Assembly: GCA_026874595.1 (NCBI GenBank)
Contig: CM049306.1
Location: 13,725,019-13,789,018 of the forward strand
Direction of reading: 5' to 3'
Source: Sipunculus nudus
Lineage: Eukaryota; Annelida; Sipuncula; Golfingiida; Sipunculidae
DNA: 64,000 nt
Shown piece by piece: positions 1 to 64,000 of this stretch. Within the stretch, counting starts at the first letter, position 1. Each line of letters opens with the position of its first letter. The notes beneath the pieces were generated by a model. It saw nothing but the letters and a program-made list of their open reading frames with translations. It had not been told where the DNA came from and ran no database searches. The translations under genes and the position numbers were made by a program.

Positions 1-882
1 TAAAGTGTAAGAGGAAGAGGTAATAAAGGCCATGGTTGGTTTATATGATTGGTTTGTATTGATGAGCAAGAAATTGTTGCAAATAATATTTTGTGTCCTG
101 ACCATGTGTTTCCTAATGTTGAAATAAAGCATGTGAGCAGTTCATGAACAAATGATCTGTACTATTACCATGCTTGTTAGCTGGCTTTTTGATAAACTGT
201 TGACATTTCAGTAGTTTACACATTTGTTCAATTGAATCTATTTTTTTGTATAATATATATTATTAAATATATACGTATTTTTTTATGAAATGTATACAGT
301 TGAAATATAATTAATTAACAATATAAAACAGGGCAAACAAAGCCTGATCTCAAATTCTGCTGAGGCAGGAAAATAATGAAAAAATGTTTGTATTAAATCC
401 TCATTTTTTTATCACATCAATTTTTTTTAATTTAAGTTTATATTTCTATAATTTCCAATATAACATATATATCTGAATATAAAAGTTGATTCATAATTCT
501 CAATTGCATCATCATAAATCAAAATCTTGTCAGATAACACCACATCATGCATACAAATGTTTATTTATTTTTTACCACAAAAACATATCTTTTAAATCTG
601 CAAAACAATAAATATCTAAAAACAATACTTGATTTAGATTTCACAATTTTTAATTGTGTCTTTATTTATCCATAATGTGCTTCATAATAATTTAAGCATA
701 CTGATGGGTTCAATTATATTTGTTAAAATCATTTAAAAGAAAATTGATTTCTTTAAAAATACTACATTACACAACATTGCATCTTCTGGATTCCACCTTT
801 AATGACTTTTTCAAGGAAAGTTTTTGCATATCAGAGTGGAAACAGCATTACAATTAAGGAGATACAGTGAAAACAATAACAA
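1..882 (+). mobile_element. Type I HINE-like element, copy 1 (left end outside window)
   Basis: This stretch matches 2900-3953 plus 6578-6700 of the window, and the reverse complement of 47250-48145, at high identity over its whole length. It is the interior of the type I AAACAAGGG..GCTGAGC family; the first ~80 bases of the element lie before the window. It is non-coding and AT-rich. It is interrupted at 882/883 by a Helitron-like element and resumes at 2102. It also provides two empty sites. Around 248-260 it lacks the MITE found at 3153-3440. At 753/754 it lacks the type II element found at 3954-6577. Confidence 0.75.
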
Positions 883-893
883 CTAGAAAACGG

Positions 894-912
894 GTAGTTG
901 ACAAGCGACTAC
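894..912 (-). other. 3' terminal hairpin of Helitron A
   Basis: A 7-bp stem with one G-T pair and a 5-base loop. On the minus strand it is followed by CCCGTTTTCTAG. The copy at 8395-8413 keeps the stem with a different base pair, and the copy near 32765-32777 keeps GTCG/CGAC around the same CTTGT loop. Confidence 0.65.
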
Positions 913-2073
913 GTGTATCCGCCAAAATCAGAGTGGAACGGGTGAAGTGAGGCATGGATTGAGTGGCAAGGGAAAATAGAGTGAGGTGTGTTGCATATTA
1001 GCATGGTCTGCAGCCAAAATGTATATGTAGGTTGCGCCACCTACCACAAATGCAGAAAGCTGTCACATGTATGTAGGTGGTGCCACCTGTCATAAAATCC
1101 AGAAAGCTGTCCAGGATGTATAAACTTGCAAGATTTTAGGTAGTTATGTCAAACCACTACAGACATAGGAGTAATTTTATCCCATGGCAGACAAACAGAC
1201 GGACGCTGTGCAAAAATGGTTGCAGGTGGCGCCACCATTTTTAGTGTATGTTATAAAGCTATCCAAGGGTTACATTTGTGTAAAATGTTTAGCCTGATCG
1301 GTGAAACGGTTCTCGAGATAGGAGCTTGGATGTCTGCAGCGTATAGTGAATGTAGGTGGCGCCACCTGTCAAAAAATCGAGAAAGCTATCCAGGATGTAT
1401 AAACCTGCAAAATTTTAGGTGGATATGTCAAACCACTGCTGATATATGAGTGATTTTATCCATCCGCAGACAAACAGACGGACGCTGTGCAAAAATGGTT
1501 GCAGGTGGCGCCACCATTTTTACTGTATGTTATAAAGCTATCCAAGTGCTACATTTGTATAAAATTTTTAGCCTGATCAGTCGGTTCCTGAGATATGAGC
1601 TTGGATGTCTGCAGAGTAAACGTGAATGTAGGTGGCGCCACCTGTCACAAAATCAAAAAAGCTATCCAGGATGTATAAGCATGCCGAATTACAGGTGGAT
1701 AAATCCAACCAATGCAGAGATATGAGTGATTTCATCCCAAGGCTGATGAACAGATGGACGTAGTTCAAAAATGGTTGCAGGTGGCGCCACCATTTTTAGT
1801 GTATGTTATAAAGCTATCCAAGTTCTACATTTGTTTAAAATTTTTAGCCTGATCGGTCAAACGGTTCCCGATATATGTGGGTTTATGTGTGGAAACAGAT
1901 GCACAAATGGACGCAGAGTGCAGAGGAAAGGTCAGAGGCCAAAACAAAATCGGGGCGCAGCAGTTCACATGTGACCCGAACATAATCCCGGGTTTCATAA
2001 AATTCCGCCCAGTGGTTACAGAGGAGTTCTCTGGACACCTACGAGGAGGCGGCGGCGTCCGGCTGAAAACATA

Positions 2074-2101
2074 GTATCCGCAAAACTGTTTTGGCGGATA
2101 C
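2074..2101. repeat. Terminal palindrome of Helitron A (GTATCCGC / GCGGATAC)
   Basis: The 13-base arm GTATCCGCAAAAC is followed almost directly by its inverse, with one extra G at 2093. The same structure closes element B at 9807-9836 with a 3-base loop. Confidence 0.7.
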
Positions 2102-2253
2102 AATTACTGCATAACACTTGGTGGGTTGGGTTTGCGGGGGGGGGGGGGGGGGGGGGGGGGGTGTGATTGGGATGATGATATGAGAATAACTGTACAACTG
2201 TCACAGCAGGGGATCTCCCCCAGTGACTGTAACAAATCAGAAACCCCGGCATA
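2102..2253 (+). mobile_element. Type I HINE copy 1, continuation
   Basis: Sequence continues the 1-882 copy, matching 6707-6845 and the reverse complement of 47111-47255. It contains a run of 26 G at 2136-2161; the same tract is 9 G in the 6.7-kb copy and 15 in the 47.2-kb copy. Similarity to the family stops at about 2253, so the copy lacks the GACGGAC run and terminal hairpin that end other copies. Confidence 0.7.
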
Positions 2254-2819
2254 GCTGACTTCCTAACATACAAATAATAAATTCACATGATATAGTAAAA
2301 CAAGAAAAGAAAAGCAGTATGTGTTTTATTTTATAGTAAAAGACCTACCATTCATTCTTTATCAAATTCGGAAACTGAATTAATTTGGAAACAGTATTTT
2401 CTGAAATAAGTAATTATTTTTCTTTACTTAAAATATTTTAAACCGCAAAATTGCAATAGCTGGAGTGAAAATATATGGTTTTACGGTAAATATTACCTGT
2501 AAAATAGTAGCCTGAAGTCTCTATAAACATCCTTTTTGGTTGCTCACATGCACATAGTATGCTGCTTTTAAGCTTCACTGAGTTAATAAATTTAACCACC
2601 AGATGGAAACAAGAAATTGCATTGGAATGACACATTGTTGAGCAGGTACCTTGACTGAACATGAGGCAAAGTAATCCTACTGGATCTACTCCTCTCTGAG
2701 GTCTGCACAAACATTTAACAGGGTCTTCCTCAGGCCATGTCCCATCCCTCCACCATTGTTTTGGTGGAAACTGGCTCAACAGTTTTGTATAATCCTGGCT
2801 AACACACAAATGAACTAAC
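2254..2819. other. Anonymous spacer containing a candidate minus-strand exon
   Basis: No repeat-family match was seen. On the minus strand, 2798-2650 is open and bounded by TTTGTGTGTTAG on the upstream side (acceptor-like) and CAAG|GTACCT downstream (donor-like). It is more GC-rich than its surroundings. The translation reads QDYTKLLSQFPPKQ and then continues with WWRDG and CRPQRG. I do not recognise the product. It could be a host exon with the element at 2820 inserted in the preceding intron, or a chance open frame. Confidence 0.3.
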
Positions 2820-3152
2820 AAACAAGGGACCTATGGGTCACTGTGCTCAGCTGACGTTAACCTTGAAGGTAAAAATCTAAAATAATATCTAATGGAGATA
2901 AAGTGTAAGAGGAAGAGGTAATAAAGGCCATGATTGGTTTATATGATTGGTTTGTATTGATGAGCAAGAAATTGTTGCAAAAAATATTTTGTGACCTGAC
3001 CATGTGTTTCCTAATGTTGAAACTAAAGCATGTGAGCAGTTTGTGAACAAATGATCTGTACTATTACCATGATCATTAGTTGGTTTTTCGATTAACTGTT
3101 GACATTTCAGTAGTTTACACATTTGTTCAATTGCATCTATTTTTTTGTATAA

Positions 3153-3440
3153 GGCCAAAAAAAATAAAAGGTATGGTTCTCAGGCACCGCCCGCGTCAAT
3201 TTTTACCCCCCGCATCAACAATTTTTATTTTGATTTTTATCTTTCAAGAAGATGAATATTATAATTTATGTAGTGCTTTTAACTGTTTTGCAAAAAACAA
3301 TTGTTATTTTCATACTTTTGCCTGATCATATGATATTTTTATGGAGACACTCAAAAAAAGGTCAAAAATAAAATACCACCCACCCGCACTGATTTCTGAA
3401 AAAAAGTGCCTGAAAACCATACCTTATTTTTTTTTTGGCC
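3153..3440. mobile_element. PIF/Harbinger-type MITE, 288 bp
   Basis: The ends GGCCAAAAAAAATAAAAGG and CCTTATTTTTTTTTTGGCC form a terminal inverted repeat of about 33 bp with some mismatches. TAA stands on both sides (3150-3152 and 3441-3443), and the empty site in copy 1 near 252-260 has a single TAA, so a 3-bp TWA target duplication is directly shown. GGCC-type ends with TAA/TTA duplication are the known signature of PIF/Harbinger elements. There is no transposase. Confidence 0.8.
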
Positions 3441-3953
3441 TAATATATATTATTAAAAATATATGTATTTTTTTTATGAAATGTATACAGTTGAAATATA
3501 GCTAATTAACAACATAAAACAGGGCAAACAAAGCCTGATCTCAAATTCTGCTGAGGCAGGAAAATAATGAACAAATGTTTGTATTAAATCCTGATTTTTT
3601 TATCACATCAATTATTTTCTAATTTAACTTTATATTTCTATACATTTCCAATTTAACATATATATCTGAATATAAAAGTTGATTTATAATTCTCAATTGC
3701 ATCATCATAAATCTCAATCTTGTCAGATAACACCACATCATGCATACAAATGTTTATTTATTTTTTACCACAAAAATATATCTTTTAAATCTGCAAATCA
3801 ATAAATATCTAAAAATAATACTTGATTTAGATTTCACAATTTTTAATTGTGTCTTTATTTATCCATAATGTGCTTCATATTTTATAATAATTTAAGCATA
3901 CTGATGGGTTCATTTATATTTGTTAAAATCATTTAAAAGAAAATTGATTTCTT

Positions 3954-6577
3954 AAACAAGGGACCTATGGGTCACGACGCTCAGCTGTTATATATGATAA
4001 AAAAATATTATTTAGAAATGAGGCACATGCTGGTTTTGTGTGGTAATAAATATAAGCTGTAATATGAGTTGTTGTTGTTTAGCTTATGTATGATTTTGAT
4101 AGTACCTTTGGAGACAGGGAAGAGGACTGATTTCATTTATTTTATTAACAAATGGAGTACTATTGTCACACAGATTTTGACTTGGCAATATAACTTATAA
4201 GCAGAATATATAATATAAGGGTTTAACTATTAATTAAAAAAAATTACAAATATTGTCCCAATTTAATAATTTTTATTAAAAATAATAAGAGAATCATATG
4301 ATTTTTTAAAATGAAATATAACTGAAATGATTATTAAAATAATATTAAAGAATATATTCATGAATGCATTCATGAATACATTTTGAAAGTATTTGCACTG
4401 GTATTCATATACTTTCATTTTTACCTGAATTCCCATTCTTTATGCAAGAAATTTTATAATGGAGTACATAATCATATTCGTATTTAAATACAATTACAAA
4501 GTATTCGCACCATGCCTGGTATTTATTCAGTTTTCACCAAACAATGATGTTGAGAATCCAGAATATACAAAATTCACACATTTAAATAATGATCATAAGT
4601 ACCTGGTTTTATGGCTTTTATTAATATTAAAAAATAACTGTAATAAATTCATTTTGGACTAATTTCACATCAATGTACACACTAGACACAGTAGGAATCT
4701 AGATTAATATTATCAACTGCATCTTTGTCTATCATTAATTTCCATCATATGATCCCTAATGATTAGTAATGAATGATATGATTTACTTCTTTATCATTAA
4801 AATTGAACTGAAAAATACCATAGGTGACTGCATGGTGTTATTTGGAATACGTGACATTCTATCCATCGATACAAGATTCTTATATCATCAGTAACTGCAA
4901 GTTAATTTCCTGTTATTATAAACTAACAAATTCCTTTTCTATTTTTCATTAATTTTTTATTAAAAACCAATAAAAATTTATTAATTTATTGTTTATTGTA
5001 TGTAGTTGGTTAAAACTACTAGATGAGTTGGGTTGGACACCTGGATCAACTGTGGCTGGCCATAAGCTGCCTGGATTCCCTGTATGCCTCGCCTCAAGCA
5101 TGCATAATTTGCTGAAAGTTCAACAAGGTCAACATACAGGTGACTCAAGAGGGGCTGGAGAGAGCCAAAGTCTGACAGGGTCTCATAAAAACATTAATAA
5201 AAGCTACAATTTTTGGCCAATTTCTTTCAGCTTTCTAAACTTAAAAGCTGAAATCCTTATGTGTGCATGATATGAAAATTATATCAACAGTGCTCACAGG
5301 AAACAAACGTGCCATGGTCAAAGTTGGGCAAAATTTAAGTTACTAATTTTACATTTATACTAATAACTTATAATATTTGAAAATTCATAACTAATTTTGG
5401 GTATTCAATTGAATCTTGATTAAATAATGTTACATCCCTGACAAAAAATCTCTAGCTTCAGTAATCCCCTTGTTAAGGGAGTAAATATATTTCTTGATTT
5501 TTTACAAAGAGCATTATGTTTGGGCCCATAACTTAAAACAATTACGCAATACTGACATCATTCTGGCATGTGCATAGAGAATGAAAAATATGTATATTAT
5601 TTATGATTAAAGTCAGATCAGTGGTTTTGATATTAGGCAGTCTTGAAGTGTAACAATGGGTTTTTAATGGAAAAATGAGGTTTTTCATTAATATCTTGAA
5701 GGTATTAAGTCCTAGTGACCAAAATTTTTTGGCATGGTAGGGGATTTTGGAGACATCTAGATGTATGCCGAATTTAAGGAACTAAGGGCTGAAGCTGGGG
5801 AGCTGAGCTCTTGCAAACTGCATAACACTAGCTTGATGTATACAATATGTTACATGGTGCTTGAAAACTTGAATAAAATCTACAGTTTTTGATCAACTGG
5901 TTTCAAATTTTTGGTGTTAACAGTTGAAAAGGTAACAAAACCATGCTGTGAAAATTAAATCCACAGTACTTACAGGAAAAAAACGTGCCATGGTCAAAGT
6001 TGGGCAAAATTTAAGGTACCAATTTTTTATTTTATTAATATTTTAAAAAATTTAAGAGATTTTCATCTAATTTTGGGTATACAATTTAATTTTGGTTAAT
6101 TAAAGTTATATTACTGGAAAAAAGGTCCATAGCTTTAACATGTTTTGTGTTAAGTGATCAAATATCTTTCCTGATTTTTTACAAAATGCATTATGTTTGG
6201 GTCCATAACTTTTTTAAATTATATAATACAGACATATTTTCTTGAATGTACATAGGAGCTATATAGAGGAATATTTATGGTAAATATGAGGAAAAACAGA
6301 TGAGTGGTTTTGATATTAGGCAGTCCTGAAGTGTGAAAATAGGTTTTTAATAAAAAATTGAGGTTTTTCCTTAATTTCTCAAAGGAACGAAGTCGAAAAG
6401 ACCCAGTTTTCGGCTTGGTAGGAGATCTTGGGGACATCTAACATTATGCCGAATTTTGGATTCCTAGGTCTTACGGTTTCAAAATGTGCCACATCTACGG
6501 ACGGACAGACGGACAGACGGACGGACGACGGACAATGGACCATGACTATAGCTCAGATGACTTATAGTCAGCTGAGC
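3954..6577 (+). mobile_element. Type II HINE-like element X, nested in W
   Basis: It runs from AAACAAGGGACC to GCTGAGC, 2624 bp. Comparing with the uninterrupted sequence at 745-770, and with two further copies near 47370 and 22612, places the insertion exactly between two T's with no duplicated base. The interior differs from type I (after GCTCAGCTG it reads TTATATATG) and has two diverged direct copies of a ~676-bp segment that starts before CGTGCCATGGTCAAAG (about 5309 and 5985). A (GGAC)n run and hairpin close it. Only short open frames occur. Confidence 0.75.
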
Positions 6578-6735
6578 TAAAAATGCTACATTACACAACA
6601 TTGCATCTTCTGGATTACACCTTGAATTATTTTTTCAAGAAAATTTTTGCATATCGGAGTGGAAACAGCATTACAATTAAGGAGATACAGTGAAAACAAT
6701 AACTGATTACTGCATAACACTTGGTGGGTTGGGTT

Positions 6736-6760
6736 TGCAGGGGGGGGGGATGGGGGGGTG
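6736..6760. repeat. G-rich tract in element W
   Basis: Two G runs (9 and 7) separated by AT. They are the counterpart of the 26-G run at 2136 and the 15-C run at 47206. Confidence 0.6.
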
Positions 6761-7619
6761 ATATGAGAATAACTGTACACCTGTCACAGCAGGGGATCTC
6801 CCCCAGTGACTGTAACAAATCAGAAACCCTGGCATAGCTGACTTCCAGTGACCTGGAGTGGGACCCTGCATCTGTAATCAAACCAAGTGACTACAGCAAA
6901 AACAATCAATAACTAGCTTAATTTTCAAGCTTTATTTTCAAATTTCAGATTTAGACAAACTAAATATTTATGTTTACATGCTGTGAAAATTAAATCAATG
7001 GTGCTTACAGGAAAAAAACGTGCCATGGTCAAAATTGGGCAAAATTTAAGGTACTGATTTTTTTTTTATGCTAATAACTTAAAAAATTTACAAAATTCAG
7101 ATCTAATTTTGGGTAAACAATTGAATCTTAATTAAACATAGTTATATACTTGAGAAAATACTCTAGTTTTAAAATTTTTCACGTTAAGTCAGTTATTATT
7201 TTTCCTGATTTTTTACAAAGTCCATTATGTTTGGGCCCATAACTTAAAGAATTTATACTTTACAGACTTAATTTCTGGCATGTACATAGGAACTATATAG
7301 AGAAATATTTATGGTAAATATGAGGAAAAACAGATGAGTGGTTTTGATATTAGGCAGTCCTGAAGTGTGAAAATAGGATTTTAATAAAAAATTGAGGTTT
7401 TTCCTTAATTTCTCAAAGGAACGAAGTCGCAAAGACCCAGTTTTCGGCTTGGTAGGAGATCTTGGGGACATCTAACATTATGCTGAATTTTGGATTCCTA
7501 GGTCTTACGGTTTCAAAAGGTGCCACATCTACGGACGGATGGACAGACGGACGGACAGACGGACGGACGACGGACAATGGACCACGACTATAGCTCAGAT
7601 GACTTATAGTCAGCTGAGC

Positions 7620-8381
7620 TAAAAACGGGTGAAATCATGAACTCCTTGGCACAAGTAATAATATATGATATAATCCAGGTATTCCACATCATGAGTCCAG
7701 TATGAGATAAAATGAGGAAGCACAAGATATAAAACAGGTATCTCTGATGCACTATACCTACTTTATGTTCTAGGGAAAACTGGATCAAAGCTTTACCACA
7801 GATTCAGCTATGGTATGTTACATTCACTATATCAATGCTAGGCCTCTGTGAGTATAAGGCCGCATCTGCTATTTGTTTGCTTCTAAATAGGATTATATTA
7901 AGCCAGTTTACTTTAGTCTTGAAGTAGTACATATAGCATTCGCAGTGTAGTTCTCTTTTCAAAAGTCTAAATTGATATGGTCAATAAAAGGTAAGTTTGC
8001 TATTTGCACTGTGTTGTTAATCTGATTTACAGTACTGCAAAAAGTGACATTTTCAGGGGAAAGATTAGGTCAAATGGTAGCTATATTGGCATCATATAGA
8101 ATAGAAATAGATTTGCCTATACGCACGAGGAACTGGTTTAATGTAAACTGGACCAAAGTATACCAAACTACTGTAGACCATCTATAAAGCAGACTATGGT
8201 AAAGTTTAAAACCACAATGAAGTGGATTAGTGGCCTAGTGTGGACAGAGTAAACCAATTCACAATCCAGATTATTTGCTAGGGCGAATATGGCCTAAACA
8301 GACATTTTAAAATGCTAATGTCAGGGTTCACCACCTGTAATAAATAATGAACTCAAGATTCTGAAGTGTGTATCCACAAAA
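7620..8381. other. Anonymous spacer between mobile elements
   Basis: No gene, repeat family or RNA gene was recognised between the end of element W and the Helitron at 8382. Confidence 0.5.
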
Positions 8382-9836
8382 CTAGAATACGGGTAGTCGA
8401 CAAGCGACTTCGTGTATCCGCCTAAATCAGAGTGGAACGGGTGAAGTGAGGCATGGATTGAGTGGCAAGGGAAAATTGAGTGTTGCATATTAGCATGGAT
8501 GTCTGCAGCCAAATTGTGTATGTAGGTTGCCCCCCATACCACAAAATCCAGAAAGCCGTCCAAGTTGTATACATATGCAAAATTTAAGCCAGATAAGTCA
8601 AACCACTACATGTATATGAGTGATTTTAGCCCGTGGCAGACAAACAGATGGACGCTGAGCAAAAATGGTTGCAGGTGACGCCACCAGTTTTGCGTATGAT
8701 AAAGAGCTATGTGAGAACTATACACATGCAAAACTTTGGCCCAATCGGTCAAACTGTTCCCAAGATATGAGCTTGGATGTCTGCTGCATAAACTAGAATG
8801 CAGGTGGCGCCACCTGTCATAAAATCAAGAGAGCTGTCGGGGATGTATAAACCTGCAAAATTTTAGGCAGATATGTCAAACCACTGCCGAAATATGAGTG
8901 ATTTTATCCCATGGCAGACAAACAGACAGGAGCTGTGCAAAAATGGCTGCAGGTGGCGCCACCAGTTTTGCGTATGATGAAGAGCTATGTGAGATCTATA
9001 CACATGCAAAATTTTGGCCCAATCGGTCAAACGGTTCCCGAGATATGAGCTTGGATGTCTGCAGTGTAAACGTGAATGTAGGTGGCGCCACCTGTCATAA
9101 AATCAGAAAAGCTATCCAGGATGTTTACGCATGCCGAATTTCAGGTGAATTAGTCTAGTCACTGCAGAGATATGAGTGATTTTAACCCAAGGCAGACGAA
9201 CAGATGGACACTGTGCAAACATGGTTGCAGGTGGCGCCACCATTTTTTGTGTATGTTATAAAGCTCTCCAAGGGCTACATTTGTGCAAAAAAATTTTCCT
9301 GATCGGTCAAACGGTTCCCGAGATATGAGCTTAGATGTCTGCAGCATAAACGTGAATGTAGGTGGCGCCACCTGTCATAAAATCAGAAAAGCTATCCAGG
9401 ATGTTTACGCACGCCGAATTTCAGGTGAATTAGTCTGGTCACTGCAGAGATATGAGTGATTTTAACCCAAGGCAGACGAACAGATGGACACTGTGCAAAC
9501 ATGGTTGCAGGTGGAGCCACCATTTTTTGTGTATGTTATAAAGCTCTCCAAGGGCTACATTTGTGTAAAAAAATTTTCCTGATCGGTCAAACGGTTCCCG
9601 AGATATGTGGGTTTATGTGTGGAAACAGACGCACAAACGGACGCAGAGCGCAGAGGAAAGGTCAGAGGTCAAAACAAAATCGGGGCGCAGCAGTTCACAT
9701 GTGACCTGAACATAATCCCAGGTTTCATAAAATTCCGCCCAGCGGTTACGGAGGAGTTCTCCGGACACCTACGCGGCGGCGGCGGCGGCCTGCAGCTGAA
9801 AACATAGTATCCGCAAAACTCTGTTTTGGCGGATAC
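8382..9836 (-). mobile_element. Helitron-like non-autonomous element B
   Basis: It has the same two ends as element A: CTAG with a hairpin at 8395-8413 on one side, and the GTATCCGC..GCGGATAC palindrome (9807-9836) on the other. The outer ~130 and ~230 bases are nearly identical to A. It holds about one more tandem unit than A; two neighbouring units start their TGTAGGTGGC at 9077 and 9357, a 280-bp spacing. GGTGGCGCCACC, or a one-base variant of it, recurs at about 8676, 8804, 8952, 9080, 9230, 9361 and 9511. Copy-number variation of the internal unit between A and B is directly visible. No coding capacity for transposition was seen. Confidence 0.75.
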
Positions 9837-9946
9837 TAATATGGGATTAAAATCCCATCATACATTACAGATCAAATCAAACTAAACTAGTTCACCAGAT
9901 TCCAAATCATTGAAGTCTACAGGTTTAATATCAAAACAAAATAGTT

Positions 9947-10031
<85 letters not shown>

Positions 10032-10119
10032 TATCTGGGACACAGAGAAAAAGTCCATGCCATTAGTCATTAAGGTGACCAAAAATAATACATCACACTT
10101 TTGATAAGAAACAATGCAT
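9837..10119. other. Short spacer with a (TA)n(TG)n microsatellite
   Basis: 9951-10030 is an alternating TA run followed by a TG run. The rest is anonymous AT-rich sequence. The long open frames across it are products of the microsatellite. Confidence 0.8.
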
Positions 10120-10399
10120 ACAAGGGACCTATGGGTCACGACGCTCAGCTGTTATATATGATAAAAAAATATTATTTAGAAATGAGGCACATGCTGGTTT
10201 TGTGTGGTAATAAATATAAGCTGTATTATGAGTTGTTGTTGTTTAGCTTATGTATGATTTTGATAGTACCTTTGGAGACAGGGAAGAGGATTGATTTCAT
10301 TTATTTTATTAACAAATGGAGTACTACTGTCACACAGATTTTGACTTGGCCATATAACTTATAAGCAGAACATATAAAATAAGAGTTTAACTATTTATT

Positions 10400-12774
10400 A
10401 AACAAGGGACCTATGGGTCACGACGCTCAGCTGTTATATATGATAAAAAAATATTATTTAGAAATGAGGCACATGCTGGTTTTGTGTGGTAATAAATATA
10501 AATATATAAATGAAATATAACTGATATGATTATTAAAATAATATTAAAGAATATATTCATGAATGCATTCATGAATACATTTTGAAAGTATTTGCACAAG
10601 TATTCATATATTTTCATACCTGAATTCCCATTCTTTATGCAAGAAATTTTATAATGGAGTACAAAATCATATTCGTATTTAAACACAATTACAAAGTATT
10701 TGCACCATGTCTGGAATTTATTCAGTTTTCACCAAACAATGATGTTGAGAATCCAGAATAAACCAAATTCACACATTTAAATAATGATCATAAGTATCTG
10801 GTGTTATGGCTTTTATTTATATTAAAAAATAAGCAAAAAAATTCATTTTGGATTAATTTCACATCAATGTACACACTAGACACAGCAGGAATCTAGATTA
10901 ATATTATCAACTGCATCTTTGTCTAATTTCCTTCATATGATCCCTAATGATTAGTAATGAATAATATGATTTACTTCTTTATCATTAAAATTGAACTGAA
11001 AAATGCCATAGGTGACTGCATGGTGTTATTTGGAATATGTGACATTCTACCCATCGATACAAGATTCTTATATCATCAGTAACTGCAAGTTAATTTCCTG
11101 TTATTATAAACTAACAAATTCCTTTTCTATTTTTCTTTAATTTGTTATTAAAAACCAATAAAAATTTATTAATTTATTGTTTTTTTGTTATGTTCTTGGT
11201 TAAAACTACTAGATGAGTTGGGTTGGACACCTGGATCAACTGTGGCTGGCCATCAGCTGCCTGGATTCCATGTATGCCTCGCCTCAAGCGTGCATAATTT
11301 GATGAAAGGTCAACAAGGTCAACATACAGGTGACTCAAGAGGGGCTGGAGAGAGCCAAAGTCTGACAGGGTCTCATAAAAAACATTAATAAAAGCTACAA
11401 TTTTTGGCCAATTTCTTTCAGCTTTTTAAAAACTGAAAAGCTGAAATGCTTATGTGTGCATGATATGAAAATTATATCATCAGTGCTCATGGAAAACAAA
11501 CGTGCCATGGTCACAGTTGGGCAAAATTTAAGGTACAAATTTTATATTTATACTAAATAAAATTTGAAAAATTCAGAACTAATTTTGGGTATTCAATTGA
11601 ATCTTGATTAAATAATGTTACATCCCTGACAAAAAAATCTCTAGCTTCAGCAATGCTCTTGTTAAGGGAGTAAATATATTTCTTGATTTTTTACAAAGTG
11701 CATTATGTTTGGGCCCATAACTTAAAACAATTACACAATACTGACATCATTCTGGCATGTGCATAGAGAATGAAAAATATGTATATTATTTATGATTAAA
11801 GTCAGATCAGTGGTTTTGATATTAGGCAGTCTTGAAGTGTAACAATGGGTTTTTAATGGAAAAATGAAGTTTTTCATTAATATCTCTAATGTCCTAGTGA
11901 CCAAATTCTTGGCATGGTAGGGGATTTTGGAGACATCTAACTGTATGCTGAATTTAAGGAACTTAGAGCTGAAGCTGGGGAGCTGAGCTCTTGCAAACTG
12001 CATAACACTAGCTTGATGTAAACAATATGTTACATGGTGCTTGAAAACTTGATTAAAATCTACAGTTTTTGATCAACTGGTTTCAAATTTTTGGTGTTAA
12101 CAGTTGAAAGGCTAACAAAAACAGGCTGTGAAAATTAAATCCACAGTACTTACAGGAAAAAAACGTGCCATGATCAAAGTTGGGCAAAATTTAAGGTACC
12201 AATTTTTTATTTTTATTAATATTTTAAAAAATTTAAAAGATTTTCATCTAATTTTGGGTATACAATTTAATTTTGATTAATTAAAGTTATATTACTGGAA
12301 AAAAGGTCCATAGCATTAACATTTTTTGTGTTAAGTGATCAAATATCTTTTCTGATTTTTTACAAAATGCATTATGTTTGGGCTAATAACTTTTTTAAAT
12401 TAAATAATACAGACATAATTTCTGGCATGTACATAGGAACTATATAGAGGAATATTTATGGTAAATATGAGGTAAAACAGATGAGTGGTTTTGATATTAG
12501 GCAGTCCTGAAGTGTGAAAATAGGTTTTTAATAAAAAATTGAGGTTTTTCCTTAATTTCTCAAAGGAACGAAGTTGCAAACACCCAGTTTTCGGCTTGGT
12601 AGGAGATCTTGGGGACATCTAACATTATGCCGAATTTTGGATTCCTAGGTCTTACGGTTTCAAAACGTGCCACATCTACGGACGGACGGACGGACGGACG
12701 GACGGACGGACAGACGGACGGACGACGGACAATGGACCACGACTATAGCTCAGATGACTTATGGTCAGCTGAGC
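10400..12774 (+). mobile_element. Type II HINE-like element Y, nested in Z
   Basis: AAACAAGGG at 10400 and GCTGAGC ending at 12774 delimit 2375 bp. Host sequence reads TTTAACTATTTATT before it and TAAAAAATTACAAATATTG after it. The uninterrupted version in element X (4220-4252) joins there, again consistent with a T^T insertion point and no duplication. A deletion near 10500 removes about 280 bases present in X. Confidence 0.7.
12677..12731. repeat. (GGAC)n microsatellite next to HINE 3' hairpin
   Basis: An almost pure GGAC run. Equivalent, shorter runs of different length stand at 6494-6533, 7530-7574 and 15021-15066, always just before GACAATGGACC and the terminal hairpin. Confidence 0.8.
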
Positions 12775-15113
12775 TAAAAAATTACAAATATTGTCCCAAA
12801 TATAATTTTATTAAAAATAATAAGAGAATCATATGATTTTTTAAAATGAAATATAACTGATATGATTATTAAAATAATATTAAAGAATATATTCATGAAT
12901 GCATTCATGAATACATTTTGAAAGTATTTGCACGAGTATTCATATACTTTCATTTTTACCTGAATTCCCATTCTTTATGCAAGAAATTTTATAATGGAGT
13001 ACATAATCATATTCGTATTTAAATACAATTACAAAGTATTCACACCATTTCTGGTATTTATTCAGTTTTTACCAAACAATGATGTTGAGAATCCAGAATA
13101 TACAAATTTCACACATTTAAATAATGATCATAAGTACCTGGTTTTATGGCTTTTATTTATATTAAAAAATAACTGTAAAAAATTCATTTTGGACTAATTT
13201 CACATCAATGTACACACTAGACACAGTTGGAATCTAGATTAATATTATCAACTGCATCTTTGTCTATCATTAATTTCCCTCATATAATCCTTAATGATTA
13301 GTAATGAATAATATGATTTACTTCTTTATCATTAAAAATGAACTGAAAAATGCCATAGGTGACTGCATGGTGTTATTTGGAATATGTGACATTCTACCCA
13401 TCGATACAAGATTCTTATATCATCAGTAACTGCAAGTTAATTTCCTCTTATTATAAACTAACAAATTCCTTTTCTATTTTTCTTTAATTTGTTATTAAAA
13501 ACCAATAAAAATTTATTAATTTATTGTTTATTGTTATGTTGTTGGTTAAAACTACTAGATGAGTTGGGTTGAACACCTGGATCAACTGTGGCTGGCCATA
13601 AGCTGCCTGGATTCTCCCCTCAAGCGTGCATAATTTGATGAAAGGTCAACAAGGTCAACATACAGGTGACTCAAGAGGGGCTGGAGAGAGCCAAAGTCTG
13701 ACAGGGTCTCATAAAAAACATTAATAAAAGCTACAATATTTGGCAAATTTCTTTCAGCTTTCTAAACTAAAAAGCTGAAATCCTTATGTGTGCATGATAT
13801 GAAAATTATATCAATAGTGCTCACAGGAAACAAACGTGCCTTGGTCACAGTTGGGCAAAATTTAAGGTACTAATTTTATATTTATACTAATAACTTATAA
13901 AATTTGAAAAATTCAGAACTAATTTTGGGTATTCAATTGAATTTTGATTAAATAATGTTACATCCCTGACAAAAAAAATCTCTAGCTTCAGCAATGCCCT
14001 TGTTAAGGGAGTAAATATATTTCTTGATTTTTTACAAAGTGCATTATGTTTGGGCCCATAACTTAAAAAAAATACACAATACTGACATCATTTCTGGCAT
14101 GTGCATAGTGAATGTATAGAAAAATATGTATATTATATATGATCAAAGTCAGATCCGTGGTTTTGATATTAGGCAGTCTTAAAGTGTAACATTGAGTTTT
14201 TAATTGAAAAATGAAGTTTTTCATTGATATCTCGAAGGAATTAAGTCCTAGTGACCAAATTCTTGGCATGGTAGGGGATTTTGGAGAAATCTAACTGTAT
14301 GCCAAATTTAAGGAACTTAGAGCTGAAGCTCGGGAGCTGAGCTCTAGCAAACTGCATAACACTAGCAATATGTGACATGGTGCTTGAAAACTTGAATAAA
14401 ATCTACAGTTTTTGATCAACTGGTTTCAAATTTTTGGTGTTAACAGTTGAAATGCTAACAAAAACATGCTGTGAAAATTAAATCCACAGCAGTTACAGCA
14501 AAAAAACGTGCCATGGTCAAAGTTGGGCAAAATTTAAGGTACCAATTTTTTACTTTTGCTAATATTTTTAAAAATTTAAAAGATTTTGATCTAATTTTGG
14601 GTATACAATTTAATTTTGATTAATAAAAGTAATATTACTGTAAAAAAAGTGCTTAGCTTTAACAAGTTTTGTGTTAAGTGATAAAATTTCTTTCCTGATA
14701 ATTTACAAAATGCATTATGTTTGGGCCCATAACTTTTTTAAATTAAATAATACAGACCTAATTTCTGGCATGTACATAGGAATTATATAGAGGATTATTT
14801 ATAGGAAATATGAGGAAAAACAGATGAGTGGTTTTGATATTAGGCAGTCCTAAAGTGTGAAAATAGGTTTTTAATAAAAAATTGAGGTTTTTCCTTAATT
14901 TCTCAAAGGAATGAAGTCGCAAAGACCCAGTTTTCGGCTTGGTAGGAGATCTTGGGGACATCTAACATTATGCTGAATTTTGGATTCCTAGGTCTTACGG
15001 TTTCAAAATGTGCCACATCTACGGACAGACGGACGGACGGACGGACGGACAGACGGACGGACGACGGACAATGGACCACGACTATAGCTCAGATGACTTA
15101 TAGTCAGCTGAGC

Positions 15114-16084
15114 TAATAAAAATTGTACGTTTATTTTAGAACTTATTTTTCAGTCACAAATAACACCTCTGAAAGTATAAAATATATTTGGTGTAAAATA
15201 TTTAAAATGATACTGCTGGATACATAAACTCATGAATGCATCTGAAATGATCAATTTCTCATAAAATTATGTATTCCATTTTCATAAATAAAGTAACATT
15301 AAAATAAAATCTGCAATATCACACAAGAGACATTCAGGAAATATTGCATCTACACTTTCTCAATATCATGGCTGTGCTAATAAAAGAATATTGCTTTAAA
15401 ATAAATATGGAACCAAATGCTTTTCCCTGAGCACTGTCAACTGTAAATACATTACTATTTTTTCTTTCTGACATTAGACTAAGTATATATTTTGCCCAGC
15501 AATGACAGAGCTAGAGCTGGTGGTTCTTGGCACAGAGCCAGCTTTTCGGAAATAATAACCTATTCTTTGAAGACAAGTGCTGGATAATGTACACAAGCTG
15601 CTCAGAGACTTTTTGCTTCAGACAGCCTGATATTTCATTCTTTTCATCTGCCCAACAAATACAGTCACAGTAAATGCTCTTTTTACCTTGTAGCTCATAA
15701 ATCATTATTCAGTGTTAGTTATGAATATCTTTACTGCTGCTCTGAAAATCATTATTCAGTGTTAGTTATGAATATCTTTACTGCTGCTCTGAAAATCATT
15801 ATTCAGTGTTTATCCCTTTTTTACAATGGCCATAAGTCTTTTTTATTAAATGATTATTATGTAAATATTAACTGTGGTTCAACACATTTTACAGCCCTTA
15901 AGACTAAAAGCATGTTGGCTGGTTTCTTGAAACGGCAATTAACAGCATTTGGATCAGAACTAAACTAGATATTTCTTGGCATTGCAGGTGCCATAGTATC
16001 ACCAGACAATTAATCTCCCCCCCCCCCTCTTTAAGAATAGGGCCCCCCACCCCCATCTTCAGCAGCATATTCTAACGCTTGGCA
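15114..16084. repeat. Anonymous sequence with a 47-bp tandem repeat
   Basis: At 15699-15810 a 47-bp unit (starting AAATCATTATTCAG) is present 2.4 times with essentially no differences, so the duplication is recent. Nothing else was recognised. C-rich runs lie at 16017-16062. Confidence 0.7.
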
Positions 16085-17437
16085 ACCGACCATGGTTTCT
16101 GCCATCTATCAACTTGAGAAACTATTTTTCACCAAATATGGGGGCCAATATTTTGAATCTCTCTCGAGAAAAGAGCATTAATTCATTTTATGTAAATGGG
16201 AAGGTAGGTGGCACCATCTGTCTGGTTCACAAGAAAATTTTTGAAGATGGATTGATATGCGAAATTTCAGACCAATACCTTAAACCACTCCAGAGATACG
16301 AGCAATTTTTACCCAAAGAACATGTAAAGATGGACGCCACGCCAAAATGATTGCAGATGGTGCCACAAGTCTTGAGTACAAGATGGAGAAGTCCAAGATC
16401 TATGGATATGCACAATTTCAGGCCGATAGGGCAAATCACTCATCAGAAAAGAGCATTTAATTTACTCTACAAAAACGGGAAGGTAGGTGGTGCCACCTCT
16501 CTGATTGCGAGAAAACTTTCCAAGATGGATGTACATGCCAAATTTCAGACCTATACCTTGAACCACTCCTGAGATATGAGCAATTTCAACCAAAAGCAAA
16601 CGTATGGATGGATGCCACACAATTTCAATTGTATATAGCGCCTCCAGCTTTGAATCAAGATGGAGGTATCCAAGATTAATGGACAGATTGGGCTGAAATT
16701 GTGCATGTCCATTGGTTTAAGACTTTAATGCTCACAGTACTGTCAAGTGGCAATGATGGGTAATTAAAAGGTCTGAAAACAAGAAAAGGAGAGAATGTGG
16801 CGCCACCTGTCTTCCACAGAAGACAATGCTATCCATGATCTTCGGTCAATTTGATTTTTGGACCAATCCATGCATCCCTTATTGAGATATTTATGATTTT
16901 GTGAGTTTTTTTACCATATATGGCAATATTCATGGTCAAGGCCAAGTTCATAGGAAAGGTCATGACCCCTATTTCACTATACATCATCCCCTAACCCATG
17001 TCTATGTATATGCATAATATGAAAGAAATCTGGCCATTAGTTTCTGACTTAAAATGCTCACAGTACTGTTAAGTGGCAATGATGGGAGTATTAAACGGCA
17101 TGAAAACCAGAAAAGGAAAACAGGTGGCTCCATCAGTTTCCGGTAAATTACAACACTATCCAAGATCTTTGGTCAAGTCGATTTTTGGATCAGTCCATGC
17201 CAGATTTCTTGAGATATTACAGAATTTGAGTGATTTCCCTCAAAATGGACTTATTCAAGGTCAAGGTCACTCTTCTAGTAAAGGTCATGACCCCATTTTA
17301 AATAGGCTTCATCCTCTCAGCCATATATATCTATGAACAATATCAATTTTGGCAAAGATCCATAAAATATTTTTATTGAGTTCTCGCATCCAAACAAAAT
17401 CTCTGCGGCGGGGGCGGGCGACTTTGTCTGGGGATAC
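16085..17437 (-). mobile_element. Diverged relative of Helitrons A/B (element D)
   Basis: It contains several degenerate units of ~285 bp with GGTGGCACCATC or GGTGGTGCCACC at about 16205, 16360 and 16484, and the phrases 'gagatatgagcaattt' and 'aaatttcagacc' that echo the A/B units. It stops at GGCGGG..GGGGATAC (about 17406-17437), which resembles the CGGCGG..GCGGATAC end of A/B. The other end is too diverged to place firmly. It is older than A and B by sequence decay. Confidence 0.45.
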
Positions 17438-17471
17438 AATGATTTGGCCATTACAGATTTTTTTAAGAATA

Positions 17472-18262
17472 GGTCCATGCCCTGTTGGTAGCACTGTCTA
17501 TAGAAGATGTCCATGCCATGTTGGTGCCACTTTCTACAGAAGACATCCATGCCATGTTGGTGGCACTGTCTATAGAAGACATCCATGCCCTGTTTGTAGC
17601 ACTTGTCTATAGAAGGCGTCCATGACATGTTGGTGCCACTGTCTATAGAAGAAGCCCATGCACTGTTATTGGCACTGTCAATAGAAGACATCCATTCCCT
17701 GTTGGTAGCACTGTCTATAGATGATTTCAATGCCATGTTGGTGCCAATTTCTATAGAAGACATCCATGCACTGTTATTGGCACTGTCTATAGAAGACATC
17801 CATGCTCTGTTTTTAACACTGTCTATAGAAGGCATCTATGACATGTTGATGCCACTGTCTATAGAATACATCTATGAACTGTTGGTGACACTGTCTACAG
17901 GAGAAGTCCATGCCATGTTGGTGACACTGTCTATAGAAGACATCCATGCCATGTTGGTGACACTGTCTATAGAAGATGTCAATGCCCTGTTGGTGACACT
18001 GTCTATAGAAGATGTCAATGCCATGTTTGTGCCAATTTCTATAGAAGACATCCATGCACTGTTATTGGCACTGTCTATATAAGACGTTAATGCCATGTGA
18101 TTTGCACTGTCTACAGAAGATGTCCATGCCATGTTGGTGCCACTGTCTAATAAAGGCGTCCATAACATGTTGGTACCACTGTCAATAGGAGACTTCCATG
18201 CCATGCTGTAGCCACTGTCTATAGAAGACATCCATACAATGTTGGTAGCACTGTCTACAAGA
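17472..18262. repeat. 36-bp minisatellite, about 22 units
   Basis: The units follow the pattern CACTGTCTATAGAAGACATC plus a 16-base remainder (CATGCCATGTTGGTGG-like), 36 bases per unit. Unit differences are scattered substitutions plus one inserted base near 17604. Units starting about 17709 and 17997 share the same variant pair, suggesting an 8-unit (288-bp) higher-order block. Because 36 is a multiple of three and the unit lacks stops in some frames, long repetitive frames are open on both strands (plus 17603-18082; minus 17835-17317 and 18231-17872). I regard these as by-products. Confidence 0.85.
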
Positions 18263-18726
18263 AGGCTATTTTATTGTTAAACTTTCTGAATTTTCAGATT
18301 TTCGTAAAATGAACTACAAATTATTAATAACCTTTATTTTGGCATTCAAAGTTATTCTCTTGTAATTCTCAATCAGAGCCTTCACCTACAAGGCCTGACA
18401 CCTTAAAAAATAGGCTACCTTCAATCCTCAACTGATCCACTTTATTAGGCTCTATTAAAATGGTTTATTAACAAATTTTTACCTTTCTTTTTCTCCACTG
18501 GAAACAAGCAGGAACCCCCTGAAGGTTCTGGGTTTACTACAGAACCTGAATCATGATACTTGTTTATGTAATAACATATATATATGGGTAGAAATCAAGA
18601 AGAAAACAAAGGGTACTCAACAGAGTGCATACCTCTGCCAAGACAATACATTTCTACTTGATCCTGTTTTTTTCTAGATCTGCACCAAAACTCAACAGGT
18701 TCTTACATGACCCATATTCAATAACT
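18263..18726. other. Anonymous sequence
   Basis: No gene or repeat family was recognised between the minisatellite and the SINE candidate. Confidence 0.5.
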
Positions 18727-18985
18727 GTGGGGTCTGGACAGTCGAGAGGTAAAAAGCTCGGCTCTGGCCCCTGGTGGCCTGGGTTCAATCCCTGATGTAG
18801 CTTTGAGAGTGGGTTGTAGTTGCCCATTCAAGGCATGTGGTTTATCTCCAGGTTCTCCGGTTTCCTCCACATCTGAACACTACCGAACTCCACCAGTTGA
18901 GCCATGGAGAGTGTCTAGATTAGTTACAATAACTATTTGTATAATCCATGTAAAATAAATATGTTTATAAAAAATCTCTAAAAAG
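18727..18985 (+). mobile_element. tRNA-derived SINE candidate
   Basis: The head resembles a tRNA: an A-box-like TGGACAGTCGAGAGG near 18734 and a B-box-like GGTTCAATCCC at 18782-18792. A conserved-looking body with GGTTCTCCGGTTTCCTCC (18852-18869) follows, then an AT-rich tail ending about 18985. This layout is that of pol III-transcribed SINEs. The middle block may be one of the shared animal SINE domains (e.g. MetaSINE), which I cannot confirm from memory. Confidence 0.5.
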
Positions 18986-21900
18986 ATTTGTGCACATATA
19001 TATTTGATAGATTTCTTTCTTGTTTATTCCTGTTTCTAAGCAGCCATCTGAACATCTGTGACTTTGAATGATTCTAAAATAATTGATTTAGAACACTATT
19101 TTAGCAGTTCTTGCTTAGGGTCTTGTATTTTAAGAAGCAAGTCAAACATTCTCTTGAAATGCCACTCTTATGACATGATTCATGATCACCTGACTCTGTT
19201 TTTGTCAAGATGGATAACAAGTCCTATTTATGAGTCTATTAAGTTCTTTAAGAGCCAGGAAAATCTACTCACACCACAGCAATCTCTCTTTGGGAAGTAA
19301 CAATTTGAACAGACAGCCACAGGCTGGTGCTTCTTCCTCTAAGACCATGCGTTTGATGTCTCTTTCGGTTTCTTTGTCAACAGCTAAGTGGAAAGGCCAG
19401 AATATATTTTCTATTCATGACAATAACCTTTCTTTGCACTGCCTATAGGACATCCCGACAACATCAACAAGTAAACCTAAGAAAAAGATCGGGACAGAAA
19501 CCATGGCATGCTATCCTAAAAATAGATGTATTCAGTATTTATCTGTATGTAAGTTAAAACTAATCCTGGAGATAAGGACCATTACCTGTTATTCACATTC
19601 CACTGATAATGATCTCATCTGAGGTGATGTTTCCTTCTGAATCCTACTGAGTTCTCTTTTATCAAAATATATAAAGGGGAATAATCTAAGTTATAACAGT
19701 GTCATTGCAACAGAAATAATACTCTCTTCAGAGGAGTACAGTACTCCGAGTCTTTACCTCTTGCATTTTTTTTACATAAAATTCCGGGAATCACTCTTTT
19801 AATAAGTGTCATATAAGAAGAAATTATAGTCTCTTCTCTTATTCTTATATTTTATAAATATGAATGAATTCTAGGAGTAATTAAAATAATCACAGTGTCA
19901 TAGCAGAAGAGATGAATACTCTGGATCAAATGTAATTTTATAATGGATATATGTTGTTATGTTTAAATCAAATATTAATAAATACAAAATAAATTTCTAA
20001 TGACAATAGTTTATAAGTATTAGGTTTATACTGAATACTTTGGCCTAACTAAAAATTACAAGGAATCCCTGAGGCTCAACTTCCTACAGAATAAACTGCT
20101 GTGGCATGGTTTAAAGTTCTCTTTATAGGTCTGTGCTGAGTCTGATCAGATGAAATCCAGGTACAGTCTAAAGCTTTGAACCTTTTAAGCTGTATAAAAT
20201 AAAATCTAGGTGTAACAATTCAATAATCCTTTTTATTAATACTATATTCCCTATGAATATATTCTATGATTGTAATTCAATTGGAAGTGTTTTCCAGTGT
20301 ATATTCTATTATACTATTTTCAGAGTGTGATCAAAAGTATGATTAATCTTCTTAATGTCATGTCAAGTGGACCACCCATATTTTATAAATACAATTCTAG
20401 GGGAAATTATAAAATCAGTGCCTTAGCAGTGGAGATAAATACTTTTGAACAAATTTAATTTTATAATGGATACCTAAAGCTACGTTTAAATACATAATAA
20501 ATTTTGGTGAATTACATTAGTTTTGAGTTTTGACTGAATACTTCAGGCTTCTCCAAAATTTTCAATAAATGGGTGAAAATATAACCTAGGTTTCACTGAC
20601 AGCCCTGGGAGCTTGCAACAGAAAACATGTTATGGAAGGCCACATTGTGTTTTTCCAATAATTTGATTATAATAGCTTAGCCTGTCACTGGGTCAATGAG
20701 CCCTCTGAACATTACCTGTGTACCTGTTAATGTAAGGTATCGAGTGGTAATTCATATTCTAATCTGGTTCCTTTATTTCCCTCCTTCATACTCAGTGACT
20801 ACTTGAAAACTTGCATAAGAACAAAAAAAAATGCCACAGTTTTAAACCATTTTACCTACATATACTAAGGCATTGGTGTTTAGCATACAACTAGGATTCA
20901 AAGATTTAAATAAAGATCACTGAATATAGTTGAACTTTAAATCTAGACCCACAATCATTATTTATAATCATTAACAAATTTAAAAGATGCATGTGATATA
21001 TTTAACTTTCAGTCGTTCCTCTGATCTGATCAAGCTACAGCTATCATTGTTTTCATCATGCATTGTTGAGTCTCGCCTATTTTGCAGTAATACATGATGC
21101 CAGCAATTGCAACTGATATACCCAGGAAAGGCAAGAATCAAGGTTTGTAAAGGTTGTGTTCACTATTTGTGTCTGATTACATGATCTAGGGCAGTACTTA
21201 CAGTGCCACCTATACTTACCCAACTGTACAAGTTGTCTGATGAATAAGTGTATGCATGTCAGTTAGGTAGCAAGGATGAACTGCCATAACCGCAGCAACC
21301 GATCCATCTTCAAACAAGTGTGACTCATGTTTTGGTAAATATGAGGGATTAACCTACTCTCTAGCCTACTGTCTGACATTTGACTTTGCATATACATCAG
21401 GTATTTACCACCTCACCGCAGATGTCATTTATCAGACATAAAGACTTTGTTGTTACATGATTCAATAATGTTTATAAATTCTCATTATTTCAATTCTTTG
21501 CATAAATAACATTGCACTTTTTGGGCATACTTTAAACAACCTGATAAGACTAGTTTTAAATAAAACAAAATGCTATAATGGGTGAAGCATTGTCCTTTGG
21601 CATGTACCTTCAAGATGTGGCAAGTTTCAGCAAAAATTACTTATAAATTACCTCAAATGGAACTCGCGAGTGGGGTGGAGGGTCCAACTACAACTGTTTG
21701 TCAGTTACTTTATTCCTAGTGAATATTGTATGACACACAGTGTGATCAGGAGGATGCTCGTTCTATTTAAGGCGATGTCAGGTGGACCAGTCATAACGCT
21801 GAATAAATCACTCTCCATCATGTCTTGATCCATTATGTCCAAAAACTACAAGGCTGACTTTTAAATGTTTCCTGATATTTCCATTGTTGTACATGTAAGC

Positions 21901-22484
21901 ATGAACTGGATGTGATAACTAGGAGTAGGTAAAATGCACTCTTAAATATGTAATTTCAAGCATTCTGTTAAAATCGTCCTATATTTGGCATATATACAGG
22001 AGAGCAACCTTTAGGACATGGTGTATACCATAGATACATATCAGTCTACCCTTCCACCCCTTTTGATTCAGCAGCATACAGAAATTTGCCCTTGTAACCA
22101 CTGTGACATCATCATGGTTGCCATAGTTACATCAACTGGACCCTCCATTAGGTGTGAAGGCCACTGGAATCTACTTGAAACCATATCCAGGTGTTTATCA
22201 TTCCTAGATGTTACAGAGTGGCAGATAATTACAGTAGACCTGGATTCTCAGCGGCCCACCATGCCCAGTTTATTCTGAGCGTAATTGATTCACAGCACTT
22301 ACCACTGAGCATCAGTTCTAATTCCAGCTGGCCTGGAGAGGCAACTGATGAGGAGGCAAGGACATCTTTATCCCAGCTGGTATAATTAGTAAACAGAGAG
22401 CTATATGCACCAATATGTTAGCCTGGATTGTCTTTACAAATGAAAGTTGTTTTAATAATATATTAATTCATAAACACAAATAAT
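18986..22484. other. Intergenic sequence with a diverged direct repeat
   Basis: No coding exon could be supported. About 19855-20050 and 20383-20570 are diverged copies of each other (shared ATTCTAGG, TAATTTTATAATGGATA, ACTGAATACTT), about 525 bp apart. A fainter third piece lies near 19690. The rest is anonymous. Confidence 0.5.
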
Positions 22485-23224
22485 AAACAAGGGACCCACA
22501 ATTCTTAATTGTACCTTTATTTATCCCTGATTTGGCTCATATATTATCAAGTTATGCCTACTGATGGGTTTAACTATATTTTAATTGGCTGAAATTATTT
22601 AAAAGGGAATTAATTTCTTTAAAAATGCCACATTACCACAAAATGGCATCTTTTGGATTAATCCTTGAAATACAACTTCAAGAGAGTTTTACATTGGAGT
22701 GGAAACAGCTTTACAATTAAAGAAATACAGTTCAAACAATAACAATTATTGTAATACCCTTGGTCTAGGGGGGTTATTTTGGGTATACAATTGAATCTTG
22801 CTTCAATAAAGTTATATCCCTGAAAAAAAAGTCTCTAGATTAAACAATTATCATTTTAAATTAGTAAATATACTTCCTGATTTTTTTAAGTGCACTATGT
22901 TTGGGCCAATACTTTTATAATTTACATAATACTAACCTAATTTCTGGCATGTAAATAGGAATAATAAATGGGAATACTTATGGTAAATATGAAGAAAAAC
23001 AGATAAGTGGTTTTTATATTAGGCAGTCCTGAAGTGTAATAATAGGTTTCTAATGGGAAATTGAGGTTTTCCTTAATTTCTCAGAGGAACAAAGTCGCAG
23101 TGACCCAGTTTTCAGTTTGGTAGTTCATTTTGGAGAGATCTAAAAGTATGCCAAATTTTTTATTCGTAGGTCTAACGGTTTCAAAACGCGCCAATCTTAT
23201 GGATGGATGGATAATGGACCTGGA
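22485..23224 (+). mobile_element. Decayed, internally deleted HINE copy
   Basis: It starts AAACAAGGGACCC, then jumps directly to sequence matching 650-900 and later 7075-7540 of the type I family. It fades out near ATGGATGGATAATGGACC without a recognisable terminal hairpin. Substitutions are more numerous than in the other copies, so it is an older insertion. Confidence 0.6.
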
Positions 23225-24777
23225 CCATACCAAACAGTAATTTCTAGTCTTATGAAACAACCATCCTGCTTTGACAGACAAAAATTTTACCCTGCATATA
23301 CCTACTTGAAACTACTTGTCATATTGTTATTTAAGTGTTTGTGTAAATGATCCTAAAATGCAGGGTTTATAGGTTTAATGTACACTAAATCAAATTCTGA
23401 AGTAAATGTACAGTTAGGTTAATAGACAGTGTAAGTGAAAAGACAGCTATAAAGACATTTACAAAATATTTATGAGTGAATGCTCAACCTCTTGACTGAT
23501 GAACCTTCCACATCTCAATAAATTTGATTATATTAATATTTAATTACATTGCACTTTCTTTACCTTTATCATATATCTTCTGGAGCATTATATAACTATC
23601 TACTGCTACTATACTAATATACACTGCATTAAATATTATTATATACTGATTGAAGGATCTGATTTTTAAGACTGCAACTTGACATATTTCCTTGGACACT
23701 GCATCCATTAAATGTCATAAATTATAAAGCAAAAGTTAATACTATCACTTAGGATACAAATACATTGTTTCAATTTTAAATATTACTGTTAACTCCTAGT
23801 AAACAATTTTTCCAAATGATCAATAATTTTACTTCTGTGTATTTGTAAATGTACAGATCTATATCTACAGTTCATCAGTAATAGTACAGGTATTCAGAAT
23901 TTGCAATAAATTATGACTACACTAGAATAATCAAGTGAAAGATGCTGGTAAGAATACATCAATCAAGCATACCAAGTGAATCAGTATATGATCTATCTCT
24001 CTCTTTCTCTTACTCCCTTTTCTATTTTAGTATTACTCTTCATGACATTGTTTCCAGTGGGATATTACATCCAACAGTTCAAAGTATACATCAATATCAC
24101 AGAATATGTCACATCAATTCTTAATCTTAACAATAGTTCAGAGGCCTCCGAGTCTCTTCAAACCATGACATCCTCAGGTCATTGTGACACAAACCCGAGG
24201 TGGTAAATACAGTACTTCCCATAAATGACAGGCATCGCTGAACAGTGACCCTTCACACCAAGCTGTGACAACAACAAACTCATATAGTGGAGAATGTGTC
24301 CAAGAATGGAAACCAAAGTGGGAAACAGTTCCGCAAAGTGTCAGCCATGACACCAAAAAGGAACTCTTCTAAGTTCTAAAGGAAATGGTTGTGACTAGTC
24401 TAATAATTATGTGAAATGTTAGTAATATATATTGTTTCACAATCTTTCATATGCTTTTTCTTGTATATTATATGAAAAGTGTGGCATTTCATTGCTGACC
24501 ACACCTCTTGTTCTTCTTGTCTCAGTTTATATTTAATATACAATCATCATTAATGACTGTACTTGGTAGTGCTACTCTTTACTTATATCACTAATGTTTC
24601 ACTGAGCCTGATATACTATTGGACATAATCACGTGAATGCGTCACTGCTGGCGACACTGTTATTCATGTTTCAGTAATGTTTTACAAGGCAGCAGATGCT
24701 TTTGTTTATCAGTCGGTGAATGTATTACAGATGAGCTCAGAACAAAGTTATATCACTGTTGCCTAAGAATCACTGAG
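23225..24777. other. Anonymous AT-rich sequence
   Basis: No exon, RNA gene or known repeat was supported here. Confidence 0.5.
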
Positions 24778-25253
24778 CGGTCCTCCTAAACACCCAAAAC
24801 ACCGGTGTTTTGGGTATCTGTGACGAAACACCATGAAACACCCACTCAACTTCAAATCTGAACCCAAAACGTAACACCAATCGATAAATAATCATCTGAT
24901 GAATATATCTCTGCAATATTGTGTTATAAATTTATGAAATAAAGATAAAAACGAGTGTTTCGTGCCGTGGTCGGTTCAACGGCGGACACGGCAGCCGTTT
25001 ATGCCAGCTATGACGCTGCCCCCTGGTGGAGCAAGTCGCAAACAAGCAGAGCACCTGTCAGTTGTACAAAACACTATTTCTTTTTTTTTTATTTTACAGA
25101 GTAGTGGCACAATTCTGCAATTACATATGCAACAGATGATAATTTATTAACCAATGCCAGTGTTTTGCTTCAAATTCGAATTTAAAAGGGTGTTTCGTGG
25201 TGTTTCGTTACACGTACCCAAAACACCAGTGTTTTGGGTGTTTAGGCGGACCC
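24778..25253. mobile_element. 476-bp MITE with palindromic terminal repeats and 8-bp TSD
   Basis: TCACTGAG stands at 24770-24777 and 25254-25261, a perfect 8-bp target duplication. The ends CGGTCCTCCTAAACACCC and GGGTGTTTAGGCGGACCC are inverted repeats. The inverted similarity continues inward for about 60 bases (GAAACACCATGAAACACCC and its inverse). Each arm also contains a 24-bp palindrome (24792-24815 perfect, 25216-25239 with one mismatch). Eight-base duplications suit hAT, P or Merlin-type transposases; the ends do not decide which. There is no transposase frame inside. Confidence 0.75.
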
Positions 25254-25907
25254 TCACTGAGTGGGGGACAAAGGCATAGACATTTTATTTATGTGATGTA
25301 TTTGTACTTGTGACATACCTTGGTGAAATACTTGTATAAGTAATGTTAAACAGTGTGCACCCATATATGCATGTCTGTGTCAATATCTCTAACATCTTCT
25401 ACAAGGCAAAAAGCCAACATATCTTTTAAGCATGTAATCCTGTGTACATGTATGCATCAAGTTATTACATGCATGTTTAATGATTTTCTCACTCTAAATG
25501 TATGTGTGAAAAAAAAAATTATTTGTAAACTGATGTCCCTATTGGAATGTGCTTTTGGAACAGACCTTTGCAGAATAATGACTCTTTGGTCATATATAGT
25601 GAACCCTTACTGTGACACTTTGGTCATATACAGTGAACCCTTACTGTGACACTTTGGTCATATATAGTGAACCCTAAATGTGACACTTTGCTCATATACA
25701 GAGAACCCTTACTGTGACACTTTGGTCAAATACAGTGACTGACTGACTCAAAGCTGTGACATATCTGAGGTTCAACACAAGCAGGTTATATTTGATTTCT
25801 TATCTCTTTGTGTGTGGAAGTAACCCCTCCATTTTTTACTGTATGAGCTTTCTTGCCAGTAATATGGATTAAAAGCTGGAGAATTCACAAAGCCAGAAAT
25901 CTCTTAC
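25254..25907. repeat. Intron sequence with a 34-bp tandem repeat
   Basis: A 34-bp unit with TTTGGTCATATATAGTGAAC is repeated about 4.5 times at 25583-25738. The stretch lies downstream of the donor site at 25907, inside the presumed first intron of the minus-strand gene. Confidence 0.7.
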
Positions 25908-27146
25908 CTTTTAATTTCTTCTTTCTGCATCAAGTGGTCTTTCTGCAGCCTGTCATACTGCAGCTTGAGCTGTTTATACTCAGCCAATGCATCAGCACCT
26001 AGACTGCTCCTCAAGCCATTAGGTGCCACCATGTTCATCTGATCATTATCCAGCTCTGCATCCAACTCTGACAGCAGCTGATCTTCAGACTGATCGGTGG
26101 TGACACTGGCACTGTCTCCTGAGCTGGTCATTTTGGTTGGAGAGGGCAGAGAGAGCTCAGAGCTCATGGAATGGCTGGGAGATGGTGTAGCACTGGACAT
26201 GGTGCTGGAACAATGCCCACCGCTTGAGATCTGGGATTCGCTGGAATGTGATTCGGGCATTTGATGCCCTGGTGAACTGTCTGTGCTACTACTCGTACTG
26301 TCTTCAGTTTGTTGGATTACATCACCATTACTCATCTTACAGTCAACATATCCATTAGCTGACTCCTGACTGGAGTCACTTTCTACACAATTCATTGGAA
26401 CCTCAGTTTTGTGGACAATATCATTTTCCTCGACAGGATTAGTACTTCTTTCCTGACACTCTTTGCTTTCATTATTACAGGTCTGATCTGCATGTACCTG
26501 TTCTTTGTCACACACTTGACTAGTTTTAAATTTTTCATTATCTATTACTTCAGTATTTTTTGTACGATTATCACTACAGTCCTCCTGTGCCTTGTTTGGT
26601 TCACACACCTCTGCCTCATCTTGCACCACATTTCCACCACACTGCACCACCTCCTCTCCAGGATCTGTCTCAGGTTCTATATGGTTCTCCACCTTATCCT
26701 GAGAACCTGAACTGTTAGAATTTGTTTCAGATTCTGTATCCCTCTGGACAGCATCGTCAGTCATGGAATGTGATCCATTGCACAGCTGCTCAGGAGGTTC
26801 ATTTAGTGTGCTATGAGACCTGCTGGCAGTTAACGGGGCATCTCCCTGTCCACCCTCACAGTTACTCTCCTCATTTTTCCCTGAAGCATCATCACACTGT
26901 TCTGCATTTAATCCTTGTATTTTATCTTTACCCTCATCATCACTGTTTGCATATGATACTGGTTTCGTCAGATCATTTTTGTTAATATTCTCATCAACCT
27001 CTGGATTACCTGTGTCATCTTGCACTTTGACATCAGTGTGGTCAACTTGTATGACTCCTGTATGTTCCTCGTTCACTACTTCTGTACTTTCAGATGCCAT
27101 GGCTGCATAGTGTTTGTGAACCCTGGTTGTTGTTCAGGTGACCTAC
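25908..27146 (-). CDS. First coding exon of an unidentified acidic, Ser-rich, coiled-coil protein
   Basis: The start codon at 27100 has a strong context (GCAGCCATGG). The frame stays open for 397 codons and ends in a split codon at a donor, AAG|GTAAGAG (exon end 25908, GT at 25907-25906). Upstream, TTTTATTTTCAG|GTAGG (exon start 27146) looks like an acceptor, implying an earlier non-coding exon and a 46-base 5' UTR piece here. Residues 1-270 are acidic and polar with many Asn, Asp and Glu. About 270-340 are Ser-rich (SSSSTDSSPG, SSATPSPSHS). The last ~30 residues (EYKQLKLQYDRLQKDH) begin a coiled coil that must continue in later exons beyond the donor. The N-terminal part is probably disordered. 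I do not recognise the family; golgin or Rab-effector type coiled-coil proteins are possible by shape only. Codon use and length make it the most convincing host gene here. Confidence 0.75.
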
Positions 27147-30100
27147 CTGAAAATAAAAGGTTTATTTTCTACAAAAAGTCAATATGCTCCAACAAATGGT
27201 AAATCTTCTGCAACAGAATATGCGTCTTCTACAATGAAAGATATTCAAGAATCAATTACGTGAGTAATACAGGACTTTTTCATATCAGTCAGTTTTGTTA
27301 ACTGTCCATCTCCAGCAAATTGTGAACAACAGTAAAATCTGACTGGTTCTGCCTTCAGAGACCTGCCATGGGTAAGAAATAACCTTCTCAGCAAACAGCT
27401 GACCATCACATGCCTACACTAGTCTAATAAATTATCAATATTGAAGGAGTTCACTCTCACAGGTCTGTGTTCAAATACCAACTTCAATACCAACCCGTCT
27501 TTGAGTAAACTTTAATCATACTGTAAACCAATCTGTCCCTCATTTTAAACCAGGCAGATGTTTTTCACTTGGAGCAAAATATCACAATCAACCTTTTTAT
27601 GATCTGGACGAGTGGTTTACTGAGTGTATACTTCAGATTTTTAAATAAGTACTGCACAGTTTTGAGGGATGGCTGATTATCACTAGCTATCTACGGATGC
27701 AGCAAGATGACGGAAGAATGTATCCATGGAGCAGTTCACAGGAAACCTAGGTTGAAAAGAAACATTGTTTTCCCAAGTAAAATGGCATTAAGTTAATCAT
27801 TAACTGTTACCCCGAAGTAGCTGATGGTAATTAGCGGTATATGGGGGGGTTGTGAACCCTGTGTACAAATATAGGTCATTTGGTGTTTCGGTGCAATCAA
27901 CCGGAACGCGTGGATTCGACGAGAGTGCCATGTGGAAACAGGGTTTATGATTTTTTGCAAGACAATAGGTATGTGCTCAGCCAGCTAGTGTGTGGAAATT
28001 TCAGAAGGGGCAAAAATTCTGCAAGTTCTTTTATATATTATCATATTGTAATGTATGTTATCAATATTCAGGGACACATTTTTAAACATTGGATACAGAT
28101 TTGTACAGATTTATAAATGCATGGCTATAAATGCACATCTATATGTGCACATGTGCGCCCACGTACATGCTTTCGTGTTTACATACTCGACAACCACAGG
28201 TATGGAAGAACTCAATTAAGACATTTACACTGCTGGCCTCTTGGATGGTGTTTATATGTTATAATAGGTTTAACGAAATGTTAAAGATCCTAGGCCCAGA
28301 GGCAAGTCCTTTCATGCTTACAGTCAATAAGGATGCAGGGACTAACTTCTTGATATGTATATATATAGAGTCAAGGTTTTATACATGTAACCTCATTGAT
28401 CCAACTAATCACAAACTGATGCTGTTCATAATTTTGAATGTTAAGCCTACCTTGGGTCCTTGACTTAAGCAGTTTATGAACAATTATATAGTAATACGGC
28501 TTATATCAAAGCTGATGTTTCAGGTATATATATAAAGATAGAGAACATATGCTTGTTACTGACTGTTATGTATTCCATACGCAAAAAAATTTAAAGGGCA
28601 AATAAGAATGGTATTTGGTACAACTGTGCATTAATAAACCACATTGACTGAAGCAAGTAAGCTGGCAGGGTAGTATCTATGGCAACGTGTCATACCTAAG
28701 CCACTTCCTCCAAACATGACTCAACTAGCTTGTGCCTTAAATGACTCCCCATATTCATACACATAATCTGCTAATAGACTTTTTGATGCCCTTCTAGTTG
28801 TGAATACTAATGTCTCATTCCCCTTCAATTATATACTCTTAGGACATTGTCCATTTTGTAAAATGGTGCCCAATGCTATGTCTTTATCTACATTATTTAA
28901 CATGAACTAGGGCTTTCCTTTGACAATGAGATAAGAAGACAGATGATTTACCATGCATATATCCCAAAACAACATAAAAATCTCTATTAACAGTTGAGTA
29001 AAGCAAAATATTCTGACCAGTTTGGACCCTGCATCCCTAAGTGAAATATATTGACTATCCATGAGTAAGGAAACCAACATTTCTGAAGTGCTAAATAATT
29101 AGGAGTGAATACTTAAATGTATATATGGCATACTTCATAAAGCAAACACTAAAGCCTTCTTTACTGCAAAAGGGAATTACATAAATGTAGAATCCTTGTG
29201 TCCTATATGGCCACCACTACTAAATCCTGGGGTGATCATCCGATTCCTGTGTGTGCAGAATCAGTTGTTACAAAATAATCTTTGTTTTGCAGATCAAAAT
29301 AGCTGAATCATATACCAATAAGTGATATATTGCTTTTCTGGGATTTATAAATTACTTTGGTCAAATTTCTGAACTTTACCGAGAATTTCCCAGTTTTTCA
29401 AGATTTTACCATTTGCTTCCAATTTGTTATGTTTAAATCACGGCGGGCATTCATGGATCTTTAGAGGATAATATTCAATTAAAAAAGGTAAGAATGTGGT
29501 TATATTGCCAGTAAAACAAATATTAACTACCAAAGACACGAACAAATGTATTTTGATGTGTATATGTAGCACTTTCAGAGGTTTTTTGTGCCTTAAACCA
29601 TTTCACCATTACACGGCCTTATTGTACACGTCATTCCCACAACTATGATCGTATCACAGTTGTGGATTTCACAACAATCTTAGTTTATTTTTTTTCTGGT
29701 ATTCCTGGTGATGTCATGAACGTCAAGCATAACGTCATGGCAAAAGATCAAAATTTGAGCCAATAAGGTTGACTATTAAGCCACAACAACTCTAAAACAA
29801 CACCACCTTTCATTATATAACACTTATTTATCTAAAACTATACATCTCCTCTATATTATAGAATATTAGTTTTGTTTATAATTTGCTTTAAATATTGTTA
29901 TATAGACCTTGTATAAAGAAAAACCCCAAAACTACACAATTACCCATTAAATGGAAATATCCATGTGGGCCCTGGTATAGAATCTGGTCTTCAATTCCAA
30001 GATGGGTCTAAACTGACTGGACCGTCTCATATTAGTAGTAAGTCAACATAAGTCTTGACATGCCTGATGATGTAACAGCGACATGCCTCTTACATGACTC

Positions 30101-30823
30101 CTGGACATCATTACGTCCGTCCATATACACCCATAATCTAGTCCATGTATACCGGATTCTATACTCACTCCATGAATGTGTAAATATTAAAATCTAACTT
30201 TTACTTAGACTAAATAACACTGACACTCTTAAGCAACAAAACTGATTACTTAATACTATCTATCGCAATATTTTATCAATGGTTTCGCTACCGAGAATAA
30301 ATAATTGCATTAATAATTGCAAACCTATTTAGTTTAGAGCATCAGTAATGTACAACCATGCATACTCGATGGTACGATTTGAAGAAGACGTCCTGCACTC
30401 CTGGCAAGACAATCGGGTCCAGGAATTAAAGACACCGTTAAGGCGGTGGCATGTACTTCAAGAAACCTAAAAGAAATGTTAAATTTCTTTATATATGTAT
30501 ATGACATTCATTGATTTTCAATTTTACCTACTGCATTTAGGCTGAACCTCACTTCACTTAAATGCTGTCTTGTGAAACCAACCAAAAACAAACCATCATC
30601 CGCTGTCACATATGCCACCTTTACAAGATGGCGTTTGACCTTTGTGTATCATGTGACCGGGGTCACCATACAAGCTTGAAAACAAATCTCTCCCTACTGA
30701 CATCTGTTGAGCAAAAAGTAAACTACTTCGCAAAAGAGTAGGGGGGGGGGGGGGTTACTGTGATCCTGAAATAGTACGTTAACAATGATGGATTAAATAA
30801 GAAAAAAAGGATGTGGCGGTCTC
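27147..30823. other. Presumed upstream intron/intergenic sequence of the minus-strand gene
   Basis: No coding exon was supported. A promoter or non-coding first exon of the gene at 25908-27146 could lie here, and ACAAGATGGCG near 30628 resembles a YY1/initiator motif, but nothing is decisive. A 16-G run occurs at 30739-30754. Confidence 0.4.
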
Positions 30824-31103
30824 ATAAAAATAAAAAGGTTGGTTTCTGACGCCGCGCACCTCAGTTGAGACCCCCTCCATCTTCCCGCATCGCAAAATGT
30901 TTCTTACCAATGTTGAGCCCCCTGCAGGCGCTCCGACATTTCTTTCCAGAAAATAAAAATATGAAAATTCTATAAAATCCTGATTTGTTATGATGCTTTA
31001 GTTCTCTTGATCAATTGAAACGTTTATCGGAAAAAGGTAAAATCGACGTCCCACATGGATTTCTAAAAAAAGTGTCTTGGAAACCATCTTTTTTTTTTTT
31101 GCC
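30824..31103. mobile_element. Diverged Harbinger-like MITE relative
   Basis: The left part (ATAAAAAGGTTGGTTTCTGAC, GCCGCGC) and right part (GTGTCTTGGAAACCATC followed by T-run and GCC) are inverted to each other. Both resemble the arms of the 288-bp MITE at 3153-3440, including GCGC/CCGC and the GACCCCC / CCCGCA phrases. Ends and target duplication are eroded. Confidence 0.45.
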
Positions 31104-31559
31104 AAATCGATAAAATATTGGTCATTTGAAAAAATAAAATTTATATCTTGATATTCCCGATGACGAGCAATCATTCTTAAAAGAAAGTTGAATGTTGAAT
31201 AGAACAGAAGAGACTCAGACGAGATGTGCACTGAATCATATGTACAAGCATATATTGAAAATGAACTATACTCAGTGACACACACAGGACAATACATTTT
31301 ATAGACCAACACATAAATAAAACATAAAACAAACACTTTAATGAGAGAAGAAGGGGAATAACTAGTCTACATAAGGGGCTCTTTCTGCAGCTCACACTGA
31401 AATACCAACCACAGTAACAATATGCCCTTAAAATCTGGTGCTCATGGCCTCAGCAATTTCTGTGAAATCAAACTCAATTCACATTCATTAAGCTAGAATG
31501 GCCTTAAAATATTCGGCAAGTGCCCTCCCCCGGCCACCTTCAAGTTTAAACTTCATGGT
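31104..31559. other. Anonymous sequence
   Basis: Open frames on the minus strand here (up to 112 codons, Cys/Tyr/Phe-rich) have no recognisable domain, and I do not support them as genes. Confidence 0.4.
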
Positions 31560-32790
31560 TCTAACGGTTATCTTAGATGCTCTATCTCGCACTCAAGACT
31601 GGTATAGCCATTTGCAATCGTTTTCGTGTGGCGTCCATATGTACGTTTGCTTTTGGTGATAATCACTCATATGTCAGAAGTAGTTCAATGGATCGGCCTG
31701 AAATGTTTCATGTCCATAGATCTTTGATACCTTAATCTTGTACACGTACAAGCCTTGTGGTGCCAAATCCAATCGTTTTTGTGTAGCATTCATCCATAAA
31801 TCTGTGTTATGTGAAAATTGCACACATCTCAAGACTCGATGGTTGTAGGCTATCAGCCTAAACATTTGCACGTTTATCCGTCTTATATAGCTTTGTCGTG
31901 GACCAGACAGTTGGCTTCAGCTACCATCCATTTTCGAATAATTTATGCAGCTTTCTCAAGAGTGGTTTGCGTATCAGCCTGAAAGTTTTCAAATTCATCC
32001 ATCTTGAGTAGATTTCACGTAGGCTACATACCACTAATAGCGCCACCTATGATCATGTATTTGTAGAATACATTCATATGCGTTACTCCAAGGAGTGGTT
32101 TGATGTGCCAGCCTGAAATTATGCATGTCTATATATCTATGAGTGTGTTATCTTGTACACATGACTGGTGGTGCCATCTACAATTGTTTTTGCGTGATGT
32201 CCATCTGTGCAATTGTTTTGGGTAAAAATCACATCTATCTCAAGAGTGGTTGTCGTATCGGTCTGAAATTGTGCATGTAGACCCATCTTGGGTAGATTTC
32301 TGGTAAACAAGACTGGTGACGCCAAATATAATCAGGTATTTGTAGAAAACATTCAGGCATTTATCCCCGGAGTTGTTTGATGTATCGGTCTAAAAAAAGG
32401 TGCATATCCATAGATCTTGGAATGTTAAACTTGTACACAAGTCTGGTGGCGCCATCTACAATCAATTCCATATGTTTTTGGTGAAAATTACATTTCATTC
32501 AACTTGGATAGCTTTCTCATACACATACTACAAGACAGGTGGCGCCACCTTCAATTATGTATTTGTAAAATACATTTTATATGCATTTATCACAGGAGTG
32601 TTTGACGTATCAGCTCGAAATCCATAGATCCAGAATAGAATTATATAGTTGAGCATCTTTGTTGCCATAGATTAAAGATTACAGAGTACTGTAACATTGA
32701 AGAGATTCCATTTTTTTACTTTATCCACGCCTCTGTGATTCTGCGGAATCCTGTTCGACCTGTTGTCGCTTGTCGACTGCCCACATTCTA
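31560..32790 (+). mobile_element. Plus-strand diverged Helitron relative (element C)
   Basis: Degenerate tandem units of ~290 bp carry GGTGGCGCCATC or GGTGGCGCCACC (32443-32454 and 32538-32549). The 3' end reads GTCGCTTGTCGAC (hairpin, 32765-32777) and then CTGCCCACATTCTA, ending at 32790. This matches the hairpin and CTAG end of elements A/B in opposite orientation, with the last G changed. The 5' limit is uncertain. Confidence 0.5.
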
Positions 32791-32913
32791 TTTTTCTTCT
32801 GTTCTCTTTAACGTGAGTTATTCACCGGCCTTATGTGTAGAATTTATATGATTTCCGACTGATTCTGCGTACATGTTAATGAGCTTCATGTAATATATTA
32901 ACTTATAAGAAAG

Positions 32914-33306
32914 CAGTGATGTACGTAGGATTCGAGTCCAGACTTTTACCTAGTCCTGTAGTAAAGAAAACTCTGCCACATACTATATGAAGACTGTGCC
33001 CATGGGTATAAACTACAAACAGAATATTACATAAAATAAGACAATACATACCATGTTTTAGCTCTGCATCAGGGACTTATCGTAATTAAACATCCAAGTA
33101 AAGGGAACTTGTAAACATAAAATTTGCATGACTGTCTCAAATATCATTTTTAAATTACTTTTATTGAGAAGGTTTAAATTCGTATTGGACATGCACGCGG
33201 ACTTTGACTTGAATTCAAAATGATTCAAAATGAATTCAAAATGTCCCTAGCCTTGACTTGGGACTTGCACTTGGACTCGGGTGGAGTGGACTCGGCTACA
33301 TCACTG
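32914..33306. mobile_element. hAT-type MITE, 393 bp
   Basis: The ends CAGTGATGTACGTAGGATTC and GACTCGGCTACATCACTG are inverted repeats with the CAGTG start common in hAT elements. TAAGAAAG (32906-32913) and TATGAAAG (33307-33314) are an 8-bp target duplication with one difference. The interior holds GACTTG/GACTCG repeats, e.g. near 33200-33290. There is no transposase. Confidence 0.7.
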
Positions 33307-33559
33307 TATGAAAGGTTTTTATTACATCTCTGTGTTGGATGTTCGTATGAGCCTGTGTTATTACCTACCAGCTGTTGTAAACACGGTACATGCGTTCATG
33401 TTGACAAACAGAAAAAAAATCAATTAATTGACGGTGCTTGGTGGCATGAGAGGAAGTTGAAAGGTTACTGGTTGCAAACGCCATTCGTTTGACTTATTTT
33501 CCACTAGATGTCCTTCATTTGTTGAATTAGATCCCAGTCAAGACGTGAGCTAACCTCGA
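33307..33559. other. Short anonymous spacer before the satellite
   Basis: Nothing was recognised. The 90-codon plus-strand frame from 33220 crosses the hAT MITE and is not supported as a gene. Confidence 0.4.
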
Positions 33560-34925
33560 GATCACTGTGATAACATTAGAGAGTCACGGATGTGTGTTCA
33601 TAACTATGAACCAACTGTGAACTCATGGTTAGGTCACTGCAGTGAGTTCATGTCCGTTACACAACAGTGAGTTCACAGTGGTATCACAGAGTGACGTCAA
33701 AAATGTGACACCACAGTGAATTCACAACCGTGAGCTCACAGTGTTATCATGGCATGAGTTCATGTTTGTTACACAACAGTGAGTTCACAGTGATATCACA
33801 GGATGATGTCAAAAATGTGACACCACGGTGAATTCAGAACCGTGAGCTCACAGTAATATCATGGCATGAGTTCATGTCTGTTACACAACAGCGAGTTCAC
33901 GGTGATATCACAGGATGACATAAAAAATGTGACACCACGGTGAATTCACAACTGTTTGCTCACAGTGATATCATGGGATGAGTTCATGTCTGTTACACAA
34001 CAGCGAGTTCACGGTGATATCACAGGATGACATAAAAAATGTGACACCACGGTGAATTCACAACTGTTTGCTCACAGTGATATCATGGGATGAGTTCATG
34101 TCTGTTACACAACAGTGAGTTCACAATGATATCTCAGGATGACGTTTTTAATGTAACACTACAGTGAATTCATAACCATGAGTTCACAATGATGGCATTG
34201 CTTGAGTTCATTTCTGTTACACAACATTGGGTTCACAGTGATATATCCCACGATGAGGTAAAAAATGTGACACCACGGTGAATTCACAACAGTGAGCTCA
34301 CAGTGATATCATGGCATGAGTTCATGTCTGTTACACAACAGCGAGTTCACAGTGATATCACAGGATGACATCAAAAATGTGACACCACGGTGAATTCACA
34401 ACCGTGAGCTCACAGTGATGTCATGGGATGAGTTCATGTCTGGTTCACAATAGTGAATTCAGGATGACGTTATAAATGTAACACCACAGTGAATTCATAA
34501 CCATGACTTCACAATGATGGCATTGCTCGAGTTCATTTCTGTTACACAACATTGAGTTCACAGTGATATCCCAGGATGAGGCAAAAAATGTGACCCCACG
34601 TGAATTTACAACAGTGAGCTCAAAATGATATAGTAGCATGTGAGCTCACGTCTCAAAATGAGACGCCGCGGTGAATTCACAACCGTGAGCTCATAGTGAT
34701 AGCATAGCAGTGAGCTCATGTCTGTTACACAACAGTGAGTTCACAGTGATATCACAGGATGACGTCGAAAATGTGACACCACGGTGAATTCACAACCGTG
34801 AGCTCACAGTGATATCATGGCATGAGTTCATGTCTGTTACACAACAGTGAGTGCACAGTGATATCACAGGATGACATCAAAAATGTGACACCACGGTGAA
34901 TTCAGAACCGTGAGCTCACAGTAAT
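33560..34925. repeat. Palindromic satellite, left block (~112-bp monomer)
   Basis: The monomer is about 112 bp and is itself two related ~49-bp halves plus a 14-bp piece. Each part starts with a perfect palindrome: GTGAGCTCAC, GTGAGTTCAC or GTGAATTCAC. GATATC, and in some monomers TGACGTCA (the CRE/ATF palindrome), also recur. Monomers differ by substitutions and small deletions. The array is interrupted at 34925/34926 by the LTR retrotransposon and resumes at 39489. Confidence 0.85.
34921..34925. repeat. Target-site duplication, left (GTAAT)
   Basis: The partner is GTTAT at 39489-39493, with one mismatch. The uninterrupted satellite reads CACAGTAATATCATGG at this position. Confidence 0.65.
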
Positions 34926-35145
34926 TGTCGTGTTCGTCAGACACGCAAACAATAAAGAATGGAACACCAGTTTAACAGAAACAGAAGAATGTATTCGCTC
35001 AAGGAACATGGCGATCCCACATAAATATTCATGAGTCCCGGGTGTCCCGGTCTCAGCGATTACCGCGTACATTTTGACATGGAATATTCAGGGCTATGCT
35101 TATTACTGAATTACTATAAAATAAATTATGAGAACTATCTCCACA
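34926..35145 (-). repeat. 3' LTR (220 bp)
   Basis: It has TG..CA termini in minus orientation. It differs from the other LTR at two positions (ATATTC versus ATCTTC; GTGTCC versus GTCTCC), about 99% identity. Confidence 0.93.
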
Positions 35146-35156
35146 CCTCCCTTCCT
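35146..35156 (-). other. Polypurine tract
   Basis: On the minus strand AGGAAGGGAGG lies directly before the 3' LTR. This is the expected primer for plus-strand DNA synthesis. Confidence 0.85.
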
Positions 35157-35525
35157 GAGTACTTAACTGGTAAATACAATTACTCAAAAGGAAATAGGTA
35201 AGTTAAATCCCTCTTATGAATCTGGTATCAGAATATCTCAAAATGATAAAAGGAATTGGACCCGTCCAAGACTTATGTATGGTTATTCATACCTTAGTAG
35301 TCATATGAACATCTCAAAACAACGTGATTACGGAACAACATAATCGTTCAAGTACTCAAGTCTCTTTCTGAGTCTCTTTGACACTCTGGGTTCCGTTGCC
35401 ACAAAGTCTGGTACATCTCGATCAGACTCGGCTTCCTGTGCTTGCTCGGGACCCTCATGTTCAGGATCCTGCTGTGAGAGATGTCTGCGATTTCGGCGAA
35501 GTAACCCGGAATCAGTTTCAACAAT

Positions 35526-37025
35526 TTACGATCTTGGGGTATCTGCTGGTTTCTGTACTGTACCTTCACCTACCCCTTTTACCCACACGTGATCTCCCAT
35601 GGCTAGATCACCGAGAGATTTTGTGCGACGACGCTTATTGAAGTTATCTGCTTGCTTTGCACGGGCAGTTTCTTCACTTGCTCTCAGTTCACGAATATTT
35701 ACGCACTTTGGCTCTAGTAGTGAGGGTAAAGTCGGAACTGGGGTGCGAATTTGGCGACTACCTAGGAGTTGGCTAGGCGAGTATCCATTGGCCAGTCGAG
35801 TAGCACGATATGCCTGGATACCAAGCCACGGATCTTTGGATTTTTTCAGTATAGCTTTGGCAGTTTGCACGGCACGTTCACTCTCACCGTTGCTCTGAGG
35901 ATACCTCGGGCTGGATGTGATATGTGCAAAACTCCAAGCTGTAGCAAACCCCTGAAACTCCGCACAAGCGTACTGCGGCCCATTATCTGAATAAACCTGC
36001 TCTGGGCTCCCATGACAAGCAAAGAACTGTTTCAGTTTCTCTATCATATGTTTAGCTGTTGTCTGCGTTAACACAGCTATCTCGAAAAATCTGGAGTAGT
36101 AATCAACAGCGATCACATAGTGCTTTCCTTTCAGTTCAAATAAATCTGTCCCAACGACTTGCCACGGTCGGTCAGGAAATCTGCTAGTCATCAGTGGCTC
36201 CGGTCTGTTTACTCTCTCCGGCGTACATAACTTGCACATGAACACTTTATCATATAACTGCCGACTCAGTCCTGGCCACCAGACTGAGGTAAGAGCTCTG
36301 TCTCTACACTTTGCAATTCCCAAATGTCCTTCATGCAGTTTATCCAAAATTTCTAATCTCAAAACTGCTGGAATCACAATACGATTGTCCTTCAGTAGCA
36401 AACCATCAATGACTGAGAATTCAGTTTTGTAGGCCCAATACGGTATCAGTGACTCAGACAAATTTGCTCTAGCTGGCCATCCACTATCCACATATTTCAT
36501 CAACTGAGCACAAATTTCATCATCTGTTTGTAGAGTTTTGATCTGCGCGAGGCGATTTTCTGTAACCGGTAGACTGTCCATAATCAAGCTCACATAGGCT
36601 TCTGTAGCATGTTCCAATTCTGCACGGACGTCAACACTTGTAATTGGCTTTCTCGATAACGTGTCAGCTGTGACCAGAGTTTTACCTGGCACATGTGAAA
36701 TTGTGTAACTGTATCGCATCAGTCGCATCCGGAAGCGTTGGATACGCGGTGTCATCTCTGTTAAATCCTTAGTACTGAGTAAAGGCACCAGAGGTTTATG
36801 ATCAGTCTCTATATGGAATGTCGGCAACCCAAACAGGAAGTCATGAAAACGCTCACAAGCCCATGTGACGGCTAAGGCTTCCTTTTCAATCTGCGCGTAA
36901 CGTTTTTCGGCATCACTAAGCGAACGCGAGGCATATGCGATAGGCTTCATGGACCCATCCGTTTGTTTCTTCGACAAATGGGCTCCCAATCCATACGAAG
37001 ACGCATGCGGAGAGTACGGTATCAC
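35526..37025 (-). pseudogene. pol: pol segment: RNase H and integrase
   Basis: The open frame begins out of phase with RT; true RNase H sequence starts at ASSYGLGAHLS, just after the small deletion. Numbering the 499-residue frame: RNase H has E49, TDHKPL (D75) and ADTLSR (D121). Integrase has the HHCC zinc site H231, H234, C264, C267 and the catalytic triad D294, D347, E383 with the classical D-35-E spacing. TAA at 35528-35526 cuts off the end of the domain, whose continuation in the same frame (LLRRNRRHL, then an acidic and basic tail) runs to 35328. No chromodomain is evident. Confidence 0.9.
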
Positions 37026-38628
37026 GTGTGGGACTGTAGAATGCCAATGTCGGCGAACTTGTCAAGATTTGTTTCACCCGCTGAAACGCCGATTCCTGTA
37101 CCGAAGTCCAAATCCACTCATTTCGCGTACTTAAGAGATCTCGTAGTGGTTGTGTCACAGAGGCCAGATCTGGCAGGAACTTGCTTTGGTGGTTAACTAT
37201 GCCAAGGAAACGCCGAAGTTCCGGTACGTTCTGTGGTGCTTCCATATCGACTACAGCCTGGACCTTCTGTGGATCAGGATGTATTCCATCACTATCGACT
37301 AACTGACCCAAGAAGCGGATCCCATTCTGCGAAAACTGACACATTCGGAGATTGAGCGTAACGCGATTCTCTTTGAGACGTTGTAACACTGCCCCGAGAC
37401 GCCGATCGTGTTCATTCTGAGTAGCTCCATATACTACGATATCATCAATGAGGCACACTACGCATTCTAACCCGTTGAGGATTTCCGTAACGCGACGTGT
37501 AAAATGTTCTGGGGCGGAAGAGATTCCGTAAGGCAAGCGCAAATACATGTATCGCCCGAACGGTGTTATAAATGTGGTCATCAAAGATGATTCATGATCG
37601 AGTTTCAGTTGCCAGAACCCGGAATTGGCATCGAGCTTCGTAAAATATTTCGAATCTTTGATTTGTCCGAGAACTTGCTCAACGGTAGTTAGCATGTATC
37701 GCTCGCGAACTACGCTGTTGTTTAGCTTTGTCAAGTCCGCACAAATACGCAATTCACCACTTTCCTTGGGTACAACTACCATTGGCGAACACCAGTCAGT
37801 TGCACTAGTCACTGGAGTAATGACATTTGAATCTTGCATTCGATCGAGTTCTGCTTTTACGCGATCCATCAGCGGTAACGGAATACGTCTCGGAACATTC
37901 AGAGAATACGGCTTTGCGTCTGGCTGAAGTTTGATACTGTATTCACCCGAAACTTCCCCCAGGCCATCAAATAGTTCAGGGAATTTCGCTTTGTATTTAG
38001 TCTTATCATCTGATGAGCTAGTATCACTATCACTGACTTCGCCAACTCTGGTGAGTACTTTGAGTGCACAAATTGCTGGTCGGCCAAGCAGCGGTTGACT
38101 AGTACCCTTTAAGATGTATACATCTTGTGTGGTTGTGGCAGTGTCTGTTTTTAGCGTAGTATTCACTTTACCTACCACTGGTAACTTTATATTGTCTGGT
38201 CCATACAATACCCTGTCTGTATGGAGCATTTGTCCATGTACTTTCTCTTGGTACAGTTTCTCGGGTATAACTGATACATCAGCACCTGTATCAATTTTAA
38301 ATATCACTGGAAAGTCCCCCATATGTACCTTAACACCCCACGCTGTCTGGTCATCTGTGTAGACTTCACCCAAAAAGGGATCAGCTGGTGCTGTTTCAAT
38401 TTCACCGACGCTCTTACCAGATGTGGCTGCTCTACATGCACGAGCATAATGTCCCCTTTTTGAACATTTCTGACAAGAAACATCCCTTGCAGGACATTCT
38501 GATCTTGGATGCCAAGGTGTTTTAGCACACCTACCACATTTTGATTTGTTTGGACTGTTTTGACTGTATCTGGGTGGTGGCTTTTGTTGGTGGGGTGGTT
38601 TTGGTGCTGGGTTTCCCTGCGATCGAAA
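36916..38628 (-). pseudogene. pol: pol segment: nucleocapsid knuckles, protease and reverse transcriptase
   Basis: The frame is open from just after the gag TAG. First come two zinc knuckles, an atypical CX2CX5HX4C and a canonical CX2CX4HX4C. Numbering from the ATG at 38373, protease has DTGAD at residues 28-32 and LLGRPA at 95-100. RT spans about 150-380, with LDANSGFWQLKLD (D248), LPYGISSAPEHF and the catalytic IDD (D310, D311). After SPTRDTVLSA (about 37010) the frame runs out of phase and ends at 36916 with unrelated residues. Role: aspartic protease cleaves the polyprotein; RT copies element RNA in virus-like particles. Confidence 0.9.
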
Positions 38629-39220
38629 CTACGGCCTCTGGCGGTAGGTCTTGACGGCATCAACATTTAAGTTTTGGTTTTGACTCTGCCTGACTATCGG
38701 CTGCTGTTGCATAACGCTTTCATTAAGGCGAGCCTGTGCCACTGCACTCTCTAATGTTAACCTAGAATCTAACTGTAGTTTCTTTGACAAGATGGGGTCT
38801 TTGACACCTACAACAACACGGTCCCGTATCATCTCATCCCGCAATGTACCAAAGTCACAGTGGTCAGCCAAGCTATATAGCGCCGTGATGAAATCATCCA
38901 CGGATTCACCATCATTTTGTACCCGGACACTAAACTTGCTGCGCTCAAACACGTGATTTCGTTTGCCAGTAAAATAAGTTTGAAATTCATCATGCACTTT
39001 CTGATATATTTTCTTATCCAGGGCTGATAGCGTAAATGTGTTCATGATATCATCTGCTTTATCGCCCATTTGATAGATGAACGTATTTACCTGTTCCTCG
39101 TCTGTTTTTTTCTGCGAGCCCGCTTGCTTTCCGAAATCTCTCGAATCGTCGGCTCCAACTGGGCCATTCGTCCGGAGTAAAGCTGAACGCCGCCGGGGCC
39201 GGTACCTGATACTGTGCCAT
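38629..39220 (-). pseudogene. gag: gag segment: matrix/capsid-like region
   Basis: The segment holds the N-terminal region (39220 to about 39112) and, after the one-base shift in the A run, a frame whose first ATG is at 39069 (MGDKADDIMN), running to TAG at 38631-38629. It has the retrotransposon capsid features VRVQNDGESVDDFITALY and RDEMIRDRVVVGV, typical of Mag-type gag. The original start was probably the ATG at 39220, because 39069 would drop the first ~50 residues. The TAG separates the capsid from the zinc knuckles, which follow in the same frame. Confidence 0.85.
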
Positions 39221-39252
39221 CTTCAGTTCCAAAGCGTGGATATCTAGTTTAT

Positions 39253-39268
39253 CTCACTTCTGACACCA
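39253..39268 (-). other. Primer-binding site, tRNA-Leu
   Basis: Directly inside the 5' LTR the minus strand reads TGGTGTCAGAAGTGAG. This is complementary to the 3' end of animal tRNA-Leu including CCA, with one mismatch. Steamer and related Mag-clade elements also use tRNA-Leu (established knowledge). Confidence 0.8.
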
Positions 39269-39488
39269 TGTCGTGTTCGTCAGACACGCAAACAATAAAG
39301 AATGGAACACCAGTTTAACAGAAACAGAAGAATGTATTCGCTCAAGGAACATGGCGATCCCACATAAATCTTCATGAGTCCCGGGTCTCCCGGTCTCAGC
39401 GATTACCGCGTACATTTTGACATGGAATATTCAGGGCTATGCTTATTACTGAATTACTATAAAATAAATTATGAGAACTATCTCCACA
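39269..39488 (-). repeat. 5' LTR (220 bp)
   Basis: Same length and TG..CA ends as the LTR at 34926-35145. It should contain the promoter for the minus-strand transcript. Confidence 0.93.
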
Positions 39489-42400
39489 GTTATATCATGG
39501 GATGAGTTCATGTCTGTTACACAACAGCGAGTTCATAGTGATATCACAGGATGACATCAAAATGTGACACCGCGGTGAATTCACAACCGTTTGCTCACAG
39601 TGATATCATGGGATGAGTTCATGTCTTTTACACAACAGTGAGTTCACAATGATATCTCAGGATGACGTTATAAATGTAACACCACAGTGAATTCATAACC
39701 ATGATTTCACAACGATGGCATTGCTTGAGTTCATTTCTGTTACACAACATTGGGTTCACAGTGATATATCCCAGGATGAGGTAAAAAATGTGACACCACG
39801 GTGAATTCACAACAGTGAGCTCAAAATGATATCATAGCATGATTCATGTATGTTACTCATCAGCGAGCCCACCTTGATATCACAAGATGACATCAAAATG
39901 TAACACCACAGTGAATTCACAACTGTTTGCTCACAGTGATATCATGGGATGAGTTCATGTCTGTTACACAAAAGTGAGCTCACAGTGATATCTCAGGATG
40001 ACGTTATAAATGTAACACCACAGTGAATTCATAGCCATGACTTCACAATGATGGCATTGCTTGAGTTCATTTCAGTTACACAACATTGGGTTCACAGTGA
40101 TATCCCAGGATGAGGCAAAAAATGCGACACAGCGGTGAATTCACAAGAGTGAGGTCAAAATGATATAATAGCATGTGAGCTCACGTCTCAAAATGAGACT
40201 CCGCGGTGAATTCACAACCGTGAGCTCACAGTGATAGCATAGCAGTGAGCTCATGTCTGTTACACAACCGTGAGTTCACAGTGATATCACAGGATGACAT
40301 AAAAAATGTGACACCACGGTGAATTCATAACCGTGAGCTCACAGTAATATCATGGCATGAGTTCATGTCTGTAACACATCAGTGAGTTCACAGTAATATC
40401 ATAGTATGACGTCAAAATGAGACGCCGCGGTGAATTCACAACCGTGAGCTCGCAGTGATAGCATAGCAGTGAGCTCATAAATGTAATACAACAGTGAGTT
40501 CACAATGATATCACAGGATGACATAAAAAATGTGATACCACAATGAATTCACACTTGTGAGCTCACAGTGAAAGCATGACATGAGGTCATGTCTGTTACA
40601 CAACAGTTAGTTCACAGTGATATCCCAGGATGACCTTAAAATGTGACACCGCGGTGAATTCACAACGTGAGCTCACAGTAATATCATGGCATGAGATCAT
40701 GTCTGTTACATAACAGTGGTTTCACATTGATATCACAGGATGACGTCAAAAATGTGACGCCACGGTGAATTCACAACCGAGCTCACAGTGATATCATGGC
40801 ATGAGTTCATGTCTATTACACAACAGTGAGTTCATAGTGATATCAAAGGATGACGTCAAATTTTGACACCGCGGTGAATTCACAACCGTGAGCTCACAGT
40901 GATAGCATAGAAGTGAGCTCATGTATGATATACAACAATCAGTTCACAATGATATCACAGGAAAACGTAAAACATGTGACACCACGGTGAATTCAAAAGA
41001 GTGAGGTCAAAATGATATAATAGCATGTGAGCTCACGTCTCAAAATGAGACTCCGCGGTGAATTCACAACCGTGAGCTCACAGTGATAGCATAGCAGTGA
41101 GCTCATGTCTGTTTCACAACCGTGAGTTCACAGTGATATCACAGGATGACATAAAAAATGTGACACCACGGTGAATTCATAACCGTGAGCTCACAGTAAT
41201 ATCATGGCATGAGTTCATGTCTGTAACACATCAGTGAGTTCACAGTAATATCATAGTATGACGTCAAAATGAGACGCCGCGGTGAATTCACAACCGTGAG
41301 CTCACAGTGATAGCATAGCAGTGAGCTCATGTATGTTATACAACAGTGAGTTCACAATGATATCACAGGATGACATAAAAAATGTGATACCACAATGAAT
41401 TCACACTTATGAGCTCACAGTGAAAGCATGGCATGAGGTCATGTCTGTTACACAACAGTTAGTTCACAGTGATATCCCAGGATTACCTTAAAATGTGACA
41501 CCGCGGTGAATTCACAACGTGAGCTCACAGTAATATCATGGCATGAGTTCATGTCTGTTTCACAACAGCGAGTTCACAGTGATATCACGGGATGACATAA
41601 AAAATGAGCTCACAGTGATATCATGGCATGAGTTAATGTTTGTTACTCATCAACGAGCCCACCGTGTTATCACAGGATGACGTCAAAATATGACAACACG
41701 GGTTATTCACAACGGTGAGCTCACAGTGATAGCATAACAGTGAGCTCATGTATATTATACAAGAGTGAATTCACAATGATATCACAGGACGATGTCAAAA
41801 TGTGACACCACGGTTAATTCACAACCGGGAGCTTACAGTGATATCATGGCATGAGCTCATGTCTGTTGCACATCAGCGAGCTCACACTGATTTTACAGGA
41901 TGACGTCAAAAATGTGCCATCATCTTGAATTCACAACCGTGAGCTCATAGTGATGGCATGGCATGGAGTTCATGTATGTTACACAATAGTGAGTCCATAA
42001 TGATTTCTCAGGATGATATACAAATATGACACCGCGGAGAATTCAAAACCGTGTTCGCACAGTGACGGTCTAGCAGTGAGCTCATGTATGTTACACAACG
42101 GTGAGGTCACAGTTATGTCGTGGCATGAGTTCATGTATGTTACACAACAGTGAGATTACAGTGATATCTCAGGATGATGATAAAAATGTGACACCGTGAT
42201 GAAATCACATCCGCGAGTTCACAGTGATGGCATTGCTTGAGTTGATGTCCGTTACAAAAGAGTGTGTTCACAGTGATAGCAGAGAATGACGTCATAATGT
42301 GACACCTCGGAGAATTCACAACCGAGAGCTCTGTGTGATATCAAGGCATGAGTTTATTTCTGTTACACAAAAGTGAGTTCACAGTGTTATCACAGGATGA

Positions 42401-42872
42401 CGTCAAACATGTGACATCGCGGTAAAATCACAACCGTGAGCTCACAGTGATAGCATAGCAGTGAGCTCATGTATGTTATACAACAGTGAGTTCACAATGA
42501 TATCACATGATGACATAAAAAATGTGATACCACAAAATGAATTCACAATTGTGAGCTCACAGTGAAAGCATGACTTGAGGTGATGTGTATTTCACAACAG
42601 TTGGTTCAGAGTGATATCTCAGGAGACGTCTAAATGTGACAGCACGGTGAATTTACGGCTGTGAACTCACAGTGATATCATGGCATAAGTTCATGTCTGT
42701 TACACAACAGTGAGTTCACAGTGATATCAAAGGATGCCGTCAAAAATGTGACACCACATCGATTTCACAACTGTGAGCTCACAGTGATAGCATGGCATGA
42801 GGTCATGTCTGTTACACAACAGTTAGTTCACAGTGATATCTCAGGATGACGTCAAAATGTGACACCGCGGTT
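39489..42872. repeat. Palindromic satellite, right block (~112-bp monomer)
   Basis: It continues the array of 33560-34925 in the same orientation. TGACGTCA occurs in several monomers (about 40408, 40741, 40850, 41260, 41679, 41899, 42288, 42402, 42847). Blocks of several monomers are repeated: the sequence around 40140-40560 recurs near 40990-41410, about 850 bp apart, which indicates higher-order duplication. No gene was seen; short open frames are chance. Confidence 0.85.
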
Positions 42873-44164
42873 AATAATAATAGAAATAATTGGGTATAAA
42901 CCATTAGGAGTTTTGGCGGGTTGGTTTACGCATGACTATAAAAGAACTGCATGGGCATAAGATATGGGATCAACAAATGAGGCTGAGAACAAACTTTGGG
43001 TAGCTAACATCGGGAAATGCATGATGGAAACAGGAGACAGGATATAATTTCTAAAATTAGGCACGGACATGGAGACAGACCAAGGTCATGTTTGCATACA
43101 TGTTATAATAAATGCATTTTTAAGTAGTCTTTCTTGAAGTTCGTAATTTGAGTTTTAACAAAACCTTAAAACACACCAAAAAAAAATAAAAAATGTAAAC
43201 AGATATTATTATTTTAAATTATTATTATCATTTTTATTATTATTTTATTTTAGACAATCATACATTACATTATAATCATGTCCGTAGTTAGTTACATAAA
43301 AACATAAAAATATATGCTGAAAAGATAATAACAATAATAGTAAAAAAACTAATGCAGTTTTTAAAAAAATTCATGCAATGTTTGTTTTAATATGTGTGAT
43401 CATCACAGTGGTAATGTCCATGCATAATCATGCAAATTATCTGGTTGTAAGAAAGTAATAAAATTTCTGCAATATGAAAGTAGATATATTTGTAAGAGTA
43501 TAACAATGGGCCTTGAAATAAATGGCAGCTAGAGGCAGCAGGCAGTTACCGCTATAAACATCAAAACTCGGTCAAATATTTGGTATCGGTGGGATATGAA
43601 TTTGTTCCCTCTTATACCCTATTACACCAACGTTATTCGAAAATGCTTAAGTATGGCGTTGTTGATTTTGTCTTGTTGTAGGTGTTGACTATGTAGCACA
43701 TCAAATACTTTTAAAACATTTCAACAAAAGACTTTCGTAATATATTAAAAATATAAGAATGTTTTACAGGAAACAAATAATAAAACCCTTTCAGAATTAT
43801 GCCCTAAACAGTTTTTAATATAAAAATGGCTTTAATGGGAAAATGTTTGAATCATAAAAGTTACATTCTATATACAACCAGCAAAATTGAATATAAATTT
43901 TCTTATATATGGTAATGAATATATATTGTCTTTAAAGGTATAAATTAAAATTGCAATTTGATCAAATAGAATATGTCTATATGATGTTTTTAAAATGTTT
44001 CAAGGTTATAATGATGAAAAGTTCCTTCTTATATTTGAAATTAATTCATCCATATTATACCTTTCTCTATATCGTCAAGGCCCCCCCCCCACGCCTATAA
44101 ACACATATAGTGAAAAATTTATATCATAGCAAACATAGTAAACAGTACTATATATATAATATAC

Positions 44165-44217
<53 letters not shown>

Positions 44218-44770
44218 TATACACTCCTTTATACGGGCCGCCACTGGAACTAAAAAATGTAATAAAAAAGGGGAAAAGGGAGAGGCCTTATAATACAGCA
44301 GTGAGCATGCAGGGTTAGGAATCAAATGGGGCCGGGAAATCTGGCCATGATATAGGATATTGTTGCATTTAAGTATGGCTGTAGGCGGGAGTTATATTGT
44401 ATATATAGATACTTTTATGAATAAATTTGTAAAACAATCTAAAGATACCATTTGTAAAAGTAAGAGTAAGCAGTTTTAAGTGATTAAAAAACGGACCAAT
44501 GTAAAAAGAAAAGTTTGGGGAAATGTGTTTAAAAACGGTATAAATAATTTTATGTAACTTACAGTTAGTGATTTAAAGGGGTATGAATTAATCAATAAAA
44601 TATAAATGATAAAAAAATTATTATTTAACAAATCATTATTTTCACTGAGCATTTTACAAAAATAAGAAAATACTTAAGGATGTGATTCATTGCTACTCAG
44701 CTCTCATTAAAGTGGTCAGCTAGAAAAACCTGAAATTAGGTCATTCCGAGCTATTGGGCTGGTAAATACG
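42873..44770. other. Anonymous AT-rich sequence with an (AT)n run
   Basis: Nothing coding was supported. 44144-44216 is an AT dinucleotide run. Confidence 0.5.
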
Positions 44771-45100
44771 CCTCCCCCCCCCCCCCCCCCCCCCCCGCCC
44801 GAATAATCGAAAATTTGATTCAAAACCTTGATAACTAATACATGAATTGCCCTGAATCTTGCCTTGAAGATGACCATGACAAGGTTTGTCAGTTCCCGAA
44901 AACTGGTGGCGCCACTTTTTTTTCTCATTTTTACGATTTTTTACTGTTTTTGAGACCGTTAAATGACAGCAATTATGACTTTTTCTCAACTGTGGTTTCA
45001 TCTAGTGTCCCAAAACCTGGTGTGTTTATTGATTATGACTGGTTTCTTGAGTTCCTGAAGACCGGTGGCGCCACCTGTATATATATATATTTTTTTAATG
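44771..45100. repeat. C-tract and two GGTGGCGCCAC units
   Basis: An almost pure C run of about 24 occupies 44772-44796. GGTGGCGCCACT (44904-44915) and GGTGGCGCCACC (45063-45074) follow about 160 bp apart, each preceded by TTCC(C/T)GAA. The surrounding unit differs from that of elements A-D, so the palindrome is shared by more than one repeat family. Confidence 0.5.
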
Positions 45101-46375
45101 ATTTTTATTTTGAGACTACCACATTAGATTGAAACTATCAGATTTGCAAATGTGATTTTATCTAGTGTCATGAAACCATGTGTTATTTGGGACCCAATAG
45201 AACAAGTGGATGCCCTATAGTAATCACCTTGTCCATCTATCCGTCCGTCTGTCTCTCTGTTCGTTTTTTTGTATGTCCGTTTAAATTTGTTTCGTGATGA
45301 TAACTCAAGTTTTGACATGTCAATTTCAAACTTAGTAATATATGGCCCACCTCTATAGCAAGAACTCTATTGATTTTTAGGTCACGAGGTCAAAGGTTAA
45401 ACACAGAGGACCCACTTATTGAGAAAGATTTTGGGTGCATTTTAAGCAAAACATTTCACCCCAAACCTTCCATCTAGCAAATATAGGTGACGTGCAAATA
45501 GAAGATCAATCTGATTGATTTTGGGGTCATGAGATCAAAGGATTGAAATATTGGTTTCAAACTTGACTATTATATGGCCCATCACTAAAGTAAGAACCCT
45601 TTTGATTTAGGGGTCATGAGGCCAAAAGCCAAGGTCATAGGATCCGTGCCATGACCCACAGGTTCTTTGTTTTACATTCTTGTAACTCAGGATTTACTAT
45701 ACATATTAGAGAACTTAAATTTTTTGCATTAAATTTAATTTTTACAGTTTTGAGTTATATCAAATGTTACCCTCTCTTAAAAAAAAAAATGTACAATTAA
45801 CTGAAACCATTTACAATATGTGGCCAAAAATGAAATATGATAACAAGTTTCCCAAAAGTTTCAAATAATTTAATGTAACAATATGATACCTAACATTAAT
45901 CCTGCCTAAGTGTGATGTTGCGAGGATACACCATTTTGGCAGTTTTATTATATAAATTTTATTTAATGAGTATTTATTCATTTTTAGTCAATGTCACAAA
46001 TTAAAATTGGTTAATATATATTAAAAGAATAAACTGTTTAATTAACTTTTGAAAACATTCACATTAATGTACTCACTAAAAATGGTAGGATTCTTATAAC
46101 CAAAAGTAAAACCATATAACATCATATTTATCATTTATTCAATTTTGGTCAATCAAATTGCTAAGAATCCGGGATATAATATATTTCACAAATTACAAGA
46201 ATGTTAAAAATATAAATAACCAGTTTTATGGGTTCAATTTCCATTAAAAAAATAAAATTATTGTGATAACTTTCACTTCTGTCTACAAACCAAATATAGC
46301 GGGAATCTTATTAAAACCATATAACATAAAAAAAATTGTTAAAGATGTTAATTTATTTATAAAAATTGATTTTTA
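45101..46375. repeat. Dispersed-repeat debris with GTCCGTC run
   Basis: 45230-45295 holds CCGTCCGTCTGTCTCTCTG. After it come repeated phrases such as 'ggtcacgaggtcaaaggtt' and 'ggtcatgaggccaaa', similar to 16930-17290. This resembles mollusc intergenic repeat families. From about 45700 the sequence is anonymous and AT-rich. Confidence 0.4.
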
Positions 46376-48218
46376 GCTCAGCTGACTATAATTCATCTGC
46401 ATGAACTATATATAGTCGTGGTCCATTGTCCGTCGTTCGTCCGTCCCTCCGTAGATCTGGCACGTTTAGACCTAGGAATCCAAAATTCGGCATGATGTTA
46501 GATGTCCCCAAGATCTCCTACCAAGACGAAAACTGGGTCTTTGCGACTTCGTTCCTTTGAGAAATTAAGGAAAAAATGCCTAATATCAAAACCACTCATC
46601 TGTTTTTCCTCATATTTAACATGAATATTCCTCTATATATAGTTCCTGTGTACATGCCAGAAATTAATTCTAATAAGTATACTTTTTTTTAAGTTATTGG
46701 CCCAAACATAATAGATTTTATAAAAAATAAGGAAAAATATTTACTCACTTAACATGTAAAATTTTGAATCTAGAGTCTATTTTCCCAAGTATATCACTAT
46801 GTTTAATTAAGATTTAATTGTTTACCAAAAATTAGATCTGAATTTTGTATATTTTTTTAAGTTATTAGCATAAAAATAAAATGAGTAACTTAAATTTTGC
46901 CCAACTTTGACCATGGCACTTTTTTTCCTGTAAGTACCATTGATTTAATTTTCACAACATGTAAACATAAGTATTTAATTTGTTTAAATCTGAAATTTGA
47001 AAAAAAGCTTGAAAATTAGACTTGTTATTTATTTTTTTCTTGAGGCTCTATTGTAGTCATTTGCTTTGATAACAGATTACAGATGCAGGTTCCCACTGCA
47101 GGTCACTGGAAGTCAGCTATGCCAGGGTTTCTGATTTGTTACAGTCACTGGGGGAGATCCCCTGCTGTGACAGGTGTACTGTTATTTTCATATCACCACC
47201 CCAATCCCCCCCCCCCCCCCGCAAACCCAACCCACCAAGTGTTATGCAGTAATTGTTATTGTTTTCACTGTATCTCCTAAATTGTAATGCTGTTTCCACT
47301 CCAATATACAAAAACTTTCCTTGAAAAAGATGTAATCCAGAAGATGCCATGTTGTGTTAATGTAGCATTTTTAAAGAAATCAATTTTCTTTTAAATTATT
47401 ATAACAAATATAATTTAACCCATCAGTATGCTTAAATTTATAAAATATGAAGCACATTATGGATTAATAAAGACACAATTTAAAATTGTGAAATCTAAAT
47501 CAAGTATTATTTTTATATATTTATTGATTTGCAGATTTAAAGATATATTTTTGTGGTAAGAAATAAATAAACATTTGTATGCATGATGTGGTGTTATCTG
47601 ACAAGATTGAGATTAATGAAAATGCAATTGAGAATTATGAATCAACTTTTATATTCAGTTATATATGTTATATTGGAAATGTATAGAAATATAAACTTAT
47701 AATAAAAAAAAATTGATGTGATAAAAAAATGAGGATCTAATACAAACATTTGTTCATTATTTTCCTGCCTTAGCAGAATTGAAGATCAGCCTTTATTTAC
47801 CCTGTATTTATGTTGTTAATTAGTTATATTTCAACTGTATACATTTCATAAAATAAAAAAAATCCATATATATTTAATAATATGTATTATGCAAAAAATA
47901 GATTCAATTAAACAAATATGTAAACTACTAAAATGTAAACAATTAATCAAAAAGCCAACTAATGATCATGGTAATAGTACAGATCATTTGTTCACAAACT
48001 GCTCACTTGCTTCAGTTTCAACATTAGGAAACACATGGTCAGGTCAGATAATATTATTTGCAACAATTTCTTGCTCATCAATACAAACCAATCATATAAA
48101 CCAACCATAGCCTATATTACCTCTTCCTCTTACACTTTATCTCCATTCGATATTATTTTAGATTTTTACCTTCAAGGTCAACTTCAGCTGAGCACAGTGA
48201 CCCATGGGTCCCTTGTTT
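46376..48218 (-). mobile_element. Type I HINE-like element V, uninterrupted
   Basis: It is bounded on the minus strand by AAACAAGGGACC (48218) and GCTGAGC (46376), 1843 bp. It is the only full type I copy without nested insertions, and serves as the empty-site reference for Helitron A (around 47250-47256), the type II element X (around 47370) and the Harbinger MITE (around 47885). It has a 15-C run at 47206-47220, a truncated GACGGAC run and an altered terminal hairpin. Confidence 0.75.
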
Positions 48219-50461
48219 AATACATGTATAAATACATGGATCAGAACACCCAGTAAATTATACAATAAAGAATGAATTTGAGATGGGCATGTTAAATATT
48301 TATTAACTGAAATAAAAACATCAATTGTATGAATTCATATCAACCTTTACAATAAAAACAAAGGTTTACATAATATAATGTGACCATTGAAACCTATGTT
48401 GTGTATTGCAAGGTCATGCCAGCACCAGTCATGACAGGTTATGTAATACACTCTTAGCAATAAGGGTTCCATGGGCATCCCTGGGGAACTCTGTAGTTTC
48501 AGGTGGAAACTTGGTGGTTCTGTATGCGTTAAAATGGTTCTGTGAAAGCGACAGCATTCTTTTCAATAAAGCAGGTTCCACAGCCACGTGAAGGGTTCCT
48601 CAGACGGAGTCATATAACCTTTTGCGCACGATACACGATACCCGTGTTTTCTTTGCTAAAAGAAGCTGAATGTGTAAAGGGCACAGCACTGAAGAATATT
48701 TGAAAATCAGATAAGTATAAGATCATTTAACTAACAGAAACTATTTGATCTTAATTTATAAAATTGTTGGAAGCAGACCCGACTGTAATATTTATTATCA
48801 GCAGGTTTATCTGATGGACTGGCTTTTTTTGTCTGTCTGTTGTATTGGTCAGTCCTGGCCATCGCTGACCTTAATAGACCCGTAATGACAAGATGGCAGG
48901 TTTCCTGCTGGAGGGATAAATATACGGCCCACTAGTAGTATGAAGATTCAGGAGGTCGAACACGTTTATTGCCGGCCTGTATGTATGACTATGACATTGC
49001 TGTGTATACAGTTTGTTTCAATGAAGACCCAGCTTGGCCTCCTGTACAGCGAATACCTTTAGAATACCCTACCATGCAGACAACATTCACTTTTGACTTT
49101 TCCACCATGATTGACCAGCTGCCTGTCTTACAGCAGAACATGATGTGACCAAATTTCATTATGAGCAGAACATAATTTATTCGAAATGCCATAGAAATAT
49201 TTACCGAAGAAAATGTGGTTACAATAAGTGACCAATTTTAAGATATAAACACAGTAGAAAATGGGCCTTTAATCAAAGTAGTACTATTTATTTTTACCAA
49301 AAATGCTGTCTCAAATATTATGGGAAATTAATATAGTACCACAAATATTATGGATATTATTAGGACATCCTCCCCCTTGTGTCCCATGTTATGAACAAAT
49401 AAATAATAAATAAATATTAATGATTACAAAATATATTATTTGAATGTATATACTATATATTTTTTTTTGGCATTTTCACACATTTATTCTTTTTAACTTG
49501 CTTAATGGCTTGGCCAGAGATCTCAAAGAATATGGTGTAATAGTTGTAACATTTTACAAAGTTGCTTCAAATTTGTACAAAAATAAACCATTAATTTCCC
49601 AACAAAATCATGCTCGGGTTTGCAATTCATTTTGATCTCATATTTATCCATTGTTTGATTAAAATGGTGCCATCTTAAACTTTAATTTTTTTAATACTTG
49701 CAGGCTTCATTAGCTCATCATTCAGCATTTTTCCTTGGGAAATGAAGTCGTGCTTTCTTTTTCTGTCATCATGCAGAGTTTAAATTGAAATAGCCAACAA
49801 GTTTTTCTTTTTTCATTTTGGGGGGGGGGGGGTATAAGTATGAAATTGAATAAAAGTTTATGCAGACATATATTTATAAATTCCTGAAATTTGCAATACA
49901 TTTCTCCAAAAATGTTACAAACAATTGTATAAATGATAGACTCTAATATAATGTGGAGCGTTATGACAATGGGTCACATATTTCTATGTCATTAAGGCAT
50001 GATATACATGTAAATGAACACACTGATTCGTAGGTAACTCCATTGATTTAAATAAAAAAAATGATGTCACAATTCACATCCGCTCAATCTAAATAAATAT
50101 TGTTCTATATTTTCAGGGTAAGTGAAGACTCTTCGCTAAACAAAAGACCAGTTATGAAGTATGAACAGCTGAAGACGAAATGTTGAAATTTGTCATGGTG
50201 GTAGTATCAAAGCAAATTATCTTGCCAAGTGCAAAAACGCATGCAGCATTTAAAATAACAACAAAAGTCCCAGCAACAAGAAAACCAGCTCTGAGCAGAT
50301 TGTCATAAACTATACATTTATTATATATTTTATGATTGTCTATAGCACGTTTCATTTGTCCTAGACCGATATGACCAGCTTTATTATCTTCTTGAAGTCA
50401 TCTGAGCTTTGTTAAAAATGAAGTTTAGCACATGCATTTTGTGTGTATGAGGCCAGCACAT

Positions 50462-50880
50462 TAACTGTTAATGTCTAACAGGGAGTGAAGGCAGGCACAT
50501 AGTGAGTGAAAGCAACCAAATTTCCTCTTGATATCTAAAAGGGAGTGAAGGTAGGCACATTCACATCGAGTGTGAAGCCAGCCACATTTGCTTTCATTAT
50601 TCAGCTGCGAGTGAAGGCAGGCACATATTGTGAGTGAAAGCAACCAAATTTCCTCTTGATATCTAAAAGGGAGTGAAGGTAGGCACATTCACATCGAGTG
50701 TGAAGCCAGCTACATTTGCTTTCATTATTCAGCTGCGAGTGAAGGCAGGCACTTACTGAGTGAAGATAACCACATTTCACCTGATATCTAATAGGGAGTG
50801 ATGGTAGGCACATTCACATCGAGTGTGAAGCCAGCCACATTTGCTGTTTTTTATCTGATAGTGAATGAAGGTAGTCACAC
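50462..50880. repeat. ~125-bp tandem repeat, about 3.3 units
   Basis: The units contain GAGTGAAGGYAGGCACAT, which itself recurs with variation two or three times per unit, together with GATATCTAAAAGGGAGTG and TTCATTATTCAGCTGCGAG. Units near 50480, 50608 and 50733 are highly similar. Repetitive Cys/Leu/His-rich frames on the minus strand follow from the repeat. Confidence 0.75.
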
Positions 50881-51889
50881 ACATTGCGTATGGCTTAACT
50901 CATTATAGAATTTGTTAATATATTTATTTCTTTATTTAGAAATGTGTTTAATAATGTTTATAAGCACACTTAACCTACTTTGAGTTTTCTCATTTGAAAC
51001 AATTTTATTATTTTTACATAAATTTCACTTTATTCAAAAGAACTTTGTAAAACTGCTTGGCTTTTAATTTGAGAATGTCCCATTCAATAATTGAAAAGAG
51101 AATAATATTACAGTAAAAATGTCAAGTCAAATTCATCTAATTGCTTTGCTTACAATCGAAAATTTAAATTGTCTCTTTGACAGGCTATTATGCAGTTGGT
51201 TGATATTAACCTACGATGTCCTGCCATATGCTGCCAAATCAACAATGATGCTGGTGTTAGAGAATCGATAGCAGGAGAATCATGTCATGCTTTCATCTTT
51301 GCTGATAGTATTCACGGAGGAAGTTGATGCAGAGCCACGTTTAAAGAATATGCAATTGATGGCTGCGTATATTGCATTATAAGCCTCAACTGGCCCATGC
51401 AGGACCAACTAATCAGGATTTTTACAGTTAAATGTATAAAGGGAAATAGAAAACCTATTCTATAAAGTTACTGCAGCATAAACTTTGAAGCACACATATA
51501 GGAGGTAATACCAATTTTAGGATTTCTGTAGTACCCTGTGTCACCATACTAAGAGAGAAATCCTGAATGCTACATCCAATCATTTGCTTGTTCTAAACTG
51601 CACAGATGTAGTATATGAATAGCTTCGTTTAAAGAAAAATAAAGTATGTTTACCCCCGTATTTTATTCTTGTTCTTTTACAGTTACTATCCATTTGATAA
51701 AAAAAGCATCCCCCATTAAAGTGTCATAATATCCAAGTGGAATGACATGCCAGTTGAGGGCAAACCTCCGCCAAGGAAAAGGAATCGTGCAAGATCTGTT
51801 CCTTTATCTCGCCCTGCAGTGAATTTGAATTGGTCCTGTCTGGTTTTGGTGTAATAGGTTCACCCAGATTATGTATAAACTTTCAAAGT

Positions 51890-52188
51890 TCCTGTCGGAA
51901 CAAATAAGTCAAGGAACCCAGGTAATGTCTGTAGAACCATTCCTGGTTAATTTAAAAAAAGGACCTTAATAATGGTTTTGCAAAGACCCAGTGGAAGTAA
52001 TTAAACCCTATACAAGGTTCCTCAAGGAACCAAAAATGTATTTACAGAACCTGAAAGGTTCCTCAGGGAACCCGTTTTGAGGGTTCCAGAAGGAACCTAC
52101 TTTCAGGGTTCCTCAGGGAACCAAGATGGGTTCCAAATATGTGACAAGCCAAAGAACCAAAATGGGTTCCACTTAGAACCCTTTATCA
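51890..52188. repeat. Cluster of GGTTCC..GGAACC palindromes
   Basis: Repeated inverted pairs such as GGTTCCTCAAGGAACC and GGTTCCTCAGGGAACC occur every ~33 bases from about 52016 to 52130, with looser copies on both sides, ending AGAACCCTT at 52182. Possibly the terminal region of a DNA transposon whose other end is the GGTTCC-rich block at 48469-48605, but no target duplication was found. Confidence 0.5.
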
Positions 52189-52396
52189 GCTCAGCTGACT
52201 ATAAGTCATCTGAGCTATAGCGATCACTCTTTGTTTGATCACTCATATTCCTTACTCATCAATACAAACCTAGCATGTCAACCAACCATGGCCTATGTTT
52301 CCTTTTCCCCCCAAGACATCGCTTTTTGTTATTATTATGGATTTTATCTTCCTGGTCAACTTCAGATGAGCACCGTGACACATAGGTCCCTTGTTT
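52189..52396 (-). mobile_element. Minimal 208-bp HINE derivative
   Basis: On the minus strand it runs AAACAAGGGACC, the GTGCTCATCTGAAGTTGACC region, a short interior, then TCAGATGACTTATAGTCAGC and GCTGAGC. It keeps both ends and the terminal hairpin of the type I family but has lost nearly all of the middle and the GACGGAC run. It shows what the family needs at minimum if it moved in this form. Confidence 0.65.
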
Positions 52397-52850
52397 TATA
52401 GTCCCGCCATCAGTCATTAGAAGAATTTCTTGTTAACAAGATAAATTTATCACAATTAATCAAGTATCGCATTTTCCCCCTCAAATGTGAAACAAGTATA
52501 ATCCATCCATTCCCTGAACGAGGTTAATTCTGAGGAAATCTATGATAATTGTGACTCCTGTCCTGTACTGAAGATTTTTCCTCAGATTTGACACACAAGA
52601 TGTTTCCTTCAAGTGTTAGAAGTGTTTGAAAACTGGTGACTTGTGACCTTGATCTTCAAGATCTAATCTACAGAAATCTAGGATGATTGCATGTAACCCC
52701 CTAACTTTGGAGATATTTTCTTTAACTTTTGGGGGAGGCCGATTGGGATTGGAGACATTTATATCTTAAACAAAGCCATACTACTGAATTTATTCTTTTA
52801 TCATGTGTAAATAATTTTCACAAAATCAAATTACGGCTGTTTTGTTTTAG
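52397..52850. other. Presumed intron preceding the candidate last exon
   Basis: No repeat or exon was recognised. A pyrimidine-rich TGTTTTGTTTTAG ends it at 52850. Confidence 0.35.
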
Positions 52851-53098
52851 CTTGTGAAGACTTTTATCAAAGAAGATCGAATAACGCCCAGAAGAGCTAG
52901 AGAGGATGTTTCTAACACCAGTCCTATCAGAAGTGTCCAGACAAAAAGAGGTCTTTTTGGCCAATGCTAATACGTCACTGAGGCGGGCAGCAAATAAGTG
53001 AAAGGAGTAGTATTCCGATATCATATATGTCGTGTGTAACATTCAGTGCAACCTGACATACTGTGAAACATTAGAAATAAAATTTATAATTTTATGTG
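52851..53098 (+). CDS. Candidate last exon of an unidentified host gene, with 3' UTR
   Basis: After a clean acceptor (TGTTTTGTTTTAG), 39 codons read LVKTFIKEDRITPRRAREDV and on to GLFGQC, ending at TAA 52968-52970. The translation is basic and hydrophilic, unlike the AT-rich filler around it. AATAAA at 53076-53081 would end a ~130-base 3' UTR; the cleavage point near 53098 is a guess. The exon phase cannot be fixed without the previous exon, which I could not locate between 48.2 and 52.8 kb. I do not recognise the protein. The minus strand is also open here (53042-52818), so chance remains possible. Confidence 0.4.
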
Positions 53099-53146
53099 TC
53101 TTTTCTGATTTGGATGTTTTGCATAATTGGTGTGTGTGTGTTAGGG

Positions 53147-53212
53147 AGAGAGAGAGAGAGTGAGAGAGAGAGAGAGAGAGACAGACAGACATACATACAG
53201 ACAGAGAGAAAG
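53147..53212. repeat. (GA)n and (GACA)n microsatellite
   Basis: GAGAGA runs followed by ACAGACAGAC directly precede the 180-bp satellite. Confidence 0.8.
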
Positions 53213-54345
53213 AGGTGTCATGGTGATATCACAAAATGATCACCATGTGACCTCAGCATGCGACATCTCTGTGACATGAAGAGAGTGTGATCAAGGTGAA
53301 ATTACAGTATCACCATGTGACCTAAGCATGTGACATCACTGAGTCACCAGTGTGAGGTTACAAAATCCATGTCACAGTGAGGTCACAGCATGAGGTCTGT
53401 GTGAGCAAATCTGTGATGTCGTGTTGACATCAGCATGTGACATCTCTGTGACATCGAGATAGACAGATCATGGTGAAGTCACAGTATGATCACCATGTGA
53501 CCTAAGTATGTGTCATCACTGTGTCACCAGTGTGAGGTTACAAAATTCATGTCACAGTGAGGTCACAGCATGAGGTCTATGTGAGCTAATCGGTGATGTC
53601 GTGGTGACATCAGCATGTGACATCTCTGTGACATCGAGATAGTCAGATCATGGTGAAATAACAGTATGATCACCATGTGATCTAAGCGTGTGACATCACT
53701 GTGTCACCAGTGTGAGGTTACAAAATTCATGTCACAGTGATATCACAGCATGAGGTCTGTGTGAACTAATCTGTGATGTCGTGGTGATATCAGCATGTGA
53801 CATCTCTGTGACATTGAGATATACAGATCATGGTGAAGTCACAGTATGATCACCATGTGATCTAAGCATATGACATCACTGTGTCACCAGTGTGAGGTTA
53901 CAAAATTCATGTCACAGTGAGGTCACAGCATGAGGTCTGTGTGAGCTAATCTGTGATGTCGTGGTGACATCAGCATGTGACATCACTGTGACATCGAGAT
54001 AGACAGGTCTTGGTGAAGTCACAGTATGATCACCATGTGACCTAAGCATGTGACATCACTGTGTCACCAGTGTAAGGTTACAAAATTCATGTCACAGTGA
54101 GGTCACAGCATGAGGTCTGTGTGAGCTAATCTGTGATGTCGTGGTGACATCAGCATGTGACATCACATAAAGAGAGAGAGATATCAGGTTAAAGTCACAG
54201 TATGATCACCATGTTACCTAAGCGACGTGTGCGGACATCACTGTGATACCAGGGTTAGGTTACAGATTTCATGTCACAGTGAGGTCACACGATGAGGTCA
54301 TGTGATATAATATGTGATGCCATTGTGAGATCACCGTGATGTCAA
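53213..54345. repeat. 180-bp tandem repeat rich in GTGAC/GTCAC
   Basis: About six copies of an exactly 180-bp unit; corresponding points fall at 53469, 53649, 53829 and 54009. The unit is dense in GTGAC/GTCAC words (CACCATGTGACCTAAGCATG, TGTCACAGTGAGGTCACAGC). The outer copies are more diverged than the middle ones, as expected for unequal crossing over. It resembles the 33.6-42.9 kb satellite in word use but not in period or monomer sequence. Confidence 0.9.
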
Positions 54346-56381
54346 ATTCCCGACTGGGATATTATTTTGGCGGGCTATCCACATGTTAAAATGTGTGGAT
54401 ATTAACAAAATAACAAGCCTTGGTGGGCCTACTGTCGCATTGACGTTTCCTGGCCCCTGTCAAAAATAAAAGGTCCAAGGATTATGTTTAATTAATAAAC
54501 ATAAATATCAGAATAAGTGCCTTTAAATCTTGATCAGGCCTATATACACAATGATCATCAGTATACGCGAATCAATTAAGTTTTCAACTAACACTGTCGA
54601 TCGATATTTAAGAACGATTTCTTTCAAGTTATCTTGATCAGTCGGTCCACGTCGCTTTTCCAAATATGTGGCAAATTAAACGGCGGCAAATAAAACTGTG
54701 TGGCATATAAAAAGTTGTTGAATGGATAGCTTCCCGTCAAAAGTTATGGTCATATAAATAAATAGGCCTATAGCCTTCAATAGTTTGTTGCCAGGATTTT
54801 TCACGTTTTATCGCCATGGATTTGATCAGAGTTATAGGCCTTTTATACCATCAGTTACAGAACCTTAAATTTTATCGTCTGTACGTGTTAGGGCAGAAAC
54901 GGATCAAGAGAAGGGTCCAGACAACCACTACCTTTCCAGTTCCGCAACCTTTTTTTAGGGGTTCGACAGACCCTTAATTTTTTCCATTTTTTTAAATAAA
55001 TTATTTGTACCTTCAAATTAATTAAGTTTTCGTGTTGTTGTTGCATGGAATATTTTAAACTTTAACCTCCAGTTTTCATTTGTAAGACAAACCGACATGT
55101 TTCACAACTTTGATTAATTTTAAAACCGTCTGCGGCTGCCTGAGAAAGATTCAACATTGTTCGGTAATAGCCGCAATGGTCGTTAAGGTCAAGACTGTGA
55201 TGATTCTATGTTAACATTTCAACTTTAGTGTCATTGTTGTTAATCATATACACAAATTCGTTCATCTAATTTAGCAACCGGTATTTAATTTGGTCACTTG
55301 AATTTATACATTAACTGACAGTTCCTTCATTACATGAACTGTATTTATCAAATTAGACTTGTGTCTTGCTACCATTCACTGGTGATCGGGACAACTATTT
55401 TAGTGCTGTTTTAACACTGGGGCAAGGGGTCCCAAATTATAAATATAATAGGCCTTAATATGTTCATGGCAGAGATGACACTGTTCGTTCTGTATATAGA
55501 TAAAAAAATATAATGTAATATTATGGGTTATATTACTCATAGCTTAAATATTGAAATATCTGGAGAATTCCACCAGAATTTGGACTCCAGCGAGGCGACC
55601 TCTAGCCCTATTTATTTCATCAGACTCAATATTATTAGGCCTACCATATATTGATCAAGATAAAGAGTTTTTATCTTAGAGTCCGATTCAATCAGGCTTG
55701 GCGATCTCAAGATCAGTTGAGCAAACACAGCTCAAAATTAGGCAGGGTACCAGTCTGTTGTTTGGGTCACGGTGCGGGACAGTTGGCAGGCCTTGCAGTG
55801 CAGCAGCCCGCGCCATGAGGACGTGAGAGTTGTTTTGTTTAAATTACTCCGTTTTGTAAGTACTGTCAGCTGTAAGTAGCTATGTAGTAAAACATGTTAT
55901 CATTCTTCGATGTATTTACATAGTTTTTATCTGACACAGATTGTTTATGGACCGGTTTTACGATTACAAAGTCCGTGGAGAACCAATGCGTTGTGCTGGT
56001 GCCGTGGTGGTTCTCTGGGGAAACTTTCCCTTCATCATTCATGTTGAGCAGTAGCGCCATTCCAGTTCTCTGACATTAGAGAGTCCACAACCAGCTTATT
56101 AGGCTTACCAGCCCAATTATCAGTGCCTACATAGTCGGGTTCTCACGGTTAGTTAAGCAGCAGTTCGTCACCCCTATATAAAGTCACTGATGGGGAAACG
56201 GGCGGTATCCAACGGGAGAATCCAACTTTACCTGAAAAGCCTTACCCGCTGATCATGGTGTGGCGATACAATTTCAGAATCCTTTCTTCATTTGAATTGT
56301 ATTTAAAAATTAAGCAAATTTTTATAACAGTAAGTGTCAAATATTGGAACATAATGCATGCTGTAGTTTGTTCAAGGAATA
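54346..56381. other. Anonymous sequence with a possible TATA box
   Basis: No exon was supported. CTATATAAAG at 56174-56183, in a locally GC-richer stretch, could be a plus-strand core promoter, but no first exon follows recognisably. Confidence 0.35.
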
Positions 56382-56460
56382 CAGGACACTTCGCCGGAAC
56401 TCCATTTCGCCAAGCTTTGCATGACGTTTCGCCGGAACTATGGTTTGCCGGCGATTCGTC
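56382..56460. repeat. CTTCGCCGG-rich segment, inverted partner of 60.2 kb
   Basis: CACTTCGCCGGAACTCCATT (56387-56406), extended by TCGCC, recurs in inverse orientation at 60227-60252. A second TTTCGCCGGAACT follows at about 56427. It may be one end of a repeat or a long-range inverted pair. Confidence 0.55.
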
Positions 56461-57491
56461 CAACCGACGCAGTGGGATCTTATTGACCTTGACTAACATT
56501 TATCAAGTACCTTTTAAATACTTAGTGTTTTTTTTTTAAAGAAGCTTGCCTAAAAAGTTTATATTTATGCAACACAGCCGCTGATTTATTTGAAATGAGC
56601 TATTTTCATTCATGTCACCGTGTTAGCCGCCGACGTCGACGCAACAGGTTTCAGGCTCCTGTTGCGTCGCCGGCCCACCAAAGGGCTAACTGGGGTTATA
56701 GCACGATACGATCTGTTACTCTTAGAAAGAAAATTAAATAAAAATATTTCCTATGGTTTTAGCAAACCAATGTTCACATAATGTTGCATGTCGAAAGGCC
56801 TGTAGGCTTAATCAGTAAAAAATAACCATTCTGGAAAGCATGAAGCACCTGTAACATCAACAACTGATAGTATTTGTGCAGAGAGAATTGAAGCATTAAC
56901 AGCCCCGGTGGACATCTTGCATTTGGTGGCAGTCCTGTACAAGGCTTTAGGCCTGTGTACTGTTATGTTCATATTTTAACTTCCTTGGTGAAAATAGGGC
57001 TGAGAACAGAACAGTGTTTTCTATAGTGGTCAAATATACAGTACACATAGATGTACTGAACGTTAATCAATAGATATATGTTAAATCTCACAGTTGTGTA
57101 TGGAGTGTTATAATCACAGTTAACTGCAGGTGCAATCTATGGACTCCATAATGCGTCAATCACTGAAAAAAAAGCAATTGAGGAGTTCATTCTTATGGGC
57201 TTGTCACCGTGTCTGATATGGCCGAATTTGACTTGTTAGTTACAAATTCGACCACCAGGTAGCATGACAGCGCATACCTGCGGACTCATCAGCACCATGA
57301 CAATTATTATAATCCTACATTTTAAGATTAAAATATACTTAATGCTCATTAATTAAATTGTCACGTTTCGGGTTATATTTACAAGTGTGAAAATAAAATC
57401 GGTATGAATAAAGTTATTTGCAGAACTGTCTACAGAAAAGGCCTACAGGCACCAACCCTGCGATAAAATATTTGTATATAATAAAATGAGA

Positions 57492-57523
<32 letters not shown>

Positions 57524-59010
57524 GTGTGTGTGTGTGTGAAGAAAGTGATTTTTTACCGCTATACTGTTTATTGTAATAAAGGAAATTCGTTCAAATCATT
57601 TGCTTGTTTACATTTATTAATGCTAATAAATGAAAAAAAAAACTTCAAACACAATTTGAATTTTATTTTATTATATACATAATTAACATAAATAGTGCAT
57701 ACAGTGATATTAGAATATTCCTGATATCCATACAAATGAATCACGTCAAATGTTGCTTTATACAGAAAAAAAAAATCATTTTATACACTGATACAAGGAA
57801 ATCTATAAATCAATAATAAAATACCTATATTGAATATCAAAATCTTTAAGTTTAACTTCTCTAACATCAAAACATTAACCAAATAACCAAACCCAAGCAA
57901 TGTTTGATTTCAAGTTGATTATCCTGTGAAATTTCGCTCAGTACTTTTTAAACTTTATTCAACACATAGTAAACTTAGAGTATATTATTAAGTATATCAA
58001 GCGTAAAAGCCAACTTAAACTCAACGTGAAACTAAAGTTTATATGAAACGGCAAACTCAACGTAAACTTAGAGTTTAAGGAAACATAAACCAATCATATA
58101 GCTGTAGTTACAGCTAATGAAATCAGAAGAAAACTTTGAGTTTCAGGTAACGTAAACGCAAGGTAAATTAAACGTAAATAAGGCATAAACTTTAAGATTC
58201 GGGTACAGTAAACGCAAAGTATATTTGTAAACATGTATATACTTATTAAAGCTAACGTAAACTGGGCTTAACCAGTATTAAATTTCTCTGTTTAATTATA
58301 ATTTAATACACATTTACTTTAACTAAACATGGATTAGAAGTAAACACGACGTAAACTTGGCAGAAATCTTTTCATTTAATCTCTCTGAAACGTACAGTAA
58401 ATAGGAAATATAATTAAAAATTTATTAGAGTATATTGGGAGTTTCAGGAAATGTAAAGGTTACTGAAATTATGCTTAAATCGCTCAGTACACGCCAAGTA
58501 AATTTAAAATATCAATATCCATTTATGTATAATTAAATCATATTAACGTGCGATTTAATTTCATTTACTCTAAATTTAATAAAAAAATTAAAGCCCTTTT
58601 TACATGCAGTGTTGCATCATCAAAAAATTCATCAATTGGTTATTTGTAAAAAGAAAATGATGTATACAAGATAAGATTAGAAAACATTTATTAGCGTCCA
58701 GTTCCAGGAATTTGTTGTTGACTTGCAATAAAATTGATAAAAAATAAATAAATACATAAAAATAACACAGAAAGTATTTGACTATATGCAAGTAAAGGTA
58801 AGCATGTAAAAAATGATGAAGGTAAAACACATAATTAAAAAAATAATTCATTAGAGGCCATAAGAGGGTTATGAGCAAAAAAGTTGAATACTTTATGACA
58901 CAAGAGATTTTTTAAAGCGAGTAGTTATGCAGAATGTTACATCAAAGCATCATCTTATCAGAAAGGTTCTGATTGTAAAAAAACCGATAGCTAATCTGGC
59001 TATATCCTGG

Positions 59011-59081
<71 letters not shown>

Positions 59082-60155
59082 TAGCATAAGATTATATGAT
59101 TGCTCGGTTGTATCTAAATACTTGATACCTCCGTCCCTCCATGCACCTGGTAATAAATAGCTTGAAACCAGAACCATGTGTATGAGTTATCTTATTTTTA
59201 AGATGGATGGCAGGGTTGTATTTTAAACAAAATATATTGAATGAATGAATATTTTATTCAGAAATATAAGGCCTTCGGCCCATAGTTCCATATATGCATA
59301 TATCACATGCATGTAGTAAAACAAAATATACAACGTTTTCAAACTTGGAAAACAACATCACAAAAAAACCCAGAAAAATGATATAATAAACAATGATAAT
59401 ATATGATAAAGCATTCCAAAATATTAACAAAGAAAATAATCATGTAGAGGTAATTTCAACCATATATATATTTATTCAATACACATAAGATTAATAAATA
59501 TACAAGTTAATGAATACGTATATATGCATGTGCTTACACATATTCTCAATAAATATACATACAGACATATGTAATCATAAAAAAATTATAAATACAAATA
59601 TAACTATATTAATACAATTTTAAGTGAAGTTTTACATATTTAACTCTCTTTATGTGCATAATTTACTTAAATTTGATATGCATATACAATAATATTAAAA
59701 AAATTTTCTAGTCAGCAACCCAAGGACTCGCATTTAACGCAGCTTCCCGCAGATGGTCCGCGTGGTAAGCTTGCGAGGCGGGTCCAAGTAGTGTCAAATA
59801 GCATTGTACCTCATTGGTATGACAAAGACCTCAATAGAATAATATTAATATAATAGAAATATAATAATATTTCTCTGTAATAAAACTCACATAAATATAA
59901 TATTTAAAAAAATAAAACTTTAATTATAACGTTCAGTTTCAGTTAATAGTCTTTAGACAAATGGAACCATACACAAGGGAATAATGACAATTTAAAAACT
60001 ATAATATATATTTTTTATAATATTTGAAAAATAAAACAATAATTATAACATTCAATTGAAATTAATTTAGACAAATGGAACAATACTCAAGGGAATAGTG
60101 ACTGGATCTTAATGACTAGATCTTAATATCGCGGTTGGAGTAATTGTTGGAGCCA
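56461..60155. other. AT-rich sequence, no gene supported
   Basis: Microsatellites lie at 57491-57538 (AT then TG) and 59012-59078 (AT). From about 57950 to 58520 the phrase GTAAAC recurs very often (AACGTAAACTTAGAGTTTA-like), suggesting decayed tandem structure. Open frames across the AT run are artefacts. Confidence 0.5.
59238..59290 (-). mobile_element. LINE/SINE 3' tail fragment
   Basis: On the minus strand GGGCCGAAGGCCTTATA is followed by TTCTGAATAAAATATTC and then ATTCATTCA. A GGCC..GGCC hairpin and a short ATTC-type terminal repeat are usual at the 3' ends of L2/CR1-like elements in animals. Only the end is visible. Confidence 0.5.
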
Positions 60156-60262
60156 TATATTGGACACTTCGCCGAGCATACTTGGACACTTCGCCGAGAT
60201 TGCCGATTGGTCGCTTCGCCGAAGTCGGCGAAATGGAGTTCCGGCGAAGTGACCTGTTACCT
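60156..60262. repeat. CTTCGCCGA foldback repeat
   Basis: GGACACTTCGCCGA occurs twice (about 60159 and 60183) and is inverted as CGGCGAAGTGACC at 60242-60254. CTTCGCCGAAGTCGGCGAA forms an inner palindrome. It shares the block described at 56382 in opposite orientation. Confidence 0.6.
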
Positions 60263-60786
60263 GTTCAAGTAAGACCCAGTCACATGGCTATTTGATTGTG
60301 ATTGACCCACAATCAGATAGTGGCACAACAGTCTCCACAAATTTGTCTTAATTCTGAAATGGTCGTGAGAATTGGTATATGGTGGTAGGTAATCATATGA
60401 CTGGTGGCACGCTTGGTTGCACAATCAACTGGGATTGTACTCTTATCAAATAATAAGTTGAATTTAGCTCCCACTTTGTTCCCGCTCCATTGACCTCTTA
60501 TGACATGAACACTATTTTATCTTAGCCATGTATGCCTTTTCAGAAAGGCGCATACTAGCCTTCTTAGTAAGCCTCCCAGTGAGGCTTACGAGCACTCTAT
60601 TGAAAATTTTGGTGTAAGAGTGAGGACACAGAAATTTAGATAAATCAGATAATAAGCTCAAAATAAACAAACGTGGGTCTGAACTGGGTGTGTGAACCAT
60701 TTCTAATAAGTGAAAACGAGAAAATTTGCAGGTTGCTATTAGCCCCGCTTGGAACCATTGTTTGCTTACACTTTCTGTTTTATTCA
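60263..60786. other. Anonymous sequence
   Basis: A minus-strand frame of 96 codons (60802-60512) shows no recognisable domain. AAGCCTCCCAGTGAGGCTTAC at about 60570-60590 is a short hairpin. Confidence 0.4.
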
Positions 60787-61414
60787 CTATAGTCCGTTCC
60801 ACACCCCCTGTCCACCTGATTTTTCGTGATTATCTCTACATAAGACAGACTTGCCAAACAAAATTTGCACCAATTGCATAAAGAGGCAAAAGCGTAATTT
60901 TTTGTACCTTTCCTACTCACAATATAAATATTATTTACTTTATAGCCTGGTTGACATGTTTCATATATATCCGTGGTTCATGGCGTCCCTGATAAATGGC
61001 CATTGTCTATCCTCCTTGGATATGGATATAAAGTAATGTGACGTAACAGTGAAGCACGTGCACGCGGAGAATACAAGTCTCGCTGTAAACAGGGGTAGGC
61101 AGCTCTTGACTATTGGTCCTGTGAATGTTGGTGCCTCGTTAGTACGTCATGTCTATTATGACATCATCACTATTTCCTGAAATGCTTATTTCACAGATTA
61201 GTGGCAAGATGTTGCTACAGAATAGACTAGTTACTCATAAAATGGTTTAAAATTATTTACAGGAAAATTATATAAGGTAGGCTATTATTTCCATAATAGT
61301 TAATTACGCTTTTTCCCCTTTCTGCCCTCAGGTCAAAAAGTGTTGCCGTTCTTTAATTCGCAAAAAAATAATTGCAAAAAAAAAGGTGGATAGGGGCACT
61401 GGAACAGACTATAG
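60787..61414. mobile_element. Foldback/MITE candidate, 628 bp
   Basis: CTATAGTCCGTTCCA with CCCCCTGTCCACCT at the left, and AGGTGGATAGGGGC with TGGAACAGACTATAG at the right, are inverted with a few mismatches over ~31 bases. AAAGCGTAATTT (about 60890) and AATTACGCTTTT (about 61302) extend the inverted similarity inward. No clear target duplication was seen. Confidence 0.55.
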
Positions 61415-62111
61415 ATGGCACTATTTTGGGGACCAGGCAGTAAATCTTGTGCTTGGAATTAAGTTGGATTTCTATGGTGAATGAGCCTGAAACCTAACAG
61501 CTAATCAGAGGAAGGACTTTTAAAACTGGCTTCTCCCTGTGTCCTTGAACCTAAAGCAACATGTCATGTTTGGTTAGAAACCTGCGAGCATCGCTTCTTA
61601 ACTTTGCACCTGGATTATATGTTTAATTTTCTTATTTGAGCAAGAAAACAAGTAAGGAGTCGTAGTTTAGGGTATGTTAGCTAGATTATTTTTGGTAATT
61701 TGGCCAAAGGAGGGACATTTAGTAATATCAGACAGGGCACCACAAGAATGCATGCAGTGCTCTCCGTCTCTGTATTATAGAGACGGACACTCTGTCTAGG
61801 CGCATACCAGCCCAGCAAGGATGTCCAGAGCAGATGTTGTTACATTTGATTTGATTGACAGCAAACCAGCTCGACATCCCGCTTATATGGGCACAGTCAC
61901 TAGCCCATAGCTTCCTTGCTCTCTCCTTAGTTACTTTACGCCTCTTTTTCCCTCCGCTGAGAGAACCCTAGAAAGAGGTATTTGAAAACTGGAGACATTC
62001 CAGTTGACAATAAAACAATAATATCTTGGCGAAAAATGTGTCAAATTTTAGAATGCAAACATATTTGTATCATATTGTAACCAGACATGAGGTGATTATT
62101 TTATAAATGTA
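61415..62111. other. Anonymous sequence
   Basis: No gene or repeat family was recognised. ATGTA at 62107-62111 may be a target duplication of the element that follows. Confidence 0.4.
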
Positions 62112-62932
62112 TGTCACACCACACACGCAGCGGACATATATTCCTGAGTTCTTTCACACTGAAAAGTCCAAAATACCACTCGTTGTCTGAACTGAAGAAC
62201 ACGGTTTATTCCGGTGACATCCAACAATTGGCCACCGTCGTCGTTGACTGACTCCAATCTCACAATAACAACTTCTTCAACAAGTACCAATCACGTATAT
62301 CTTCTGACGCCCTGATCGGCTACAACTATCTATATTCTCTCCAGGACTAATACTGTCCTCGCGGAATTTATAACACACCCCGCTCGGTGTTCAACTAATC
62401 CGTCGTTGACATAAAACGACCTGTCACCCGTTGACGGTAACTTCCAAATTCATTCACTTCTCTTCTCTTTCCACCGGCCTTGACACCGCCCTGTTTATAC
62501 CTGGGTAACCGAAACTTCTAGAAGTCTCTAGAATAATCAAGTCGTTTCTTGTCAAGACTAGCACCTACGGGATTTTCTAGAATTTACCTATTGGAAATTA
62601 CACATTGCCTGAATTCTCTAGAACCTTCTGTCACCTAATTATAATAAATCATGGTACAGTAAGTCCATTTACTAACATAATATACAATATACTATGAGAT
62701 AATCCACCAGCGTCGTCGGCACAGATGTAAACAAACAGGATGACAACAACAGCTGACAACTTCACCAAATATTATTAACTCCGTCTCTCCAACTACACTT
62801 TATGATCTGACATTCCAATTTAATATTAACTGGCCTGCTAATGCACCGCAGAAATTATGTTTTCCCTAACTTATTTCATTATTTTATGAAATTCCATTTG
62901 ACATACACTAGGCAGCTTGCACATTTGTGTCA
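62112..62932 (-). mobile_element. Possible solo LTR, minus orientation
   Basis: The minus-strand sequence ends in GTGTGGTGTGACA at 62112. An AATAAA (62210-62205) lies about 95 bases before that end, and a TATA box plus upstream heat-shock elements lie further up, the order expected for U3-R-U5. A candidate far end is TGACAC at 62932, with ATGTA on both outer sides (62107-62111, 62933-62937). That boundary lies next to low-complexity TAATCGATTAC-like sequence and could be a coincidence. No internal region or second LTR is present. Confidence 0.4.
62494..62628 (-). promoter_or_regulatory. TATA box with three upstream heat-shock-element clusters
   Basis: TATAAA on the minus strand occupies 62499-62494. 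Upstream are alternating GAA/TTC pentamers at strict 5-base spacing. At 62511-62533 five units occur (GAA, TTC, GAA, CTC, GAA), one imperfect. At 62575-62582 there is TTCTAGAA. At 62611-62628 four units occur (GAA, CTC, GAA, TTC), one imperfect. Three or more nGAAn units in alternating orientation are the binding site of heat shock factor HSF1 (established knowledge). HSEs just upstream of a TATA box imply a stress-inducible minus-strand promoter; activity is inferred, not shown. Confidence 0.65.
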
Positions 62933-64000
62933 ATGTAATCAATTTCAATTACAATTACATTGCTGAAAAAATAAATGTAATCGATTACGATTACTTAAAA
63001 AAAATAATCATGATTGCAATCATGATTACAAACCTGAATTTTGTCAATAATGTGAAGAGACAACACAAGATTCACACACTGTAAACTTTATTCATGTCAA
63101 ATTATTAATATACCCAGACCACAAAATGAACAGTGATCCTGCCAAAGACGAAGTTGAAAATTGTATAAAAGTGTGCATAAAAATAAATCAAGTAATGTGA
63201 GAAAAAAATATAGATCAATCTGTTACAAAAAGCAACAGTTTTTTATGTCCATGATGTACTGTCAAATTGCATTGGGAAAGATCTTGGCAATCACAAATGC
63301 TTATTGCACTTTATAAACAGCAGTCTCTCAAACTGAGCATCTGAGCAACTGACTTGGCAGCTGCCTTAACTGCTACTAATCTGTATGACAGTATCAGTAT
63401 AGCATTCACTATGTTCAAAATGCATCTGATTCACCTGTCAAATGTCACAAATATTTATAGTGAATTTTAAGTCAACTCTGATAAACTGTTCAAAGTCACC
63501 TCAGGTGGCTCTGCTTTATGCAGAGGTCCAATGCTTACCTGTGTTGATTTGCTCATATACTAATGAGGGGAATGCTTAGCTGTGTTGACTTATACTAGTG
63601 GTGGGAGTCGGTTCCTTTTTCATAATCGATTATCGGTTTGGACAAACCGATGGATGATCGATTATTAATCGGTTCAGACAAAAATAAAGAAATGTGCAAT
63701 TATCTGTGAAACTGTACTCTCTTAACCCAGCCCGCATGTCTTAGTAATTCTACCTAACGAAAAAAAGTTTTTGCCTTTTTTATATTTTCCTTTTATCACT
63801 AAGATATGCTATTCAAAGTTTCATTTTAATTAATTATAGTAATCAAGAATTAAACCACAGTCCAGGACATCTACTTGCTGGCCCTCATGAATACTCCCGC
63901 GTATCATTTTAACTTCACCACCAGCTAGGACTATCATTTTATAACAATTATGATGACTGCTGACATGCATTCTGGTTTCACAGGACTGCCAGAAAAATTA
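62933..64000. other. Anonymous sequence with TAATCGATTA-type repeats
   Basis: 62933-63030 has alternating TAATCGATTAC/CAATCATGATTAC words, and 63596-63690 has GTGGTGGGAGTCGGTTCC followed by ATCGATTATCGG repeats. Both look like ends of non-autonomous DNA transposons, possibly hAT, but no matching end or target duplication can be shown within the window. No gene was supported. Confidence 0.35.

Follow-up and report, generated by a model that had tools for sequence, protein, structure and literature searches.

DIRS-1 of Dictyostelium carries heat-shock elements (HSEs) in its terminal repeat, and heat-responsive LTRs are already known from other systems. In the passages cited, nGAAn clusters (nTTCnnGAAn) in the LTR of ONSEN (ATCOPIA78) of Arabidopsis recruit host heat-shock factors (PMC3907296), and the strong ONSEN element among the Brassicaceae COPIA families is described as having arisen by duplication of a proto-element (PMC5059998). 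Drosophila copia is there called the closest case; its heat-raised expression is tied to heat-shock consensus sequences, and its promoter is without the at least three further nGAAn copies required for high-affinity binding (PMC3907296). Helitrons of Caenorhabditis, in the cited part of the source, bear many HSEs (PMC6927752). By these passages, the well-documented strong cases of heat-driven LTRs come from plants; of the animal cases, copia is weaker and the Helitrons are a different type of element.

We describe here an HSE-bearing solo LTR in the window, by which we mean the whole 64-kb stretch of DNA analysed. Like ONSEN, it is an LTR with clusters of GAA units, and a 13-base stretch of array A recurs in array C with a single base changed, to be compared with the ONSEN duplication; unlike ONSEN, a plant Ty1/copia element whose case is experimentally proven, it belongs to a family of Gmr1-type Ty3/gypsy structure, has 11 units and is known from sequence alone. 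With Drosophila copia it has in common that it is an animal LTR element with the heat-shock consensus, and differs in its 11 units. Caenorhabditis Helitrons are likewise an animal transposon type rich in HSEs, but they are DNA transposons, whereas here the HSEs stand in the TATA promoter of a retroelement. DIRS-1 also has a terminal repeat with HSEs; unlike DIRS, our family has an rve integrase and a 5-bp target-site duplication (TSD). Finally, it resembles Gmr1-type elements in having the integrase upstream of the reverse transcriptase (RT) and a SCAN-type gag. Taken together, we judge it likely that this solo LTR of a Gmr1-type Ty3/gypsy family has a U3 promoter built like that of a heat-shock gene, the response to heat being predicted from this architecture. 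A Gmr1-type version with 11 HSE units looks new: the cited parts of PMC8220671, PMC8556966 and PMC3424704 make no mention of HSEs in a Gmr1 LTR, those of PMC5405107 (abalone), PMC10294476 and PMC2774666 hold nothing decisive, and an HSE-bearing LTR in a mollusc or a Gmr1 element did not appear among the literature matches listed, which are titles and abstract openings with most subscription papers outside them.

The solo LTR and its promoter

The features are as follows; the HSE arrays and the polyadenylation signal are read from the letters themselves, and the counts refer to 40 scored genome copies.

62107..62111, no strand: TSD copy 1, ATGTA, the 3' flank in LTR sense, same as 62933-62937
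62112..62932, minus strand: solo LTR, 821 bp, delimited by the TSD and by ends common to the 40 scored copies
62205..62210, minus strand: AATAAA polyadenylation signal
62463..62469, minus strand: predicted transcription start, 25-30 bases beyond the TATA box and placed from its position
62492..62499, minus strand: TATA box, TATAAACA in the window copy, TATAAATA in 38/40 copies
62511..62533, minus strand: HSE array A, five units, closest to the TATA box; units unchanged in 36/40 LTRs
62575..62582, minus strand: HSE array B, two units, TTC TA GAA; units unchanged in 36/40 LTRs
62611..62628, minus strand: HSE array C, four units, distal; units unchanged in 38/40 LTRs
62933..62937, no strand: TSD copy 2, ATGTA, the 5' flank in LTR sense, same as 62107-62111

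The stretch 62112-62932 is a solo LTR, as its target-site duplication, its termini, its missing interior and its dispersed copies show. Read in LTR sense from 62932 to 62112, it starts with TGACAC and ends with GTGACA, giving TG...CA termini; the 5-bp duplication ATGTA flanks it, and the interior region is absent, as in solo LTRs generally. The first-pass annotation had called it a probable solo LTR, with a TG..ACA end and an AATAAA, over exactly this span, and each of these points stands: the GTGACA terminus and the minus-strand AATAAA are present, the genome holds dispersed copies, and 37/40 scored copies match LTR positions 1-821 while the other three match 1-819, their final two bases being TA, not CA. 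The copy is probably the remnant of recombination between two LTRs; BLAST gave no second match to it within the window. For the interval from 40 to 64 kb, the list of open reading frames has no ORF of at least 120 aa (ATG, GTG or TTG start), so that this copy is without an evident target, and no gene was recognised in the path of its promoter, judged from that ORF list alone. By sequence it clusters (support 0.973) with the LTRs of the short elements described below and with three further solo or single LTRs. At 62940-63031 and 63619-63672 the LTR is adjoined by AT-rich palindromes that contain TAATCGATTA; these resemble the ends of hAT-type MITEs, so the LTR may have inserted beside a MITE.

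Turning to the promoter, the 11 HSE units alternate between GAA and TTC at 5-base spacing, nine of them perfect and two of GAG type. Array A reads GAA ac TTC ta GAA gt CTC ta GAA on the plus strand (GAAACTTCTAGAAGTCTCTAGAA), with the fourth unit, CTC, being of GAG type, and TTC TA GAG AC TTC TA GAA GT TTC in LTR sense. Array B is TTCTAGAA on the plus strand. Array C reads GAA tt CTC ta GAA cc TTC (GAATTCTCTAGAACCTTC), again with one GAG-type unit, and GAA GG TTC TA GAG AA TTC in LTR sense. The initial count of five, two and four units is correct provided that the two GAG-type units are counted, and the arrays do stand directly upstream of a minus-strand TATAAA, as had been noticed: the TATAAA occupies 62494-62499, and 11 bases separate it from array A. 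Two LTRs among the 40 deviate from TATAAATA, and the window copy, with one base flanking TATA changed, is one of them. The predicted start region falls in a purine-rich stretch that is the most variable of the LTR in the variability profile of the 40 copies; from it, R would extend from about 62468 to about 62185 and U5 from there to 62112.

The window's total of three-unit HSE matches is ordinary, since 25 were observed (at most one mismatch) against 21.05 expected from shuffles. Their placement is what stands out: seven of the 25 fall in 62511-62628, and the densest 120 bp holds seven HSE-like sites versus one to three in all 150 first-order simulated windows. An HSE cluster in U3, near the promoter and across family copies, which is what a heat-responsive LTR should have, is found here.

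Dispersed copies and the Gmr1-type family

From 502 candidates met in a genome search with the 821-base LTR, scoring was limited to the best 40, one of which is the window copy; they were chosen by similarity to that copy, and the others are 92-96% identical to it. Twenty of the 40 are solo LTRs with a 5-bp TSD, 17 directly and three once the TA end is allowed; for L030 and L035, both located in AT repeats, the TSD match is weak. Paired elements, a search for which had been proposed at the outset, do exist: 16 of the remaining LTRs form eight pairs, and four are single LTRs beside a PBS-like or purine stretch. The outer 5-mers are identical in seven of the eight pairs (one of them, TATAT, within AT repeats) and have one mismatch in the eighth, and divergence between paired LTRs is K 0.0024-0.026. 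Furthermore, an R/U5 anchor allowing up to two mismatches has 217 genome matches against 0 for the reversed control. Overall the genome carries more than 200 copies. Those with paired LTRs come in a gag-pol form of about 6.7 kb and a gag-only form of about 3.9 kb.

Of the eight internal regions examined, three measure 5.0-5.1 kb and five 2.2-2.4 kb. In all eight the PBS-like TGGGGGCTCGTCCGG, which we take to be of proline-tRNA type, follows the 5' LTR (with one base different in L046) at an offset of eight bases, or six in L047 and L048, and a purine run near the 3' LTR ends four bases before it. These stretches bear on whether the locus could instead be the promoter of a host heat-shock gene, a reading which the HSE array, the TATA box and the minus-strand start would fit by themselves; the 217 anchor matches, the exact ends, the TSDs and the PBS-like and purine stretches stand against it, as does the ORF-poor interval from 40 to 64 kb, and with dispersed copies sharing exact ends and TSDs we rule it out for practical purposes.

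The one long copy scanned gave the Pfam order SCAN, zf-CCHC, H2C2, rve, RVT_1, RNase H, and a single ORF of one copy carries H2C2 at 640-697, rve at 716-812 and RVT_1 at 1144-1302, which places the integrase before the RT. SCAN (PF02023) was matched in one long and one short copy with E values of 3.2e-10 and 3.1e-10. The short elements (L044-L048) have LTRs in common with the gag-pol element; by BLAST their 2.2-2.4 kb internals match the long ones at both ends only, the middle being unmatched. In the one short copy scanned, the encoded gag combines SCAN and three zinc knuckles, and no pol domain was matched; the short elements are probably carried by the long ones.

Gmr1 itself is known from cod. 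From the domain order and SCAN gag of the scanned copies, the family is classed as Gmr1-type Ty3/gypsy. In the parts of the literature cited, an integrase-before-RT order marks the Gmr1 clade (PMC6238403, PMC8220671), the SCAN domain is derived from a Gmr1-like gag (PMC3424704), and Gmr1 is one of five clades found in several phyla (PMC8556966); an annelid Gmr1-type element, LGF3, is described (PMC8220671), and the table of a 2018 mollusc survey gives 21 gypsy clades, Gmr1 not included (PMC6238403). Were the host a mollusc, as the first-pass annotation took it to be, the family would bring in a clade that this table lacks; a Pfam search for Egg_lysin has no bearing on that assignment, being empty in this genome and in 14 control genomes alike. 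The parallel drawn earlier with ONSEN and DIRS-1 does not extend to the kind of element, which is neither copia nor DIRS. A copia-type RT is Pfam RVT_2, and DIRS elements use a tyrosine recombinase and leave no TSD. Descent from Ty1-copia was rejected on the RVT_1 match, with RVT_2 absent from the 10 families listed in the Pfam scan, and the rve integrase and 5-bp TSD speak against DIRS membership.

The window holds a separate Ty3/gypsy element at 34926-39488 on the minus strand, with 220-bp LTRs 99% alike and the order RT-RNase H-integrase, lying within an array of satellite repeats of about 112 bp. Kinship with it was rejected: its LTRs are a separate repeat pair, its pol order is the usual one, and the window has no further BLAST match to the HSE-bearing LTR.

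Conservation of the heat-shock units

Conservation was examined in three sets of copies. First, among the 40 LTRs scored by similarity, all 11 units are kept in 30, which answers the proposal that intact arrays be counted across copies. Variability averages 0.008 over the 33 unit positions, compared with 0.026 for positions between units and 0.046 beyond the HSE region. Among 20,000 sets of 33 positions drawn at random, a fraction of 0.0008 was equally low, and when the positions were shifted along the LTR, 11 of 821 shifts were equally low, the true placement among them. The 135-bp HSE window ranks 6th of 687 overlapping windows by low variability. Low values (0.018-0.022) mark LTR positions 561-600 and 681-760 too, and the HSEs are thus not the sole conserved part.

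Second, copies were sampled through the anchor, that is, without regard to HSEs. Among 100 exact anchor matches listed, 72 were examined: 52 in the part of the genome spanned by the listing of five-unit HSEs, plus 20 of the 48 others, hand-picked from those not yet read; exact-anchor sampling favours young copies. The strict five-unit array A is present in 54 of the 72 and changed in 11, and seven have no recognisable LTR in the stretch read. The changed arrays comprise six that are one base off, three that are two to three bases off (two of which look like one duplicated copy), one with three units left and one that is lost.

Third, older copies were found by querying with a whole LTR, L078 (71% identical), which had itself been recovered through the HSE pattern. 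The divergence test took in 16 older copies, ten from this query and six from the anchor sample, with the window copy as reference. Left out were L104 (array region missing), L106 (equal to L105 in the stretch shown) and L121 (array poorly matched), together with L057, L059, L078 and L080-L082, which had been found via the HSE pattern. Unit bases differ from the window copy in 33 of 514 cells (6.4%), compared with 38/251 in spacers (15.1%) and 226/1461 at other positions (15.5%); with gaps counted, the values are 8.9%, 16.8% and 17.0%. Fisher p-values for the unit contrasts with spacers and with other positions are 1.7e-4 and 3.5e-8, both too small because the copies are related. Divergence that is lower in units than in spacers matches the direction that binding by heat-shock factor (HSF) predicts. 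In 11 old copies array A keeps all five units once and has one base changed in six, the rest being changed further or shifted, a loss of units that dead copies would also show.

It could be argued that the arrays are common by descent only and bind nothing, or are read by some other factor, such as a STAT-type reader of TTCnnnGAA or a reader of the TCTAGA palindrome. All copies trace back to a small number of founders, TTCTAGAA can equally be read as a simple palindrome, and other LTR parts are conserved nearly as well. On the other hand, changes at unit bases are less than half as frequent as changes in the 2-base spacers of older copies, and L102, L103 and L120, none of them selected by HSE, retain the five units of array A intact despite two, two and four changed spacer bases; moreover, an alternating 5-base period is the code of the HSF trimer and not the spacing of STAT sites. 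We regard descent or another factor as an improbable account of the arrays, and consider binding by heat-shock factor, launching transcription of the element under stress, to be the most likely role that these data point to.

Comparison with relatives suggests that the arrays were gained within this family. No HSE array stands in the 1.6 kb read, from past the RT into the LTR, in each of four families related to it by RT (47-53%), reads that may not span each LTR fully; they contain a single three-unit site (at most one mismatch), in L124, and two-unit sites singly in L123 and L124. The 69% RT relative, L126, lies next to an LTR of the HSE family with its centre missing, as judged by eye.

Predicted heat response and genomic setting

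Most likely, then, the sequence of events would be as follows. Under heat or other protein-damaging stress, the host heat-shock factor would trimerise and bind array A, its affinity increased by arrays B and C; on the minus strand, the TATA box would set the start some 25-30 bases downstream, near 62463-62469. Gag-pol and gag-only elements alike would be transcribed mainly in stress, and the solo LTR in the window would act as a stand-alone heat-inducible minus-strand promoter. Heat, in short, probably switches the element on.

Whether such a switch would still operate depends on the state of the family. The arrays may once have served heat induction in a family that is now silenced or dead, leaving the solo LTR idle; this is compatible with the heat-switch reading, and we think it rather unlikely. 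It would agree with the 20 solo LTRs among the 40 scored, the interrupted reading frames in several internals and the altered TATA of the window copy; silencing by methylation or piRNA is likely in animals. It fits less well with the two gag-pol pairs whose LTRs are 99.6 and 99.8% identical (K 0.0037 and 0.0024), or with the result of a search with an RT piece. There, the best 150 of 7292 candidates were scored, and 29 are 90-100% identical, with 193-201 of the 201 residues aligned, several of them lying within long open reading frames; the others comprise one partial match at 95%, one at 69% and the rest at 53% or less. The near-identical gag-pol LTR pairs and the 29 RT copies at 90% or more together indicate recent activity.

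This search and the listing of five-unit HSEs also met several head-to-tail LTR families with constant spacing, in runs of three to four RT copies (G000), at C5:7.13-7.15M (about 5.9 kb), C16:20.96-20.98M (about 6.3 kb), C17:43.73-43.75M (about 6.3 kb) and C11:48.51-48.52M (about 6.1 kb).

The family also has a large share in the strict five-unit HSEs listed for the genome. TTCnnGArnnTTCnnGAAnnTTC has 211 genome matches and its reversed control 26, a count biased to the LTR in that the strict pattern permits GAG at the second unit, as the LTR does. Among 100 sites listed, 82 are the LTR's array or a near variant (70 the exact LTR 23-mer, 12 near variants) and 18 are others, sorted by eye. BLAST gave an LTR context for 24 of the first 30 listed, and for L080-L082 and C4:53927024; the remaining sites were assigned by the 23-mer alone. 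At L079, a five-unit HSE outside the LTR, no hsp gene was recognised by eye among its ORFs. Two non-LTR-type five-unit HSEs at C3:63747067 and C3:63834749 (G000), 88 kb apart and both with TTCTAGAATTTTC, are possibly another repeat or a duplicated promoter. Among the far commoner three-unit HSEs, we expect the LTR to be a minority.

A bolder extension, which we put forward tentatively and think doubtful as a whole, is that one Gmr1-type LTR family could be the genome's main holder of long high-affinity HSF sites, that heat shock might fire about 200 dispersed TATA promoters, that some solo LTRs may serve as host stress switches or jointly as an HSF sink, and that the gag-only element, an offshoot of the family, would share the heat switch. 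With recent activity, 11 HSE units and units that diverge less than their spacers, the family makes it testable whether warming mobilises a transposon in an animal; the spread of heat-inducible promoters by a transposon in an animal becomes testable as well.

Elsewhere in the window, the repeats at 17317-18082 leave both strands open and encode SIDSAN- and SIEDIHA-like motifs over and over, with only weak Pfam matches, below the cut-off; the region is probably a tandem minisatellite rather than a gene.
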